Assembly: GCF_023375815.1 (NCBI RefSeq)
Contig: NZ_CP067412.1
Span: 1,054,001 to 1,118,000 of the forward strand
DNA length: 64,000 bases
Direction of reading: 5' to 3'
From: Pseudomonas sp. HS6
GTDB taxonomy: Bacteria; Pseudomonadota; Gammaproteobacteria; Pseudomonadales; Pseudomonadaceae
The position numbers and the translations under genes are program-made. Shown one piece after another: positions 1-64,000 of the stretch. Under the pieces are notes generated by a model. That model was given only the letters and a program-made list of their open reading frames with translations. It was not told the DNA's origin and did not search any database. Every line of letters starts with the position of its first letter. The stretch's first letter is position 1.

Positions 1-81
1 ATTACCCAGCACAGTGACGCCGGACTGAAACCCGCCCGATGGGTCAGTGATCACGGCATGGACGCTCGTAGTTTCAATCAT
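1..81 (-). other. possible N-terminus of a divergent gene, cut by the window edge
   Basis: An open frame runs leftward from an ATG at 81 to the window edge without a stop (27 codons). It lies back to back with the chemoreceptor gene. Only 14 bases separate the two ATG codons and no good ribosome site is visible, so this may equally be upstream non-coding DNA. The plus strand is also open here in one frame, which stops just inside the chemoreceptor gene. No function can be assigned. Confidence 0.2.
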
Positions 82-95
82 CCGAGAGTCCTACT

Positions 96-1721
96 ATGTC
101 CTTGCGTAATCTGAATATCGCGCCCCGTGCCTTCCTCGGTTTTGCCTTTATTGCCCTGCTCGTGATCGTGCTCGGCGTGTTCGCCGTCAACCGCATGTCG
201 GTCATTCGCCAGGCCTCTGTCGAAATGCAGACCAATCAGTTGCCCAGCGTCGCTTACCTTGGCGTGGTGACGGAAAACGTATTGCGCCTGCGGATCCTGT
301 CGTTCCGCATTCTGGTCAACCGTGACGCTGCCGGCCTGCAAGATGCACAGACTCGCATCGGCGTGCTGGTCGACAAGGTACGCAGCGCTCAGGCCGCCTA
401 CGCCGCATTGCCGGCAGAGAGTGAAGAGCGCGCGCAATACCAGGCTTTCGCGACGACCCTGGACAATTACCTGCAAGCCCAGAACCAGATGATGGACTTG
501 TCGCGTCAGGACAAGGTCGAGGACATGCGCACCCTGATCAACACGAAGATCAAGGACGGCACCGACCAGATGGGCGAGCAGCTCAACAAACTGATTGCGA
601 TCAACGCCGCCGGTGCAAAGGACGCGTCCATTCAGGCCGGTGAACACTACGACAGCGCGATCACCGGCATTGTCATCGTGGCGGTCTTCGCAGCATTTGC
701 CACGGTGTTGTTGGCCTGGTTGTTGACCCGCAGCATCGTTACCCCATTGAACCGTGCCGTCGCTGCCGCGCAAACCATCGCCGGTGGCAACCTGACCAAA
801 ACCATCGAAATCGACGGCAAGGATGAACCGGCGCGTCTGCTCGAGGCCCTGGCCGCGATGCAGACCAACTTGCGCAAGACGATCGAGCAGATCGCCGGCT
901 CCGCCACGCAACTGGGCGCCGCCGCTGAAGAACTCAGCGCCGTGACCGAAGAAGCCTCCCGTGGCCTGCAACAACAGAACGACGAAATCGAACAGGCCGC
1001 CACCGCCGTCAACGAAATGACCGCTGCAGTGGAAGAGGTTGCACGCAACGCGGTGTCGACCTCCGAAGCCTCGAACCAGTCGACCCATGCTGCCCGTGAA
1101 GGTCGCGATCAAGTGGTGAAAACCGTCGACGCGATCCAGACCATGACCCACGACGTACAAACCACCGCGCAAATGATCGAAGGCCTGGCCGCTCAGGGCC
1201 GCGACATCGGCAAGGTGCTGGACGTGATTCGCGCCATCGCCGAACAGACCAACCTGTTGGCACTCAACGCCGCCATCGAAGCGGCCCGTGCCGGTGAAGC
1301 CGGGCGCGGTTTCGCTGTGGTAGCGGACGAGGTTCGCGCCTTGGCTCATCGCACTGCGCAATCGACCCAGGAAATCGAAAAAATGGTCGCCGGCATTCAG
1401 AACGGCACCGGCGAAGCGGTCGAGTCGATGCAACAAAGCAATCACCGCACCCAGTCCACCCTGGAAATGGCCCGTGCTGCCGGCGTTGCGCTGGAGCAGA
1501 TCACTCAATCGATTCACCAGATCAACGAGCGCAACCTGGTGATCGCCAGCGCCTCGGAAGAGCAGGCGCAGGTGTCCCGCGAGGTCGACCGTAACTTGGT
1601 CAACATCCGCGACCTGGCCACCCAATCAGCCGCCGGCGCCAACCAGACCAGCGCCGCGACCCACGAACTGTCTCGCCTGGCGGTGGATTTGAACGCGATG
1701 GTGGCGCGGTTTGTGATTTGA
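96..1721 (+). CDS. methyl-accepting chemotaxis protein with four-helix-bundle sensor
   Basis: This 541-residue inner-membrane chemoreceptor relays ligand binding outside the cytoplasm to the CheA/CheW complex. It has a first membrane helix at about residues 14-31, a periplasmic helical sensor (4HB_MCP type) at about 35-185, a second membrane helix at about 188-211, a HAMP linker, and a long signalling coiled coil. The conserved hairpin tip [19 protein letters not shown] lies near residue 385. GAGAG seven bases before the ATG serves as ribosome site. The ligand cannot be read from the sequence. The gene stands 41 bases before aruH in the same direction, but the two may be transcribed separately. 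Confidence 0.95.
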
Positions 1722-1762
1722 CCTAGGGTGAAGGCTGGAGACCGCTCAATCAGGAGACGTAC

Positions 1763-2950
1763 ATGCGCTATTCAGCCTTGACCCAACGAATCGCCGGGGA
1801 GGGAGCAGCGGCCTGGCGGATTCACGACCGAGCGCTGGAGTTACGCGCCGAGGGCATTGATGTCTTGCTGCTGTCCGTGGGTGATCCGGATTTCGATACG
1901 CCGCTGCCGATCATCCACGGCGCCATCGACAGCCTGCTGGCCGGCGATACCCATTATTCCGAAGTGCGCGGCCGGCTGGAGCTGCGCAAGCGGATCGCCG
2001 AGCGCCATCGACGCAACAGCGGCCAGGACGTCGATGCCGAGCATGTGATCGTGCTGCCCGGCGCGCAATGCGCGGTGTATTCGGTGGCGCAATGTCTGCT
2101 GGATCCGGGCGATGAAGTCATCGTCGCTGAACCCATGTATGTCACCTACGAAGGCGTGTTTGGCGCTTGCGGCGCGACCGTGGTGCCAGTGCCGGTTCGT
2201 CCGGAAAACGGCTTTCGAGTCGACCCGGCGGATGTCTCGGCGCGGATCACCCCCAGGACCCGAGCCATGCTGCTCAACAGTCCCAATAACCCCTCCGGTG
2301 CCAGTCTGTCGCTGCTGATCTGGCAGGAGCTGGCGGCGCTGTGCATTCGTCATGACTTGTGGCTGATCAGCGATGAGGTCTACAGCGAATTGTTATACGA
2401 AGGTGAGCATGTCAGCCCGGCCAGTCTGCCGGGCATGGCCGAGCGCACCGCGACTATCAACAGCCTGTCCAAATCCCACGCGATGACCGGGTGGCGGATC
2501 GGCTGGATGATCGGGCCAAAACCGCTGGCCGAGCATCTGGTGAATTTGTCGTTGAGCATGCTGTTCGGTCTGCCGGACTTTGTGCAGAAAGCGGCGCAAG
2601 TGGCGCTGGAAAAGGATCTGCCGGAAGTGACGCAGATGCGCGAGGAATACCGTTTGCGCCGGGATCTGGTGTGCGAGCGGTTGCGCGGCTGTCCGGGGGT
2701 GTACCCGATCAAGCCGGACGGTGGAATGTTCGTGATGGTCGATGTGCGGCAGACCGGGATCGGCGCGCAGGACTTTGCCGAGCGGCTGCTGGAGGGATAT
2801 GGGGTTTCGGTGCTGGCCGGTGAAGCGTTCGGGCCGAGTGCGGCGGGGCATATTCGCATCGGGCTGGTGGTGGATCGGGTGAAACTGGCGGATGCGTGTT
2901 CAAGGATTGCCCTGTGCGCTGCGCAGCTTTTGCAAGTGCGCAGCGCCTGA
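1763..2950 (+). CDS. aruH: arginine:pyruvate transaminase AruH
   Basis: This 395-residue PLP-dependent fold-type I aminotransferase matches AruH of P. aeruginosa closely from memory, including the start MRYSxxTQRIAG and the end HIRIGLV...RIALCAAELL. AruH transfers the amino group of L-arginine to pyruvate, giving 2-ketoarginine and alanine, the first step of the arginine transaminase pathway. The Schiff-base lysine is Lys237 in NSLSKSHAMTGWRIG, and the substrate-carboxylate arginine is near the C-terminus. The start follows AGGAG with normal spacing. The usual partner aruI (2-ketoarginine decarboxylase) is not next to it; a REP pair and the kgu locus follow instead. Confidence 0.9.
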   Translation: MRYSALTQRIAGEGAAAWRIHDRALELRAEGIDVLLLSVGDPDFDTPLPIIHGAIDSLLAGDTHYSEVRGRLELRKRIAERHRRNSGQDVDAEHVIVLPGAQCAVYSVAQCLLDPGDEVIVAEPMYVTYEGVFGACGATVVPVPVRPENGFRVDPADVSARITPRTRAMLLNSPNNPSGASLSLLIWQELAALCIRHDLWLISDEVYSELLYEGEHVSPASLPGMAERTATINSLSKSHAMTGWRIGWMIGPKPLAEHLVNLSLSMLFGLPDFVQKAAQVALEKDLPEVTQMREEYRLRRDLVCERLRGCPGVYPIKPDGGMFVMVDVRQTGIGAQDFAERLLEGYGVSVLAGEAFGPSAAGHIRIGLVVDRVKLADACSRIALCAAQLLQVRSA

Positions 2951-2971
2951 AGGTTCTGCTTTGTCTTTACT

Positions 2972-3071
2972 GGCCCCTTCGCGGGCAAGCCCGCTCCCAC
3001 AGGTTCTGAGTACACCGCAGAACATTGTGGGAGCGGCGGTGCGACGATTCGACTTGCCCGCGAAGACGGCC
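2972..3071. repeat. REP pair (REPIN) with one extended arm
   Basis: Two REP units face each other between aruH and kguD. The left arm (from 2972) holds the usual GCGGGCAAGCCCGCTCCCAC core. The right arm (3027-3071) starts GTGGGAGCGGCGGTGCGACG and carries an extra block, GGTGCGACGATTCGACTTGC, before the core closes. It lies between convergent genes and could act as a transcript-end stabiliser. Confidence 0.85.
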
Positions 3072-3089
3072 TGGCAGGCGCTGAATATT

Positions 3090-4067
3090 TCAGCCTTGCC
3101 AAGTTGATGAATTCACCAGATTCACCGGCCTCTCTCCGGCCAGCGCCGCCAACAGGTTCTCCACCGCACACCGCGCCATCGCTTCGCGAGTCTCATGGGT
3201 CGCCGAACCCATGTGCGGCGTTGCCACCACGTTGTTCAACTGCAGCAACGGCGAGTCATGATTCAACGGTTCACGCTCGAACACATCCAGCCCCGCCGCG
3301 CGAATCCGATTATGGCGCAAGGTTTCGATCATTGCAGCTTCATCTACAACCTTGCCCCGTGAAATGTTGATGAAGATGCTATCCGGACGCATCAACGCAA
3401 ACTGTTCGGCGCCAATCAAACCTTCAGTCTGCGCCGTCAACGGCAACGTCAGGCAAATGAAATCCGCCTGCTGCAACAAATCCTCAAGGCTGCGGTACTG
3501 CGCATCAAAACGTTCCTCGACCGCCGGCTTGCGCGACTGGCTGTGATAGATCACCGGCATGCCAAACCCGAAATGCCCGCGTTGCGCCAGCGCCTCACCA
3601 ATCCGCCCCATACCGATGATGCCCAACGTCTTGCCGTGCACATCGGTGCCGAAATGTGCCGGGCCGATGCTGCGGTGCCAATGGCCGCTGCGCACCATGT
3701 TCGCCAGTTCCACCACCCGCCGGGCGGCGGCCAGGATCAGCGCGAAACCGGTGTCGGCAGTGGTTTCGGTGAGCACGTCCGGGGTGTTGGTCAGCATGAT
3801 CTTGCGGCGGGTCAGGTAGTCGATGTCGTAGTTGTCGACGCCCACCGAGACGCTGGAAATTGCTTCCAGCTGCGGTGCCAGATCGAGCAGTGCCGCGTCC
3901 AGTTTCAGGCTGGCACCCAGTAAACCGTGGGCGCCGGGGAGGGCGTCACGCAGCTTCATCAGGCCGTCAGCGTCGAGGCTGTCGATCAGCGTCACATTGA
4001 CCTGTTCCTCAAGGCGCGCCATCAGGGCTGGCGACAGTTTCTTGTACAACACAACCTGCTTTTTCAT
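3090..4067 (-). CDS. kguD: 2-ketogluconate-6-phosphate reductase KguD
   Basis: This D-2-hydroxyacid dehydrogenase of about 325 residues converts 2-keto-6-phosphogluconate to 6-phosphogluconate with NAD(P)H and is the last step of the kgu pathway. The Rossmann motif GIIGMGRIGEALAQR is present, as are the family catalytic Arg (NISRGKVVDE), Glu (DVFEREPL) and His (ATPHMGSATHE). I chose the ATG at 4067 because AGAG stands nine bases before it; an ATG three codons upstream (4076) touches that AGAG directly. It follows kguT closely and is the last gene of kguE-kguK-kguT-kguD. The assignment rests on family and operon order together. Confidence 0.9.
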   Translation of the reverse strand: MKKQVVLYKKLSPALMARLEEQVNVTLIDSLDADGLMKLRDALPGAHGLLGASLKLDAALLDLAPQLEAISSVSVGVDNYDIDYLTRRKIMLTNTPDVLTETTADTGFALILAAARRVVELANMVRSGHWHRSIGPAHFGTDVHGKTLGIIGMGRIGEALAQRGHFGFGMPVIYHSQSRKPAVEERFDAQYRSLEDLLQQADFICLTLPLTAQTEGLIGAEQFALMRPDSIFINISRGKVVDEAAMIETLRHNRIRAAGLDVFEREPLNHDSPLLQLNNVVATPHMGSATHETREAMARCAVENLLAALAGERPVNLVNSSTWQG

Positions 4068-4088
4068 CGCAGTCATCTCTCTATCAAT

Positions 4089-5387
4089 TCAGGAATGGGC
4101 CGGCAGCGGACGCGGTGCGACGCGCTTGGCCGTCACCCGGTCGCTGGCGCCGGGCTTGAGGAAAATCGTCAGCACCACCGAGAGCATCAGCGCGCCGCTC
4201 ATCAGCAAGTACGAAGCACCGGGCGAACCAGTGGAGCTGTTCAGGTAACCGACCAGATACGAACCGCCGAACGAACCCAGGGCGCCCATGCTGTTGATCA
4301 GCGCCATGGCACCACCGGCAACGTTGGCCGGCAGGATTTCCGGGACGATGGCGAAGAACGGCCCGTAAGGCGCGTACATGCAGGCGCCGGCAATCACCAG
4401 CAGCGTGTACGACCACCAGAAATGCTCGGCACCGAGGGCGTAGGAACCGTAGAACGCCACCGAGGCGATCAGCAGCGGCGGCCAGACGAAGCGTTTGCGC
4501 TTTTGCAGTTTGTCCGAGCCCCACGACACCAGAAGCATGCCGATCACTGCCGCCAGATACGGCAACGCCGACAGCCAACCGGCCTCGATCATGTCCATTT
4601 GCGCGCCGGCCTTGAGGATCGACGGCAGCCACAGCACAAAGCCGTAGACGCCGATGCTCCAGCAGAAAAACTGCAGCGCCAGGATGATCACCTTTGGCGA
4701 GCGGAAGGCTTCGGCGTAGTTCTTCACGGCTTTGATCCCGACCTGTTCGGCCGCCAGTGCGCTTTCCAGATCGTGCTTTTCCTGATCGCTGAGCCACTTG
4801 GCCTGGGCCGGACGATCATCGGCGAGTTTCCACCAGATGAAAGCCCAGAGTACCGCTGGCAAGCCTTCGATGATGAACATCCAACGCCAGCTGAAATGCT
4901 GCACCAGATACCCCGAAACCACCGACATCCAGAGCATCGTTACCGGGTTGCCGAGGATCAGGAAGGTGTTGGCCCGGGAGCGTTCGGCGCGGGTGAACCA
5001 GTGGCACAGGTACACCAGCATCGCCGGCATCACCGCCGCTTCGACCACACCGAGCATGAAGCGGATGACGATCAGCCAATAGGCGTTGGAGACCACGCCG
5101 GTCAGCGTGGCGAGCCCGCCCCAGAGGATCAGGCTGACGAAAATCAGCTTCTTCACGCTGTGCTTCTGCGCGTAGATCGCTCCGGGTACCTGGAAGAAAA
5201 AGTAGCCGAGGAAGAACAGCGCGCCGAGCAGCGAGGACAGGCCCGGCGTGATCATCAGGTCGGCGGCCATCCCGGACGCGGCGGCGAATCCGTAGTTGGC
5301 CCGGTCCAGGTACGCCAGGCTGTAGGTGATGAACACGATCGGCATGATGTACCACCAGCGGCGGGTGGCGAGGGTTGCGGTTTTCAT
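4089..5387 (-). CDS. kguT: 2-ketogluconate transporter KguT (MFS, anion:cation symporter type)
   Basis: This 432-residue major facilitator protein has about twelve membrane helices and a short N-terminal tail followed by RRWWYIMPIVFITYSLAYLD, typical of the anion:cation symporter (gluconate/galactarate-like) branch. It imports 2-ketogluconate, which Pseudomonas makes from glucose in the periplasm. The start is set by AGGAG seven bases upstream. It sits between kguK and kguD, as in the known kgu operon. Confidence 0.92.
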   Translation of the reverse strand: MKTATLATRRWWYIMPIVFITYSLAYLDRANYGFAAASGMAADLMITPGLSSLLGALFFLGYFFFQVPGAIYAQKHSVKKLIFVSLILWGGLATLTGVVSNAYWLIVIRFMLGVVEAAVMPAMLVYLCHWFTRAERSRANTFLILGNPVTMLWMSVVSGYLVQHFSWRWMFIIEGLPAVLWAFIWWKLADDRPAQAKWLSDQEKHDLESALAAEQVGIKAVKNYAEAFRSPKVIILALQFFCWSIGVYGFVLWLPSILKAGAQMDMIEAGWLSALPYLAAVIGMLLVSWGSDKLQKRKRFVWPPLLIASVAFYGSYALGAEHFWWSYTLLVIAGACMYAPYGPFFAIVPEILPANVAGGAMALINSMGALGSFGGSYLVGYLNSSTGSPGASYLLMSGALMLSVVLTIFLKPGASDRVTAKRVAPRPLPAHS

Positions 5388-5445
5388 GGTCTTGCTCCTG
5401 AGCTTGTTGTTTTTGTCGCAGCAGGTTCAAAAAATGTGTTGCCTG

Positions 5446-6483
5446 TCAGGGCCTCATCGCGGGCAAGCCCGCTCCCACAGTGTCCGTGGAGTACACAAAA
5501 CTTGTGGGAGCTGCGGTGCGACGATTCGACTTGCCAGCGATTGCGGCTTCGAGCTCAGCGGTGAGTTCGGATCGGGTCGGCAAACCCTCCATGTCGCCAC
5601 GGCTCTGCACCGCCCGGCTGCCAATCCAGTTGGCGCGTCTGACCGCTTCGGGAAAACTCTGGTGCTCCAGCAGGGCGCTGATCATCCCCACCGCAAATCC
5701 ATCGCCGGCACCGACCGTGTCGACCACGGTTTCAACTGGCACACCAGCGACAAACCCCTGATCCAGATGCGTGCGGTAATACGCACCCTGCGGCCCGAGC
5801 TTGATCGCCACGGCTTCGGCACCCTGATCGAGATAAAACGCGGCGATATCCGCCGGGTCTTCAAACCCGGTCAGCAAGCGACCTTCGCTCAACCCCGGCA
5901 ACACCCAGTGGGCGAGGGCAGCGAGGCGGTTGATTTCGCGGATCATCTCCCGTTCGCTGGCCCACAGGCTCGGGCGCAGGTTCGGGTCGAACGACACGCT
6001 GCGCCCGGCGTTGCGCATGCGGGTCATCAGCTCATGGGACATTTCCCGGGCCGAGGCGGACAGTGCCGGCGGAATGCCCGTGGCGTGCAGATGTCGGGCG
6101 CTTAACAGCGTCGGGGTGATCGATTGCGGCGACAGATGACTGGCCGCCGAGCCACGGCGGAAGTACTCGACCGTCGGATCGCTGCCGTCATCGTTGCGCG
6201 ATTTGAGCTGGAAACCGGTCGGGTGCGCCGGGTCGACTTCAACGTGACTGCAATCCAGACCTTCCCGGTGCAGGGTTTCGACCACGAAGCGCCCCAGCGA
6301 ATCGGCACCGACTCGGCTCAGCCACGCAACGTTGAAACCCAGCCGAGACAACCCGATGGCCACGTTGCTGTCCGCCCCGGCAATCCGCCTGTGGAACTGG
6401 TCGACGAATGCCAGATCACCGCTCTGTTCGGCGACAAACATGGCCATGGTTTCACCGAACGACAGAATATCGATCTCAGACAT
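5446..6483 (-). CDS. kguK: 2-ketogluconate kinase KguK (PfkB family), REP-extended C-terminus
   Basis: This PfkB/ribokinase-family sugar kinase of 345 residues phosphorylates 2-ketogluconate to 2-keto-6-phosphogluconate. The anion-hole/catalytic-base motif [13 protein letters not shown] lies near residue 263, and the N-terminal motif [13 protein letters not shown] near residue 37. The start overlaps kguE by eight bases, indicating translational coupling. Roughly the last 30 codons are encoded inside a REP pair (5451-5547), giving a tail ending [10 protein letters not shown] that does not look like part of the kinase fold. Confidence 0.92.
5451..5547. repeat. REP pair lying inside the 3' end of kguK
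   Basis: The repeat reads CATCGCGGGCAAGCCCGC at its left arm and GTGGGAGCTGCGGTGCGACG at its right arm, closing with TTGCCAGCGA. It overlaps the last ~33 codons of kguK, so it is both repeat and coding sequence. The right arm carries the same GGTGCGACGATTCGACTTGC block seen in other REPs of this window. Confidence 0.85.
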
Positions 6484-7258
6484 GAGCAGGCTCCAGACGG
6501 GATTGGCCGAGGCGGGCGAGGGCGGCGACGTGTTCGGTAGTCAATTGCACCAGGTCATCGCCCTGCAACGGGTATTCGGCGGCGCGCATGACCCCTTGGG
6601 CCATGTGCCGCAGCAGTTGTTCCCACAGATGCAGGTCAGTGGCGGCCGGCGGCACCGCCACCAGTTTGCCGTCGGCACGGCGGGCCACGGCTTTGCAATG
6701 GACGTAGCCGACATGGCGGCCCAGCAGTCGAGCGGCGCTGGTGGCGGACTGGTCTTGCCACTGCCAGTTGCCGATATCGAAGGTCATCTTGACCGGCAGG
6801 TTGTGTTGCTCGGCGGCGGCGAAGAAACGCTGGAACGGTTCGATCCGCCCACCGTGCAGGGTCTGGTCATTCTCTACCAGCAGTTGCACAGGGCTTTGCG
6901 CAAGGATCTGCGCCAGCGTCAGCAGATCGTTGTTGTCGGTGAAGAATCCAAGGGAAACCTTCAGCCACTTCGAGCCGAACGCTTCGGCGTTTTGCAACGC
7001 TGTGATGAGCTCGGGATTGGGCCGCGACTGACCGGCCAGCCACAGCTCGGTGGACGAGGAATAGATGCTTTGCAGGCCTTCAGCTTGTGTCGCAGCAGCC
7101 AATTGTTCGGGGACTTCGTTGGTCAGCAGCTCTTCGCGCCATTCGATGCGATTGGCGCCGGCGGCGGCCAACACTTCGATGAACGAGCCTTGGCCACGAC
7201 GGCGCACAAGGTCGGCGCCGTAGCTGGACAGACTGATGGAAACGGCGGGTTTATTCAT
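6476..7258 (-). CDS. kguE: KguE, TIM-barrel sugar isomerase/epimerase-like protein of the kgu operon
   Basis: This 260-residue protein belongs to the AP-endonuclease-2/xylose-isomerase-like TIM-barrel family (start [20 protein letters not shown]). It is the first gene of kguE-K-T-D. Its reaction in 2-ketogluconate metabolism is not settled in the literature I know. Acidic and histidine residues typical of metal-binding barrels are present (e.g. [21 protein letters not shown]). AGGTAG six bases before the ATG is the ribosome site, and a perfect PtxS operator lies just upstream at 7272-7285. Confidence 0.88.
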
Positions 7259-7271
7259 TGTTGTCTACCTC

Positions 7272-7285
7272 TGAAACCGGTTTCA
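7272..7285. promoter_or_regulatory. PtxS operator upstream of kguE
   Basis: The perfect 14-base palindrome TGAAACCGGTTTCA matches the known PtxS operator of P. aeruginosa and P. putida. It stands 13 bases before the kguE start codon, so PtxS bound here should block kguEKTD transcription until 2-ketogluconate releases it. Confidence 0.92.
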
Positions 7286-7327
7286 TTTTTGTTCAAAAAA
7301 AATCATCAAAGTGTGTAGTGCTCTTTC

Positions 7328-7457
7328 GGCCCCTTCGCGGGCAAGTCGAGTCGTCGCACCGCCGCTCCCACAGATATAGCGTCGTTCACAGTTCTCAAGC
7401 ACACCCGAACACCTGTGGGAGCGGGCTTGCTCCGGGCGGCGATCCGACGAAGAGGCC
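7328..7457. repeat. REP pair between ptxS and kguE
   Basis: The inverted REP arms are GGCCCCTTCGCGGGCAAGTC (left) and a right arm ending GACGAAGAGGCC. Here the extended block occurs in the left arm in reverse orientation (AAGTCGAGTCGTCGCACCGC). The element ends three bases before the ptxS stop codon, between ptxS and the kguE operator. Confidence 0.8.
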
Positions 7458-7460
7458 ATG

Positions 7461-8489
7461 TCAGTCACCACAAAATCCACGGGTCGAACCGCGCGCAATG
7501 AGCACCGGCGCAAAATCCAGTGTCCGCGCCGCTTCATCATCCCCACGCAAACGCTTGAGCAAACACTCAAATGCCTGCGCCCCAATCTCGGCGGTTGGCT
7601 GGGCAAGAGCAGTAATCCCGCTGCCCACCAACGGATACCAATCCAGATCATCCAGCGCGATCAACCCGATATCCTCGAACAACCGGCAGCCGATTTCGCG
7701 CAAGGCCAGGGTGCAGGCCAGCGCCGCCACGCCATTGGCGCAGAACAGCGCTTTCGGACCCGAATCAGGTGTGTTCAAAAAAGTTTGAAGATCGTTCGCA
7801 AGGCTTGGGCCGGTTTCCAACACGGCGCCACGCATTACGTCGCGCTGGCCAATCTGCTGCTGAAAACTGCTGACCCGCTCGATCCGAGAGCTGGTGCCAT
7901 CATAGGGTTCAGTCACCAGTAGTACATCGCGATAGCCACGTTGCTGAAGATGTTCGAGCGCCATTTCGATCGCTTGCGGGTTGTTCAACCCGACCATGTC
8001 GCTGTCGAGCCCGTCGACCTTGCGATCCACCAGGACCAGTGGCATTTCCCGCTTCAGCTCATCCAGCTCATCCCGGTGATGGCCCAGGGTGTTCACGATC
8101 AGCCCTTCGATGTTGTACGAGCGCAACAGCGCCAGGTGCTGGCGTTCCTGCTCATCATCGCGGTCGGTGTTACACACCACCAGGCTGTAGCCATGCCGGC
8201 GGCAGGCGGTTTCCACCCCGTGCATCACGGCAATGGAATAAGGGTTGCGGATATCGGCCACCAGCATGCCGATCAGGCGGGTGCGGCCACGTTTCAAGCC
8301 TCGAGCCATCTGGTTTGGGCGGTAGCCGAGTTCGGCAATCGCCTGCTCGATGCGCTGGGCAATGGCATCGGAGAGCAGGGCACGGTCATCGCCGATAAAG
8401 CGCGAGACGCTGGCCTTGGACACGCCAGCGTGTTCGGCGACGTCGAGCATGGTGACGCGGCTGCGCTGGGCGGCGGAGAAATCGTTCAC
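7461..8489 (-). CDS. ptxS: LacI-family repressor PtxS
   Basis: This 342-residue LacI/GalR regulator has an N-terminal helix-turn-helix (TMLDVAEHAGVSKASVSRFI, about residues 13-33), a hinge, and a periplasmic-binding-protein-like effector domain. PtxS represses the kgu genes and its own gene and is released by 2-ketogluconate. The start codon is GTG at 8489. The gene lies upstream of kguE in the same direction, separated by a REP pair, and has its own operator 47 bases upstream. Confidence 0.93.
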   Translation of the reverse strand: MNDFSAAQRSRVTMLDVAEHAGVSKASVSRFIGDDRALLSDAIAQRIEQAIAELGYRPNQMARGLKRGRTRLIGMLVADIRNPYSIAVMHGVETACRRHGYSLVVCNTDRDDEQERQHLALLRSYNIEGLIVNTLGHHRDELDELKREMPLVLVDRKVDGLDSDMVGLNNPQAIEMALEHLQQRGYRDVLLVTEPYDGTSSRIERVSSFQQQIGQRDVMRGAVLETGPSLANDLQTFLNTPDSGPKALFCANGVAALACTLALREIGCRLFEDIGLIALDDLDWYPLVGSGITALAQPTAEIGAQAFECLLKRLRGDDEAARTLDFAPVLIARGSTRGFCGD

Positions 8490-8536
8490 GGTCTGAAACC
8501 TTGTTATTGGATTTGTCAGGTCAGATTATCTGTATC

Positions 8537-8550
8537 TGAAACCGGTTTCA
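8537..8550. promoter_or_regulatory. PtxS operator upstream of ptxS
   Basis: A second exact copy of TGAAACCGGTTTCA, 47 bases before the ptxS start codon. It indicates autoregulation and shows that ptxS and kguEKTD form two PtxS-controlled transcription units. Confidence 0.92.
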
Positions 8551-8642
8551 GGAAACACCAGAAGCGATTGGATCGTCAAGTGAATGATCGGAGGAAATTC
8601 ATCAGTCGCCGACAAATGGCGCTCAATGGGGAATATCTGATA

Positions 8643-9284
8643 TCAGCCGAACAGCCCGGCCGCGATGTTGATCGAAAACCCGAGAATCGCCGTATTGAAA
8701 ACAAACCCGATCAACGATTGCGCCAGCACGATCTTGCGTATCTCCCGCGTGGCCACGCCGACATCCGCCGTCTGCACGGCGACGCCAATGGTGAACGAGA
8801 AATACAGAAAGTCCCAATAGTTGGGCGTTGTCAGGCCTTCGGCAAAGCGCAGCGCCGGCTCCTTGCCGTCCCAGGTGTAAAACAGCCGGGCGTAGTGCAC
8901 GCTGAAGATCACCCCGATCAGCAGCCACGAACCGATCACGGTCAGCGCGGTGAAGCCGTAGTGCAGGAGTTTGCGGGTGGTTTCCAGATCCTTGCTGCCG
9001 GCCAGTTCGAAGGTGATGGTGGCGAGGCTGGCCAGGGCCGCGATGCACACGACGAACAGCACCAGTCCGGCGTTCTCATCCTCGACTTCGGCAATGCGTT
9101 TGACATCCGGCGCTTTTGCCCGGGCTGTCAGCCAGAACATCAGGATCAGATAGGTCCAGACCCCGGCGTTCCAGCCGATGAGGATTTTGCTGATGACGGA
9201 TTCCGCCGGGGCCAGGAGGCCGGCGGCAAGGCCGAGCAATGCGGCGGCAGAGAGGCGAGGGTGGGTGCGGGCGAGGAAGCGCAT
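8643..9284 (-). CDS. DUF1345 family membrane protein
   Basis: This 213-residue integral membrane protein has about five hydrophobic segments and matches the DUF1345 family. The stretch [19 protein letters not shown] before the last helix resembles the pore-loop region of two-helix ion channels, a general feature of this family. No biochemical role is established to my knowledge. It stands alone, transcribed leftward, downstream of the RND pump genes and separated from them by 79 bases. Confidence 0.8.
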
Positions 9285-9363
9285 GGGGACTCGATGGGCC
9301 AGGGTGGTTCAGACACCTTAGCCCAGCGCGGCGACCTGTGGCCACCGCGCCGGGAGCGCTCGA

Positions 9364-12300
9364 TCAATCAGGCTTGGTGAACCGGCGCACAAGCTTGATC
9401 ACGACAACGAAGAACACCGGCACAAAAATCACCGCCAATGTGGCTGTGATCATCCCGCCAATCACCCCGGTGCCAATCGCTTGCTGGCTCGCCGAGCTGG
9501 CGCCCGTAGCAATCGCCAGCGGCACCACGCCCAGAATGAACGCCAGCGACGTCATGACAATCGGCCGCAACCGCAGGCGCGCCGCTTGCAACGTAGCGTC
9601 AATCAGGTCGTGACCTTCGTCATACAGGCTCTTGGCAAACTCGATGATCAGGATCGCGTTCTTCGCCGACAGGCCGATGATAGTAATCAGCCCGACCTTG
9701 AAGAACACATCGTTCGGCATCCCGCGCAGAGTCACCGCCAGCACCGCGCCGAGCACGCCGAGCGGCACCACCAGCAAAACGGAAGTCGGAATCGACCAGC
9801 TCTCGTACAACGCCGCCAGACACAGGAACACGATCAGCAGCGACAGGCCGAGCAGGATCGGCGCCTGGCTGCCGGACAAACGTTCCTGCAGCGACAGACC
9901 GGTCCATTCCTGACCCAGACCTTTCGGCCCCTGAGCCACCAGACGTTCGATTTCCGCCATGGCTTCGCCGGTGCTGTGGCCGGGTTTTGGTTCGCCGGAA
10001 ATCGAGATCGCCGGGTAGCCGTTGTAGCGGGTCAGTTGCGCCGGGCCCTGGGTCCAGGTCGCTCGGACGAACGCCGACAGCGGCACCATTTTCCCGGCGT
10101 CGTTGCGCACGTGCATCTTCAGCAAGTCATTGACCTGACTGCGACGGTCGCCTTCGGCCTGCACGACAACGCGCTGCATCCGCCCCTGATTGGGGAAGTC
10201 GTTGACGTACGAGGAGCCGATGGCAGTGGACAGTACGTTACCGACGTCGGCGAATGAAACCCCCAGGGCGTTGGCCTGTTTACGGTCCACTTCCAGCTGC
10301 ACTTGCGGTGCTTCGGCCAGGGCACTTTCACGCACGTTCATCAGGATCGGGCTTTTCTCGGCGGCGGCCAGCAGTTGGGTGCGCGCCTCCATCAGGGTCG
10401 CATGACCCAGACCGCCGCGATCCTGCAGGCGAAATTCGAAACCGCTGGAGGTGCCGAGGCCGTCAACCGGCGGCGGCAGCACAGAGAACGCCATCGCATC
10501 CTTTATCTGGCTCAAGGCGATGTTTGCACGGTCGGCAATCGAGCTGGCCGAGTCGTCGCTGCCTCGGTGCGACCAGTCCTTGAGCGTGGTGAAGGCCAGC
10601 GCGGCGTTTTGCCCGCTGCCGGAGAAGCTGAAACCGAGGATCACCACGCTGTCACTGACGCCCGGCTCACCGTTGTTGTGGGCCTCAAGCTGTTCGGCGA
10701 CCTGTACCGTACGATTCTTGGTCGCGCCCGGTGGCAACTGAATGTCGGTGATGGTGTAACCCTGATCCTCGACCGGCAGGAACGAGGAGGGCAGGCGCGC
10801 GAAGCACAGGCCCAGACCCACCAGCAGCACAACGTAAATCAGCAGATAACGCCCGGTGCGTTTCAGCGCATAACCGACCCAGCCCTGATAACGATCCGTC
10901 AGTTGTTCGAAGCGGCGGTTGAACCAGCCGAAGAGCCCGGTCTTCTCGTGATGTTCACCCTTGGCAATCGGCTTGAGCAGCGTTGCGCACAACGCCGGGG
11001 TCAAGGTCAGGGCCAGGAACGCCGAGAACAGGATCGAGGTTGCCATCGACAGCGAGAACTGTCGGTAGATCACGCCTACCGAACCCTGCATGAACGCCAT
11101 CGGAATGAACACCGCCACCAGCACCAGCGTGATGCCGATGATCGCGCCGGTAATCTGCCGCATCGCCTTGCGCGTTGCTTCTTTCGGCGACAGGCCTTCG
11201 CTGGCCATGATCCGTTCGACGTTCTCCACCACCACAATGGCGTCGTCCACCAGAATGCCGATGGCCAGCACCATGCCGAACATGGTCAGCACGTTGATCG
11301 AGAAACCCAGCGCCAGCATCGTCGCGAAGGTGCCCATCAGCGCCACCGGAACCACCAGCGTCGGGATCAGCGTGTAGCGAATGTTCTGCAGGAACAGGAA
11401 CATCACCGCGAACACCAGCAGCATCGCTTCGCCGAGGGTGTAGACCACTTTGGTGATCGAGACCTTCACGAACGGCGAAGTGTCGTAGGGAATCTTGTAC
11501 TCCACACCCGCCGGGAAGTAGCGCGACAGTTCATCCATCTTCGCCCGGATCAAAGTGGCGGTGCTGAGCGCGTTGGCGCCCGGTGCCAGTTGCACGCCGA
11601 CGGCGGTGGAAGGCTTGCCGTTCAGACGGGTGCCGAACTGGTATTCCTGGCTGCCGATCTCGACCCGCGCCACATCCTTGATGCGCACGGTGGAACCGTC
11701 CGGGTTGGCCTTGAGCACGATGTCGGCGAACTCTTCCGGCGTCGATAGCTGCCCCTTGACCAGAATCGTCGCGGTGATTTCCTGAGTGCTCGGGTTCGGC
11801 AGGTCTCCGATGCTGCCAGCCGACACCTGAGCGTTCTGCGCAACGATGGCGGCGTTGACGTCAGCCGGCGTCAGGTTGAAACCGATCAGCTTCTGCGGGT
11901 CGACCCAGATCCGCATCGCCCGCTCGGCACCATACAACTGGGCCTTGCCGACGCCGTCGATGCGCTTGATCTCGTTCATCACGTTGCGCGCCAGGTAATC
12001 GCTGAGCGCTACGTCGTCGAGCTTGCCGTCGCTGGAAGTCAGGGTAATCAGCAGCAGGAAACCGGCGGAGACTTTCTCCACCTGCAAACCTTGCTGGTTC
12101 ACCGCTTGCGGCAGACGCGACTCGACCACCTTGAGGCGGTTCTGCACATCGACCTGCGCCAGTTCCGGGTTGGTGCCCGGTTGGAACGTGGCCTTGATCG
12201 TGGCGCTGCCGAGGCTGCTCTGCGATTCGAAATACAGCAGGTGATCGGCGCCGTTGAGCTCTTCCTCGATCAGGCTGACCACGCTTTCGTCGACGGTCTG

Positions 12301-12462
12301 CGCCGAGGCGCCCGGGTACACGGCATAGATTTCAATTTGCGGCGGCGCGACGTCGGGGTATTGCGCCACCGGCAATTGCGGGATGGCCAGCGCACCGGCC
12401 AACAGGATGAACAACGCGACGACCCAGGCGAATACCGGGCGGTCGATAAAGAACTGCGGCAT
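9364..12462 (-). CDS. RND multidrug efflux transporter, inner-membrane subunit (HAE-1 family)
   Basis: This 1032-residue proton-driven efflux transporter of the AcrB/MexB/MexD type has the usual length, start (MPQFFIDRPVFAWVVALFI) and internal duplication. The proton-relay residues are visible: two Asp in GILVDDAIVVVENVERIM (helix 4) and Lys in GLSAKNAILIIEFAK (helix 10). By overall similarity it seems nearer MexD-type than MexF-type pumps. It is the second gene of a two-gene operon, 15 bases after the adaptor. No outer-membrane channel gene follows, so it probably uses a shared OprM-like channel. Substrates are unknown. Confidence 0.95.
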   Translation of the reverse strand: MPQFFIDRPVFAWVVALFILLAGALAIPQLPVAQYPDVAPPQIEIYAVYPGASAQTVDESVVSLIEEELNGADHLLYFESQSSLGSATIKATFQPGTNPELAQVDVQNRLKVVESRLPQAVNQQGLQVEKVSAGFLLLITLTSSDGKLDDVALSDYLARNVMNEIKRIDGVGKAQLYGAERAMRIWVDPQKLIGFNLTPADVNAAIVAQNAQVSAGSIGDLPNPSTQEITATILVKGQLSTPEEFADIVLKANPDGSTVRIKDVARVEIGSQEYQFGTRLNGKPSTAVGVQLAPGANALSTATLIRAKMDELSRYFPAGVEYKIPYDTSPFVKVSITKVVYTLGEAMLLVFAVMFLFLQNIRYTLIPTLVVPVALMGTFATMLALGFSINVLTMFGMVLAIGILVDDAIVVVENVERIMASEGLSPKEATRKAMRQITGAIIGITLVLVAVFIPMAFMQGSVGVIYRQFSLSMATSILFSAFLALTLTPALCATLLKPIAKGEHHEKTGLFGWFNRRFEQLTDRYQGWVGYALKRTGRYLLIYVVLLVGLGLCFARLPSSFLPVEDQGYTITDIQLPPGATKNRTVQVAEQLEAHNNGEPGVSDSVVILGFSFSGSGQNAALAFTTLKDWSHRGSDDSASSIADRANIALSQIKDAMAFSVLPPPVDGLGTSSGFEFRLQDRGGLGHATLMEARTQLLAAAEKSPILMNVRESALAEAPQVQLEVDRKQANALGVSFADVGNVLSTAIGSSYVNDFPNQGRMQRVVVQAEGDRRSQVNDLLKMHVRNDAGKMVPLSAFVRATWTQGPAQLTRYNGYPAISISGEPKPGHSTGEAMAEIERLVAQGPKGLGQEWTGLSLQERLSGSQAPILLGLSLLIVFLCLAALYESWSIPTSVLLVVPLGVLGAVLAVTLRGMPNDVFFKVGLITIIGLSAKNAILIIEFAKSLYDEGHDLIDATLQAARLRLRPIVMTSLAFILGVVPLAIATGASSASQQAIGTGVIGGMITATLAVIFVPVFFVVVIKLVRRFTKPD

Positions 12463-12477
12463 AGAAGAGCGTCCTGC

Positions 12478-13635
12478 TTACTGACCAGAGGTCTGGGCAA
12501 GTGGAAGAGGGGTGTCGTCGATCTGCACCACTTCGCCCGGACGGGCGTGTTGCAGGCCTTCGATGACAATGCGGTCGCCAGGCTTGAGGCCGCCGGTGAC
12601 GATCCAGCGGTCGTTCTGCACGGCGCCCAGTTGAACTGGCTGCTGGGCGACCCGCATCTGATCGTCGACCGTCAGGACCTGCGCTACACCGGCGCTGTCA
12701 CGTTGTACCGCACGTTGAGGCACGGTGAGGCCGTGTTGAATCACGCCTTGTTCCAGACGCACACGAACGTAGCTGCCGGGCAGCAAATCGAGGTCCGGGT
12801 TGGGGAACTCGCTGCGCAGGATGATCTGACCGGTGCCCGGATCGACCGTGATGTCGCTGAACAGCAATTTGCCCGGTAGCGGATAGAGGCTGCCGTCGTC
12901 CTGGATCAGCGTGGCCTTGACCTGATCCTGGCCGACCTGCTGCAACTGGCCGGAACGGAACGCTCGGCGCAACTCATTCAATTCACGGGTCGACTGGGTG
13001 AGGTCGGCGTGAATCGGGTTCAGTTGCTGGATTAGCGCCAGTGGCGTGGTTTCGTTCTGGCCGACCAATGCGCCTTCGGTCACCAGGGCGCGGCCGACAC
13101 GGCCGGAAATCGGCGCGGTGACGGTGGCGTAACCGAGGTTCAGCTTCGCTCGCTCGACAGCAGCCTTGTTGGCAGCGACGTCGGCGGCCGTTTGCCGGGC
13201 GTTGGCGCGGGCGTTGTCGTAGTCCTGAGCGCTGATGGCCTTGTCGTCGATCAACTGGGCGTAGCGCTGCTCCTGCAGTTTCGCCTGGAACGCGTTGGCT
13301 TCGGCCTTGCGCAGGGCGGCTTCGGCGCTGTCCAGGTCTGCCTTGAATGGCGCCGGATCGATGCGGAACAGCACGTCGCCCTTTTTCACGTCGCTGCCTT
13401 CGCGGTAAGTGCGTTGCAGCACGACACCGGCCACTCGGGCGCGGACTTCGGCGATGCGTGGCGCGGCAATGCGCCCGCTCAGTTCGCTGCTGATCGACAG
13501 GGGGCGCGCCTCAAGGGTTTCGACCCGCACGGTGGCCGGTGGCGCCTCTTCCTCAGTGCTCGAGGATTTACCACAGGCACCCAGCGTCAGCGCCAATGCG
13601 ATCAGGCCGAGCCCGGCCAGCAGATTCTTCGACAT
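12478..13635 (-). CDS. RND efflux periplasmic adaptor lipoprotein (HlyD/MexA family)
   Basis: This 385-residue membrane-fusion protein links the RND transporter to the outer-membrane channel. The start MSKNLLAGLGLIALALTLGA leads into a lipobox (LTLGAC), so the protein is lipid-anchored. The barrel-sandwich, helical hairpin and beta-barrel domains follow (e.g. RARVAGVVLQRTYREGSDVK, APISGRVGRALVTEGALVG). The reading frame stays open far upstream through a REP element, but the lipoprotein signal and a run of Gs before 13635 fix the start there. Confidence 0.93.
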   Translation of the reverse strand: MSKNLLAGLGLIALALTLGACGKSSSTEEEAPPATVRVETLEARPLSISSELSGRIAAPRIAEVRARVAGVVLQRTYREGSDVKKGDVLFRIDPAPFKADLDSAEAALRKAEANAFQAKLQEQRYAQLIDDKAISAQDYDNARANARQTAADVAANKAAVERAKLNLGYATVTAPISGRVGRALVTEGALVGQNETTPLALIQQLNPIHADLTQSTRELNELRRAFRSGQLQQVGQDQVKATLIQDDGSLYPLPGKLLFSDITVDPGTGQIILRSEFPNPDLDLLPGSYVRVRLEQGVIQHGLTVPQRAVQRDSAGVAQVLTVDDQMRVAQQPVQLGAVQNDRWIVTGGLKPGDRIVIEGLQHARPGEVVQIDDTPLPLAQTSGQ

Positions 13636-13792
13636 GTACAACCCCCAATATTGATGTGCGCATCCTACGGACAGGCACCGAAGGTAGCGGTGAAGCTTTG
13701 TAGGTGCTGTGTGAAATTGTGTAAGGGTTTTGCTCAGGGACGAGTGAGGGCGTATATCCTTTACGCCTTGAAATTTATTGCGACAGATATGC

Positions 13793-13907
13793 AGCCTTCG
13801 CGGGCAAGCCCGCTCCCACAGGTCCGGTGTGAAAACAGATGTTGTGAACACCAAACAATCACTGTGGGAGCGGCGGTGCGACGTTTCGACTTGCCCGCGA
13901 AGAGGCC
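13793..13907. repeat. REP pair between the efflux operon and the two-component genes
   Basis: The left arm carries CGCGGGCAAGCCCGCTCCCA; the right arm starts GTGGGAGCGGCGGTGCGACG and contains the extended block with one change (GACGTTTCGACTTGC). It fills much of the 305-base divergent gap 13636-13940, which holds no gene. It ends 33 bases before the response regulator start, an unusual place for a REP because these usually follow genes. Confidence 0.85.
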
Positions 13908-13940
13908 CTGCCAGTCGCCACAGCCCTTTCTGGATCATCA

Positions 13941-14642
13941 ATGCCCAACATCCTTCTGGTCGAAGACGACACCGCCCTCGCCGAACTGATTTCCAGCTAC
14001 CTGGAACGCAACGGCTACTCCGTCAGCGTGATCGGTCGTGGCGACCATGTGCGCGAACGGGCGCGGCTCAATCCGCCGGACCTGGTGATTCTCGACCTCA
14101 TGCTGCCGGGCCTCGACGGTTTGCAGGTCTGTCGATTGCTGCGTGCCGACTCGGCAACGCTGCCGATCCTGATGCTCACGGCCCGCGATGACAGCCACGA
14201 TCAGGTGCTGGGCCTGGAAATGGGGGCCGACGATTACGTCACCAAACCCTGTGAGCCTCGAGTTTTGCTGGCGCGGGTACGCACCTTGCTGCGCCGCAGC
14301 AGCCTCGGCGAACCGATGACCGCCAACGACCGCATCCTGATGGGCAACCTGTGCATCGATCTTTCGGAGCGCACCGTGACCTGGCGCGAGCAACCGGTCG
14401 AGCTGTCGAGCGGCGAATACAATTTGCTGGTGGTGCTGGCCCGGCATGCCGGTGAAGTGCTGAGCCGTGACCAGATCCTGCAACGCCTGCGCGGTATAGA
14501 GTTCAACGGCACCGATCGCTCGGTGGACGTGGCGATTTCCAAGCTGCGACGCAAATTCGATGACCATGCGGGCGAGGCGCGCAAGATCAAGACCGTGTGG
14601 GGCAAGGGCTATCTGTTCAGCCGTTCCGAGTGGGAATGCTGA
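13941..14642 (+). CDS. OmpR-family response regulator (RstA-like)
   Basis: This 233-residue regulator has a receiver domain (phospho-acceptor Asp52 in LVILDLMLPGLDG, Lys in DDYVTKPCEP) and a C-terminal winged-helix DNA-binding domain (DRSVDVAISKLRRKF...KTVWGKGYLF). It resembles RstA. It is followed five bases later by its kinase. It is divergent from the RND pump operon, so control of the pump is possible but not shown. Confidence 0.93.
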   Translation: MPNILLVEDDTALAELISSYLERNGYSVSVIGRGDHVRERARLNPPDLVILDLMLPGLDGLQVCRLLRADSATLPILMLTARDDSHDQVLGLEMGADDYVTKPCEPRVLLARVRTLLRRSSLGEPMTANDRILMGNLCIDLSERTVTWREQPVELSSGEYNLLVVLARHAGEVLSRDQILQRLRGIEFNGTDRSVDVAISKLRRKFDDHAGEARKIKTVWGKGYLFSRSEWEC

Positions 14643-14646
14643 GTCG

Positions 14647-15948
14647 ATGTTCAGAATCCTGTTTCGCCTCTATCTGGTGACGATCGTTTCCTACAGCGCA
14701 GCGATCTATCTGGTGCCGGATCTGGTGGTGATGGCGTTCAGGGATCGGTTCGTCACCTACAACCTCGATTATTCCCGTGGCCTGCAATCGCTGATCACCA
14801 AGCAGTTTCGCGCGGTGCCGCAGGATCAATGGCCGGTGGTCGCGGCCTCGATGGACAAGGACTTCCAACCGCTGCACATCGTCCTCGCCCGCATCGATGA
14901 CGCCAATTTCACCCCGATTGAACAAGAACGTCTGCGTCGTGGCGAAAACGTGGTGCGCATCGGCGACTGGGGCTGGCGTACGCTGGCGGTGACGCCGTTG
15001 AACGACCAGGTGGCCGTGCAAATGGTGGTGCCGCCGGATCCGATGGACGTGAATCTGCTGTACTGGAGCATCAACGTCCTGATCGGTGCGAGTTTGCTGG
15101 CGTGCCTGTTGCTGTGGCTGCGGCCGCACTGGCGTGATCTTGAACGCCTGAAGGGCACCGCCGAACGCTTCGGCAAGGGCCATTTGGGCGAGCGAACGCA
15201 AATCGGCTCGAGTTCGAACATCGGCAGCCTGGCCACGGTGTTCGACACCATGGCCGGCGACATCGAAAACCTGCTCAACCAGCAGCGTGACTTGCTCAAC
15301 GCGGTGTCCCATGAATTGCGTACGCCGCTGACCCGTCTGGACTTCGGCCTGGCGCTCGCGCTGTCCGATGATCTGCCGCAAGCCAGCCGCGAACGCCTGC
15401 AAGGGCTGGTCGCGCACATTCGTGAACTGGATGAGTTGGTGTTGGAGTTGCTGTCCTACAGCCGCTTGCAGAATCCGGCAAAGATGCCGGAGCAGGTCGA
15501 GGTGGCGCTGGACGAGTTCATCGACAGCATTCTGGGCAGCGTCGACGAAGAGCTGGAATCCCCGGAAATCGTCATCGATGTATTGCTGCACAACCAGCTG
15601 GAACGCTTCTCCCTCGACCCGCGCCTGACAGCCCGCGCGATTCAGAACCTGCTGCGCAACGCGATGCGTTACTGCGAAAAACGCATTCAGATCGGCGTAC
15701 AGGTGTGTCCGAAGGGCTGTGAGATTTGGGTGGATGACGACGGAATCGGCATTCCGGAAGATGAGCGGGAGCGGATTTTCGAGCCGTTCTATCGACTGGA
15801 TCGCAGCCGCGACCGGGCGACCGGCGGATTTGGCCTGGGACTGGCGATCAGCCGTCGGGCGCTGGAAGCGCAGGGCGGGACGTTGACCGTGGAAGGTTCG
15901 CCGTTGGGTGGGGCGCGGTTCAGGCTTTGGCTGCCGACGCCGGCTTGA
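14647..15948 (+). CDS. sensor histidine kinase (RstB-like)
   Basis: This 433-residue membrane kinase has a first membrane helix at about 7-28, a periplasmic sensor of roughly 110 residues, a second helix near 140-158, a HAMP linker, the phospho-acceptor His222 in AVSHELRTPLTRL, and an ATPase domain with DDDGIGIPEDERERIFEPF and GGFGLGLAISRR. It pairs with the upstream regulator. The ATG at 14647 is chosen because it starts directly before the first membrane helix; the frame is open further upstream within the regulator gene. Confidence 0.92.
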   Translation: MFRILFRLYLVTIVSYSAAIYLVPDLVVMAFRDRFVTYNLDYSRGLQSLITKQFRAVPQDQWPVVAASMDKDFQPLHIVLARIDDANFTPIEQERLRRGENVVRIGDWGWRTLAVTPLNDQVAVQMVVPPDPMDVNLLYWSINVLIGASLLACLLLWLRPHWRDLERLKGTAERFGKGHLGERTQIGSSSNIGSLATVFDTMAGDIENLLNQQRDLLNAVSHELRTPLTRLDFGLALALSDDLPQASRERLQGLVAHIRELDELVLELLSYSRLQNPAKMPEQVEVALDEFIDSILGSVDEELESPEIVIDVLLHNQLERFSLDPRLTARAIQNLLRNAMRYCEKRIQIGVQVCPKGCEIWVDDDGIGIPEDERERIFEPFYRLDRSRDRATGGFGLGLAISRRALEAQGGTLTVEGSPLGGARFRLWLPTPA

Positions 15949-15951
15949 TTC

Positions 15952-15982
15952 GATCGCTCCCGTGCATGGCTCGGGAGCGATC
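15952..15982. terminator. hairpin between convergent kinase and pncA genes
   Basis: A perfect 11-base-pair stem (GATCGCTCCCG with CGGGAGCGATC) and a nine-base loop lie between the two convergent stop codons. No long T-run follows in either direction, so it is a likely but weak bidirectional terminator. Confidence 0.55.
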
Positions 15983-15987
15983 AAAGA

Positions 15988-16614
15988 TCAGAGCAGCTCG
16001 GTGGATTGAACCAACCCGACCCCGGCCACTTGCATCCGCTCGATCGCCGACGCCAGCGAACCATTCATGTCGATCGCCCTACACGCATCCAGCACCACAA
16101 ACGTATTGAACCCCGTCGCCCGTGCATCCAGCGCGGAGAACATCACACAGAAGTCCAGCGCCAGGCCGACCATGTAAACCGTGTCGACACCGCGTTCCTT
16201 GAGATAACCGGCCAACCCGGTGGTGGTGGCACGGTCCGCTTCCAGAAACGCCGAATAGCTGTCGATGTCCGGGTTGCAGCCCTTGCGGATGATCAACTGC
16301 GCGTGGGGCAAGTTGAGCCCCGAGTGAAACTCGGCACCGCGAGAGCCCTGAATGCAGTGGTCTGGCCAGAGCGTCTGCTCGCCGTACGGCAGTTGAATCA
16401 CATCGTAAGGCTGACGGCCGGGATGGCTGGAGGCAAACGAGGCATGGCCCGCCGGGTGCCAGTCCTGGGCAATGACCACTTGCTTGAACTGCTCGGCAAG
16501 GCGATTGATCAGCGGGACGATCAGGTCACCCTCGGGCACGGCCAGTTGGCCGCCGGGGATGAAGTCGTTCTGTACGTCGATGACCAGTAATGCAGTACGT
16601 GGGGAAATCAGCAT
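15988..16614 (-). CDS. pncA: nicotinamidase PncA
   Basis: This 208-residue isochorismatase-fold amidase hydrolyses nicotinamide to nicotinate and ammonia for NAD salvage. The catalytic triad is visible as Asp13 (VIDVQNDF), Lys111 (IIRKGCNPDIDSYSAF) and Cys156 (LALDFCVMFSA). The metal-site pattern DWHPAGHASF is at 51-60. It is a single gene. Confidence 0.95.
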   Translation of the reverse strand: MLISPRTALLVIDVQNDFIPGGQLAVPEGDLIVPLINRLAEQFKQVVIAQDWHPAGHASFASSHPGRQPYDVIQLPYGEQTLWPDHCIQGSRGAEFHSGLNLPHAQLIIRKGCNPDIDSYSAFLEADRATTTGLAGYLKERGVDTVYMVGLALDFCVMFSALDARATGFNTFVVLDACRAIDMNGSLASAIERMQVAGVGLVQSTELL

Positions 16615-16665
16615 TTTTCAAGCCACTCCTTGGAAATCACCCGGGCAGGATAGTAATAACTTCAT

Positions 16666-17424
16666 TCACACGCTCAGCCGGTTTTTAAACATTTTCGCCA
16701 TCTCTTCCAGCTCAGCGGCCGGGTTATGCCCGATCAACATCCAGGCATGCTCGCGTTCCGTCCAGTACACCACGTTCATCCCGTGCCGGCGTTCATGAGC
16801 CAGCGCCTGGCTGCCGCTGTTGGAGCGGGTGACGCACAGTGCCAGCGGGCCGTGATTGGCGTCGAGCCAGGTCATCTGGGCAATCGGCACGCCGTCATAC
16901 TCAAGCAACTGCGCACGTTTGAATTGTGCGCCGGGCAGCTTCAGCGTTGCTGGCGACAGGCTCAGTCCCAGCCGCGCATCGACGGTGCGCAACTGCGCCA
17001 GCTCGGAGGCTTCGTCGGTGGCCAGATGTTCAAGGGTCTGCGGCACGTACAGCGCCATGTAATCGCCCACCAGCTCGCGCCAGTTGTGCGATTGCTGTGC
17101 TTGCCAGCCGAGGAACAATCGGTCGGCCGCGACACCCGCGAGCACCATGCCCGCTGCCGCCGCGCCGATAAACCAGCGTCGGCTGAAGCTAGGGCGTTGC
17201 GGTGACGGTGCGGCATCCAGCCGGGCTTGCAGACGATCCAGCGGTGCCTGTCGGGCCAGTTCATCGTAGGCGTCGCGATAGGGCAGGTTGCTGCGGCTCA
17301 ACCACTGCACGCGCAGGTTGAGCAGCGGGTCGTCGGCGATGAGGCTGTCGAGCTGGCTGCGTTGTTCGCGGTCCAGTTCATCGTCCAGATACGCCACCAG
17401 TTGCTCGTCGGAAGGCGTATTCAT
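16666..17424 (-). CDS. anti-sigma factor, membrane anchored
   Basis: This 252-residue protein has a small N-terminal cytoplasmic domain (DEQLVAYLDDELDREQRSQL), one membrane helix at about 84-104 (SRRWFIGAAAAGMVLAGVAA) and a periplasmic C-terminal part. The order fits a membrane-bound anti-sigma that holds the ECF sigma until a periplasmic signal. The HxxxCxxC zinc motif of many anti-sigmas is absent. Its ATG overlaps the sigma stop codon (ATGA), so the two are translationally coupled. Confidence 0.85.
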   Translation of the reverse strand: MNTPSDEQLVAYLDDELDREQRSQLDSLIADDPLLNLRVQWLSRSNLPYRDAYDELARQAPLDRLQARLDAAPSPQRPSFSRRWFIGAAAAGMVLAGVAADRLFLGWQAQQSHNWRELVGDYMALYVPQTLEHLATDEASELAQLRTVDARLGLSLSPATLKLPGAQFKRAQLLEYDGVPIAQMTWLDANHGPLALCVTRSNSGSQALAHERRHGMNVVYWTEREHAWMLIGHNPAAELEEMAKMFKNRLSV

Positions 17425-17948
17425 TGCCGGTCTCCTGCGGGGGTATTCGGTACCGCTTGCAGCGGCGGGTATTCGGCCAGTTTCAGGCGGGCGGTGGCCA
17501 GGCGACTCATGACCGTGCCGATCGGCACTTGCAGGATCTCGGCGACTTCGCGATAGGACAGGCCTTCGACGTAGGCCAGGTACACCGTTTCGCGCTGGGT
17601 TTCAGGCAGCGCATCGACGCGGCGGATCACCTGCGCGGCCATGACGTGGGTCTGGGCGGCGTATTCGCCGTCGAACGTCAGCTGGCTGTCGGCGTCCACC
17701 ACGCCCTGGCCCTGGCGCACCCGGCGGGCGCGCACTTCGTTGAGCCAAATCGAATGCAGAATGCTCAGCAGCCAGCGATCCATGCGCGTACCGGCCACGT
17801 ATTGGCCTGAACGCTCCAGCGCCCGCACACAAGTGGCTTGCACCAGATCCTCGGCCACGTGTCGATTGCGCGACAGCAACAAGCCGTAGCGCCACAAGCG
17901 CGCCAGGTGTTGTCCGAGTTCGGCTCTGAAGGCCTGATCGCTGAAAAT
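17421..17948 (-). CDS. ECF sigma factor, probable ATT start
   Basis: This ECF-type sigma factor has region 2 (RNRHVAEDLVQATCVRALE) and region 4 (ALPETQRETVYLAYVEGLSY, then REVAEILQVPIGTVMSRLA). The first conventional start in frame, TTG at 17897, would cut away the N-terminal helix AFRAELGQHLARLWRYG. The frame continues upstream, and an ATT at 17948 stands five bases after GGAGG, which would give a normal 175-residue protein starting MFSDQAFRAELG. A CTG at 17972, overlapping the upstream stop, is another possibility. It is the middle gene of TPR protein - sigma - anti-sigma. Confidence 0.85.
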   Translation of the reverse strand: MFSDQAFRAELGQHLARLWRYGLLLSRNRHVAEDLVQATCVRALERSGQYVAGTRMDRWLLSILHSIWLNEVRARRVRQGQGVVDADSQLTFDGEYAAQTHVMAAQVIRRVDALPETQRETVYLAYVEGLSYREVAEILQVPIGTVMSRLATARLKLAEYPPLQAVPNTPAGDRQ

Positions 17949-17968
17949 ATTCGCCTCCGCGTGTCGTG

Positions 17969-18502
17969 TCAGGTTTTCGATGAATCGTTGATGGCTTCGG
18001 CCAGGTCCCGGTATTCCTCGCAGGACGTGCCGCAGATCTTCTGGATATGCTGCAACTGTTCCTGCGCCAGATCGACGCGGCCCTTGATGACGTAAGCCTC
18101 GCCCAGGTACTCGCGGACTTGCGCGTACTGCGGATCTAGCTTCACCGATTGCAGGTAATAACCGATGCCTTCGTCGGTGCGCCCCAGTTTGCGCGTGGCA
18201 TAGCCGCGATAGTTGAGCGCCTTGGCGGTGTTCGGCTGTTTCAGGGTGTCGAGCAAGGCGAGGGCTTCTTCATAGCGACCGTCCTTGGCCAGGCGATAGG
18301 CGTAGTCGGTGCGGTCGGCGTCAGGCACCAGGCTGCTGGTCTGCCTGACGCATTTCTGCGTCTTGCTGTCGAGCACCTGACCTTTCGGGCAGTTGGGTTT
18401 CTGTACCGGCTCGTCTTCATCGCCGTGGGCCAGGGCCAAAGGGCTGGACAACATCGCGGCCATCAGCAACGGGGCGGCGAACATAACGGAACGGAAAGTC
18501 AT
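17969..18502 (-). CDS. exported TPR protein, first gene of the ECF sigma operon
   Basis: This 177-residue protein starts with a signal peptide (cleavage near LALAHGDED), has a two-cysteine segment (NCPKGQVLDSKTQKCV), and then two to three tetratricopeptide repeats (e.g. NYRGYATRKLGRTDEGIGYY, VREYLGEAYVIKGRVDLAQE). It probably acts in the periplasm as a protein-binding scaffold. The ATG at 18502 has GGAG eight bases upstream; a longer frame exists but would spoil the signal peptide. It ends 20 bases before the sigma start, suggesting one operon. Confidence 0.85.
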   Translation of the reverse strand: MTFRSVMFAAPLLMAAMLSSPLALAHGDEDEPVQKPNCPKGQVLDSKTQKCVRQTSSLVPDADRTDYAYRLAKDGRYEEALALLDTLKQPNTAKALNYRGYATRKLGRTDEGIGYYLQSVKLDPQYAQVREYLGEAYVIKGRVDLAQEQLQHIQKICGTSCEEYRDLAEAINDSSKT

Positions 18503-18659
18503 GGGCAAGGCTCCATAGTGGGTCATGTCTGATGTTGAACACCGCAAGGTGAAGTTTTATTCATTGCTTTGTCAGGTGCCATTCAAGGAAAGCGCAAACC
18601 CGAGCGCTATGCTCCTGACGTCTGTCGTCGATCCGCCGTTCCATTTTGGGAGTCGCGCC

Positions 18660-19433
18660 ATGAAAGATCAGGTTCACCACTCGGCTGCCGCCGGTTACAA
18701 GACCGCGGCCGACACGTACATCAAAGGCCGGCCGGACTATCCGCCGGCGGTCACCGAATGGCTGACGACCACACTGGACCTGGATGGCCACAAGACTGTT
18801 ATCGACCTCGGCGCCGGTACCGGCAAGTTCACCGGACGATTGGTGGCGACCGGTGCTCAAGTGATTGCCGTGGAGCCGGTGGCGCAGATGCTGGAAAAAC
18901 TGTCTGCCAACTGGCCCGACGTGCTGGCCGTCAGCGCCATGGCGACCGATTTGCCATTGCCCGATGCCTCGGTGGACGCCGTGGTCTGCGCCCAGGCCTT
19001 TCACTGGTTCGCCAGCACCGAGGCGCTGGACGAAATCGCCCGGGTGCTCAAGCCCGGCGGCAAGCTCGGGCTGATCTGGAACCTGCGAGACACCAAGGTC
19101 GGCTGGGTGCCCAAGCTCGATGCGATCGTCAACGCTTTGGAAGGCGACACGCCGCGTTACTACACCGGCGCCTGGCGCAAGGTGTTCCCGCATCCGGCGT
19201 TCGGGCCGTTGCAGACACAGCACTTTCACCATGGTCATACGGGCTCGCCGGAGGATGTGATTTTCAACCGGGTGCGTTCCACCAGTTTCATCGCGGCGCT
19301 ACCCGATGCGCAGCGGGCCCGGATCGATGAGCAGCTTCGAGCCTTGATCGCGTCCGATCCCGAGCTGCGGGGCAGGGATGTGATGACCGTGCCTTACGAG
19401 ACTGCCGCGTTCGTGGCGGTGAAGGGCGGCTAG
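18660..19433 (+). CDS. class I SAM-dependent methyltransferase
   Basis: This 257-residue methyltransferase has the SAM-binding motif I VIDLGAGTGKFTGRL, then an acidic second strand (VIAVEPVAQMLEKL) and a Methyltransf_11-type motif (DAVVCAQAFHWFA). The substrate is unknown; the fold is shared with UbiE-like and many small-molecule methyltransferases. The ATG at 18660 follows GGGAG with good spacing; the frame is open further upstream. It is divergent from the TPR/sigma operon and is followed by a terminator. Confidence 0.88.
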   Translation: MKDQVHHSAAAGYKTAADTYIKGRPDYPPAVTEWLTTTLDLDGHKTVIDLGAGTGKFTGRLVATGAQVIAVEPVAQMLEKLSANWPDVLAVSAMATDLPLPDASVDAVVCAQAFHWFASTEALDEIARVLKPGGKLGLIWNLRDTKVGWVPKLDAIVNALEGDTPRYYTGAWRKVFPHPAFGPLQTQHFHHGHTGSPEDVIFNRVRSTSFIAALPDAQRARIDEQLRALIASDPELRGRDVMTVPYETAAFVAVKGG

Positions 19434-19461
19434 AGTCCTGCATTTGGCCGAACCGCCGTTC

Positions 19462-19492
19462 TGAGGCCTTGATATAGTTCAGGCCTCATTTT
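19462..19492 (+). terminator. rho-independent terminator after the methyltransferase gene
   Basis: An eight-base-pair GC-rich stem (TGAGGCCT / AGGCCTCA) with an 11-base loop is followed by ATTTTC. It stands 29 bases after the methyltransferase stop and before the crotonase ribosome site. Confidence 0.6.
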
Positions 19493-19515
19493 CAGACCGG
19501 TAAAGGATTTCTGCC

Positions 19516-20328
19516 ATGACTCAATACACCGCCTTCAGCGTCGAACTGGCCGACAACATCGCCCATGTGCAGATCAACCGTCCGGAAAAAATCAACTCGA
19601 TGAACGCCGCGTTCTGGAGCGAAATCGTCGAGGTGTTCCAGTGGATCGATGACACCGACGAAGTGCGGGTGGTGGTGCTCAGCGGTGCCGGCAAACACTT
19701 TTCCTCGGGCATCGACCTGATGATGCTGGCCGGCGTGGCCAATGAGCTGGGCAAGGACGTCGGCCGCAATGCGCGCCTGCTGCGCAAAAAGATCCTGACC
19801 CTGCAAGCCTCGTTCAATGCCGTCGACAATTGCCGCAAACCGGTACTCGCGGCGATCCAGGGTTATTGCCTGGGCGGCGCCATCGACCTGATCGCGGCCT
19901 GCGACATGCGCTACGCTGCCGAAGACGCACAATTCTCCATTAAAGAAATCGATATCGGCATGGCGGCTGACGTCGGCACCCTGCAACGGTTGCCACGGAT
20001 CATCGGTGACGGCATGCTGCGTGAGCTGGCTTACACCGGTCGCACCTTTGGTGCCGAAGAGGCGCGCAGCATCGGGCTGGTCAATCGCGTCTACAGCGAC
20101 AAGGACAGCCTGATCGAAGGCGTGATGGACATTGCCCGGGACATTGCCGGCAAGTCGCCGATCGCGGTCACCGGCACCAAGGAAATGATCAGCTACATGC
20201 GCGACCACCGTATCGACGATGGTCTGGAGTACGTTGCCACCTGGAACGCTGCCATGTTGCAATCCTCCGACTTGCGCGTGGCCATGGCCGCCCATATGAG
20301 CAAACAGAAACCCGAATTTCTGGATTGA
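19516..20328 (+). CDS. crotonase-family protein, dienoyl-CoA isomerase-like
   Basis: This 270-residue enoyl-CoA hydratase/isomerase-fold protein has the oxyanion-hole segments KHFSSGIDLMML and AIQGYCLGGAIDLIAACDMR. The acidic pair in KEIDIGMAADVGTLQRLP is as in delta(3,5)-delta(2,4)-dienoyl-CoA isomerases (ECH1 type), which rearrange double bases of unsaturated fatty acyl-CoAs; this is the likely role. AAGGA lies upstream of the ATG. nudC follows after six bases, so the two may be cotranscribed. Confidence 0.88.
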   Translation: MTQYTAFSVELADNIAHVQINRPEKINSMNAAFWSEIVEVFQWIDDTDEVRVVVLSGAGKHFSSGIDLMMLAGVANELGKDVGRNARLLRKKILTLQASFNAVDNCRKPVLAAIQGYCLGGAIDLIAACDMRYAAEDAQFSIKEIDIGMAADVGTLQRLPRIIGDGMLRELAYTGRTFGAEEARSIGLVNRVYSDKDSLIEGVMDIARDIAGKSPIAVTGTKEMISYMRDHRIDDGLEYVATWNAAMLQSSDLRVAMAAHMSKQKPEFLD

Positions 20329-20334
20329 GAAACC

Positions 20335-21165
20335 ATGACATCTCGCTGGACCACCGCAGTACTGGACACCGATCAACCGGGCGGCTGGGCCGTCGCGCGC
20401 AGCCCCGAGGGCTTTCTGTTCGATGACAACGGCGTGCTGTTCCCCCGGGAATGGCTCAAGCGCCAGGACTTGTCGGTCCTCGCCGAGCACGGCATCGGCC
20501 ATCTTGATGGCGAGCCGGTCTACCTGCTGGAACTGCGCAGCACCAGCGAGGTGCCGGGCTGCAACTGGAAGGGGCTGCGGGCGTTCATGCTCGATGGCGA
20601 TCACACGATTTACAAAGTGCTGGGCTATGCCGCGCAGATCGGGACGTGGGCCCGTGAACATCGTTTCTGCGGCAATTGCGGCCAGGCCATGACCCAGGTG
20701 CCTCGGGAGCGGGCGATGTACTGCCAGCCGTGCGACTTGCGCAGCTACCCGCGCATTTCGCCGAGCATGATCGTGCTGGTGACCCGTGGCGATGAAGTGC
20801 TGCTGGCGCGCTCACCGCGCTTCGTCACCGGGGTTTACAGCACGTTGGCGGGGTTTGCCGAGCCTGGAGAGTCGGCCGAGGATTGCCTGATTCGCGAGGT
20901 GCGCGAAGAAGTCAGCATCGAAGTGAAGAACATCCAGTACCTGGGCAGCCAGTGCTGGCCGTTTCCGCACTCGATGATGCTAGGTTTCCATGCCGAATAC
21001 GCCGGTGGCGAGATTGTCTGCCAGGAAGACGAGATCGAAGACGCCCAGTGGTTCAACGTGCACGACCTGCCGCCATTGCCGGCGTCCAAATCGATTGCCC
21101 GTTACCTGATCGACGTCTACGTGGCGCGGCGTTTAGGCCACGCTGAACCAGTGCTGCCAGGCTAG
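20335..21165 (+). CDS. nudC: NAD+ diphosphatase / RNA deNADding enzyme NudC
   Basis: This 276-residue Nudix hydrolase cleaves NAD(H) to NMN(H) and AMP and can remove NAD caps from RNA. The zinc ribbon is Cys112, Cys115, Cys130 and Cys133. The Nudix box [20 protein letters not shown] is at 173-192. The NADH-specific motif appears as [11 protein letters not shown], whereas the usual form is SQPWPFPxS. Its 3' end overlaps the convergent permease gene by 33 bases. Confidence 0.95.
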
Positions 21166-21912
21166 ACGCACGGTCAAACCCAGCACCACGGTGATGAACA
21201 CCGGACGAATGAACTTGGCGCCACCGCTGATCGCGGTGCGCGCCCCGAAGAACGCGCCGACCATCACCGACAAGCCCATGCTCAGGCCGATGATCCAGTC
21301 CACCTGCCCGGAAAACACGAACACCGACAGCGCCGCAATGTTGCTGACGAAGTTCATGCTGCGCGCCACGCCGCTGGCCTTGACCAGATCGATCGGGTAC
21401 AGCAGCAGGCTGCTGACGGTCCAGAACGCACCGGTGCCCGGGCCGGCCACGCCGTCGTAGAAACCGAGGCTGAAGCCCTGGGTCGATTGCCACTTTTTCT
21501 TGATCGGTGCGTCGCTGTCCAGCGGCGCTTTCGGCGTGCCGCCAAACAACAGGTACAGACCGCAGGCGAAGACGATCACGGGCAGCATCTTGTTCAGCCA
21601 TTCGGCTGGCAGATAGTGGGCGACGATAGCGCCGGTCAACGCGCCGACCAGCGTGCCGACGATGGCATGCATCCACTGCCGTGGGTGAAACAGCTTGCGC
21701 CGGTAAAAAGTGAAACTGGCGGTGGCCGAACCGAAGGTCGAACTCAACTTGTTGGTGCCCAGCACCAGATGCGGCGGCAAACCGGCGGTGAGCAACGCCG
21801 GCGTGGTCAACAGACCGCCACCGCCAGCGATGGCGTCGATGAATCCGGCAATGAAAGCGACAAGGGCCAGAACGGCCAGGGTGGTGAGGTCAACGCTGAG
21901 TTCGAAAGGCAT
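21133..21912 (-). CDS. TauE/SafE-type (TSUP) permease, YfcA-like
   Basis: This 259-residue membrane protein has about eight hydrophobic segments and the family motifs [18 protein letters not shown] near the N-terminus and [15 protein letters not shown] in the second half. The family exports or imports small organosulfur compounds or sulfite; the substrate here is unknown. It is convergent with nudC, overlapping it by 33 bases. Confidence 0.9.
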
Positions 21913-21999
21913 GGAATCGGCTTATTCGGCAGGTTGCAGAGCTGGGCTGCGGGGAGGGCAATCATGTTACTCATTTCCAACTGTTGCGGCGACCCATAA

Positions 22000-22115
22000 G
22001 GCCCTATCGCTGGCAAGCCAGCTCCCACAAGTTTTGGGGATTATCGCAATATTGTGTGCACTGAAATTACTGTGGGAGCTGCGGTGCGACGATTCGACTT
22101 GCCAGCGATGAGGCC
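22000..22115. repeat. REP pair, GCTGGCAAGCCAGC variant
   Basis: The left arm is ATCGCTGGCAAGCCAGCTCC; the right arm starts GTGGGAGCTGCGGTGCGACG and ends in TTGCCAGCGATGAGGCC. It is the CCAGC sub-type of the same extended REP. With the sigma-54 promoter at 22228 it accounts for most of the 372-base gap 21913-22284, in which no gene is seen. Confidence 0.85.
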
Positions 22116-22227
22116 AGTCCTTTCCCCGATTGTTCAACTGTTGCCCACCAAACAGGCACCCAACAAATCACCCTCCCACCATGCATTTTGATTGCCTTAA
22201 ACCCCATTAAACGCGGGCTTCAGGGGC

Positions 22228-22243
22228 TGGCACGCTTGCTGCT
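22228..22243 (+). promoter_or_regulatory. sigma-54 promoter of sfnG
   Basis: TGGCACGCTTGCTGCT matches the -24/-12 consensus: GG and GC dinucleotides exactly ten bases apart and a full TGGCAC. Transcription would start near 22254, about 30 bases before the sfnG ATG. Sulfone-use genes in P. putida are driven by sigma-54 with the activator SfnR, so this fits. Confidence 0.8.
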
Positions 22244-22284
22244 CTACCTCTCTCACCTTCATCAACTGTCCCGGGGACACGCCA

Positions 22285-23379
22285 ATGAGTCAGCAAGCCG
22301 TGAAATTTGCCTACTGGGTGCCGAACGTCAGCGGTGGGCTGGTGGTCAGCAAGATAGAGCAACGCACCGACTGGGGCATCGACTACAACCGCAAGCTGGC
22401 ACAACTGGCCGAGGCGGCGGGCTTCGAATACGCCCTGACGCAGATCCGTTTCACTGCTGGCTACGGCGCCGAGTTCCAACATGAATCGGTGGCTTTCAGC
22501 CACGCGTTGCTCGCCGCCACCCGCACACTCAAAGTCATCGCCGCCATTCTGCCCGGCCCGTGGCAACCGGCACTGGCGGCCAAACAGTTGGCGACCATCG
22601 ATCAACTCACCAACGGCCGGATCGCGGTTAACATCGTCAGCGGCTGGTTCAAGGGTGAGTTCCAGGCCATCGGCGAACACTGGCTGGAGCACGACGAGCG
22701 TTATCGTCGCTCGGAAGAGTTCATCCGTTCATTGCGCGGGATCTGGAGTCAGGACAACTTCACCTTCCGTGGCGATTTCTATCGCTTCGACAATTACAGC
22801 CTCAAGCCGAAACCGCTGGGCCGCCCGGAAATCTTTCAGGGTGGCAGCTCCCGTGCCGCGCGGGACATGGCGGCACGAGTGTCGGACTGGTATTTCACCA
22901 ATGGCAACAGCGTCGAGGGCATAAAGGCGCAGGTCGACGACATTCGCGCCAAAGCGGCAGCGAATCATCATTCGGTGAAAATCGGGGTGAATGCTTTTGT
23001 CATTGCCCGGGATACCGAAGAGGAAGCCAAAGCGGTGCTGGCGCAGATCATCGATCAGGCTGATCCGGAAGCGGTGAATGCTTTTGGTGATGCAGCGAAA
23101 CAGGCGGGCAGAGCATCGCCGGAGGGCGAGGGCAACTGGGCCAAATCGACTTTTGAAGACCTGGTGCAGTACAACGACGGTTTCAAGACCAACCTGATCG
23201 GCACGCCGCAGCAGATTGCCGAGCGGATCGTGGCGCTAAAAGCGGTGGGTGTGGATCTGGTATTGGCGGGGTTCCTGCACTTTCAGGAAGAGGTGGAGTA
23301 TTTCGGCCTGCGGGTGTTGCCGTTGGTGCGGGAGCTGGAAGCAAAAGCAGCGCTGAAGCACAGCGCCGAAGTGGCCTGA
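22285..23379 (+). CDS. sfnG: FMNH2-dependent dimethyl sulfone monooxygenase SfnG
   Basis: This 364-residue luciferase-like flavin monooxygenase converts dimethyl sulfone to methanesulfinate, letting cells use it as a sulfur source. The N-terminal run KFAYWVPNVSGGLVVSKIEQ and the following WGIDYNRKLAQLAEAAGFEY agree with P. putida SfnG from memory. The sequence AILPGPWQPALAAKQLATID and FQGGSSRAARDMAAR are typical of the two-component flavin enzymes. A separate flavin reductase must supply FMNH2; none is encoded next to it. Confidence 0.93.
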   Translation: MSQQAVKFAYWVPNVSGGLVVSKIEQRTDWGIDYNRKLAQLAEAAGFEYALTQIRFTAGYGAEFQHESVAFSHALLAATRTLKVIAAILPGPWQPALAAKQLATIDQLTNGRIAVNIVSGWFKGEFQAIGEHWLEHDERYRRSEEFIRSLRGIWSQDNFTFRGDFYRFDNYSLKPKPLGRPEIFQGGSSRAARDMAARVSDWYFTNGNSVEGIKAQVDDIRAKAAANHHSVKIGVNAFVIARDTEEEAKAVLAQIIDQADPEAVNAFGDAAKQAGRASPEGEGNWAKSTFEDLVQYNDGFKTNLIGTPQQIAERIVALKAVGVDLVLAGFLHFQEEVEYFGLRVLPLVRELEAKAALKHSAEVA

Positions 23380-23383
23380 AGAC

Positions 23384-23408
23384 CCTTCCTGCACAATCTG
23401 CAGGAAGG
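23384..23408. terminator. bidirectional hairpin between sfnG and the DUF1348 gene
   Basis: A perfect ten-base-pair stem (CCTTCCTGCA / TGCAGGAAGG) with a five-base loop lies five bases after the sfnG stop and before the convergent DUF1348 stop. No T-run is present. Confidence 0.6.
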
Positions 23409-23421
23409 ATCGGCTGCTGAA

Positions 23422-23901
23422 TTACAGACCCAGCTCGGACAGCCCCGGATGATCATCCGGGCGTCGACCCAGCGGCCAGTGGAACTTGCGTTCGCTTTCC
23501 TTGATCGGCATGTCGTTGATGCAGGCGTAGCGCTGGAACATCAGGCCGTGCTCGTCGAACTCCCAATTTTCGTTGCCGTAGGAACGGAACCAGTTGCCCG
23601 AGTCGTCGTGCCATTCGTAGGCGTAGCGCACGGCGATGCGGGTGTCGGAGTAAGCCCAGAGTTCCTTGATCAGGCGGTAATCCAGTTCCTTGGCCCATTT
23701 GCGGGTCAGGAAGGCCTTGGCTTCTTCGCGGTTGTTGGCGAATTCGGCGCGGTTGCGCCATTTGGTGTCGAGGGTGTAGGCCAGCGATACCCGCTGCGGG
23801 TCGCGGGAGTTCCAGCCATCTTCGGCCAGGCGAACTTTTTCAATGGCCGATTCACGGTTGAAGGGTGGCAATGGCGGACGTACTTCGGCTGCAGTAGACA
23901 T
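23422..23901 (-). CDS. DUF1348 family protein (NTF2-like fold)
   Basis: This 159-residue soluble protein matches DUF1348 ([24 protein letters not shown], then [18 protein letters not shown]). The family has an NTF2/SnoaL-like cone fold with a pocket but no firmly known reaction. It is preceded by GGGAG. It lies 52 bases after a TetR gene in the same direction and is probably controlled by it. Confidence 0.88.
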
Positions 23902-23953
23902 GTTTGTCTCCCGATAAAATTAACGATTTAACAACTTTTCGCTTATTGAGGCT

Positions 23954-24520
23954 TTACAGGTCCAATAACTTTCGCGCCATGCATTTCGCATTATCGGCGG
24001 CACTGTGATCACCCATCACAAGCGCTACGGTAATGGCGCCGTCAATCAGAATCAGCAACTGTTTGGCCAGCAGTTGCGGGTCCTCGGCACCATGTTCGGT
24101 ACACAGCTCGCACACGTAGTCGAGCAGCTTCTGTTTGTGGTCTTTGGCGACCAGACGCACCGGATCCTGCGGATCGCCGGTCTCGCCGCTGGTATTGATG
24201 AAGGCACAGCCCCGAAAGCCTTCCGAGGCGAACCAGCCCTTGAGCACGGTAAACAGGTTGAGCAGGCGATCGGCAGGGGTTTCGGCCTGATCAACGGCGC
24301 TTCTGTACCAGTGCATCCAGCGCACGTCGCGGCGTTGCAGGGCGGCGACGGTCAGCTCCTCCTTGTTGGCGAAGTAGCGGTAGATACTCTTTCTGGAGAC
24401 ACCGGCGGTTTTCACCAGAAGATCCATCCCGGTGGCGGCGATGCCACTCTTGTAGATCAACTTTTCGGTGACATCCAGAATGATGTCGCGGGTCGTGTCA
24501 TTGCTTGTGATTTCGTTCAT
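23954..24520 (-). CDS. TetR-family transcriptional regulator
   Basis: This 188-residue regulator has an N-terminal helix-turn-helix (GMDLLVKTAGVSRKSIYRYF, about residues 30-50) and a TetR_C-type ligand domain. The ATG at 24520 is favoured because a 14-base palindrome, the likely operator, occupies 24533-24546 just upstream; an in-frame ATG at 24550 would put the operator inside the gene. It is the first gene of a TetR-DUF1348 unit. Confidence 0.88.
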   Translation of the reverse strand: MNEITSNDTTRDIILDVTEKLIYKSGIAATGMDLLVKTAGVSRKSIYRYFANKEELTVAALQRRDVRWMHWYRSAVDQAETPADRLLNLFTVLKGWFASEGFRGCAFINTSGETGDPQDPVRLVAKDHKQKLLDYVCELCTEHGAEDPQLLAKQLLILIDGAITVALVMGDHSAADNAKCMARKLLDL

Positions 24521-24532
24521 GTGGCGAACAGT

Positions 24533-24546
24533 AGAACGATCGTTCT
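24533..24546. promoter_or_regulatory. palindromic operator of the TetR gene (predicted)
   Basis: AGAACGATCGTTCT is a perfect 14-base palindrome 12 bases before the TetR ATG. Position and symmetry fit autoregulation by a TetR dimer. This is inference from layout. Confidence 0.6.
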
Positions 24547-24586
24547 CCATGGTCAAGCTGCATTTTTCATTGCCAGGAAAATTGAG

Positions 24587-24651
24587 ATCGCCAGCAGGCT
24601 GGCTCCCACATTTGAAATGCATTCCTTTGTGGGAGCCAGCCTGCTGGCGAT
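24587..24651. repeat. REP hairpin with 24-base perfect arms
   Basis: Arms at 24587-24610 and 24628-24651 are exact reverse complements around a 17-base loop. The core is GCCAGCAGGCTGGCTCCCAC. It lies between the divergent TetR and pssA genes and lacks the extended block of the other REPs. Confidence 0.9.
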
Positions 24652-24736
24652 GAAGTTATTACAGGCACTCACAAGACCCGAAGGAGTTGATGGTGTAAGC
24701 TCTCGGGTTCTTCGGATTCGACCCATTGCGAGCCCT

Positions 24737-26080
24737 ATGCCGTTGCTTTTCAAACGCTCTCTGCTGCCCAAGTTGCGCAGCTTTCCGCTGACCGCCGAGG
24801 CCGTGACCATTCTGTCCGGCGCCGCCGAGTTCCGTCGTTGCCTGCTGGAGAAAATCGCCCAGGCGACCCAGCGCATCTACCTCGTCGCGCTTTATCTGCA
24901 AAACGACGAAGCCGGTCAGGAAATCCTCGATGCCTTGCACGCTGCCAAACTCAAGCGTCCCGAGCTTGAAATCGTTGTGGTCGTCGACTGGCTGCGCGCT
25001 CAGCGTGGTTTGATCGGTGCCGGCAAGCAGCCGGGCAACTCGGCCTGGTATCAGGAAATGACCCGCACCCACCAGAGCGTGGTGCCGGTCTACGGCGTGC
25101 CGGTGCAGACCCGCGAGCTGTTCGGCGTGCTGCATCTGAAGGGCTTCGTGATCGACGATTGCGTGGTCTACAGCGGCGCCAGCCTGAACAACGTCTACCT
25201 GCATAAATTCGACAAGTACCGTTTCGACCGTTATCACGTGCTGCAGAGCCGTGAACTGGCGGACTCGATGCACCATCTGGTCAAACACGGCCTGATCGAG
25301 TCGAAAGCAGTGCATCGCCTCGACCTGCCGAACCTGCCGACCACCCGCAGCCTGCGCAACGACATCGGCGACCTGCGCAGCCGCCTCAAATACGCGACGT
25401 ACGACACCAGTGCCGGCAGCACGGCGCACACTGGCCTGTCAGTCAGCCCGTTGCTCGGCGTGGGCAAGAACAACCCGTTGAACCGGGTGATTCTGGAGCT
25501 GATCGCCAGCGCCCAGAAGCAACTGACCATCTGCACGCCGTACTTCAACCTGCCGCTGGGGGTGATCCGCGAGGTCAACCGGGCGCTGGCGCGCGGCGTG
25601 AAGATAGACATCGTGGTCGGCGACAAGACCGCCAACGACTTCTACATTCCGCCGACCGAGCCGTTCAAGGTGATTGCCGCGCTGCCGTATCTCTATGAGA
25701 TCAGCCTGCGTCGTTTCGCCAAGCGTCATCAGCGCAACATCGACAGCGGCCAGCTGAACCTGCATTTGTGGCGCGAGGGCGACAACAGTTACCACCTCAA
25801 GGGCATGTGGATTGACCAGCGCTACACACTGCTGACCGGCAACAACCTCAACCCGCGTGCCTTCCGTCTCGATCTGGAAAACGCGCTGCTGATCGATGAC
25901 CCGAAAGGCGAGTGGCTTGAGCCACGGCGTCTTGAGCTGGAAAACATTTTCGAGCACACCCAGCGGATCGAGCGATTCCAGGATCTGGAAGCCTTGCCGG
26001 ATTACCCGAGCGGGGTGGCCAAGTTCCTCAAACGCGTGAGCCGGGTGCGGGTCGAGCGGTTGCTCTATCGCATCCTCTAA
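24737..26080 (+). CDS. pssA: CDP-diacylglycerol-serine O-phosphatidyltransferase, PLD type (PssA)
   Basis: This 447-residue enzyme makes phosphatidylserine from CDP-diacylglycerol and serine, the first step to phosphatidylethanolamine. It is collinear with E. coli PssA of the phospholipase D superfamily. The two HxK motifs are HLKGFVIDD (His133) and HLKGMWIDQ (His353), each followed by the expected S/N residues (YSGASLNNVYLHKFDKYRFD; LTGNNLNPRAFRLDLENALL). I chose the ATG at 24737 to match the E. coli protein; the frame stays open far upstream through the opposite TetR gene. Confidence 0.92.
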   Translation: MPLLFKRSLLPKLRSFPLTAEAVTILSGAAEFRRCLLEKIAQATQRIYLVALYLQNDEAGQEILDALHAAKLKRPELEIVVVVDWLRAQRGLIGAGKQPGNSAWYQEMTRTHQSVVPVYGVPVQTRELFGVLHLKGFVIDDCVVYSGASLNNVYLHKFDKYRFDRYHVLQSRELADSMHHLVKHGLIESKAVHRLDLPNLPTTRSLRNDIGDLRSRLKYATYDTSAGSTAHTGLSVSPLLGVGKNNPLNRVILELIASAQKQLTICTPYFNLPLGVIREVNRALARGVKIDIVVGDKTANDFYIPPTEPFKVIAALPYLYEISLRRFAKRHQRNIDSGQLNLHLWREGDNSYHLKGMWIDQRYTLLTGNNLNPRAFRLDLENALLIDDPKGEWLEPRRLELENIFEHTQRIERFQDLEALPDYPSGVAKFLKRVSRVRVERLLYRIL

Positions 26081-26111
26081 GATCCGAAATCTTTAGCGCG
26101 GCTTAAGACGC

Positions 26112-26202
26112 CATCGCGGGCAAGCCCGCTCCCACAAGGTCTGTGCCGGATCACTGTTCAGTGAACGGCGCAAAACCAGTGGGAGCGGGCTTGCCCGCGA
26201 TG
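26112..26202. repeat. REP pair between convergent pssA and the EfeO-like gene
   Basis: Arms at 26112-26135 and 26179-26202 are perfect 24-base reverse complements with the GCGGGCAAGCCCGCTCCCAC core. Both arms are the simple form without the extended block. It probably serves as a shared transcript end. Confidence 0.9.
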
Positions 26203-26226
26203 AGGCACTACAAAACGCTGTAGAAC

Positions 26227-27051
26227 TCAGTTCAGACCCAATTTTCCACGCAATGTGGAAAGGTCTTCTGCCAGGGTATTGACCGGGCCAACCAGCGCCT
26301 TGCGGTCGTTTTCCTTCACTTTGTCATAGGTCTCGAAGCCACCGTCCTTGGTCTTGTACTTGGCCAGGATCTTGTCCACGGCGGCGAAGTTCTTGTCGAC
26401 TTTGGCAACGAAGGCCTTGTCTTGCTTCTCGATCTGCGGACGGAACAGCTCGACGATTTTCTTCGCGCCGTCGATGTTGCCCTGGAAGTCATAGAGATCG
26501 GTGTGGCTGTAACGGTCTTCCTCACCGGAGATCTTGGTGGCGGCGACTTCTTCCAGCAAGGCGGCAGCACCGCCGACAACTTTCTCAGGCGGGAAGGTCA
26601 GGCCGGCGACGCGGGTCTGCAGGTCCTGGACGTCTTTATCCAGTTTGTCGGCCAGATCGTTCAGGCCCTGGGTGCTCTTCTCCGAGAACAGCGAGTACTC
26701 GATGCGGTGGAAACCGGTGAAGTCTTCAGCCTTCACGCCTTTTTCGTGGTCGTCGACGCGGGAGTCGATGGACGCGTCGAGGTCACTGAACAGCTCGGCA
26801 ATCGGCTCGATCGACTCGTAGTAGACGCGGGTCGGTGCATAGAGCTTCTGCGCGGTAGCCAGGTCGCCCTTTTTCACGGCATCCGTGAATTGCTTGGTGT
26901 GGGTGCCAAGTTGGTCCAGTTGCTCGGTGACGTAGATCTTGTAGTCCGAAACCGGCCCGACCAGATCCAGCGGCGCGGTCGCGGCGAACACCGACAACGG
27001 GGTGTTGAGTAAACCTAAGGTCAGCAATAACGCGATGGGCGTCTTTTTCAT
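26227..27051 (-). CDS. second EfeO-like periplasmic M75 protein (EfeM type, no cupredoxin domain)
   Basis: This 274-residue exported protein has a signal peptide (cleavage near SVFAATA) and a single M75/EfeO helical domain. The HxxE metal motif is [10 protein letters not shown] (His115, Glu118), and [20 protein letters not shown] is shared with EfeO. It lacks the cupredoxin domain of the EfeO encoded two genes upstream. Such EfeM-type proteins are thought to bind iron in the periplasm. It is the last gene of efeU-efeO-efeB-efeM-like. AGGAG precedes the ATG. Confidence 0.88.
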
Positions 27052-27072
27052 GGGGGCGGCTCCTGTTGAATG

Positions 27073-28371
27073 CTATGCAGTTGTTTTTGGTTGGGTAGCG
27101 TTGAGCAGCGAGCGACCGATGAAATCCTTGTCGCCCGTAACACCCGGCAGGGTGAAGAAGTAACCGCCGCCGACCGGCTTGAGGTATTCCTCCAGCGGCT
27201 CGCCGTTGAGGCGGGTCTGTACGGTGATGAAGCCTTTTTCCAGGTCGGCCTGGTAGCAGATGAACAGCAGGCCCATGTCGAGCTGGCCGTTCTTGTTCAC
27301 GCCGTTGGAGTAGTTGAAGGGCCGGCGCAGGATCAGGTTGGCCTGGGTCGCGGCGGTGCGCGGGTTGGCCAGGCGGATGTGCGCGTCGAGCTTGGTCAGC
27401 TTGCCTTCCGGGTCCTTGCTGTAGTCCGGCACTTCGGTCTCATGGCTGGCGCCCATCGGCGCGCCGGTGGTTTTGACTCGGCCGATGATGCTTTCCTGCT
27501 CCTGCAACGGTGTGCGGTCCCAGCGTTCGACGAAGTTGCGGATGATCCGCACCGCCTGATAGCTGCCGTGAACAGCCCAGGCCGGTTCGTCGCTGCCCGG
27601 TTGCACCCAGACGATACGATCCATGGCTTTGCCGTCGTTGGAATCCGGATTGGCCGAACCGTCGCGAAAACCCAGGAAGTTACGTGCCGATTGCGCTGGC
27701 ACACCGGGTTTGGCCGGGGCTTGCGGCGGCACGCTGCCTTCCTGCTTCCAGCGCACCAGCAGCAGGTCCGGCAGGTTCTTCACAATGTCGCGCAAGGCGT
27801 GGATGTTGGTGTCGGCGGTGTTGGAGCAGAACTGCAGGCTCAGGTCGCCGTGGCAGCAATCGGCTTCCAGTGCATCGTTGGGGAAGCCGACCATGCGGAT
27901 CAGGCGCTTGGGCTTGGCGGCGGCGAGGCCAAAACGCTCGTCGAACAGCGATTCGCCCACCGACACGGTGATGGTCAGGTTGTCCGGCGTGACCACCGGG
28001 CCGAGGATGCCGGAGTCCGGCGGCGGCAATTTTGGATCGATCTGCGCGACCGGGCCGCCCTTCATCAGGAACGCGATGCGCTCGTTGAGGGTGCGGAACA
28101 AGCGCTCCAGGTCTTCACGGTCGCTGGCCAGCACATCGAACGACACCAGCATGCCGGACGCCGGACGCGGGGTGACGATGCCGGTCTGGTGCGCGCCATG
28201 AAAGTCGTGGTGATCTTCGGTCTTGTCGCTGCTCGGCGCTTCGGTGACTTGCGCAGGTGCGGCGGCCATCGCCGGGCAGCTCAGGGCCGTGCCGGCCAGT
28301 GCGACACCGGCGGCGCCCATGCCCATCAGTACGCGGCGGCGTTGCAGGTTGAAGTGTTCGGAATCGTTCAT
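27073..28371 (-). CDS. efeB: deferrochelatase/DyP-type peroxidase EfeB
   Basis: This 432-residue exported haem peroxidase of the EfeUOB iron uptake system has a Tat signal ([19 protein letters not shown]). The DyP motif GxxDG occurs as [11 protein letters not shown], and a candidate proximal haem His lies in [12 protein letters not shown]. EfeB is held to oxidise ferrous iron or remove iron from haem in the periplasm. It is located between efeO and the second M75 gene with gaps of 17 and 21 bases. Confidence 0.93.
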
Positions 28372-28388
28372 CGGTATTCGTCTTCTAC

Positions 28389-29588
28389 TTACAGGCCGGA
28401 GAGGCCGAGGGCGGGATCAATGGCGTCGAGGGCGTCGGCCAGAGCCTTGGCCTTGTCGGCGATCTGCTTGCGTTGCTCACCGTTGACGGTGTCGTAACTG
28501 GCGTAGCCGTCCTTGACCTTGAAGCCGTTCAGCGTGGTATCGAAATCAGTCAGCGCGCTGTCGATTTTCGGCAGCAGATCGGCGGCGGATTTCGTCAGCA
28601 TTGGTCGCAGCAATTCGACGACTTTGTGCGCGGTCTCCAGATTCGCTGCAAAACCGTTGAGGTCGCCGTGGCTGTAGCGTTCCTCTTCGCCGCTGGCGGC
28701 GCGCACGTCGGCCAGGGTGTTGAGATTGCGCACGAGGATTTCCACCAGTTGCTCCGGCGGCAGCGACTGCGCGAGCAACTGTTGTTTCAAGGTGGTGACG
28801 TCGCCCAGCAGGCGCTCGGCCACCGGCGACAGACCGTCGAGGCTGCGTTGCTGGAACAGCGCGTACTCGATTCGATGGAAACCGACAAAGGCCGGATCCT
28901 GTTCGCGCTTCTCGAAGTAATCGGCGCGGGCGTTGATGCTGTTGTCCAGCTCGGCCAGGCGTTGTGCGGCCGGGGCCAGACGTTGATACGCCGCGCGGGC
29001 CGGCAGGTACGCCGCTTGCGCTTGGGCCAGATCACCGCTGGTGATCGCTTGATTGAGTGCGGTGACGGCTCTGATCAATGCGCTGCTCTGGGTGGCCAGA
29101 TACACGCGGAACTCCGACAGCGGCCCGACGAAGGCGACCATCGACGGCTTGGCCTTGGCGGCGGCATCGGAGGCGGCGGTCGGCGTGACATGCAGCACAC
29201 CGCGCGGATTGCTCAGCAGGCCGCAGGTGATGGCGTAGTCGCCGGGTTGCAGGTTGGCGTTGATTACCTGGCTGAGGCCCGGGGCGATGTTCTCGCGTTC
29301 TTCGATCACCAGCACGCCGTCGAGGATTTCCCATTCCACCGCCCGGTCCGAGCGGTTGACGATGCGGAAACTGGCGCGGCCCGCAGGTACGCTCAGCTCG
29401 TTGGGCTCGCAACTGCCAGGGTGGATGTTGACCACCACTTCGTCATGGTTGTGCTGACGCTTGGCCGCAGCCATTTTCGAGGCGTAGTAGAACAGGCCAC
29501 CGGCGGCGATCATCACGACCACCGAACCGGCCACCGCCCAGCGCAAGGCGCGGGGAGGGGAGGCCTGAGGAGTATTAGGCTTTGACAT
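28389..29588 (-). CDS. efeO: iron uptake protein EfeO with cupredoxin and M75 domains
   Basis: This 399-residue protein begins with a membrane-anchor or uncleaved signal helix (about 14-36), then a cupredoxin-like domain (about 48-135, with [13 protein letters not shown] and DYAITCGL), then the M75 domain with HxxE motif [10 protein letters not shown] (His238, Glu241). EfeO is the periplasmic partner handing iron to EfeU. The ATG at 29588 follows AAGGG. The frame is open upstream into efeU but the domain layout fixes the start. Confidence 0.92.
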
Positions 29589-29596
29589 GGAGGCCC

Positions 29597-30445
29597 TTAT
29601 TGGCTGGAAGCGGAATTCGAAGCGGCGGCTTTGGGCGCCGGTGCGGGAGCCGGGTAGAAGAACATCACCAGCGCCACCACCAGGTAGATCAGGTACGCAC
29701 CGAGGGTGCTGACGGTCGGGGCATCCTGATAACCAAACATGCCGGCCAGCACCGAGCCCAGCGGGCCGTCCATCGGCAACGTCGCGCTGAAGTCGAAGAG
29801 CACGGTTTGCAGGTGATTCCAGACGCCGGCTTCGTGCAGCGCCTGCACCGAGTTGGAGAGAATCCCGGCAGCGACCACGAGAATGAACAGCCCGGTCCAG
29901 CGGAAGAACGCCGACAGGTTCAGGCGCATGCTGCCGCTGTAGATCAGGAAGCCGACGACGATGGCCAGAATCAGGCCGAGCAGGGCACCAATCGGCGCGC
30001 CAGGACCCTCGCTCTGCTGGAACACCGCGAGCAGGAAGAACACCGTTTCCAGCCCTTCCCGGGCGACGGCAAAAAACACCATGGCGATCAGCGCGATGAC
30101 CTGATGCTTTGAGGAAGTCAGTGCGTGATCGAGGGACGCCTGCAGCGAATGCTTGATCGACCGCGCGACCTTGCGCATCCAGAACACCATGGAGCTGAGA
30201 ATGCCCACGGCGACGAGACCGACCACGCCTTCGAACAGTTCCTGCTGTTTCTGCGGGAATTCGGCGCTGACCAGTTCCAGGCCACCACCCACCAGCAGCG
30301 CCAGCGCAGCGGCGAGAAATACGCCGATCCATACCGCCGGCATCCATTGGCCACGACCGGTCTGTTGCAGGTAGCTGGCGATAATGCCAACGATCAGCGC
30401 GGCTTCAATGCCTTCACGCAGCATGATCAGAAAGGGAACGAGCAT
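29597..30445 (-). CDS. efeU: ferrous/ferric iron permease EfeU (FTR1 family)
   Basis: This 282-residue integral membrane protein has about seven helices and two REGxE iron-binding motifs, REGIEAALIVG near the N-terminus and REGLETVFFL near residue 130. It moves iron across the inner membrane with EfeO and EfeB. It is the first gene of the operon; a Fur box lies 42 bases upstream of its ATG. Confidence 0.93.
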   Translation of the reverse strand: MLVPFLIMLREGIEAALIVGIIASYLQQTGRGQWMPAVWIGVFLAAALALLVGGGLELVSAEFPQKQQELFEGVVGLVAVGILSSMVFWMRKVARSIKHSLQASLDHALTSSKHQVIALIAMVFFAVAREGLETVFFLLAVFQQSEGPGAPIGALLGLILAIVVGFLIYSGSMRLNLSAFFRWTGLFILVVAAGILSNSVQALHEAGVWNHLQTVLFDFSATLPMDGPLGSVLAGMFGYQDAPTVSTLGAYLIYLVVALVMFFYPAPAPAPKAAASNSASSQ

Positions 30446-30486
30446 TCGGCATCCACTGGGTCATTTGAAGAGGTTACAAGTTGTAA

Positions 30487-30505
30487 CATAATGAAAGTCA
30501 TTCTC
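30487..30505 (-). promoter_or_regulatory. Fur box in front of efeU
   Basis: Read on the minus strand, GAGAATGACTTTCATTATG agrees with the 19-base Fur consensus at 14 of 19 positions by my count. It lies 42 bases upstream of the efeU start, so Fe-Fur should repress the efe operon. The gap also serves the divergent AraC-type gene. Confidence 0.75.
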
Positions 30506-30666
30506 ACATGTCACTCATTGACATTTACCTGAACGGTAGCTGAACGAGCCTGAAGAACAACCATTCTCATGTAAGCCAAAGGCATTTCCGAGCGTGAGCG
30601 AGCTGTGTCTCGATGGCTGCGTTAAGATGCCAGCCACTCGAACAACAACAGGATTTACCTCGATCC

Positions 30667-31683
30667 ATGTCGGAAAAAGACACCATCGCCATTCAACTGG
30701 TGCGCGAAGCACTGCTGCAAAGTTGTGCCCCGGGCGTGGCCACGGAAGAAGTCTTGAACAAGGTCGGCATTGAGCCGGTGCTGTTGCTCACCGATGACGC
30801 CCGCGTCCCGGCCAGCCAGTACGCGCGGTTGTGGCGATTGCTGGCGCGGCGGGGCGATGACGAGTTCTTTGGCATGGACCCGCGCAAGCTGAAATCCGGC
30901 AGTCTGGAATTCCTCTGTCGCAGCGCGATGGCCCAGCCGAATCTGGCTGCCGGGTTGAGCGCCGGTTTGAATTTCCTGTCGCTGATGCTCGAGCGCATGC
31001 CGGCGCAACTGGTGCACCAGCAAAGCCTGGCGGAAATCGTCCTGCTGGAGGACGACCCCGAGCCGCGCCGCGCCTTCACCTATTTCACCTACTGGATGAT
31101 CGTCCACGGCGTGGCGTGCTGGCTGGCGGGGCGGCGGATTCCGATCCTCGCCATCGAGCTGCGCTGCCCGGCGCCCGAGTTCTGCGATGACTACCGAGTG
31201 ATGTTCTCGGAGAACCTGCGTTTCGACCGGCCGCGCACACGAATGATCTTCGCTGCCGACGTGCTGGATCTGCCGATCAAGCGCAGTGCCGAGGAGTTGA
31301 AGCGTTTCCTCGCCCATGCCCCGGCCAACATTCTGGTGAAGTACCGCGACCCGGAAAGCCTCGCCAGCCGTATCAAGCAGGATCTGCGGCAATTACCCGC
31401 CGAACAGTGGCCGGAAACCGAAGCCCTGGCCCAGCAGCTGTGCATGTCGGCCTCGACCCTGCGCCGACGTCTGGCGGAGGAAGGGCAGACGTATCAAGGC
31501 ATCAAGGACAGCGTGCGCAAGGAACTGGCGATCACCTGGCTGGCGGAACCTTCGATCAGTTTTGCCGAGATCGCCACGCGATTGGGGTTTGCCGATGCGA
31601 GCTCGTTCTACAAGGCGTTTCGCAAGTGGTCGGGGACCAATCCTGGGCATTACCGCAGCCTGATCCTGAACGAAGCGGTCTGA
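30667..31683 (+). CDS. AraC-family transcriptional regulator
   Basis: This 338-residue protein has an N-terminal 'Arabinose_bd' type domain and a C-terminal AraC helix-turn-helix pair (AEDL-type segments LAQQLCMSASTLRRRLAEEG and FAEIATRLGFADASSFYKAF). It is the OruR/ArgR-unlike branch common in Pseudomonas. It precedes the acyl-CoA cluster in the same direction and is its likely regulator, by position only. The ATG at 30667 is preferred to an upstream in-frame ATG at 30613, which would add a basic, poorly conserved tail. Confidence 0.87.
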   Translation: MSEKDTIAIQLVREALLQSCAPGVATEEVLNKVGIEPVLLLTDDARVPASQYARLWRLLARRGDDEFFGMDPRKLKSGSLEFLCRSAMAQPNLAAGLSAGLNFLSLMLERMPAQLVHQQSLAEIVLLEDDPEPRRAFTYFTYWMIVHGVACWLAGRRIPILAIELRCPAPEFCDDYRVMFSENLRFDRPRTRMIFAADVLDLPIKRSAEELKRFLAHAPANILVKYRDPESLASRIKQDLRQLPAEQWPETEALAQQLCMSASTLRRRLAEEGQTYQGIKDSVRKELAITWLAEPSISFAEIATRLGFADASSFYKAFRKWSGTNPGHYRSLILNEAV

Positions 31684-31705
31684 TCCTCGCTGTCCCCACT
31701 GACTC

Positions 31706-31732
31706 TCGTTCCCACGCAGAGCGTGGGAACGA
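31706..31732. repeat. short hairpin repeat of the GTTCCCACGC type
   Basis: A perfect 12-base-pair stem (TCGTTCCCACGC / GCGTGGGAACGA) around a three-base loop lies 23 bases after the AraC stop. The unit is widespread in Pseudomonas genomes as a dispersed hairpin and may end the regulator transcript. Confidence 0.75.
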
Positions 31733-31869
31733 TCAATCGACGCAAACCTTGGCCAAACCAGTCATCCATCTTGATGGCTTTGACCATTGCCCCGCACCCC
31801 GCATGGCGCGAGTATTCCTCTGTTGTTTACGGTTCCCCAACCTAATAAAAACACAGAGGGATTCTGGCA

Positions 31870-33534
31870 ATGCGCGATTACTTGTCTGCCACCCAGCAGT
31901 TTGATTATCAGCACACCGTGGACGCCGCACTCAGCGGCTCGCTCGAGGCGCTCAACGCCTGCGTCGAATGTTGTGACCGTCACGCCTTGCCGGGGCGCAT
32001 CGCGCTGTTCTGGGAAGGCCGCGACGGCGCCAGTGCGACGTATACCTTCAGCGATCTGCAGGACAAAGCCGCGCGTTTCGCCAATTTCCTCCTCGCCCAG
32101 GGCGTGCAGAAGGGCGACAAGGTCGCCGGCCTGCTGCCGCGCAATATCGAATTGCTGATCACCGTGTTCGCCACCTGGCGCATCGGCGCGGTGTATCAAC
32201 CGCTGTTCACCGCGTTCGGCCCGAAAGCCCTCGAACATCGCCTGAACAGCTCCGGCGCCAAAGTCGTGGTCACCGATGCGGTCAATCGGCCGAAGCTCAG
32301 CGAAGTCGCCGAATGCCCGACGCTGGTCACCGTCGGCGGTCCGAAAGGCCAGGGCATCGTCCGTGGCGATTTCAGTTTCTGGGCCGAGCTGCCCAACCAT
32401 TCCAATGTCTGCGAACCGGTGATGCTGACCGGCGAAGACCCATTCCTGCTGATGTTCACCTCGGGCACCACCGGCCCGTCGAAAGCGTTGTCGGTGCCGC
32501 TCAAGGCAGTCGTTGCGTTCCAGAGCTACACCCGCGATGCCGTGGATCTGCGCCCGGAAGATGCGTTCTGGAACGTCGCCGATCCGGGCTGGGCGTATGG
32601 CATCTATTTCGGTGTGACCGGCCCGATGTCGATGGGTCATCCGATTACTTTTTACGATGGCCCGTTCACCCTCGAAAGCACTTGTCGGGTGATCAATAAA
32701 TACGGGATCACCAATCTCACCGGTTCGCCCACGGCGTATCGCCTGCTGATTGCCGGCGGCGATGAATTCGCCAAGTCGATCAAGGGCAAGCTGCGCATCG
32801 TCAGCAGCGCCGGCGAGCCGTTGAACCCGGAAGTGATCCGCTGGTTTGCCGACAACCTCGGCGTGGCTATTCACGACCACTACGGCCAGACCGAACTGGG
32901 CATGGTGCTGTGCAACCACCACGGCCTCGAACACCCGATCCACCTCGGTGCCGCTGGTTTTGCTTCGCCGGGCCATCGCATCGTGGTGCTCGACGATCAG
33001 TACAACGAACTCGGCGTCGGCCAGCCCGGCATCCTCGCCATCGACCGCACGCAATCGCCGATGTGCTGGTTCGCCGGTTACGAAGGCGCACCGACCAAGG
33101 CGTTCGTCGGCGATTACTACCTGAGCGGCGACACCGTGGAGTGGAACCCGGACGGCAGCATCAGCTTCGTTGGTCGCAGCGATGATGTAATCACCACCTC
33201 CGGCTACCGGGTCGGCCCGTTCGACGTAGAAAGTGCACTGATCGAACACCCGGCCGTAATCGAAGCCGCAGTGGTCGGAAAACCTGATCCCGAGCGCACC
33301 GAACTGGTGAAAGCCTTCGTCGTGCTCAACCCGCAATACCGCGCGGAACCGGCGCTGGCCGAAGAACTGCGTCAGCACGTGCGCAAGCGTCTGGCCGCGC
33401 ATTCGTACCCCCGTGAAATCGAATTTGTCAGCGAGTTGCCGAAAACCCCGAGCGGCAAATTGCAGCGCTTTATCTTGCGCAACCAGGAAATCGCCAAGGC
33501 TCAAGAGGCCGCGGCGCACAACGTTTCAGCTTGA
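31870..33534 (+). CDS. acyl-CoA synthetase (AMP-forming)
   Basis: This 554-residue ANL-superfamily ligase activates a carboxylic acid to its CoA thioester with ATP. The P-loop motif [10 protein letters not shown] is at 196-205, the [10 protein letters not shown] motif follows, and the catalytic C-terminal Lys530 is in KTPSGKLQR. It heads a five-gene run whose order matches PP_2213-PP_2217 of P. putida KT2440 as I recall it (fadDx, fadB2x, fadAx, acyl-CoA dehydrogenase, fadB1x), linked to short or branched-chain acids such as the isoleucine intermediates. AGAGGGA precedes the ATG. Confidence 0.9.
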
Positions 33535-33550
33535 ATCCAAGGAAACAGTC

Positions 33551-34312
33551 ATGCAGATCGAGAACAAGGTTTTTATCGTCACCGGCGGTGCGTCCGGCCT
33601 GGGTGCCGCTACCGCTGAATTGCTGGTGAGCGCCGGCGCCAAAGTGATGCTGGTGGACATGAACGCCGAAGCCGTTGCCGCTCAGGCCCAGCGCCTCGGC
33701 GCGCAAAGCGTGGTGGCCGACATCAGCAACGAAGCCGCCGCCGAAGCCGCCGTGCAGGCAACGGTAAAAGCTTTCGGTAGCCTGAATGGTCTGGTGAACT
33801 GCGCCGGCATCGTTCGCGGCGAGAAGATCCTCGGCAAGAACGGCCCGCACGCGCTGGCCAGTTTCGCTCAGGTGATCAACGTCAACCTGATCGGCAGCTT
33901 CAACATGCTGCGTCTGGCGGCAGCGGCGATTGCCGAAAGCGAAGCCAACACCGACGGCGAACGCGGCGTGATCATCAACACCGCCTCCGTCGCTGCGTTT
34001 GACGGCCAGATCGGCCAGGCGGCGTATTCCGCGTCCAAGGGCGCCATCGCCAGCCTGACCTTGCCCGCCGCCCGTGAACTGGCGCGCTTCGGCATCCGCG
34101 TGATGACCATCGCCCCGGGCATTTTCGAAACCCCGATGATGGCCGGCATGACTCCGGAAGTGCGCGATTCGCTGGCCGCGGGCGTGCCGTTCCCGCCGCG
34201 TCTGGGCAAACCTGCCGAGTACGCCGCGCTGGTGCGGCATATCATTGAAAACAGCATGCTCAACGGCGAGGTGATCCGTCTCGACGGCGCCTTGCGTATG
34301 GCCGCCAAGTAA
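33551..34312 (+). CDS. 3-hydroxyacyl-CoA dehydrogenase type II (SDR family, HSD17B10-like)
   Basis: This 253-residue short-chain dehydrogenase has the NAD motif [15 protein letters not shown] at about 10-24 and the catalytic Ser/Tyr/Lys set in [20 protein letters not shown] followed by KG. It is close to the 3-hydroxyacyl-CoA / 2-methyl-3-hydroxybutyryl-CoA dehydrogenases that oxidise the 3-hydroxy intermediate of isoleucine breakdown. It begins 16 bases after the synthetase. Confidence 0.9.
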
Positions 34313-34324
34313 GGAGGATTTCTC

Positions 34325-35515
34325 ATGACCATCTCCAACGATCCGATTGTCATCGTCAGCGCCGTCCGCACCCCGATGGGTGGTTTCCAGGGCGAACTGA
34401 AAAGCCTGACCGCACCGCAACTGGGAGCCGCTGCAATCAAGGCGGCGGTTGAACGCGCCGGTGTTGCCGTCGATGCGGTCGATGAAGTGCTGTTCGGCTG
34501 CGTACTGCCGGCCGGTCTGGGCCAGGCGCCTGCGCGTCAGGCTGCACTGGGCGCCGGGCTGGATAAATCCACCCGCTGCACCACCGTCAACAAAATGTGC
34601 GGCTCGGGCATGGAAACCACCATCCTCGCTCACGACATGCTGCTGGCCGGCAGCGCCGATGTGGTAATCGCCGGTGGCATGGAAAGCATGTCGAACTCGC
34701 CGTATCTGCTGGACCGCGCCCGCGCCGGTTACCGCATGGGCCACGGCCGGGTGCTGGACTCGATGTTCCTCGACGGCCTCGAAGATGCCTACGACAAGGG
34801 TCGCCTGATGGGCACCTTCGCTGAAGACTGCGCTGAAACCAACGACTTCAGCCGCGAGGCTCAGGACGCTTTCGCCATCGCCTCGACCACCCGCGCCCAG
34901 CAGGCGATCAAGGACGGCAGCTTCAAGGACGAAATCGTTCCGCTGACCGTGACCGTCGGCAAGGAACAAGTGCTGATCAGCAACGACGAGCAACCGCCAA
35001 AAGCCAAGCTGGACAAGATCGCCTCGCTGAAACCGGCGTTCCGTGAGGGCGGCACCGTAACCGCAGCGAACTCCAGTTCGATCTCCGACGGCGCAGCGGC
35101 ACTGGTGCTGATGCGCCAGTCGCAAGCGCAGAAACAGGGGCTGAAACCGCTGGCGGTCATTCACGGCCACGCCGCATTTGCCGACACCCCGGGCCTGTTT
35201 CCGGTGGCACCGATTGGCGCGATCAAGAAGCTGATGAAGAAAACTGGCTGGTCGCTGGATCAGGTCGATCTGTTCGAAGTCAACGAAGCCTTCGCCGTGG
35301 TCGGTATGGCGGCGATGAAGCACCTGGACATTCCACACGACAAGCTCAACATCCACGGCGGCGCCTGCGCCCTGGGCCACCCGATCGGTGCCTCCGGCGC
35401 GCGGATTCTGGTGACTTTGCTCTCGGCCCTGCGCCAGAAAGGCCTGAAACGCGGCGTCGCGGCGATCTGCATCGGCGGCGGCGAAGCCACGGCGATGGCT
35501 TTGGAATGCATTTAG
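34325..35515 (+). CDS. acetyl-CoA acyltransferase (thiolase)
   Basis: This 396-residue thiolase cleaves 3-ketoacyl-CoA (probably 2-methylacetoacetyl-CoA in this context) to acetyl-CoA and a shorter acyl-CoA. The nucleophile is Cys92 in [12 protein letters not shown], with His in [15 protein letters not shown] and the second Cys in [23 protein letters not shown] six bases before the ATG makes this the strongest ribosome site of the cluster. A REP pair follows. Confidence 0.93.
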
Positions 35516-35531
35516 GTTGACCCCCTTACCC

Positions 35532-35635
35532 TGTGGGAGCGACGGTGCGACGGTCGACTTGCCCGCGATGGCGGTGGGTCAGATGGCAAATATGTTGAAT
35601 GACACGGCCCCATCGCGGGCAAGCCCGCTCCCACA
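35532..35635. repeat. REP pair inside the acyl-CoA cluster
   Basis: The left arm starts TGTGGGAGCGACGGTGCGAC and carries a shortened extended block (GCGACGGTCGACTTGCCCGC); the right arm is CATCGCGGGCAAGCCCGCTC. It lies between the thiolase and acyl-CoA dehydrogenase genes and may uncouple expression of the two halves. Confidence 0.85.
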
Positions 35636-35671
35636 GAGTTCTGTGTTGTAACCAGGATTTAAGGATTTGCC

Positions 35672-36799
35672 ATGATTCCCAATGACGACCAACAACAAAT
35701 TCGCGACATGGCCCGGCAGTTTGCCGAGGAACGGCTCAAACCGTTCGCCGCCGAGTGGGATCGCGAGCACCGCTTCCCGAAGGAAGCCATCGGCGAAATG
35801 GCCGAACTGGGCTTCTTCGGCATGCTGGTGCCGGAGCAGTGGGGCGGTTGCGACACCGGTTACCTGGCCTACGCCATGGCCCTGGAAGAGATCGCCGCCG
35901 GCGACGGTGCCTGCTCGACCATCATGAGCGTGCACAACTCGGTGGGTTGCGTGCCGATCCTCAAGTTCGGCAACGACGACCAGCGCGAGCGTTTCCTCAA
36001 ACCGCTGGCCAGCGGCGCGATGCTCGGTGCTTTTGCCTTGACCGAACCGCAGGCCGGTTCCGATGCCAGCAGCCTGAAAACCCGCGCACGGCGGGAAGGC
36101 GATCACTACGTGCTCAACGGCTGCAAACAGTTCATCACCTCCGGGCAGAATGCCGGGATCGTGATCGTGTTTGCCGTCACCGATCCGAGCGCCGGCAAGC
36201 GCGGGATCAGCGCGTTTATCGTGCCGACCGATTCGCCGGGCTACAAAGTTGCTCGCGTCGAAGACAAGCTCGGCCAGCACGCTTCGGACACCTGCCAGAT
36301 TCTGTTCGAAGACGTGAAAGTACCGGTCGCCAACCGGTTGGGCGAGGAGGGTGAGGGTTACAAGATCGCCTTGGCCAACCTCGAAGGCGGCCGCGTCGGC
36401 ATCGCTTCGCAATCGGTGGGTATGGCCCGTGCCGCGTTCGAGGCGGCCCGTGACTACGCCCGCGAGCGCGACACCTTCGGCAAGCCGATCATCGAGCACC
36501 AGGCCGTGGCGTTCCGCCTGGCGGACATGGCCACCCAGATCGCCGTGGCGCGGCAAATGGTGCATTACGCCGCCGCCCTGCGTGACAGTGGTCAGCCGGC
36601 GCTGGTCGAGGCATCGATGGCCAAACTGTTCGCCTCGGAAATGGCCGAGAAGGTCTGCTCCATGGCGTTGCAAACCCTGGGCGGTTACGGTTACCTGAAC
36701 GACTTCCCGCTGGAGCGCATCTACCGCGACGTGCGGGTCTGCCAGATCTACGAAGGCACCAGCGACATTCAGCGTATGGTCATTTCGCGCAATCTTTGA
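35672..36799 (+). CDS. acyl-CoA dehydrogenase (short/branched-chain type)
   Basis: This 375-residue FAD enzyme inserts the alpha-beta double bond in an acyl-CoA. It has the family signatures [18 protein letters not shown] (FAD/substrate loop) and [18 protein letters not shown]. The catalytic Glu is in [18 protein letters not shown]. Electrons pass to ETF. It is located between the thiolase and the enoyl-CoA hydratase. 2-methylbutyryl-CoA is the likely substrate by context. Confidence 0.92.
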
Positions 36800-36813
36800 G
36801 AAGGAATCTGCAC

Positions 36814-37587
36814 ATGAATTACGAAACGATTTTGCTGGAAACCCATGGCCGCGTCGGCGTCATCACCCTGAACCGACCGCAGGCACTGAACGCCCTGAAC
36901 GCGCAACTGGTCAGCGAAGTGAACCGCGCCCTCGATGGCCTGGAAGCCGATGCGAACATTGGCTGCATCGTCATCACAGGTTCCAAGAAGGCCTTCGCCG
37001 CCGGCGCCGACATCAAGGAAATGGCTGATCTGACGTACCCGCAGATCTATATGGACGACCTGTTCAGCGACAGTGACCGCGTGGCCAACCGCCGCAAACC
37101 GATCATTGCGGCGGTCAACGGCTTCGCCCTCGGCGGTGGCTGCGAACTGGCGCTGATGTGCGACTTCATCCTGGCCGGCGACAACGCCAAATTCGGCCAG
37201 CCGGAGATCAACCTCGGCGTACTGCCGGGCATGGGCGGCACCCAGCGCCTGACCCGCGCCGTGGGCAAGGCCAAGGCCATGGAAATGTGCCTGAGCGGAC
37301 GTTTGATCGATGCGGTGGAAGCGGAGCGCTGCGGCATCGTCGCGCGGATCGTGCCGAGTGACGAGTTGCTGGATGAAGCGCTGAAAGTCGCGGCGGTTAT
37401 TGCCAGCAAGTCGTTGCCGATTGCGATGATGGTCAAGGAGAGCGTGAATCGCGCGTTCGAAGTGAATTTGACTGAAGGCGTGCGATTCGAGCGCCGGGTG
37501 TTTCATGCGGCGTTTGCGACGCAGGATCAGAAGGAAGGGATGGCGGCGTTTGTGGCCAAGCGTGCGCCTGAATTTCAAGGTAAGTAA
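36814..37587 (+). CDS. enoyl-CoA hydratase
   Basis: This 257-residue crotonase has the oxyanion segments [13 protein letters not shown] and [20 protein letters not shown]. Both catalytic glutamates are present (GGGCELAL and [20 protein letters not shown]), as expected for a true hydratase. It completes the set of steps from acid to thiolytic cleavage in this cluster. AAGGA stands eight bases before the ATG at 36814. Confidence 0.92.
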
Positions 37588-37603
37588 CACGGCAAAATCA
37601 AGA

Positions 37604-37812
37604 GCCCCTCACCCTAGCCCTCCCGAAACGTCGGACCGCCCAGAGGGAGAGGGGACTGATCGGGGGATATTGAAGAAATACGCCGACTTGAAAGATCGTT
37701 TGTGAATCCATAATCGACGCGATCTTTCAGGTCGATGTATGACGCCAGCCCCCTCGGTCGGCGCCCTCTCCCTCCGGGAGAGGGCTGGGCGGGCGGCGTT
37801 CCGATGAGGGGC
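37604..37812. repeat. composite dispersed repeat with nested inverted arms
   Basis: This intergenic block between convergent genes begins GCCCCTCACCCTAGCCCTCC and ends with TGAGGGGC. Inside are AGAGGGAGAGGGG and its inverse CCCTCTCCCTCCGGGAGAGG, and at the centre GACTTGAAAGATCG (37685-37698) faces CGATCTTTCAGGTC (37720-37733), 13 of 14 paired. The CCCTC...GAGGG unit is a common dispersed repeat in Pseudomonas. It carries no gene. Confidence 0.75.
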
Positions 37813-37825
37813 AGGCGTTACTCGG

Positions 37826-38977
37826 TTACAACTGATAGTTCTTCAACTCCCGCGCAATCACCATCCGCTGTATCTCGCTTGACCCTTCATAAATCTGGGT
37901 AATCCGCGCATCCCGGTAATATTTCTCCACCGGGTAATCCTCCAGATACCCATACCCGCCATGAATCTGAATCGCTGACGAACAAACCTTTTCAGCCATT
38001 TCCGAAGCAAACAATTTGGCCTGCGAAGCCTCCGACAGACACGGCTTGCCCGCCGTACGTAGCCGCGCCGCATGCAGGATCATCAACCGTGCCGCATTGA
38101 TCTGCATCTGCATGTCCGCCAGCAGGTTGGCGATGCTCTGGTGTTCGATGATTGCCTTGCCGAACTGCACCCGATCACGGGCGTAACCCAGCGCCGCTTC
38201 AAACGCCGCACGGGCGATGCCCAGTGCTTGCGCGGCAATGCCGATGCGTCCGCCTTCAAGGTTGGAGAGGGCAATCGCCAAACCTTTACCGCGTTCACCC
38301 AGCAGATTCGCTTCAGGAATGCTGCAATTGTTCAGCGTCACCGCGCAGGTGTCGGAGGCGCGGATGCCCATCTTGTGTTCGGTGCGGTCGACGATGAAAC
38401 CCGGTGTATCGGTAGGCACCAGGAACGCCGAAATCCCACGCTTGCCAAGGTCTGGATCGGTCACCGCAAACACGATCGCCAGTTTGGCCCGCTTGCCATT
38501 GCTGACGAACTGCTTGGCGCCGTTGATCACCCATTGCCCGTCACGCAGTTCGGCGCGGGTGCGCAGGTTGTGCGCTTCGGAGCCTGCCTGGGGTTCGGTC
38601 AGGCAGAAGCAGCCGATCACCGCACCGCTGGCCAGATCTGCCAGCCAGGTCTGTTTCTGTTCTTCGCTGCCGTAGTTGAGCACCGGGCCGCAGCCCACCG
38701 AGTTGTGGATGCTCATGAACGCACCGGTAGCGCCGTCACCGGCAGAAATCTCTTCCACCGCCAGCGCATAGGCTACGTAGTCGACGTACGTGCCGCCCCA
38801 TTCTTCCGGCACCACCATGCCCAACAGGCCGAGTTCGCCCATCTTCGCCACCAGACCGTCATCGATCCAGCCAGCCTTTTCCCAAGCCTGTGCGTGGGGG
38901 GCGATTTCGCCGCGGGCAAAATCCCGGGCCATGTCGCGGATCATTACCTGGTCTTCAGTCAATTCGAGATCGTGCAT
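37826..38977 (-). CDS. acyl-CoA dehydrogenase, isobutyryl-CoA dehydrogenase-like
   Basis: This 383-residue FAD dehydrogenase has [40 protein letters not shown] and the catalytic Glu in [17 protein letters not shown]. It follows, three bases later, a 3-hydroxyisobutyryl-CoA hydrolase-like gene. That pairing is the usual valine-branch arrangement, so isobutyryl-CoA is the likely substrate. GGGAG precedes the ATG. Confidence 0.92.
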
Positions 38978-38980
38978 GGC

Positions 38981-40087
38981 TCAGCTCCCGCTCTCAGCGA
39001 AACCGTGGAAGAAACCCGCGATGTGCTCGGCGTGCAGCGCGGCAAGGGTCGGCGGGTTCCAACGTGGTGATTTGTCTTTGTCGATCAGCAAGGCGCGCAC
39101 GCCTTCGATCAGGTCGCCGCGTTCGAACCACTGGCGATCCAGATGCAGTTCGAGGGCGAAGCAGTGTTCCAGGCTCAGGTGCCGGCCGCGACGCAGCATT
39201 TCCAGGGTCACGCCCATGGCCAGCGGCGAGCGGGTTTCCAGCAGGTCGGCGGTGGTGGTTGCCCATTCGTGGCTGTCTGCGACGGTCACGGCGCGCAGTT
39301 GCTCGACGATGCTCGGCACATCGGGCAACGCGAAGAAATGGTCGATGGCCGGGCGCAAGGCTTCAAGCGGCGCATCCGACAGAGTTTGCACGGCATGGCG
39401 GGCCAGCAGGTTTTGCAGGTCTTTCAGCGGCGTATCGTGCCACTCCAGGTGATCGAATTGTTCATCGAGGGTGCCGAGTTTGCTGCTGTCCAGATACCAG
39501 TCGGCGAGGCCGCAATACAGCGCATCCGCCGCCCGAATCTGCACGCCGCTGACGCCCAGATAAATCCCCAGCTCGCCGGGAATGCGCGGCAGGAAATAAC
39601 TGCCGCCGACATCCGGGAAATACCCGATCGCCACTTCCGGCATCGCCAGACGGCTCTTCTCGGTGACCACCCGCAGATCGGCGCCTTGCACCAGGCCCAT
39701 GCCGCCGCCGAGGACGAAACCGTCCATCAACGCCAGCACCGGTTTGCGGTAGTGGTGGATCGTCAGGTCGAGGGCGTATTCCTCGACGAAGAAATCTTCG
39801 TGCAGCGTGTCGCCGCTTTTATGGCTGTCGTACAGGGATCGAATGTCGCCACCGGCACAAAAGGCTTTCTCGCCGGCACCGCGCAGCACGACGGCGTGAA
39901 TATCGGCATCAGCGGCCCAGGCGTCCAGGTATTGCTGGAGCTGGCGTACCATGTCGAGGGTCAGGGCGTTGAGACCGGCGGGGCGGTTGAGGGTCAGATG
40001 ACCGATGTGATTGCGAACCTCGGCCAGCACTTCGTGTGGCGTGGCATCCATGGACGAAGTCCGCGGGGATGAAGCCTGAGCAGTCAT
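38981..40087 (-). CDS. 3-hydroxyisobutyryl-CoA hydrolase / enoyl-CoA hydratase family protein
   Basis: This 368-residue crotonase-fold protein has the longer form typical of HIBCH. Its motifs are GEKAFCAGGDIRSLYDS, MDGFVLGGGMGLVQGADLRV and MPEVAIGYFPDVGGSYFLPR, where the Glu and Asp match the hydrolase active site. It would release 3-hydroxyisobutyrate in valine breakdown. I chose the ATG at 40087 because GGGAG is six bases upstream; a GTG at 40090 is too close to it. Confidence 0.9.
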   Translation of the reverse strand: MTAQASSPRTSSMDATPHEVLAEVRNHIGHLTLNRPAGLNALTLDMVRQLQQYLDAWAADADIHAVVLRGAGEKAFCAGGDIRSLYDSHKSGDTLHEDFFVEEYALDLTIHHYRKPVLALMDGFVLGGGMGLVQGADLRVVTEKSRLAMPEVAIGYFPDVGGSYFLPRIPGELGIYLGVSGVQIRAADALYCGLADWYLDSSKLGTLDEQFDHLEWHDTPLKDLQNLLARHAVQTLSDAPLEALRPAIDHFFALPDVPSIVEQLRAVTVADSHEWATTTADLLETRSPLAMGVTLEMLRRGRHLSLEHCFALELHLDRQWFERGDLIEGVRALLIDKDKSPRWNPPTLAALHAEHIAGFFHGFAESGS

Positions 40088-40123
40088 CACTAACTCCCTG
40101 CTTTTATTGTCTTTATTCGAGAA

Positions 40124-40137
40124 GCTCGCGCGCGAGC
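40124..40137. promoter_or_regulatory. 14-base palindrome upstream of the valine-branch genes (possible operator)
   Basis: GCTCGCGCGCGAGC is a perfect palindrome 37 bases before the hydrolase start codon. It may be an operator for a regulator not encoded here. The surrounding gap 40088-40366 holds no other gene. Confidence 0.35.
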
Positions 40138-40366
40138 GTTACCGGATCGTAACAGTGCAAATTTGCCGTGTACAACGGGGATATGTGCATGGGGTGTCTG
40201 CATTTTTGCCTTGACCACAAAATGAAAAATTGTGGCCGGAGCGCCGGCACCTGCTAGGCTGCGCGGCGGTTGCGACGAGCCCGCAAACAGACCTTCGCTT
40301 CAACAGCGTCTGCAACAGAACCCCAGCGTTTTTTCACCAGAGCTCAACGCGCAATGGAGGCGCACC

Positions 40367-40846
40367 ATGTCGATAACAAGGTATTCAACAGGCAGACTGA
40401 TCGTTGTGTTGCTACTGCTGCTGACGGTTATCAATGTCGCAGCGTGGGCGTTTGTCCTGCGTGGCGGGTTTTCCAGGGCGTATGGCATGGAAATGATCAG
40501 GACCAAAGAACCCTTGCTGATCGCGGGGCATGGCGATGATGAAAGCTATTACGTGCTGCCCGTCAGCACGACGCTCTATTACGACAAAAGCTACCCCGAA
40601 GGTTTTAGTCGTTACATGGTCTTTTTCAATCACAAGGGTTTTATCGCCGGCGATCCCGTGCCGATGAAGCCCGAGTATGGAGGATCATTGATTGATCCTC
40701 GCTGGTTGTCGAATGTCGATGCCGATGCGTTGAAAGACATATTCAAGCGTTTCCCTCTCTCGAAAAAAGACGTCGCCGCAGCTATCAAAGCCAACGGAGT
40801 TACCAAAGAGGATTTGATGGATATCATCCGGTCGATGCCGGATTGA
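40367..40846 (+). CDS. hypothetical protein with one N-terminal membrane helix
   Basis: This 159-residue protein has one hydrophobic helix at about residues 10-30 (GRLIVVLLLLLTVINVAAWA) and a mostly soluble, probably periplasmic remainder with a C-terminal acidic/basic helix pair. I recognise no family. GGAGG six bases before the ATG is a strong ribosome site, so it is very likely a real gene; the longer upstream frame is not needed. Codon use is somewhat AT-richer than that of its neighbours. It converges on the HPP gene. Confidence 0.7.
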   Translation: MSITRYSTGRLIVVLLLLLTVINVAAWAFVLRGGFSRAYGMEMIRTKEPLLIAGHGDDESYYVLPVSTTLYYDKSYPEGFSRYMVFFNHKGFIAGDPVPMKPEYGGSLIDPRWLSNVDADALKDIFKRFPLSKKDVAAAIKANGVTKEDLMDIIRSMPD

Positions 40847-40879
40847 TCCGTTTCAGGGAGTTTGCGCAGCACGCCGCTT

Positions 40880-41566
40880 TCAGCTGAACACTTGGCCAAT
40901 GCTTCGCCGCTTCGCATGCAATTCACTGGCATGAATCAACTGCTCCAGATCTTCCGGTGTGACATCAATGAACGCCTCCATATCCGCCAGTGCCAATTTC
41001 AGATCCTCGGCCGTGATGGACTGAATATCGACCGGTGCCACGGCCGGCGCCGGTTCGGCGGGACGTTTCGGGTAACGGATCCGAGTCAGGTTGTTGTAGG
41101 CCAGTGCAGCGAGCAGCAGGCAGGCGGCGCTGAGCATTACCGGTTCCAGGGCTTTCCAGTCCATGGCGATGGTCATCGGATCGGCCAGCACCATTGTCAA
41201 TGCGACGGCGCCGGCTGGTGGGTGCAGGCAGCGCAGCCAGCACATCAATATCAGCGCCATGCCCGCCGCCAGGCACGCGCTGCCCAGGGTTCGGCCGAGG
41301 ACGTGGGCCACCAGCAACGCGACCACGCCGGCACACAGATAGCCGCCGATGATCGACCACGGCTGGGCGAGGGCGCCGGAGGATACGGCAAACAGCAGCA
41401 CCGCCGAGGCGCCCAACGGGCCGATCAGGTGGTAGGCGACTTCGATGCCGAACACCTGACTGCACGCCCACACACTGAACAACGTGCCCAGCGCCATGCC
41501 GATGGCGGCGCGGCTCCATTCAGTGGGGCGGGTGTTGATGGCGGCGGGCAACCAGCGAGCGAGCAT
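40880..41566 (-). CDS. HPP family membrane protein
   Basis: This 228-residue protein has an N-terminal hydrophobic domain with four to five helices containing the HPP signature (LRCLHPPAGAVALTMVLADP) and a cytoplasmic C-terminal tail. HPP proteins in other organisms have been linked to nitrite transport in plastids and cyanobacteria; the role in Pseudomonas is not established. The ATG at 41566 follows AGAGGA. It starts just 33 bases after a strong terminator of the upstream direction. Confidence 0.85.
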   Translation of the reverse strand: MLARWLPAAINTRPTEWSRAAIGMALGTLFSVWACSQVFGIEVAYHLIGPLGASAVLLFAVSSGALAQPWSIIGGYLCAGVVALLVAHVLGRTLGSACLAAGMALILMCWLRCLHPPAGAVALTMVLADPMTIAMDWKALEPVMLSAACLLLAALAYNNLTRIRYPKRPAEPAPAVAPVDIQSITAEDLKLALADMEAFIDVTPEDLEQLIHASELHAKRRSIGQVFS

Positions 41567-41598
41567 GAAGTAGCGATCCTCTTGGGGAAACTGAAGGC

Positions 41599-41635
41599 AA
41601 AAAAAAGGACTTGTCCGTCGATCCGGAAAGTCCTT
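41599..41635 (-). terminator. rho-independent terminator between the MFS and HPP genes
   Basis: On the minus strand AGGACTT pairs with AAGTCCT, with a second inner pairing TCCG/CGGA, and a run of eight Ts follows. It is the clearest intrinsic terminator in the window. It ends transcripts from the MFS gene (stop at 41726) or from a possible short transcript starting in between. Confidence 0.9.
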
Positions 41636-41725
41636 CGAAGTGTTCCAACTATTGGGGGAGGAACGCGCACAGTGTGCCAAGCAATCTCGATGCTGACAAA
41701 TTCATATAAATGCATCTTCAATGCA

Positions 41726-42904
41726 TTATTTATGAAGTAAAGCCACTCGCCGTCCGCTCATGAAGCACAGGAAACCGCCCATCGCGGTCAGCGCGCTGAG
41801 GGCGTAGAACATGGTCGGTGCTGGCGTGTGCATCAGCAGGAAACCGCAGATCACCGGGCTTAGCGCGCCGCCCAACGCCGCGAGGTTCTGCGCGCCGTAA
41901 TAACTGCCGCGCAATTCTTCCGGGGCCAGGGTGTCGACGAACAGGAATTCCGACGGATAAATGATCATCTCGCCGAGGGTGAAGATGAACATTGCGATGC
42001 ACCAACTCACCAGGCTGTCGGCCAGACTGAAACCGATCAGGCCGAGAATGAACAGACTGGTGCCGGCGGCGATCCAGTAGCGCAGTTTTTCCCGGTTGAG
42101 GAAGCGGCCGATCTGGTATTGCAGCAGGATCACTGCGATGGCGTTGCAGGCGAGCAGGGCGGCCATGGTTTGCAGGGCGCGCTGCGAGTCTTCGACCACC
42201 AACAGGTATTGGGACAGGTACAGCGTAAATCGGCCGTGGACCACGGTGCTGAGCAGACAGCCGCAGGTGAACATGATCAGCGTGCGGTCGTTTTTCAGGG
42301 TGACCAGGGTTTTCAGGAAGCTTTGCGGCTGGCCGATGGCGGCGACCGGGCTGGCGTCCCTGGGAATCCCTATCATCAGGAAGATGCTGCCGAAAGCGAT
42401 ACCGGCGGCTATCAGGAACGGCGCAATCGGGTACACCCCGGCGATCACCACTCCCAGCATCGGGCCGGTGGCGTAGCCGATGTTGGTCAGGGTGTAGCGC
42501 AGGGAAAACGCCTTGGCCCGCTGGCCCATGGGCAGGTTTTCACTGAGGATCGCCTTGGAACCGATCAGGAACAACGCCGAGGCGGTTTCGGTGATGACCA
42601 GGGTTGCGGTCGTCAGGTACAGGTCTTTGGCGAAGGTCAGCAACACGAAACCGATGGAACTGGACAGCATGGCGAGGATCAGCAACCGGCGCTTCTCGAG
42701 TCGGTCGATGATGTAGCCGCCGTACAGCGCGAGCAGGGTGGCGATAAACACCGCGATGCCCAGCAACAACCCGACGTCCTGTTGGTTGAGGCCGAGCTTG
42801 TTGCTCAAGAACAGTGTGAGCAAAGGACTGGTGATGGCGCGGCTGACGACGATGGTCAGCGAAACGATCATCAGGCGGCGGATAACGAGCGAGTAGGTGG
42901 CCAC
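41726..42904 (-). CDS. MFS transporter, last gene of the lyase operon
   Basis: This 392-residue major facilitator has about twelve helices and the loop motif GGYIIDRLEKRRLL after helix 2. It resembles drug-type (MdtH-like) exporters, but substrate is unknown. The start seems to be GTG at 42904 without a clear ribosome site, 16 bases after the MmgE/PrpD-type gene, so coupled translation is likely. As part of this operon it may export a product or import a second substrate. Confidence 0.85.
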   Translation of the reverse strand: MATYSLVIRRLMIVSLTIVVSRAITSPLLTLFLSNKLGLNQQDVGLLLGIAVFIATLLALYGGYIIDRLEKRRLLILAMLSSSIGFVLLTFAKDLYLTTATLVITETASALFLIGSKAILSENLPMGQRAKAFSLRYTLTNIGYATGPMLGVVIAGVYPIAPFLIAAGIAFGSIFLMIGIPRDASPVAAIGQPQSFLKTLVTLKNDRTLIMFTCGCLLSTVVHGRFTLYLSQYLLVVEDSQRALQTMAALLACNAIAVILLQYQIGRFLNREKLRYWIAAGTSLFILGLIGFSLADSLVSWCIAMFIFTLGEMIIYPSEFLFVDTLAPEELRGSYYGAQNLAALGGALSPVICGFLLMHTPAPTMFYALSALTAMGGFLCFMSGRRVALLHK

Positions 42905-42920
42905 GGAAAATCAAATGTCC

Positions 42921-44273
42921 TTATTCGGTTAACAGGTGCTCAAGATCGCGCACGGAATCCAGCGTTTGCAGTTGCTGCAACTGTGCCAGCAGCCGTTCAG
43001 CCTTGGCTGCTGAACTCACGCGCAACGCCAGACTGAAAAACTTCTCCTCCAGCGCCGCCTCGCTCAGCGGATTGCCCGGCGCGCCCAGCGGCACCTCGAC
43101 ACACAGGCTCGCCTGACGCCCGTCGCGGGTTCGAACAATAACCACCGGCTCGCCATCCTCCGACAGACGCTCATCCACTTCAAGGCGAATGCGCGTCAGC
43201 CAATGAGCAATGCGCGGATCGTTGCGCGGCTGTTCATCGTAAGCCTCGAGCCGACAGTGCCCGTGCACCAGTCGCGCGGCGAGGGCGTAGGGTAGGCTCA
43301 TCTGCGCAGCGGCCAGACTTTGGATGTCGCGGCCACCACACATGTCGAGCAGAAAACCGCACAGATTCACCTGGACGTCTTCCACCTGATCGGCGCCGAC
43401 CTGCAATTGCTCCAGCAACAAGCCGAGCGCATCGATCGCCGAGTGGGTGCCACGGCAGGCGGCGTAGGGTTTGATCGAGCAGCGCGCGAGTTTCCATACC
43501 CGTCCCAACTCGGCGTCCAATGCATCCGGTTGCGCGCTACCCGGCGCGAGGGTCTTGAGAAATCCACCCCAGACATCATCGAACAACACCGACGGCCCGC
43601 TGACGCCTTCGCGTGCAAAACGCGCCGCGAGCAGACCACCTTCGGCCGCACGGCCGCTGTGCAGTTTCTTGCTTTGCGAGCCGTCATGGATGAACGCCCA
43701 CAACCCGCCGCTGAAACTGCCGGCAATGCCCAGCGCCGACACGGTTTGCGCTGCATCCAGGGCAAAGATCCGCGCACAGGCCGCTGCCGCGCCGAACACG
43801 CCGCAGGTGGCGGTGGAATGCCAACCGGCGCCGTTGTGCGCCGAATAGCTGCCGCAGGCTTCCAGCACCCTCCGGCCGATTTCGTAGCCGATCACTACCG
43901 CCGTGATGAACTCGCGACCGTCCACCGGCCGATCCACCAGTGACAGCGCCGCCATCACCGCCGGCAGCACCACCGCGCCGGAATGATCGCAACCGCCGGT
44001 GTCGTCCAGTTCCAGCGCATGGGCGGCGATGCCGTTGAGCAACGCCGCGTGCCCCGCACCGACGCGCAGTGATGAACCCCAGACCAGTGCGGTGCCCGGC
44101 TCTGCACCGAATACCTGCCGCGCCTGAAGCGCCACCGCACTATCGGCCCCGGCCAGCACTGCACCGAAGGTATCGAGAATGTGCCGCTTGGCCTGTTCCA
44201 CCAACGCCGGGGGCAGATCTTCAAAGCGGGTTTCGACGCAAAACTGCGCCAGCCGCTGCATGCGCTGGGTCAT
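42921..44273 (-). CDS. MmgE/PrpD family protein (possible epimerase)
   Basis: This 450-residue protein matches the MmgE/PrpD fold along its length, with HALELDDTGGCDHSGAVVLP, NGAGWHSTATCGVFGAAAAC and KPYAACRGTHSAIDA, the conserved His/Lys pocket segments of the family. The family holds 2-methylcitrate dehydratase, cis-aconitate decarboxylase and iminodisuccinate epimerase. It lacks propionate-pathway neighbours (no prpB/C), so methylcitrate dehydration is unlikely. Its ATG overlaps the upstream stop (ATGA). An epimerase or dehydratase for an N-substituted dicarboxylate is my inference. Confidence 0.85.
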   Translation of the reverse strand: MTQRMQRLAQFCVETRFEDLPPALVEQAKRHILDTFGAVLAGADSAVALQARQVFGAEPGTALVWGSSLRVGAGHAALLNGIAAHALELDDTGGCDHSGAVVLPAVMAALSLVDRPVDGREFITAVVIGYEIGRRVLEACGSYSAHNGAGWHSTATCGVFGAAAACARIFALDAAQTVSALGIAGSFSGGLWAFIHDGSQSKKLHSGRAAEGGLLAARFAREGVSGPSVLFDDVWGGFLKTLAPGSAQPDALDAELGRVWKLARCSIKPYAACRGTHSAIDALGLLLEQLQVGADQVEDVQVNLCGFLLDMCGGRDIQSLAAAQMSLPYALAARLVHGHCRLEAYDEQPRNDPRIAHWLTRIRLEVDERLSEDGEPVVIVRTRDGRQASLCVEVPLGAPGNPLSEAALEEKFFSLALRVSSAAKAERLLAQLQQLQTLDSVRDLEHLLTE

Positions 44274-45157
44274 ACAAGGTAGTCCCGATAATGGCGCTCA
44301 TACACCGACGCCGGGTGATCCTGCGCAACCGGAGCCGCCGATTGCACCCACCATTGCGCAACTTCGGCGCCGGTGGCGATCCACACGTCGTCATGCTGCT
44401 GAATGCCTTGCAGCAATTCCCGCAGCACACCGATGCGCCCCGGCGTGGCGATGATTTCCGGGTGCAGCCGCAGCACGTAGCACAGGCCGAAGCGGTGGAA
44501 CCCGGCGAAGTCCATTTGCAGGTTACCGAGGGTGTGGCTGTAGGAGGCGATCCGCGATTGCGCTGGCGGCACGGCCGGGCTCAGGTTGAAGGCGAAGTAG
44601 GGTTCGTCTTCCAGCTCGTAATGCAGCGGCAACTCGACCACTTCGGGGGCGGTCGGGTGCAAGAACGGCAGGTCATCGCCACGCCATGAGGAAGACCAGT
44701 GAATGCCGTGAGCTTTCAAGGCTTCGATGAATCCCGGCGCGCCGTTGCCTGCCGGAATCCGGAAACCGGTTGGACGCACGCCGGTCAATATTTTCAGCGC
44801 TGCACAGCCCTTGGCGACTTCCGCGCTTTGCGCCGCCAGATCCAGCGTGTCGTAATCCTGATGGCGGTAACCGGCGCACGCGATTTCATGGCCGTCAGCC
44901 TGTATCGCGGCGATGTGCTGCGGATTTTCCTCGGCGACGATGCCGGGCACGAACCAGCTGCTGCGCACCCCGAGTTCCTTGAACAGGCCGAGCAAACGCT
45001 CGACACCCCGTTGCGTGCCGTAGCGCCACACCGAGAGCGTCTTGTCACGCCCGGCGACTTCCGGGGCCTGGGTGAGGATGCCGTGGATGTCGTTGTAATC
45101 GACGGTCAGCACCACCGCGCAACGCTTGCCGGCGGGCCAAAGGTTGGAGTCAGCCAT
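44270..45157 (-). CDS. NodB/CE4-fold hydrolase with altered metal site
   Basis: This 295-residue polysaccharide-deacetylase-family protein is close to the H. pylori PgdA / PuuE-type branch, whose members often act on small amides rather than polysaccharides. Aligned with the neighbouring paralogue, the catalytic Asp is kept (Asp20 in LTVDYND), but the second Asp becomes Asn22 and the first metal His becomes Ala95 (HEIACAGYRHQ); His99 remains. There is no signal peptide, so it acts in the cytoplasm. It overlaps both neighbours (8 and 4 bases). Confidence 0.85.
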   Translation of the reverse strand: MADSNLWPAGKRCAVVLTVDYNDIHGILTQAPEVAGRDKTLSVWRYGTQRGVERLLGLFKELGVRSSWFVPGIVAEENPQHIAAIQADGHEIACAGYRHQDYDTLDLAAQSAEVAKGCAALKILTGVRPTGFRIPAGNGAPGFIEALKAHGIHWSSSWRGDDLPFLHPTAPEVVELPLHYELEDEPYFAFNLSPAVPPAQSRIASYSHTLGNLQMDFAGFHRFGLCYVLRLHPEIIATPGRIGVLRELLQGIQQHDDVWIATGAEVAQWWVQSAAPVAQDHPASVYERHYRDYLV

Positions 45158-45995
45158 GGTGATGCTCCTTCAGCCACCAGCGAGCGACGTCACGGCAGGT
45201 GGCGAACCACACGTCATCGCGCTGGCGCATGTGTTCGAAGAGTTTCTCCAGCAACAGGATGCGCCCCGGTTTGCCGGTGATTTTCGGGTGGAACAGAGTG
45301 GTCAGGCACAGGCCTTCGTCCATCGCGCCGTCGTACTCGCGTTGCCAGTTGTCGAGGGTCAGTTCATAACTGGCGGTGCGGTCGAGCCCGGACGGGAAGT
45401 TCGGTGCGCGGGTGTAGGCGAGGGAGGCGTAGTCGTCCATTTCCCAGCGGCCGGGGATCTCCACCAGCGGCGTATCGTGGCCGGGGACGTTGACCAGATA
45501 CGGGCGGTCGTCGCCGCGCATGCTGCTGGAATAGATAACGCCGTTGTCGGCCAGCATCGCCGGGGTTTCGGCGCGCCAATCACCGGACGGGGTTCGAAAA
45601 CCCTCGGCGCGGATGTGCAGGTATTGCCAGAAAACGTCGCGGGACTTGTTCATCACGGCCTGCTGCTGGTCCAGCGTCAGGGCGTAGAAGGATTCGTGCT
45701 TGTAGCCGTGGTAGGCGACTTCATGGCCGCGTTCGACAATGGCCTGGCATTGTTTCGGCCAGTTTTCCACGACCAACGCGGGGACGAAGAAGGTGGTCGG
45801 GATCTTGAAGGTGTCGAGCAGGTCGAGCAGGCGTGGCAAGGCGCGATACGGGCCGTAGCCGCCGAAGCCGAAGTATTCCGGTTTGTGCCAGATCGAACCG
45901 TTGAGCATCGCATCGCCGGTCGGGCCGTCGAGGTCGAAGGCCAGGGCGAGGCAGGCTTTGTGCTGGTCGGGCCAGGTGGGTTGCAAGGAGGACAT
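45150..45995 (-). CDS. NodB/CE4-fold hydrolase (PuuE/PgdA-like)
   Basis: This 281-residue cytoplasmic member of the polysaccharide deacetylase family has a full metal-site pattern: Asp21 and Asp23 (LAFDLDGPTG), His96 and His100 (HEVAYHGYKHESF). The absence of a signal peptide and the operon with amino-acid transport genes point to an amidohydrolase acting on an imported small molecule, as in PuuE-type allantoinase. Its 3' end overlaps the next, altered paralogue by eight bases, suggesting that they are made together. Confidence 0.87.
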   Translation of the reverse strand: MSSLQPTWPDQHKACLALAFDLDGPTGDAMLNGSIWHKPEYFGFGGYGPYRALPRLLDLLDTFKIPTTFFVPALVVENWPKQCQAIVERGHEVAYHGYKHESFYALTLDQQQAVMNKSRDVFWQYLHIRAEGFRTPSGDWRAETPAMLADNGVIYSSSMRGDDRPYLVNVPGHDTPLVEIPGRWEMDDYASLAYTRAPNFPSGLDRTASYELTLDNWQREYDGAMDEGLCLTTLFHPKITGKPGRILLLEKLFEHMRQRDDVWFATCRDVARWWLKEHHHG

Positions 45996-46021
45996 TAAGG
46001 GCGCTCGAGCTATTCATGAAA

Positions 46022-46048
46022 CAGCGCCGACCGGTTGAGTCGGCGCTG
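46022..46048 (-). terminator. intercistronic hairpin after the solute-binding protein gene
   Basis: A perfect ten-base-pair stem (CAGCGCCGAC / GTCGGCGCTG) with a seven-base loop starts seven bases after the stop codon of the binding-protein gene and is followed by only TTTC. It looks like the partial terminator/stabiliser commonly seen after such genes, allowing more binding protein than downstream enzymes. Confidence 0.7.
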
Positions 46049-46054
46049 ACCGGA

Positions 46055-46879
46055 TTACTTGCCGGCGTTGATGGTCACTTCCTTGATCGCACCCAGCTCC
46101 AGATCCCACTTCTTCAAAATCGCGTTATAGCTGCCGTCATCCACCATGCTCTGCAACGCCACTTTCACCGCTTCACTCAGCTCAGGCTTCTTCTTGCTCA
46201 CACCCAGCCCGGTGAACTGCACGGAGATCGGCTGGCCGACCGTCTTGTACATGTCCTTTTCCTGGGTCTTGAGGTACGACAGGGTTTCGCTGCCCTGCAT
46301 CGCTGCATCAATACGGCTCTGACGCAGTTGGGCGCGGGCGTCGGCCGAGCCTTCGGTGCCGATCACGTTGATCGCAGGTTTGCCTGCGGCTTCACAGTGT
46401 TCCTTACTCCACGCGGCGATTTCCGCCGGGAACGTGGTGCGGCGGCTGGTGCCGACTTTCTTGCCGCACAGGTCGGTGATTTCGTTGGTCGCGGTGTTCT
46501 TCTGCAAGGTGTAGAACTGCGGGCCGCTGGTGAAGTAGTCGACGAAGGTCACGCTGGCCTGACGCTCGGCGGTGTCGGTCATGCCCGACAGCACGATGTC
46601 GACGCGGTCGGTGGTCAGGGCGTTGATCATTTGCTCGAAGCCGGTTTCCTGCCACTTGATCTTGATCCCGAGGCGCTCGGCCAGGGCGTTGCCCAGGTCG
46701 TAGTCCAGACCGGTGAGCTTGTTGGTGGCCGGGTCCTTGAAATCCATCGGCGGATAGTTGGGCATGATCGCGACGACGATCTCGCCTTTTTCCTTGATGC
46801 CGGCCGGCAATTCGGCGGCGAAGCTGACGCTGGAAGCCATCAGGCCTGCGAGTACTGCTGGGATAACGAAGTTCTTCAT
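46055..46879 (-). CDS. polar amino-acid ABC transporter substrate-binding protein
   Basis: This 274-residue periplasmic binding protein (SBP_bac_3) has a signal peptide (cleavage near VSFAAELP), the ligand-pocket start GEIVVAIMPNYPPMDFKD, and SGMTDTAERQASVTFVDYFT. It captures the substrate for the permease and ATPase encoded upstream. The family binds amino acids and opine-like derivatives; the ligand here is not known. Confidence 0.93.
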   Translation of the reverse strand: MKNFVIPAVLAGLMASSVSFAAELPAGIKEKGEIVVAIMPNYPPMDFKDPATNKLTGLDYDLGNALAERLGIKIKWQETGFEQMINALTTDRVDIVLSGMTDTAERQASVTFVDYFTSGPQFYTLQKNTATNEITDLCGKKVGTSRRTTFPAEIAAWSKEHCEAAGKPAINVIGTEGSADARAQLRQSRIDAAMQGSETLSYLKTQEKDMYKTVGQPISVQFTGLGVSKKKPELSEAVKVALQSMVDDGSYNAILKKWDLELGAIKEVTINAGK

Positions 46880-46918
46880 GGACGTTCTCTTATGAGTGTT
46901 GTGAAGGCCAAAGGGGCC

Positions 46919-47683
46919 TCAGGTTCGAACGGCAGAAATGAAGCTTTGGGTGCGCGGGTTTTGCGGACTTATTAGTATTTCTTCGGGGCTTCCAGCCTCC
47001 ACGATCTGCCCGCCGTCCATGAACACCATGCGGTTGGAAACCTCCCGGGCGAAGCCCAGTTCATGGGTGACGACGATCATGGTCATGCCGGTTTGCGCCA
47101 GATCGCGCATCACCGACAGCACCTCACCGACCAGTTCCGGGTCGAGTGCCGAAGTGGGTTCATCGAACAGCATCAGCTTGGGGCGCATGGCCAGGGCGCG
47201 GGCGATCGCCACCCGTTGCTGCTGACCGCCCGACAATTCAATCGGGTAGCTGTCGCGTTTGTCGGCAAGGCCAACCCGGGCCAGCAGTTCCAGGGCTTCT
47301 TCGTGCGCCTCCTTGGGTGAACGCTTGAGCACCTGGCACGGGCCTTCGATGATGTTTTGCAGCACAGTCATGTGCGGAAACAGGTTGAAACGCTGGAACA
47401 CCATGCCGGTGGCCAGGCGCTGACGGGCAATCTGCGACTCGTTGAGTTCGTGCAGCTTGTGCCCGACGACGCGGTAGCCCACCAGTTCGCCATCGACCCA
47501 CAGACCACCCTTGTCGATCTTTTCCAGCTGATTGACGCAGCGCAGCAGGGTGCTCTTGCCCGAGCCGGACGGGCCGATGATGCAAAGCACTTCGCCTTGC
47601 TCGACCTCGATGTTGATGTCCTTGAGCGCGTGGTACTGGTCGTAATATTTGTTCAGGGCCACAGCCTTGACGATGTTTCTCAT
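46919..47683 (-). CDS. amino-acid ABC transporter ATP-binding protein
   Basis: This 254-residue ATPase of the GlnQ/HisP type has Walker [10 protein letters not shown], signature LSGGQQQR, Walker [15 protein letters not shown] and the switch His in VVTHELGF. The ATG at 47683 has GGAGAA a few bases upstream. It energises uptake through the permease encoded 20 bases upstream. Confidence 0.94.
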
Positions 47684-47703
47684 GTTCGATTCTCCTGCGC
47701 GGC

Positions 47704-48582
47704 TTACGAGCGCTTGCCGGCGCCGCGAGCGAAACGACGCTCCAGACGGCTTTGACCAAAGGACAGGACGGTGACGGTGGCCAGGTACCAGATACCGGCG
47801 ACGATCAGCAGCTCCATGACCCGGGCGTTGGCGTAGTAGATGTTCTGGGCGTTGTAGAGCAGTTCCGAGTACTGGATGACGCTCGCCAGCGAGGTCATTT
47901 TCACCATGCCGATGAATTCGTTGCCGACCGGCGGAATGATGATGCGCATGGCCTGCGGCAGGATGATCCGGCGCAGCGCTTGCAGGCGCGGCATGCCGAT
48001 CGACTTGGCCGCTTCGTACTGACCGGTGTCCACCGACAGCAGACCGGCACGCACCACTTCGGCGGTGTAGGCGCCCTGGTTGATGCTCAAGCCGAGCAGG
48101 GCGGCCACGAACGGGGTCATCAGGCTCACGGTGTCGAGTTCGAACAGGCCGGGAATGCCGATGGTGGGAAAAATCAGCGCCAGGTTGAACCACAACAGCA
48201 GTTGCAGAATCAGCGGCGTACCGCGAAACAGCCAGGTGTAGGTCAGCGCCACGTAGCGCAGGATCGGGTTGGCCGACATGCGCATGATCGCGGTGATCAC
48301 CCCGAACACGATGCCCAGCGCCATGGCCAGCACGGCCATGATGATCGTGTTGAGCAGGCCCCACATGATCGCTTCGGAGGTCAGGAACTGGCCGATGTAC
48401 GACCATTCGATCTTGCCTTCAGCAAAGGCCCGCACCAGGCCAATGATCGCGATCACAATCAACGTGGCGAAGAAGATTCGCCCGTAATAGCGCCGTGGCA
48501 CATGCTGGTACTGGGTGATATCGAACTGGTTTTCCGCCAGTTTGCGCTCCGCCTGGAGTCGTTCTGCCTGAGTCTGGCTCAT
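47704..48582 (-). CDS. amino-acid ABC transporter permease
   Basis: This 292-residue permease of the His/Glu/Gln/Arg/opine family has a hydrophilic N-terminal tail of about 35 residues, then four to five helices, and the EAA loop ([20 protein letters not shown]). A single permease gene is present, so it probably forms a homodimer. GGAG seven bases before 48582 marks the start; the frame is open eleven codons further. Confidence 0.93.
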
Positions 48583-48643
48583 GGTGTTTCTCCGTACACT
48601 GTACTTATCGATCAACCCCCTCCTGGTGGGAGGGGGACCCGGC

Positions 48644-50071
48644 TTAGAGGCGGAAGCCCTGGTAGTTTTCGGTCCACTGTTGCTGCGCAGCGAGGGCGGT
48701 TTTCAGGCGGCCGATCTGTTCGCGCACTTGTTGCGGCGCGGTTCCGCCCCAACCGCTGCGGGCAGCGATGGCGGCTTCCAGGGTCAGGCTGTCGCGCACG
48801 TCCGCCGTCAGGCGCGGGTCGATCTCGGCCAGCAGCGCCGGCGAGGCTTCCCACAATTCGAGGTTGTGTTTTTCGCAGGCCTGGACCAGCGCACCGGTGA
48901 TTTCGTGGGCTTCCTTGAACGGCACGCCGCGCACCGCCAGCCAGTCGGCAACTTCGGTGGCGAGGGTGAAACCCAGCGGTGCCTGGCGCCGCAGTTCCTC
49001 GACGTTGACGGTCATGGTCGCGACCATCCCGGCCATCGCCGGCAGCACCAGCAGCAGGGTGTCGACGCTGTCGAGCACGCCGTTCTTGTCTTCGCTCAGG
49101 TCGCGGTTGTACGACAGCGGCAGGGATTTGAGGGTCGAGAGCAGACCGGTCAGGTTGCCGATCAGACGGCCAGCCTTGCCCCGGGCCAGTTCGGCGATGT
49201 CCGGGTTTTTCTTCTGCGGCATGATCGAACTGCCGGTGGCGTAGGCGTCGTCGAGATCGACCCAGCGGAACTGGCGCGACGACCACAGGCAGAACTCTTC
49301 GGCCAGACGCGAGATGTTGATCCCGAGCATGCTGGCGATGAACAGGAATTCGGCGACGTGATCGCGGCTGGCCACGGCGTCGATGGAGTTTTCGCAGACC
49401 CCGGCGTAACCCATCTCTTTGGCCGATTGCTGCGGCTGGCGAGCAATCGCGGAACCGGCCATGGCCGCTGCACCGAGGGGGGACAGCGAAGTGCGGGCGT
49501 CCCAGTCCACCAAGCGCTGCACGTCACGCAGCATCGATTGCGAATGGGCCAGCAGGTGATGGGCGAACACGATTGGCTGCGCCTGCTGCAGGTGGGTGAA
49601 ACCCGGGCAGATGCTTTCGATGTGCTGCTCGGCTTGATCCACCAGCGCCTGTTGCAGCGCCAGGACTTCGACCGCCAAGGTGCGGACGTGATCACGCAGG
49701 AACAGGCGCAGGTCGTTGGCAGTCTGGTCGTTGCGTGAGCGGCCGGCGCGCAGCTTGCCGCCCAATGCGCCGAGGCGTTCGGTCAGCAGGCGCTCGATAA
49801 AGGTATGAACGTCTTCGTCGTCCAGCGTCGGAGCAATGCCCCCGGCAGCGAAATCGGCACCGATGCCGTCCAGAGCTTCGATCATCGTGCGGGTTTCCTG
49901 CTCATCCAGCAGGCCGGCACGTAGCAGTTCCCCGGCGTGGGCTTTGGAACCGGCCAGATCGTATGGCGTCAGGCGGAAATAGCGCTCGGGGCAACGGGAC
50001 AGGGCCGCCAGGGCTGCGGACGGGCCGCTTTTGAAACGGGCACCCCAGAGACGGTCGGTGGTTTGAGACAT
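48644..50071 (-). CDS. argininosuccinate-lyase-like protein of the aspartase/fumarase superfamily
   Basis: This 475-residue lyase has the superfamily signature GSSIMPQKKNPD (280-291, catalytic Ser) and the acid-base His160 in GFTHLQQAQP, so it should release fumarate or a related product from an N-substituted aspartate. It differs from typical ArgH where argininosuccinate is bound: KLRAGRSRNDQ instead of KLHTGRSRNDQ (106-116), and no SxxFD motif near residues 25-33. It heads the transport operon and is not with arginine-synthesis genes. ArgH relatives include EDDS lyase, so an aminopolycarboxylate substrate is plausible. Annotation pipelines would call it argH; I do not assign that symbol. 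Confidence 0.85.
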   Translation of the reverse strand: MSQTTDRLWGARFKSGPSAALAALSRCPERYFRLTPYDLAGSKAHAGELLRAGLLDEQETRTMIEALDGIGADFAAGGIAPTLDDEDVHTFIERLLTERLGALGGKLRAGRSRNDQTANDLRLFLRDHVRTLAVEVLALQQALVDQAEQHIESICPGFTHLQQAQPIVFAHHLLAHSQSMLRDVQRLVDWDARTSLSPLGAAAMAGSAIARQPQQSAKEMGYAGVCENSIDAVASRDHVAEFLFIASMLGINISRLAEEFCLWSSRQFRWVDLDDAYATGSSIMPQKKNPDIAELARGKAGRLIGNLTGLLSTLKSLPLSYNRDLSEDKNGVLDSVDTLLLVLPAMAGMVATMTVNVEELRRQAPLGFTLATEVADWLAVRGVPFKEAHEITGALVQACEKHNLELWEASPALLAEIDPRLTADVRDSLTLEAAIAARSGWGGTAPQQVREQIGRLKTALAAQQQWTENYQGFRL

Positions 50072-50381
50072 TTGTTGTTTTCCTCGTCGGTAACGCGAAC
50101 TGAAATCGGTGTGCATGGCCTGTCGAACACGCTGAAAAGTCAGCGGACAGAATCTGAGAACAGAGTCAGGCCAAAGCAGTTTTCAAGAGGGCAGTTGCAA
50201 AGAGACAAGAGCTGATCGAAGTGTCAGCTTTTAATGTTTGGCGATCAGTGAGTTGGCACTGATGTTCGGGATTTTTTGGCGGTTGCCAAGGCTGGTTTTC
50301 TGTGATCATTATTATTAGCCGGCGATGTTTTTGTTGTTGGACACAGATTGTTGAACATTGCGCCAGAGGTAAATCAGCATT
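50072..50381. promoter_or_regulatory. divergent promoter region of the lyase operon and its LysR gene
   Basis: This 310-base gap holds no gene and is AT-richer than the surroundings. Two near-identical decamers, TTGTTGGACA (50334-50343) and TTGTTGAACA (50348-50357), lie in direct repeat 14 bases apart, 25 to 48 bases before the LysR start. They could be regulator sites, but this is weak evidence. LysR-type regulators usually act from such a divergent gap. Confidence 0.5.
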
Positions 50382-51347
50382 ATGGAAACCCCACTTTCCA
50401 ATTCCGGAAACCCGCCGCTGAAAACGGCTCACCGAGCACCGCTGGCCCTCAGCGGACTGGATTTCAAACTGCTCAAGGTGTTCAAGGCCGTGGTCGAGGC
50501 AGGAGGCTTCAGCGCCGCGCAAAACGAGCTGAACGTGGGCCTTGCGGCCATCAGCAAGCAGATCTCCGACCTGGAAATCCGCATCGGCATGCGCTTGTGT
50601 ACCCGGGGTCGCGAGGGGTTTCACCTGACCGAGGAAGGGCGTCTGGTGTATCAGGCGTCGATTGATTTGTTCGCGTCGGTCGACAACTTCCGGGATCGGC
50701 TTAGTTCAGCGCAGAACGAACTTATTGGCGATCTTGGTGTGGGCGTTATTGATAATACGATCAGCGACCTTAATTCACCGTTAGTTGCGGCGCTTAAGAG
50801 AATAAATGAAGAGTCGCCGAAAGTAAGATTTCAACTTCAGGCCACCCAGCTGGATGAGGTGGAAAGAGGAGTTGTAGAAGGGCGCCTGGTGGCGGGAATA
50901 GTACCGGTCTATCAGAAACGCGAAGAGTTTGATTATTACCCGTTATATGAAGAACGTTCGGAGGTTTACTGCGCTGTCGGCCATCCGTTGTTCGAAATGC
51001 CTGAAGCAAAAATGAACAGCGACGTGCTGCAGGATTACGAGTGCATCAACCACCGCTACGCGATCCATCGCGACAAGCTCAACTTTGCCCGCTACGACAG
51101 TTTTTCCGCCTCGGCGACCCAGGTCGAAGCCGTGGCGCTGCTGATCAAGACCGGCCGTTTCGTAGGCTTCCTGCCCCGGCATTACGCGGCCACGCTGGTG
51201 GCGGCGGGGCAGTTTCGTGCAGTGCTGCCGGAGCGAATCAACATCGCCACGCCATTCAATCTGATCCTGCGCCACAACACCGTGCGCAGTCCGTTGGTGA
51301 AGGCATTCGCTCAGGCGTTGGGCGTCGATCTGAAGGTGCCGCTGTAA
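50382..51347 (+). CDS. LysR-family transcriptional regulator
   Basis: This 321-residue regulator has an N-terminal extension of about 22 residues, then the winged helix (LKVFKAVVEAGGFSAAQNEL, LAAISKQISDLEIRIGMRLC) and a two-lobe effector domain. It is divergent from the lyase-transport operon and so is its likely regulator. The middle third (about 50740-50960) is visibly AT-richer than neighbouring genes. Its stop lies one base from the end of the convergent GNAT gene. Confidence 0.92.
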   Translation: METPLSNSGNPPLKTAHRAPLALSGLDFKLLKVFKAVVEAGGFSAAQNELNVGLAAISKQISDLEIRIGMRLCTRGREGFHLTEEGRLVYQASIDLFASVDNFRDRLSSAQNELIGDLGVGVIDNTISDLNSPLVAALKRINEESPKVRFQLQATQLDEVERGVVEGRLVAGIVPVYQKREEFDYYPLYEERSEVYCAVGHPLFEMPEAKMNSDVLQDYECINHRYAIHRDKLNFARYDSFSASATQVEAVALLIKTGRFVGFLPRHYAATLVAAGQFRAVLPERINIATPFNLILRHNTVRSPLVKAFAQALGVDLKVPL

Positions 51348-51348
51348 T

Positions 51349-51867
51349 TCAGCCGAGCATCAATCGCATCGCGCAACGTCGCTCACCGGGCAAACCGTGG
51401 GCGATTACGTCGTTGAGTACCTCGATCAAACGCGGCCCGGCATCCACTTCGTTCAATGGCACAAAACCCATGCGTTGATAGAACGGCGCATTCCACGGCA
51501 GATCGCGGAAAGTGGTCAACGTGATCGCCTCAAGTTGCCGCCGTCGCGCATGTTCAATCACGCCCAACAGCAACTTGCGACCGATGCCCCGGCCCTGAAA
51601 GTCTTGACTGACGGACAGTTCTTCGACGTGCAACTGGTTGTCGATTTCAACCGCCCTTAAAAAACCTGCAAGTTGTCCGACAGCATTTTCTGCGGCCCAT
51701 ACATGTCCCTGCTCGATGGCCTGTAAATGCTGCGCGGCGTCGGGTACATCGCTGTCGGCGAGCCAGGCCAGGTTCGGGTCTAGGCGAAACAGCTCGGCGG
51801 CCGAGCGTTCAATGGCGGGGAGGGTGGCCGCGTCAGCAGGCCGGGCGAGGCGAATAATGAATGTCAT
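51349..51867 (-). CDS. GNAT family N-acetyltransferase
   Basis: This 172-residue acetyltransferase has the acetyl-CoA-binding loop QDFQGRGIGRKLLLGVIEHA at about 91-110, preceded by the core strand VEELSVS. The acceptor substrate is unknown. It converges on the LysR gene with a single base between the stop codons, so the transcripts must overlap. Confidence 0.88.
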   Translation of the reverse strand: MTFIIRLARPADAATLPAIERSAAELFRLDPNLAWLADSDVPDAAQHLQAIEQGHVWAAENAVGQLAGFLRAVEIDNQLHVEELSVSQDFQGRGIGRKLLLGVIEHARRRQLEAITLTTFRDLPWNAPFYQRMGFVPLNEVDAGPRLIEVLNDVIAHGLPGERRCAMRLMLG

Positions 51868-51929
51868 GCGGGAACTGCCGAAGGCTGTGATCCTGGGGAA
51901 ATCCGCAAGATCGCAGCCTTCAACGAGGT

Positions 51930-53528
51930 CTACAAGGGTTTCAGGTACAACAGCACGTAATCGTTCTTGTCGAAACGCCCGCTCAAGACCGGTTGCAGAC
52001 TGGCCAGCTGCGTACCTTGCAGCGATTGCAGGTCCTTGCTGTCCATGATCAGCCAGGCTGGGGCCTTGAGCGCTTCCAGCTGCTGAACGGTTTCGGTGAA
52101 CTGCGGTTGCAGATCCTGTTCGACGTTGACCATGAACTTGATCGCCTTGGCGTCTTTGCCCATGCCGTGCAGCACCAGCGGCGCCGGGTTCTGTTGGACC
52201 TGAGCGAACGCAGCACGACTGAAGGCACGGGTGTCGTAGAGATCACGTTCTACCGGCTCGAACACTGCCGCATAGACCGTCCACAACGCCAGCACCGAGC
52301 TCAGGGCCAGCACTTCGGCACGCCAGCGAGGTTTCCACAGTCGGGACAATGCCAGCAGTTGCAGCATGCCCAGCACGATCATCACCGGCATGACACCGGT
52401 CAGCACGCCCGGAAACCTGCGCTGCGCCGCCAGCAAGGCAACTATCAGCAGCGCCGGCGTCAGCAGCCAAAGACCCTGAATGATCCCGCGCAACCAGGCG
52501 AATACCCGACCGTGAGCCACCTGAAACGGGTACGCCGCAATGATCGCCGCCATCGGCAACATCGGCAGCAGGTAACGCGCCTTCTTCGCCTGTGGAATCG
52601 ACAGGCCGACCATGACGATCAACCCGGCCGCCGCGCAATATTGCACCAGACGCAAGGCCGGCCCGCGTTGATGCGGTTTGCTCAGCCATGCCGCCGCCAG
52701 CACCAGCAGTGCCAGCGGATAAGCCAGCGCGTAGTTGCCCAGTGAACTGGTGAAGTAATACAGCGAGCCGCTGACGCCTTCACTGCCATCCATGCGCCCC
52801 ATGAACTGCATACGGATCACGTCTTGCAGAAAGGCCTCGCCACCGCTGAGCTTGGCCAGCCACAACAACAGGCCAACGCAGGCGGCGAGCAGGATCGACG
52901 CCAGCACACCGAACACGAACAGCCGTGTCCACTGACGGTTGAGCAGGTAATAACTGCAGAGCATGCCGGTCGGCACCACAAGGCCGATCGGCCCGCGAAT
53001 GCCGAAACCCAGCAACAGCAGGGCAAAGATCAACGGCCAGCGCCGGCCGGAGCCGAAATGGTCGTGAGCGTAGCCCAGGTAGAACACCGACAGCGCCACG
53101 GCGGCCAGCATCAGGTCTTGCGACACCGCCCGGACTTCCGTGACGAAGGTACTGGTGAGCATCAGCAGCGCAATGCTGATCAACGCCCAGCGTTGCGAAT
53201 GCACCGCCAGCAAGCGGTACATCAACGTCACGATCACCGCACCGGCGATGGCGCTGGGCAGCCACGCCGTCAGCGTATTGATCGCGCCGAAAGGCAGCGA
53301 CAACAGCCAGATGAACAACGTCGAAACCGCCGAATAGTCGGCATACGGCTGGCCATACGTGGTCGGGAATACCGTCGGCCCGTGTCTCAACATCTCCTGG
53401 GCAAACAGTACGAAACGTGAATCGAAGCCAATGGGTGCCTGTCCGTAAACCCCGGCGATAAACAACAGCAGTGCCAGCAGCCCTGCGATCAGGGACTGCT
53501 GGCGGATGGCAGGCGACAACGAGATCAA
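51930..53528 (-). CDS. GT39/ArnT-like membrane glycosyltransferase, ninth gene of the arn operon
   Basis: This 532-residue GT-C type glycosyltransferase has about twelve hydrophobic segments and a short C-terminal soluble domain. The N-terminal loop has GFDSRFVLFAQEMLRHG, similar in place to the substrate loop of ArnT ([17 protein letters not shown]). It is not ArnT itself, which lies upstream. The start appears to be TTG at 53528, overlapping the ugd stop (TTGA). It probably moves a polyprenyl-phosphate sugar to an envelope acceptor; the sugar is unknown. Confidence 0.8.
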   Translation of the reverse strand: MISLSPAIRQQSLIAGLLALLLFIAGVYGQAPIGFDSRFVLFAQEMLRHGPTVFPTTYGQPYADYSAVSTLFIWLLSLPFGAINTLTAWLPSAIAGAVIVTLMYRLLAVHSQRWALISIALLMLTSTFVTEVRAVSQDLMLAAVALSVFYLGYAHDHFGSGRRWPLIFALLLLGFGIRGPIGLVVPTGMLCSYYLLNRQWTRLFVFGVLASILLAACVGLLLWLAKLSGGEAFLQDVIRMQFMGRMDGSEGVSGSLYYFTSSLGNYALAYPLALLVLAAAWLSKPHQRGPALRLVQYCAAAGLIVMVGLSIPQAKKARYLLPMLPMAAIIAAYPFQVAHGRVFAWLRGIIQGLWLLTPALLIVALLAAQRRFPGVLTGVMPVMIVLGMLQLLALSRLWKPRWRAEVLALSSVLALWTVYAAVFEPVERDLYDTRAFSRAAFAQVQQNPAPLVLHGMGKDAKAIKFMVNVEQDLQPQFTETVQQLEALKAPAWLIMDSKDLQSLQGTQLASLQPVLSGRFDKNDYVLLYLKPL

Positions 53529-54904
53529 GCGACGTCCGCAGTGTTAGGCCATTGTTGCAGCGGGATCGGCAATTTGCGCGAGTCCCCACGGCCGATCGGG
53601 AAGTACTTGAAGCCATTGCGTGCCAGGCGATCGGCGTCGTACAGGTTACGGCCGTCGAAAATCACCGGGTCCTTGAGGCGTTGCTGGATCAGGTCGAAGT
53701 CCGGGGCCTTGAACTGCTGCCATTCGGTGCAGATGATCAGCGCGTCGGAACCGGACAGTACCGATTCCGGGGTGCCCATCAGCATCAGCTTCTCTTCGTT
53801 CGGGTACAGATGCTGGGTTTCCTGCATCGCTTCCGGGTCGAACGCGCGAACACTGGCGCCGGCGGCAAACAGCGAATCGAGCAGCACGCGGCTTGGCGCG
53901 TCGCGCATGTCGTCGGTGTTCGGCTTGAACGCCAGGCCCCACAGGGCGAAGGTCTTGCCGCGCAGATCACCCTTGTAGAACGCGTTGATGCGGTCGAACA
54001 ACTTGTGCTTCTGACGCTCGTTGATCGCTTCGACCGCTTGCAACAGGTCGCTGGAGCAATGCGCCTGTTCGGCACTGTGGATCAGCGCGCGCATGTCTTT
54101 GGGGAAGCACGAGCCGCCGTAGCCGCAACCCGGGTAGATGAAGTGGTAACCGATGCGCGTGTCGGCACCGATGCCCTGACGGACCGACTCGATGTCCGCG
54201 CCCAGGTGTTCGGCCAGTTCGGCGATCTGGTTGATGAAGCTGATTTTGGTCGCCAGCATGCAGTTGGCGGCGTATTTGGTCAGTTCGGCGCTGCGCAGGT
54301 CCATGAACATGATGCGGTCATGGTTGCGGTTGAACGGCGAGTACAGGTCGCGCATCACATCGCGTACTTCATCGCCTTCGCAGCCGATGACGATACGGTC
54401 CGGACGACGGCAGTCGGAGACCGCCGAACCTTCCTTGAGGAATTCCGGGTTGGAGACGATATCGAACTGCAGGGCACGCCCGGCCTTGTCCAGCGCGGCC
54501 TGAATATGCGCACGCAAGGTGTCGCCGGTGCCGACCGGTACGGTGGATTTCTCGACCAGGATCAGCGGCTGTTCACGATGGCGGGCAACTGCATCACCTA
54601 CCGACAGGACGTATTTCAAATCGGCCGAGCCATCCTCGCTGGACGGGGTGCCGACGGCAATGAACGCTACGCGACCGTGCTGTACGGCAAACTTTTCATC
54701 GGACGTGAAGTGCAGGCGGCCGGAATCCAGGCCTTCACGCACCAGGCTCGACAGCCCCGGTTCGAAAATGCTGACGTGACCCTGGCTGAGCAGTTCGACC
54801 TTCTTCTGATCGATATCCATGCACACGACATCATGGCCGACCTCGGCCAGAACCGCGGCTTGCACCAGGCCGACGTAACCGCTTCCAAATACTGTGATTT
54901 TCAT
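53525..54904 (-). CDS. ugd: UDP-glucose 6-dehydrogenase Ugd
   Basis: This 459-residue enzyme oxidises UDP-glucose to UDP-glucuronate, the entry substrate for ArnA. It has the NAD motif [20 protein letters not shown] at the N-terminus and the catalytic Cys in [13 protein letters not shown]. The ATG at 54904 overlaps the arnF stop codon (ATGA). P. aeruginosa also has a ugd gene at the end of its arn operon. Confidence 0.94.
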
Positions 54905-55314
54905 GGAGCACTCCTCAAATCGGGCGCTTTTGCCGGACGAGTGTTGATAGTGATGACGCCGAGCATGACCAGTGCCACGCCCAGTGATTTGGTAAAACTG
55001 AAGGATTCGTTGAACAGCGGCAGGCTGGCCGCCAACAGATACACCAGCGCATAGCTGATGCTCAGCAGTGAATAGGCACGGCCCAGCGGCAGGTCGCGCA
55101 GGGCGGCGAGCCAGCAGAGCATCGACAGCGCATAGGCGAGAATGGCCGTGAACACCACCGCCAGCGCCGTCAGATCGATGTTGCCGGTGGTCAGCGCGGA
55201 CAACCATTGTTCAGGCTGCGGCAGGCGCGTCATGCTCCAGCGCATGCCCAGTTGGGCGCCGCTGACCAGGAAAACGCTGCCCAGCGCGAAGCCGATTCCG
55301 CGTGCCTGGCTCAT
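54901..55314 (-). CDS. arnF: 4-amino-4-deoxy-L-arabinose-phosphoundecaprenol flippase subunit ArnF
   Basis: This 137-residue small multidrug-resistance-type membrane protein has four helices. It works with ArnE to move undecaprenyl-phosphate-L-Ara4N to the periplasmic face. The motif [19 protein letters not shown] is typical of ArnF. Its ATG overlaps the arnE stop. Confidence 0.92.
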
Positions 55315-55655
55315 GACTGTTGCCCCAGCAGTGCCACGCCGCCGATCACCAGCGCGACGCCGATCCAGTGCTGGCGGTCGATCGGTTCGCGAAAGACGAA
55401 ACGCGCGATCAGCGTAATCAACACAAAGTTGAGGCTGAGCATCGGGTAAGCGATGCCCACTTCAAGGCGTTGCAGCACCAGCAGCCAGACCAGCAGGCCC
55501 GAGCCCAGTGCGAACAGGGCCAGCCACAGCCACGGCGAGCGCAGTTTGTCGGCCCAGGACGAATCGACCCCGCGCCAGCTCTCCACCGCATACTTTTGCG
55601 CAACCTGGCCCAGGCACGTCAGCAGACACGCCGTCAGCAACAACAACCAACTCAT
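55311..55655 (-). CDS. arnE: 4-amino-4-deoxy-L-arabinose-phosphoundecaprenol flippase subunit ArnE
   Basis: This 114-residue four-helix membrane protein of the EamA/SMR type is the partner of ArnF. Typical ArnE features are the short length and [20 protein letters not shown] near residues 66-85. Its ATG overlaps the arnT stop (ATGA). Confidence 0.92.
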
Positions 55656-57301
55656 GACGGATCCTTGGGCAGGACGATGATCACCAGGTTGCCTTGCTCG
55701 TAACGAGTACCGTCCTTGGGCAGCAGGTCGACTTCGTGCAGCTCGTCGTCGCCCTTGACCCGCATGACCACGCCGACCGAGCCGGTGCGGCGGGCATCAC
55801 GCACCCACTGCTGGACTTGATCGGTGGTGATCCGCTGTTCGGCGCCTTCAGGGTAGGACAGGCCATATTTCAGCTCGCCCACGGTGTTGTACAACGCCAC
55901 CTTGGGTTGCTTCAGGCGCCAGGCCAGTGCCGAGGCAGCACCGAGATCGTTACTCAGCAGGTGAGTGGTGCCGGACAGTTCGTCGAGGTGATGCAGGATG
56001 AACTGGTCCGGGGTCTTGTTGGCCACCACGGACTTCGGCAACGCGGCCGGCAGCACACCGATCAGCAGCAGGCTGCCGAGGGCCGGAGCCGCCCAGCATT
56101 GCAGCGGCAGAAACGCTTGCGCCAGGTTGGCGATGATCCAGCCGATCAAGGCAATGAACACCAGCACCATGCTGTGCAGTTCGTGGTCGTACACCGGTTT
56201 TTTCAATTGCAGGTAAACCAGTGCGATCAGTGTGATGACGCCCAGCACCAGGTTCAGCAGACCATTGACGCTCAATGCCCGACCCTGTTCCAGACGCAGA
56301 CGATCGGCCAGTGCATGACCCAGCAACAGCGCCAGTGGCAGCAGACACGGCAGGATGTAGGTCGGCAACTTGCCGTTGGCCAGGCTGAAAAACGCCAGCG
56401 GCATCACCAGCCACAGCAGCAGGAAGGCAATGCCCGGTTGGGCACGGGTCTGCCAGGCCTGCTTGAAGGCCGGCGGCAGCATGCCGACCCATGGCAGGCT
56501 GAACGCGACCAGCAACGGCAGGTAGAACCACCACGGTGCATCATGCTGGGCGTCGTCACCGGCAAAGCGGCGAATATGTTCGTGCCAGAAGAAGAACCGC
56601 CAGTAGTCCGGCTCCTGCGAATGGACCGCGAGGACCCACGGCAGGCTGACGATGATCGCCACGGCAATTGCCACCGGACCATAGATCAGCAGTTCACGCC
56701 AGCGCTTCTGCCAGAGCATCCACGGCAGGGCAATCAGCACCGGCAGCAGCCAGGCGAGAAAACCCTTGGTCATGAACCCCATGCCGCAGGCCAGCCCCAA
56801 CACCGCCCAACTGATCAGACGTTGCCTGGTGCTGTGGCTGTCGACAGCAAACCATAGCGCCACAAGGCTCAGGTTGACCCAGAAGGTGAACTGCGGATCG
56901 AGGTTGGCGTAACCAGCCTGGCCGGCGACGACGGTGAAGCTCATGTAGAGGAGGGCGCAGACGAAGCTTTTGCGCGGCTCGTTCCACAACCGGCGGGCGA
57001 TCAGGAAGCACAACAGCACACTCAAACCCGTGCTGAGGGCCGAGGCGAAACGCACACCAAACAGGTTTTGCCCGAACAGTTCCTGGCCGAGCGCGATCAT
57101 CCAGTAACCGGCAATCGGTTTCTCGAAATAGCGCAGGCCCATGAAATGCGGGGACACCCAGTTGCCGCTCAGCAGCATGTCCTGGCTGATCTGTGCGTAA
57201 CGGGTTTCATCGGGAATCCACAAGCCATGCGTGCCGAGCGGCAGCAAGTAGGCCAGCAGGATAAGTCCGATAAGCAGCGGCAATGCCCAGCGTTTGCTCA
57301 T
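55652..57301 (-). CDS. arnT: undecaprenyl phosphate-L-Ara4N transferase ArnT
   Basis: This 549-residue GT-C glycosyltransferase in the inner membrane moves L-Ara4N from undecaprenyl phosphate to lipid A phosphate, lowering negative charge and binding of polymyxin. About twelve helices precede a periplasmic C-terminal domain. The conserved first periplasmic loop [19 protein letters not shown] and [11 protein letters not shown] are present. It is coupled to arnD by an ATGA overlap. Confidence 0.95.
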
Positions 57302-58182
57302 GCGCCTTGCACTCCCAGCCAGCCTTCACGGCCTTCGAGGGCGCCACGTTGTACACGGCCGACAGGCAATGTGTTGAGAAACTCGGGCAACAGGTCGCCC
57401 AAAGGCTTGAACTCGATGTCTCGCTGGCGTGCATCGGCCAGCAATCGACGAAACTCTTCGGCCATCAGAATCCCTTCTACTTCGGCATGAATGGTGTAGT
57501 TGTTGAGGTTGTCCGGGCGAAACCGGTCAAGGATGAAGGCGTTGAAGTCCTTCGCCGCCACGGTCGGGCCGACCACCTCGTCGAAGGTTGGCATATCCAC
57601 CGGAATCTGCGGTGCACCCACCGAACCATCGGCCAACAGGGGTCGAAACAACTGTTGCCCGCGGCAGTCGCTGTTGTAGCGAAAACCGAAGGTCTCCTTG
57701 GCTTCGATCACGCGTTCGTCCGCACGCCAGCCGGCGGCCGCTGAGCACTGGATCTTCTCGCCGAGAATGTCGCTCAGGGTGTCGACGCCGAGACGGATCT
57801 GTTCGATCAGTTGCGCGTCGCTCCAGGTGCCGGCATTGGCCTGCCAGCCATGGTGATCCCAGGCGTGCAGGCCGACTTCATGACCGGCGTCCCGGGCCTG
57901 ACGCATCAGGTGCCCGAGATCGCGACCGATCGGCTTGCCCGGCCAGGCGGTGCCGGCCAGCAGAATGTCCCAGCCATACAGGCCGGCAGCATTGGAACGG
58001 AGCATTTTCCAGAGGAATTGCGGGCGGATCAGGCGCCACAGATGTCGACCCATGTTGTCCGGGCCGACACTGAAGAAAAACGTTGCCTTGACCTGCGCTT
58101 CGTCGAGGATTTCCAGCAGCCGGGGCACCCCTTCACGGGTGCCTCGGTAGGTGTCGACATCGATACGAAGACCTGCCTGCAT
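57298..58182 (-). CDS. arnD: 4-deoxy-4-formamido-L-arabinose-phosphoundecaprenol deformylase ArnD
   Basis: This 294-residue NodB-fold deformylase removes the formyl group from undecaprenyl-phosphate-L-Ara4FN. The N-terminal catalytic Asp segment is [14 protein letters not shown], and the metal His segment is [14 protein letters not shown]. Its ATG overlaps the arnA stop as TAATG. Confidence 0.95.
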
Positions 58183-60173
58183 TAACGCTTGTCCGCGATT
58201 TCGAGCATGGCTTCACGCAGGAAGAAGTCGAGCGTGTTGCCGATGGTTTCGCGCATTTCCACGGTCGGCTCCCAGTTCAACAGGCGCTTGGCGTTGGCGA
58301 TGCTTGGCTTACGGTGTTCCACGTCCTGGTAACCGGCACCGTAGAACGCCTTGCTTTCCACGTCGCGGAAACCGGCGAACGGAGGGAAGTTGGAGCGCAG
58401 CGGGTGAGCTTCGAACTGACGCAGCAGTTCTTCGCCCAGTTGACGGATGCTGGCTTCGTTGTCCGGGTTGCCGATGTTGATGATCTGGCCGTTGCAGACA
58501 TCGTTGTCGTTATCGATGATGCGGGCTAGCGCTTCGACGCCGTCAGCGATGTCGGTGAAGCAGCGTTTCTGCTCGCCACCGTCGAACAGACGAATCGGCG
58601 TGCCTTCCACCAGGTTCAGAATCAGCTGGGTGATGGCGCGGGAGCTGCCGATACGGGCCGAGTCCAGACGGTCGAGGCGCGGGCCCATCCAGTTGAATGG
58701 ACGGAACAGGGTGAAGTTCAGGCCTTTGGCGCCGTAAGCCCAGATCACGCGGTCCAGCAGTTGCTTGGAGACCGAGTAGATCCAGCGTTGCTTGTTGATC
58801 GGGCCAACGATCAGGTTCGAGCTGTCTTCGTCGAAGTTCTTGTCCTGGCACATGCCATAGACTTCCGAGGTCGACGGGAAGATCACGCGCTTGTTGTACT
58901 TGACGCAGTAGCGAACCAGTTTCAGGTTCTCTTCGAAGTCCAGTTCGAACACGCGCAGCGGGTTGCGGGTGTATTCGATCGGCGTGGCGATGGCCACCAG
59001 CGGCAGGACCACGTCGCACTTCTTGATGTGGTACTCGATCCACTCGGAGTGAATGCTGATGTCGCCTTCGACGAAGTGGAAGTTCGGGTGGTCGCGCAGA
59101 CGGGAGATGGCGTCGGAACCGATGTCCAGGCCATAGACTTCGTAGCGGTCGTCACGCAGCAGGCGCTCGGACAAGTGGTTACCGATGAAGCCGTTGACGC
59201 CCAGGATCAGCACGCGGGTGCGACGTGGCGCACGGCCGGACTCGGCGCCGCGCAGCAGCGAGCCGTCCACCAGACCGAGTTCGTTGGCCAGTTGCGGGCC
59301 GCTCAGGTACAGGCCGTTGTCGTTGCGCTGACCGGCGTTGATCACCAGCGAGTCTTCACCGCAGGCGATGCGCAGCGGATCGACGCTGATCACACGGCCA
59401 GGGGCCTGACCGTCGTTGCCCTTGATGACTTCGGCGCTCCAGACGATCAGCTTGTGCTCGCCCACGGCGCAGAAGGCGCCCGGATAAGGACGGGTCACGG
59501 CGCGAACCAGGTTGAACAACTGCTCGGCCGGTTTGGCCCAGACCAGTTTGCCGTCAGCCGGGGTACGACGGCCAAACACGGTGGCCTTGGATTCGTCTTG
59601 CGGTGTTTCGGTGATCTTGCCTTGCAGCATGTTCGGCAGGGTGTCACGCAGCAGATCGCTGGCAGCGGTGCGCAGCTTGGCGTGCAGGCTCAGACCGGTA
59701 TCGCTGCGCTCGATAGCCACGCGTTGCTGGGCGACGATGGCCCCGGCATCAGCGCGCTTGACCATGCGGTGCAGGGTGACGCCGGTTTCGGTTTCGCCGT
59801 TGACCAGCACCCAGTTGGCCGGTGCGCGGCCACGGTAGCGTGGCAGCAGCGAGCCGTGCAGGTTGAACGCGCCTTTTTTGGCGAGGGCCAGCAGCGGCTC
59901 GCTCAGCAGGTTGCGGTAGTAGAAGGAGAAAATGTATTCCGGGTCGAGCTTGGCGATGCGCTCGATCCACAGCGGATGGTTGGCGTCTTCCGGCGCGTGC
60001 ACCGGGATGCCCTTGTTGGCGCACAGTTGCGCAACCGAGGCGTAGAAGGCGTTTTCCTTCGGATCATCGGCGTGAGTGAACACGGCTGCAATGTCGTAGC
60101 CGCTGTTCAACAGGGCTTCAATGCCGGCGCAGCCAATATTGTGGTAAGCGAAGACAACGGTTTTTGCACTCAT
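58182..60173 (-). CDS. arnA: bifunctional UDP-glucuronate decarboxylase / UDP-L-Ara4N formyltransferase ArnA
   Basis: This 663-residue enzyme has two domains. The N-terminal formyltransferase (about 1-305) shows [20 protein letters not shown] with the catalytic Asn/His and a later Asp in [12 protein letters not shown]. The C-terminal SDR domain (about 315-663) has [15 protein letters not shown] and [10 protein letters not shown] and oxidatively decarboxylates UDP-glucuronate. Full length agrees with E. coli ArnA (660). Its ATG overlaps the arnC stop. Confidence 0.96.
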
Positions 60174-61198
60174 GAGAGAACCTGATCGGAAGTGGAATTG
60201 GAAGTAGAAGAGAGACCATCAACGGTGACCGCAGGTGCCGGGGAGGCCGGCTGACTGCGCAACACCTTTTCAATGAAGAAACGCGGGCGGGCTCGCACGT
60301 CGCTGTACATGCGCCCCAGGTATTCACCCAGCAGGCCCATGCCGATGAACTGGCCACCGGTAAACACGAACAGCACCGCAAACAGTACGAAAGTGCCGTC
60401 GCCGGCCCAGCCTGCGCCAAACGCCAGGCGCAGGATGATCAGCGCGGCGGCGAACAGTACGCCCAGACCTGCCATCGCGAAGCCGACAATGCTCAACAGA
60501 CGCAACGGCGTGGTGGTCATGCAGGTGACCAGATCGAACATCAGGTTGATCAGGCGCATCGGGCTGTATTTCGAATCACCGTGTTCACGCTCGGCGTGGG
60601 CCACGACAATTTCGGTGGTGTGACGGGCGAAACTGTTGGCCAGGATCGGAATGAACGTGCTGCGTTCGCGGCAGGCGAGCATCGCGTCGATGATGGTGCG
60701 GCGATAGGCGCGCAGCATGCAGCCGTAGTCGCTCATGGCCACGCCGGTGGAACGTTGCACGGCGAGGTTGATCAGCTTCGACGGATAGCGGCGCAGGGCC
60801 GAATCCTGACGATTGCCGCGCACGGTGCCGACCACGTCGTAACCTTTTTCAGCCTCGGCCACCAGACGCGGGATTTCTTCCGGCGGGTTTTGCAGGTCGG
60901 CGTCGAGGGTGATGACCACGTCGCCCTTGCACTGCTCGAAACCGGCCATGATCGCCGCGTGCTGACCATAGTTACGGTTAAGGATGACCGCTACGAACGG
61001 GCTGTTTTCGCGTCCGGCAGCTTCCTCGAGCATGTTGGCCGATTCATCGCGGCTGCCGTCGTCGACAAGCACGATTTCGTAATCATGTTTGAGTTGGGCG
61101 CAGGCCGCCTCTGTGCGCCGAAGCAGCTCAGGCAGACTGTCCTCTTCGTTGTAGACCGGGATGACGATCGACACGCATTTTATCGGGTAAGGTCTCAC
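60170..61198 (-). CDS. arnC: undecaprenyl-phosphate 4-deoxy-4-formamido-L-arabinose transferase ArnC
   Basis: This 342-residue GT2 family glycosyltransferase moves L-Ara4FN from UDP to undecaprenyl phosphate. It has [18 protein letters not shown], the metal Asp segment [16 protein letters not shown], and two C-terminal membrane helices. The start is GTG at 61198, overlapping the arnB stop (GTGA); it gives a protein beginning [17 protein letters not shown], as in other Pseudomonas ArnC. A longer frame upstream is spurious. Confidence 0.95.
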
Positions 61199-62343
61199 GA
61201 GCGTTTGTCCATAAGGGTGGCGATGGCACCGACAACACGATCCAGATCCTGGTCGGTCATGTCGGGGAACAGCGGAATCGAGCACAGCCGCGCCGAGTTC
61301 CATTCGGTGTTGGGCAGATACAAATCAGGGTCACGCTGGCGATACCAGGTGTGCAGGTGGGTGGCAATGAAGTGGATGCCGGTGCCGATGCCTTGCTCCT
61401 GCAAACCTTTCATGAAGGCTTCGCGATCCATCCCGCAGCGCTCGCTGTCGATGCGCAGGATGAACAGGTGCCAGGCGTGTTGCTGGGCGTATTGCGGCAC
61501 GGCCAGCGGTTGAACGGGCAGACCTTCGAGTTTTTGCAGGTACTGGGTGGCCAGTTCGGTACGGCGGGCGTTGATGGCGTCCAGACGCTGCAGTTGCACC
61601 AGGGCAATCGCGGCGTTGATGTCGGACAGGTTGTACTTGAATCCTGGCTCCATGACCTGAGCCTGCGGCTTGCGGCCACCGGTCAGGCGATCGTAGGCAT
61701 CGACACCCAGACCGTGGAATTTGAGCATGCGTACACGGCTGGCCAGGGCTTCGTCGTCGGTGACGAACATCGCGCCTTCGGCACAGGTCATGTTCTTGAT
61801 CGCGTGGAACGAGAAGATCGCCGTGCCGTGGGAGCCAACGTGGCGGCCCTTGTAGTAGGTGCCAGCGGCGTGGGCGGCGTCTTCGATGACCGCGATGCCG
61901 TGCTTGTCGGCCAGGGCATACAGCGGGTCGAGATCGAACGCGGCACCGGCGTAATGCACAGGAATGATGGCTTTGGTGCGCGGCGTGATGGCGGCTTCGA
62001 TGCGGGCCGCGTCAGTCATCAGGGTGTCGCGGTCGACATCGACGAACACCGGCGTGGCGCCGAGCAGGGAAATCATGTTGGCGGTGGAGACCCAGGTTTG
62101 CGACGGCGTAATGACTTCATCGCCGGGGCCGATGCCCAGGGCCAGCAGGGTGATGTGCATCCCGCCCGTGGCAGACGACAGTGCAACGGCGTGTTTGCAA
62201 CCCACGTACTGGGCGAACTGTTCTTCAAGTGCCTGGTTTTTCGGCCCGGTGGTGATCCAGCCGGAACGCAGTACCTGTTCGACGGCCGCAATTTCCTCAT
62301 CGCCAATACTCGGGCGGGAGAAGGGGAGAAACGCCTGACTCAT
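61195..62343 (-). CDS. arnB: UDP-4-amino-4-deoxy-L-arabinose aminotransferase ArnB
   Basis: This 382-residue PLP enzyme of the DegT/DnrJ/EryC1 family transfers an amino group from glutamate to UDP-4-ketopentose. The PLP lysine is in [40 protein letters not shown] and [10 protein letters not shown] are also typical. I chose the ATG at 62343 (GAGG five bases upstream) over a GTG two codons earlier. It is the first gene of the arn operon; no clear PmrA or PhoP box is seen upstream. Confidence 0.95.
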
Positions 62344-62715
62344 GGACACCTCATTGCGATAAATATGGACAGATCCATCTGTTCATCGGATCCAAAACAC
62401 AGCGTAGACGCAAAAACGGGTTTTGCATCAACGAGTTGCTTGAGCAACACGCCGTCTGGGTTTGGTTGACTTTTCAGGCGTTGCCCGGCAGGTTGGGCGG
62501 TACCGACTGAGGATCTATCGAGCTTAGGTTATTCCCGATTTTGTGAAAGGAATATGAAAAACCGGTCGGCGTATCGTTTATCTCGAATTCATACAGCCGC
62601 TGTTCAGACTTCTGCGGCTTTATCGGAAAAGTCCTACTACAAGACTCTTCTTTACATCAAGTTCATTGCAGTTGTTAGTTGTTGTGCTGGACTGTTTTTA
62701 CTCAAGGCCTTTCGT

Positions 62716-63654
62716 TTGAGCAGCTTATCCGTTACCCCTTCAGAATCCATCAGAAGTAACCCTTTGTCCTTGTATCTGGCGCGTTTGGCACCTTCCAGCC
62801 AACTCACCATGCGGTACGTTTTGCAGGATGCCGCCGACCGTCTCGGCTTTGAAGACATGAATGTCGAGGACATTCCGTGGCACGCCTTACAACCTGAAGA
62901 TGTGGTGGCGTTAGTCGCGGCATTGCGTGCAGACAACTATGCCCCAAACACCTCTTCACTTTATGTAAATGCCATTCGCGGCGTGATGAACGAAGCCTGG
63001 CGCATGAGCCTGATCACTCAGGATCATCTTTTGAAAATGCGTTCGGTCAAGGGCATCGCCGGCACGCGACTGTCTCAGGGGCGCAATCTGAAGCGCACGC
63101 TGATTCACGAACTGATGGAAGTCTGCGCCGCCGACCCACGACCGCAAGGGCTGCGTGACGCTGCCGTGATTGCGCTGTTGTACGGCACCGGCATGCGCAA
63201 GTCAGAGTCGGTGGATCTGGATTTGAACCAGGTGGACTTCACTGAGCGCAGCCTGTGCGTCAACGCCAAGGGCAACAAGCAACTGATCAAATACGCGCCG
63301 GCCTGGGCATTCGCCAAACTCAATGCCTGGCTGGAGTTTCGCCGTTCAGAGCTCAAGGAAGGCGAAAGCGATGATGCGTTTCTGTTCAATCGCATCCGCC
63401 GTGGCAGCCACATCACCCGCGAGCGCATCACCAAGCACGCGATCTACTACATCGCCCGCCAGCGCGGCACGCAGGTCGGAGTGAAGATCATGCCCCACGA
63501 TTTCCGGCGCTCATTCATCACCCGGGTGATCGAGGAGCATGATCTGTCGATTGCCCAGAAACTGGCGCACCACAGCAATATCCAGACGACCGCCAACTAC
63601 GACGTGCGCGACGACAACGAACGGCGCCGCGCCGTGGATCGATTTGATCTGTAG
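62716..63654 (+). CDS. tyrosine recombinase/integrase, lone
   Basis: This phage-integrase-family recombinase has a core-binding domain (LYLARLAPSSQLTMRYVLQD) and a catalytic domain with Arg in LLYGTGMRKSESVDL, HxxR in MPHDFRRSFITRV, His in KLAHHSNIQTTANY and the nucleophile Tyr in the same segment. The frame is open to an ATG at 62554, but that adds an AT-rich stretch encoding a membrane-like helix (FIAVVSCCAGLFLL). A TTG at 62716 with AAGG eight bases upstream gives 312 residues, the usual size. No attachment site, excisionase or phage gene is visible nearby. Confidence 0.82.
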   Translation: MSSLSVTPSESIRSNPLSLYLARLAPSSQLTMRYVLQDAADRLGFEDMNVEDIPWHALQPEDVVALVAALRADNYAPNTSSLYVNAIRGVMNEAWRMSLITQDHLLKMRSVKGIAGTRLSQGRNLKRTLIHELMEVCAADPRPQGLRDAAVIALLYGTGMRKSESVDLDLNQVDFTERSLCVNAKGNKQLIKYAPAWAFAKLNAWLEFRRSELKEGESDDAFLFNRIRRGSHITRERITKHAIYYIARQRGTQVGVKIMPHDFRRSFITRVIEEHDLSIAQKLAHHSNIQTTANYDVRDDNERRRAVDRFDL

Positions 63655-63661
63655 TCGAGCG

Positions 63662-64000
63662 TCAGGACGTTTCGAAGACGTGGGCGGCCCCGAGTATCGA
63701 GAGTTGTACGGCGCTGCCGGCCGATGGCGCATGCATCCCGGTGCTGCGCACCAGCAGCGACCGACCAGGTTCTTCGTTCGCCGGCGTACGCAGTTCGACT
63801 GTCAGGGTGCAAGTGTTGCCGCCGAAGTCGCGTTCGGTGACGACGGCATTGCAGCCCTGTGGATCGGCAGGCGCGTCGGACAGCTGAAGCTGTTCCGGGC
63901 GCAACATGATCTGCGCCGGACCGGAGAAACCGTTACTGTTCACCGCCACCCGACCCAGATCGCAATGGGCCCAGCCGGCCTCGATCTGCGCGGGCATGAC
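63662..64000 (-). CDS. ABC transporter ATP-binding protein, C-terminal part (5' end outside window)
   Basis: The visible 113 codons run leftward to a stop at 63662 and continue past the window edge. They match the C-terminal TOBE-type regulatory domain of FbpC/PotA-like ABC ATPases (FSGPAQIMLRPEQLQLSDAP, GGNTCTLTVELRTP, VRSTGMHAPSAGSAVQLSIL). No Walker motifs lie in the part seen. A ferric iron or polyamine-type importer is likely; the solute cannot be told from this fragment. Confidence 0.75.
   Translation of the reverse strand, partial: VMPAQIEAGWAHCDLGRVAVNSNGFSGPAQIMLRPEQLQLSDAPADPQGCNAVVTERDFGGNTCTLTVELRTPANEEPGRSLLVRSTGMHAPSAGSAVQLSILGAAHVFETS

Follow-up and report, generated by a model that had tools for sequence, protein, structure and literature searches.

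The window analysed, a 64,000-nucleotide stretch of contig NZ_CP067412.1 of Pseudomonas sp. HS6, contains an operon of eight genes and a divergent regulator (Table 1). All nine reading frames are intact, and in operon order the intergenic distances are 28, -4, 39, 59, -8, -4 and 16 bases, with three gene pairs overlapping by 4-8 bases. Open reading frames, Pfam matches and gap lengths thus confirm the run of closely packed minus-strand genes facing a LysR gene described in the initial annotation. The lyase reading frame extends to a possible start at 50116, and the start adopted in Table 1 agrees with orthologues such as P0032.

Table 1. Genes of the operon and its divergent regulator, by position in the window
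Feature	Position	Strand	Family evidence and remarks
ArgH-derived fumarate-releasing lyase (clade I), 475 aa	48644..50071	-	Lyase_1+ASL_C2; predicted function
Polar amino-acid type ABC permease	47704..48615	-	PF00528 BPD_transp_1, 81.5 bits
ABC ATPase	46919..47707	-	PF00005 ABC_tran, 121 bits; 4-base overlap with permease
Solute-binding protein, family 3	46055..46879	-	PF00497 SBP_bac_3, 114 bits
CE4a, CE4/NodB-fold hydrolase, imidase-like	45150..45995	-	PF01522 Polysacc_deac_1, 67 bits
CE4b, CE4a paralogue, metal site degenerate	44270..45157	-	PF01522 Polysacc_deac_1, 56 bits
MmgE/PrpD protein, proposed succinyl-carbon isomerase	42921..44273	-	Pfam MmgE_PrpD N and C
MFS transporter, YdeE-like, accessory	41726..42904	-	PF07690 MFS_1, 136 bits
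LysR regulator, divergent	50382..51347	+	PF00126+PF03466

With the MmgE/PrpD protein (hereafter PrpD) as query, 203 relatives were found in genome_contigs, and the loci of the best 80 of these 203 were analysed. In 72 of the 80 the upstream end was over 6.5 kb away from the PrpD gene, making the locus eligible for a count of gene order. All 72, from Pseudomonas and Enterobacterales, carry lyase, permease, ATPase, binding protein, CE4a, CE4b and PrpD on one strand in the same order, and 71 of them have the divergent LysR gene; the association of lyase, MmgE/PrpD gene and two CE4 genes singled out by the initial annotation is thus maintained throughout these loci. Of the 77 loci with enough flank among the same best 80, 54 have an MFS gene at a distance of up to 2.5 kb; where PrpD is about 60% identical none was found, and the gene is therefore not part of the core.

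Among 199 Pseudomonas genomes, CE4a was found in 36 (E<=1e-90) and the lyase in 60 (E<=1e-150). Every CE4a-bearing genome also holds the lyase, in 34 cases on the same contig at a distance of 3.4-4.4 kb. When 22 of the 24 Pseudomonas lyase loci lacking CE4a were examined, 15 consisted of lyase, importer and MFS gene only, and seven of the lyase alone. CE4a, CE4b and PrpD are a separable cassette, and Paracoccus (L233) carries this cassette without the lyase. Relatives also occur in Enterobacterales, Burkholderia and Hyphomicrobiales, including pSymB of Sinorhizobium meliloti. Within Pseudomonas, one of the operon carriers is P. fluorescens FW300-N2E3 (L048). Our literature search found no published description of this gene set, in keeping with the earlier view that the combination is undescribed in Pseudomonas, but the set extends beyond that genus and a related architecture, that of the 2SL-type yxe loci, has been published (available part of PMC9706529).

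The lyase and its relation to ArgH

The lyase scores 523 bits against the NCBIfam equivalog TIGR00838 (ArgH), above the cut-off of 279.5, and is far more similar to Mycobacterium tuberculosis ArgH (6iem, 495 bits) than to EDDS lyase (6g3d, 209 bits). In the tree the operon lyases form a clade of their own with support of 100/99, and the nearest sampled row is M. tuberculosis ArgH. On these comparisons the lyase is an offshoot of ArgH and not of EDDS lyase, and the analogy with EDDS lyase drawn in the initial annotation is therefore mechanistic only.

The catalytic and fumarate-half residues of the ArgH family (RSRN 111-114, T159/H160 and GSSIMPQKKN 280-289) are unchanged in all 78 operon lyases. 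Unlike ArgH, however, the window lyase has Y31 in place of an Asp and S326 in place of a Gln. Across the 78 operon lyases the Asp column holds Tyr or Phe and the Gln column never holds Gln, while both residues are kept in 36 of 36 reference rows, which by sequence are presumed to be ArgH. The same loss marks 20 of 20 reduced Pseudomonas lyase loci. We take the lost residues to be equivalent to D33 and Q328 of duck delta-2 crystallin, which presumably make contacts in the arginine half of the ArgH site. A second ArgH, 43% identical to the operon lyase, is encoded elsewhere in the same genome. The earlier proposal of a fumarate-releasing lyase is supported, and the operon lyase is distinct from the other ArgH of the cell.

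The ArgH ancestry of the lyase could instead point to salvage of argininosuccinate, in which argininosuccinate and its spontaneously formed cyclic anhydrides and epimers would be taken up, CE4 would open the anhydride, PrpD would epimerise and the lyase would yield arginine and fumarate. This would be consistent with the arginase and ornithine cyclodeaminase genes that lie close to the Microvirga and Paracoccus relatives and exceed curated cut-offs, and with the type II loci (L122, L235-L237), whose different ArgH-like lyase retains both Asp and Gln. Nevertheless, we consider it unlikely, given the loss of both residues in clade I and the presence of another ArgH in the genome. Less directly, S. 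meliloti argH1 is among the arginine genes costing fitness when mutated in the wild type, according to the available part of PMC5929573; that wild type should carry the pSymB argH2, which would then not make argH1 dispensable.

The MmgE/PrpD, CE4 and transport proteins

The accessible portion of PMC12290011 names six carboxylate-binding residues for the MmgE/PrpD family, gives a 1,4-dicarboxylate backbone as common to all known substrates and shows a Pseudomonas member to be an isomerase. Counterparts of all six residues, matched by motif and through an alignment with iminodisuccinate epimerase rather than directly with the enzyme of that study, are invariant in the operon PrpD proteins, which should grip a 1,4-dicarboxylate, that is, a succinate backbone. 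Iminodisuccinate epimerase uses two bases, H99 and Y145 (PMC7347537, in the part available). PrpD shares with this enzyme and with (S)-(R)-methylsuccinate isomerase the fold, the catalytic His (H97) and the carboxylate-binding residues, but differs in having Asn (N147, and Asn in 19 of 19 rows) for the second-base Tyr and, relative to iminodisuccinate epimerase, a two-residue deletion close to the catalytic His. Identity with iminodisuccinate epimerase was rejected on the two-base arrangement. Of the epimerisation first proposed, chemistry at the succinate backbone is retained; because the second base is missing, the reaction itself is one that we infer.

These features also bear on the idea, raised in the initial annotation, that the operon degrades aminopolycarboxylates such as iminodisuccinate, EDDS or aspergillomarasmine-like compounds, with PrpD as an iminodisuccinate-type epimerase and the lyase giving an amino acid and fumarate. 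We regard this as quite unlikely, since it conflicts with the Asn of PrpD and the much closer relation of the lyase to ArgH, and would leave the CE4 proteins and the carbamoylase and ureohydrolase links described below unaccounted for.

The CE4a metal site, D23/H96/H100, is complete and unchanged in 19 of 19 rows. Its best PDB relatives are 3rxz (144.5 bits) and 3qbu (98.9 bits); the latter resembles the cyclic-imide hydrolase HxnM, which shares 64% identity with a Pseudomonas putida imidase (PMC9304392, available part). CE4a thus shares family and metal site with the CE4/NodB-fold imidases (P. putida YZ-26 imidase, HxnM) and the allantoinase PuuE. CE4b, in contrast, has lost metal ligands, with His at position 95 in none of 15 rows and at position 99 in 8 of 15; in Paracoccus CE4b the first metal-site His is present and the second gone. 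The two amide- or imide-opening hydrolases originally envisaged are therefore reduced to one with a full metal site. PuuE itself was rejected for both proteins, which score 84.0 and 90.8 bits against TIGR03212, far under its cut-off of 424.6.

Uptake by a polar amino-acid type importer, as originally suggested, is supported at the family level. The binding protein retains the Arg of the SGMTD..R motif. Its Gly196, conserved in 120 of 120 related rows, falls in a column at or beside which solved amino-acid binders carry an acidic residue. We assume that this acidic residue, an Asp, contacts the amino group of the ligand. The importer ligand thus probably lacks a free alpha-amino group, which also argues against argininosuccinate salvage. 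Close relatives of the importer occur at nine places in 8 of 299 genomes, six clustered with a lyase and three with an N-carbamoyl-amino-acid hydrolase. The MFS protein scores 227 bits against NF007472 (YdeE), under the cut-off of 582.

A candidate pathway for N-succino compounds

In four loci (L123, L124, L125 and L226) a closely related importer and CE4 gene stand beside a D-carbamoylase (4/4) and a PF01177 racemase (3/4). The CE4 proteins of the S. meliloti and Chelatococcus lyase loci are 51% and 62% identical, respectively, to that of a D-carbamoylase/hydantoin-racemase locus; this CE4, shared between the lyase and carbamoylase loci, reaches only 28-31% identity with CE4a and CE4b of the window. 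Compared with D-hydantoin utilisation loci (hydantoin racemase, hydantoinase, D-carbamoylase), the window has the lyase in place of the carbamoylase and PrpD in place of the racemase. Of ten Erwinia/Pantoea-type loci, nine have a ureohydrolase gene nearby and the last is truncated; such genes also lie near the Rhizobium (L239), Microvirga (L238) and Paracoccus (L233) relatives. By Pfam, the nine window genes include no carbamoylase, hydantoin racemase, ureohydrolase or dihydropyrimidinase-type hydantoinase, and a hydantoin utilisation locus was rejected for the window operon on the first two of these. The ties of importer and CE4 protein to lyase, N-carbamoyl hydrolase and hydantoin-racemase loci point to a ureido- or guanidino-type N-succino substrate.

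We propose, with a probability of about one in two, that the operon catabolises an N-succino compound, in which the aspartate nitrogen is part of an amide-like ureido or guanidino group, together with its cyclised form. The substrate would enter through the ABC importer, and CE4a, perhaps with CE4b, would open a hydantoin-, iminohydantoin- or imide-type ring, or an amide, to give an open-chain N-substituted aspartate. PrpD would invert or otherwise act on the succinyl C-alpha, and the lyase would then beta-eliminate fumarate, leaving a urea- or guanidine-type product. Fumarate would pass to the TCA cycle, and the other product to housekeeping enzymes, to the ureohydrolase of some relatives, or to export, perhaps by the MFS protein. 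This is suggested by the core gene order, the co-occurrence of CE4a with the lyase, the retained and lost residues of the lyase, the binding residues of PrpD, the imidase kinship of CE4a, the importer neighbours, the CE4 link to the D-carbamoylase/hydantoin-racemase locus, the ureohydrolases, Gly196 and the fitness cost of argH1 mutation in S. meliloti. The N-substituted aspartate of the initial annotation thus persists in uptake, CE4 amide or ring opening, succinate-backbone chemistry and fumarate release, but without EDDS kinship, the epimerase base or the CE4b metal site.

Several observations count against this pathway. Urease-negative genomes make up 8 of the 18 examined, and as all eight are Enterobacterales-type carriers, these would gain no nitrogen from urea through urease. 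Others are the carbamoylase, racemase and ureohydrolase missing from the window, the low CE4 identity, the missing second base of PrpD, the Paracoccus cassette without lyase and the seven Pseudomonas loci with lyase but neither cassette nor importer. Linear N-carbamoyl-L-aspartate is a pyrimidine precursor, and a lyase acting on it would therefore be risky. Only tentatively, and with the odds against it, may the operon family be an undescribed ureido- or guanidino-succinate pathway comprising a CE4 hydantoinase or iminohydantoinase, a PrpD that sets stereochemistry and an ArgH-derived N-carbamoyl(or amidino)-aspartate lyase yielding fumarate and urea or guanidine. Lyase and D-carbamoylase, and likewise PrpD and hydantoin racemase, would be interchangeable across lineages, and the pathway would include the pSymB argH2 of S. 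meliloti and many annotated argininosuccinate lyases.

Relation to the yxe/scm loci

YxeQ is, we assume, an MmgE/PrpD protein. From the available part of PMC9706529, the nearest described system is that of the 2-succino-cysteine lyase (2SL) yxe/scm loci, which likewise combine an ABC importer, a fumarate-releasing class I lyase and YxeQ, and in which the breakdown enzyme is similarly exchanged between lineages. Unlike the window, with its two CE4-fold proteins and ArgH-clade lyase, they have an acetyltransferase and the deacetylase YxeP. A yxe/scm 2SC locus is defined there by clustering of at least three of YxeK, L, MNO, P and Q; at family level the nine window genes include the ABC importer and the MmgE/PrpD protein, and by Pfam they lack the monooxygenase, M20 deacetylase and acetyltransferase. 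A Gram-negative counterpart, in which a class I lyase would free fumarate from an S-(2-succino) thiol, is suggested by this shared architecture and by five Hyphomicrobiales loci, two of them from S. meliloti, that join GNAT, lyase, ABC, PrpD and CE4 genes. A GNAT gene (51349-51867) also adjoins the window operon and was found in 20 of the Pseudomonas loci analysed, but it has no match in the Hyphomicrobiales loci (tblastn, 1e-7). Since, in addition, the deacetylase and acetyltransferase are absent inside the operon, the ArgH kin are C-N lyases and the carbamoylase/hydantoin link would be left unexplained, we judge thiol catabolism very unlikely.

YxeQ is described in that report, as far as available, as of unknown function, and the N-succino operon proposed here offers a concrete setting for the role of MmgE/PrpD proteins beside amino-acid importers, and for learning which compounds small-molecule CE4 proteins open. 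It also bears on why rhizobia have an argH-like gene on pSymB, and a handful of compounds would suffice to test so narrow a substrate class. Among the 120 best lyase matches listed, all named ones are called argininosuccinate lyase or argH1; as two ArgH residues are gone in this clade, arginine-pathway annotation and gap-filling may be wrong there.

Conservation and modularity of the operon

The coordinates of the nine genes in the window agree with those of the initial annotation: a minus-strand operon encoding a lyase, permease, ATPase, binding protein (SBP), two CE4 proteins (CE4a and CE4b), an MmgE/PrpD protein (PrpD) and an MFS transporter, with a divergent LysR gene. The host genome (6.55 Mb, one contig) has Pseudomonas, for example P. 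paraglycinae and P. koreensis, as its nearest named relatives among the PrpD-scan matches. It also encodes a further ArgH copy (43% identity to the window lyase) and, besides the operon PrpD, another MmgE/PrpD protein that differs from it. Elsewhere in the window, a 174-aa ORF without any Pfam match adjoins a gene for a TM_HPP membrane protein (see table).

The initial annotation had raised the question of whether the lyase, PrpD and two CE4 genes co-occur as neighbours, and they do. Named genomes scanned with the operon PrpD gave 203 relatives, and among the best 80 of these lyase-permease-ATPase-SBP-CE4a-CE4b-PrpD was present in the same order and strand in 72/72 loci with enough upstream sequence, with LysR divergent in 71 of them and the MFS gene found only in closer Pseudomonas loci. 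Rahnella, Rouxiella, Erwinia, Pantoea and the syringae group have the least similar copies, at 66-75% identity (lyase) and 56-62% (PrpD). A sample of 200 genomes from the phylum yielded operon-clade PrpD (E<=1e-90) in three, each of them an operon carrier.

Among 199 genomes of Pseudomonas, 60 carry the lyase (E<=1e-150) and 36 carry CE4a (E<=1e-90), every one of the 36 being a lyase carrier too; the two genes lie 3.4-4.4 kb apart on one contig in 34 genomes and on separate contigs in two. When 22 of the 24 carriers lacking CE4a were examined, 15 had a minimal locus, LysR | lyase-permease-ATPase-SBP-MFS, and seven a lone lyase. These counts and loci identify the lyase as the constant part in Pseudomonas, and CE4a-CE4b-PrpD as a loadable cassette. 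A full and a minimal locus occur together in one genome (G249), and the nesting of minimal among full loci in the lyase tree suggests that they arose by loss.

Ancestry and signature residues of the lyase

EDDS lyase, considered initially, is the more distant relative, scoring 209 bits against 495 bits for M. tuberculosis ArgH, the best solved relative. In a tree of 63 rows, EDDS lyase not among them, 24 operon lyases form one clade (clade I; 100/99) that adjoins M. tuberculosis ArgH and lies away from the proteobacterial ArgH rows; the M. tuberculosis row and that of locus L122 are long branches of unsure placement.

All 78 of 78 operon lyases preserve the catalytic and fumarate-loop motifs without change. 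Asp33 and Gln328 of ArgH (duck numbering), which we take to contact the arginine half of the substrate, are Asp and Gln in 36/36 reference rows; in all 78 operon lyases the first column is Tyr/Phe and the second is not Gln. The bulky aromatic in the first column suggests that the arginine-tail pocket is filled or altered. In L176-L182 a clade I lyase with intact signature residues stands alone, with importer, CE4a and PrpD all missing from its surroundings.

Another ArgH-like lyase (39-41% identical), with Asp and Gln kept, lies beside the same cassette in Ensifer adhaerens, Rhizobium sp. 11515TR, Ochrobactrum quorumnocens and genome G051, whose row falls outside clade I on a long branch; in Paracoccus seriniphilus no lyase adjoins the cassette. 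Separate recruitment of the two lyase types, if it took place, would make fumarate release the likely purpose of the pathway. On S. meliloti pSymB, an argH-like gene is of the window lyase's type, being 62% identical to it and sharing its signature residues, and neighbours an importer, MmgE/PrpD and CE4; it is probably not for arginine synthesis. A further ArgH-like lyase, roughly equidistant from ArgH and EDDS lyase, lies among sugar-type ABC transporter genes in a genome of the same phylum (L224).

Features in the window and in fetched loci of relatives (L-numbers)
Feature	Locus	Position
174-aa ORF	window	40322-40846 (+)
TM_HPP membrane protein gene	window	40880-41680 (minus)
GNAT acetyltransferase gene, tail to tail with LysR gene	window	51349-51867
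Hydantoin-type locus: D-carbamoylase, ABC importer, CE4	L123	7.0-12.7 kb
Hydantoin-type locus, same genes	L124	
Hydantoin-type locus, same genes	L125	4.2-9.4 kb
Hydantoin-type locus, same genes	L226	
argH-like gene and neighbours, S. meliloti pSymB	L240	10409-18377
ArgH-like lyase	L224	1378-2967
CE4 relative, Natronosalvus rutilus plasmid	L234	1-8816
Ureohydrolase, GldA-like dehydrogenase, second LysR	L118	11650-14712

CE4 proteins, importer and carbamoylase loci

The CE4a metal site is kept in 19/19 rows, including one CE4 from a hydantoin-type locus; in CE4b the first His is present in 0/15 rows and the second in 8/15. Solved kin of CE4a include 3rxz and 3qbu, and PMC9304392 compares a structure among these kin with the cyclic imidase HxnM. 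The SBP keeps the Arg of the family motif, and Gly occupies, in 120/120 related rows, a column with Asp in three of five alignments to solved amino-acid binders, the remaining two having an acidic residue at or beside it.

Close permease relatives (E<=1e-85) occurred at nine places in eight of 299 sampled genomes. Six of these places have a lyase in the cluster; at the other three the partner is an N-carbamoyl-amino-acid hydrolase, of D-type in L125 and L226 and of M20 type in L227 (TIGR01879, 371 bits). In genus g109 of the same phylum, 4/4 fetched loci have a D-carbamoylase, a related importer and CE4 (a partial match in L226), and three a PF01177 racemase. The CE4 proteins of the S. meliloti and Chelatococcus lyase loci are 51% and 62% identical to a g109-locus CE4, and the Chelatococcus locus has a PF01177 protein too. 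The substrate class is indicated most strongly by the pairing of related importers and CE4 proteins with either carbamoylase or lyase. The CE4 of the hydantoin-type loci may be a new hydantoinase type. A haloarchaeal CE4 relative (38%) lies near hydantoinase/oxoprolinase A and B genes and an ArgE/DapE-type deacylase (L234).

Candidate substrate and described relatives

The gene set, its order and conservation, the residue changes and the alternative partners are observed, and the operon reactions are inferred: at a probability of roughly one half, the substrate would be a ureido- or guanidino-type N-succino compound, undergoing ring opening, isomerisation and beta-elimination. Guanidino rather than purely ureido substrates are favoured by neighbouring genes: an agmatinase-family ureohydrolase in 9/10 Erwinia/Pantoea-type loci (the tenth is incomplete) and near relatives in Rhizobium (L239) and Microvirga (L238), and arginase with ornithine cyclodeaminase near Microvirga and Paracoccus relatives. 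Of 18 genomes tested, 10 have urease, and the eight that lack it are the Enterobacterales-type carriers.

The remaining weight falls to argininosuccinate salvage, S-succino thiols, aminopolycarboxylates or something else. YxeQ of the S-(2-succino) lyase (2SL) type yxe loci is presumably of the MmgE/PrpD family. These loci, described in PMC9706529, are cousins of the window operon in having an importer and a fumarate-releasing lyase, with YxeQ as the presumed MmgE/PrpD counterpart. CE4 proteins and an ArgH-derived lyase set the operon apart; no description of that version was found in the literature searched. The yxe loci also have an acetyltransferase, a likeness to the five Hyphomicrobiales loci in which a GNAT gene accompanies the operon. 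The window GNAT is present in 20 fetched Pseudomonas loci and had no match (tblastn, 1e-7) in the Hyphomicrobiales loci, where other GNATs occur.

In L118 and eight other Erwinia/Pantoea-type loci, a GldA-like dehydrogenase and a second LysR also lie near the operon, and a GldA homologue flanks it in L062, L084, L075 and L087.
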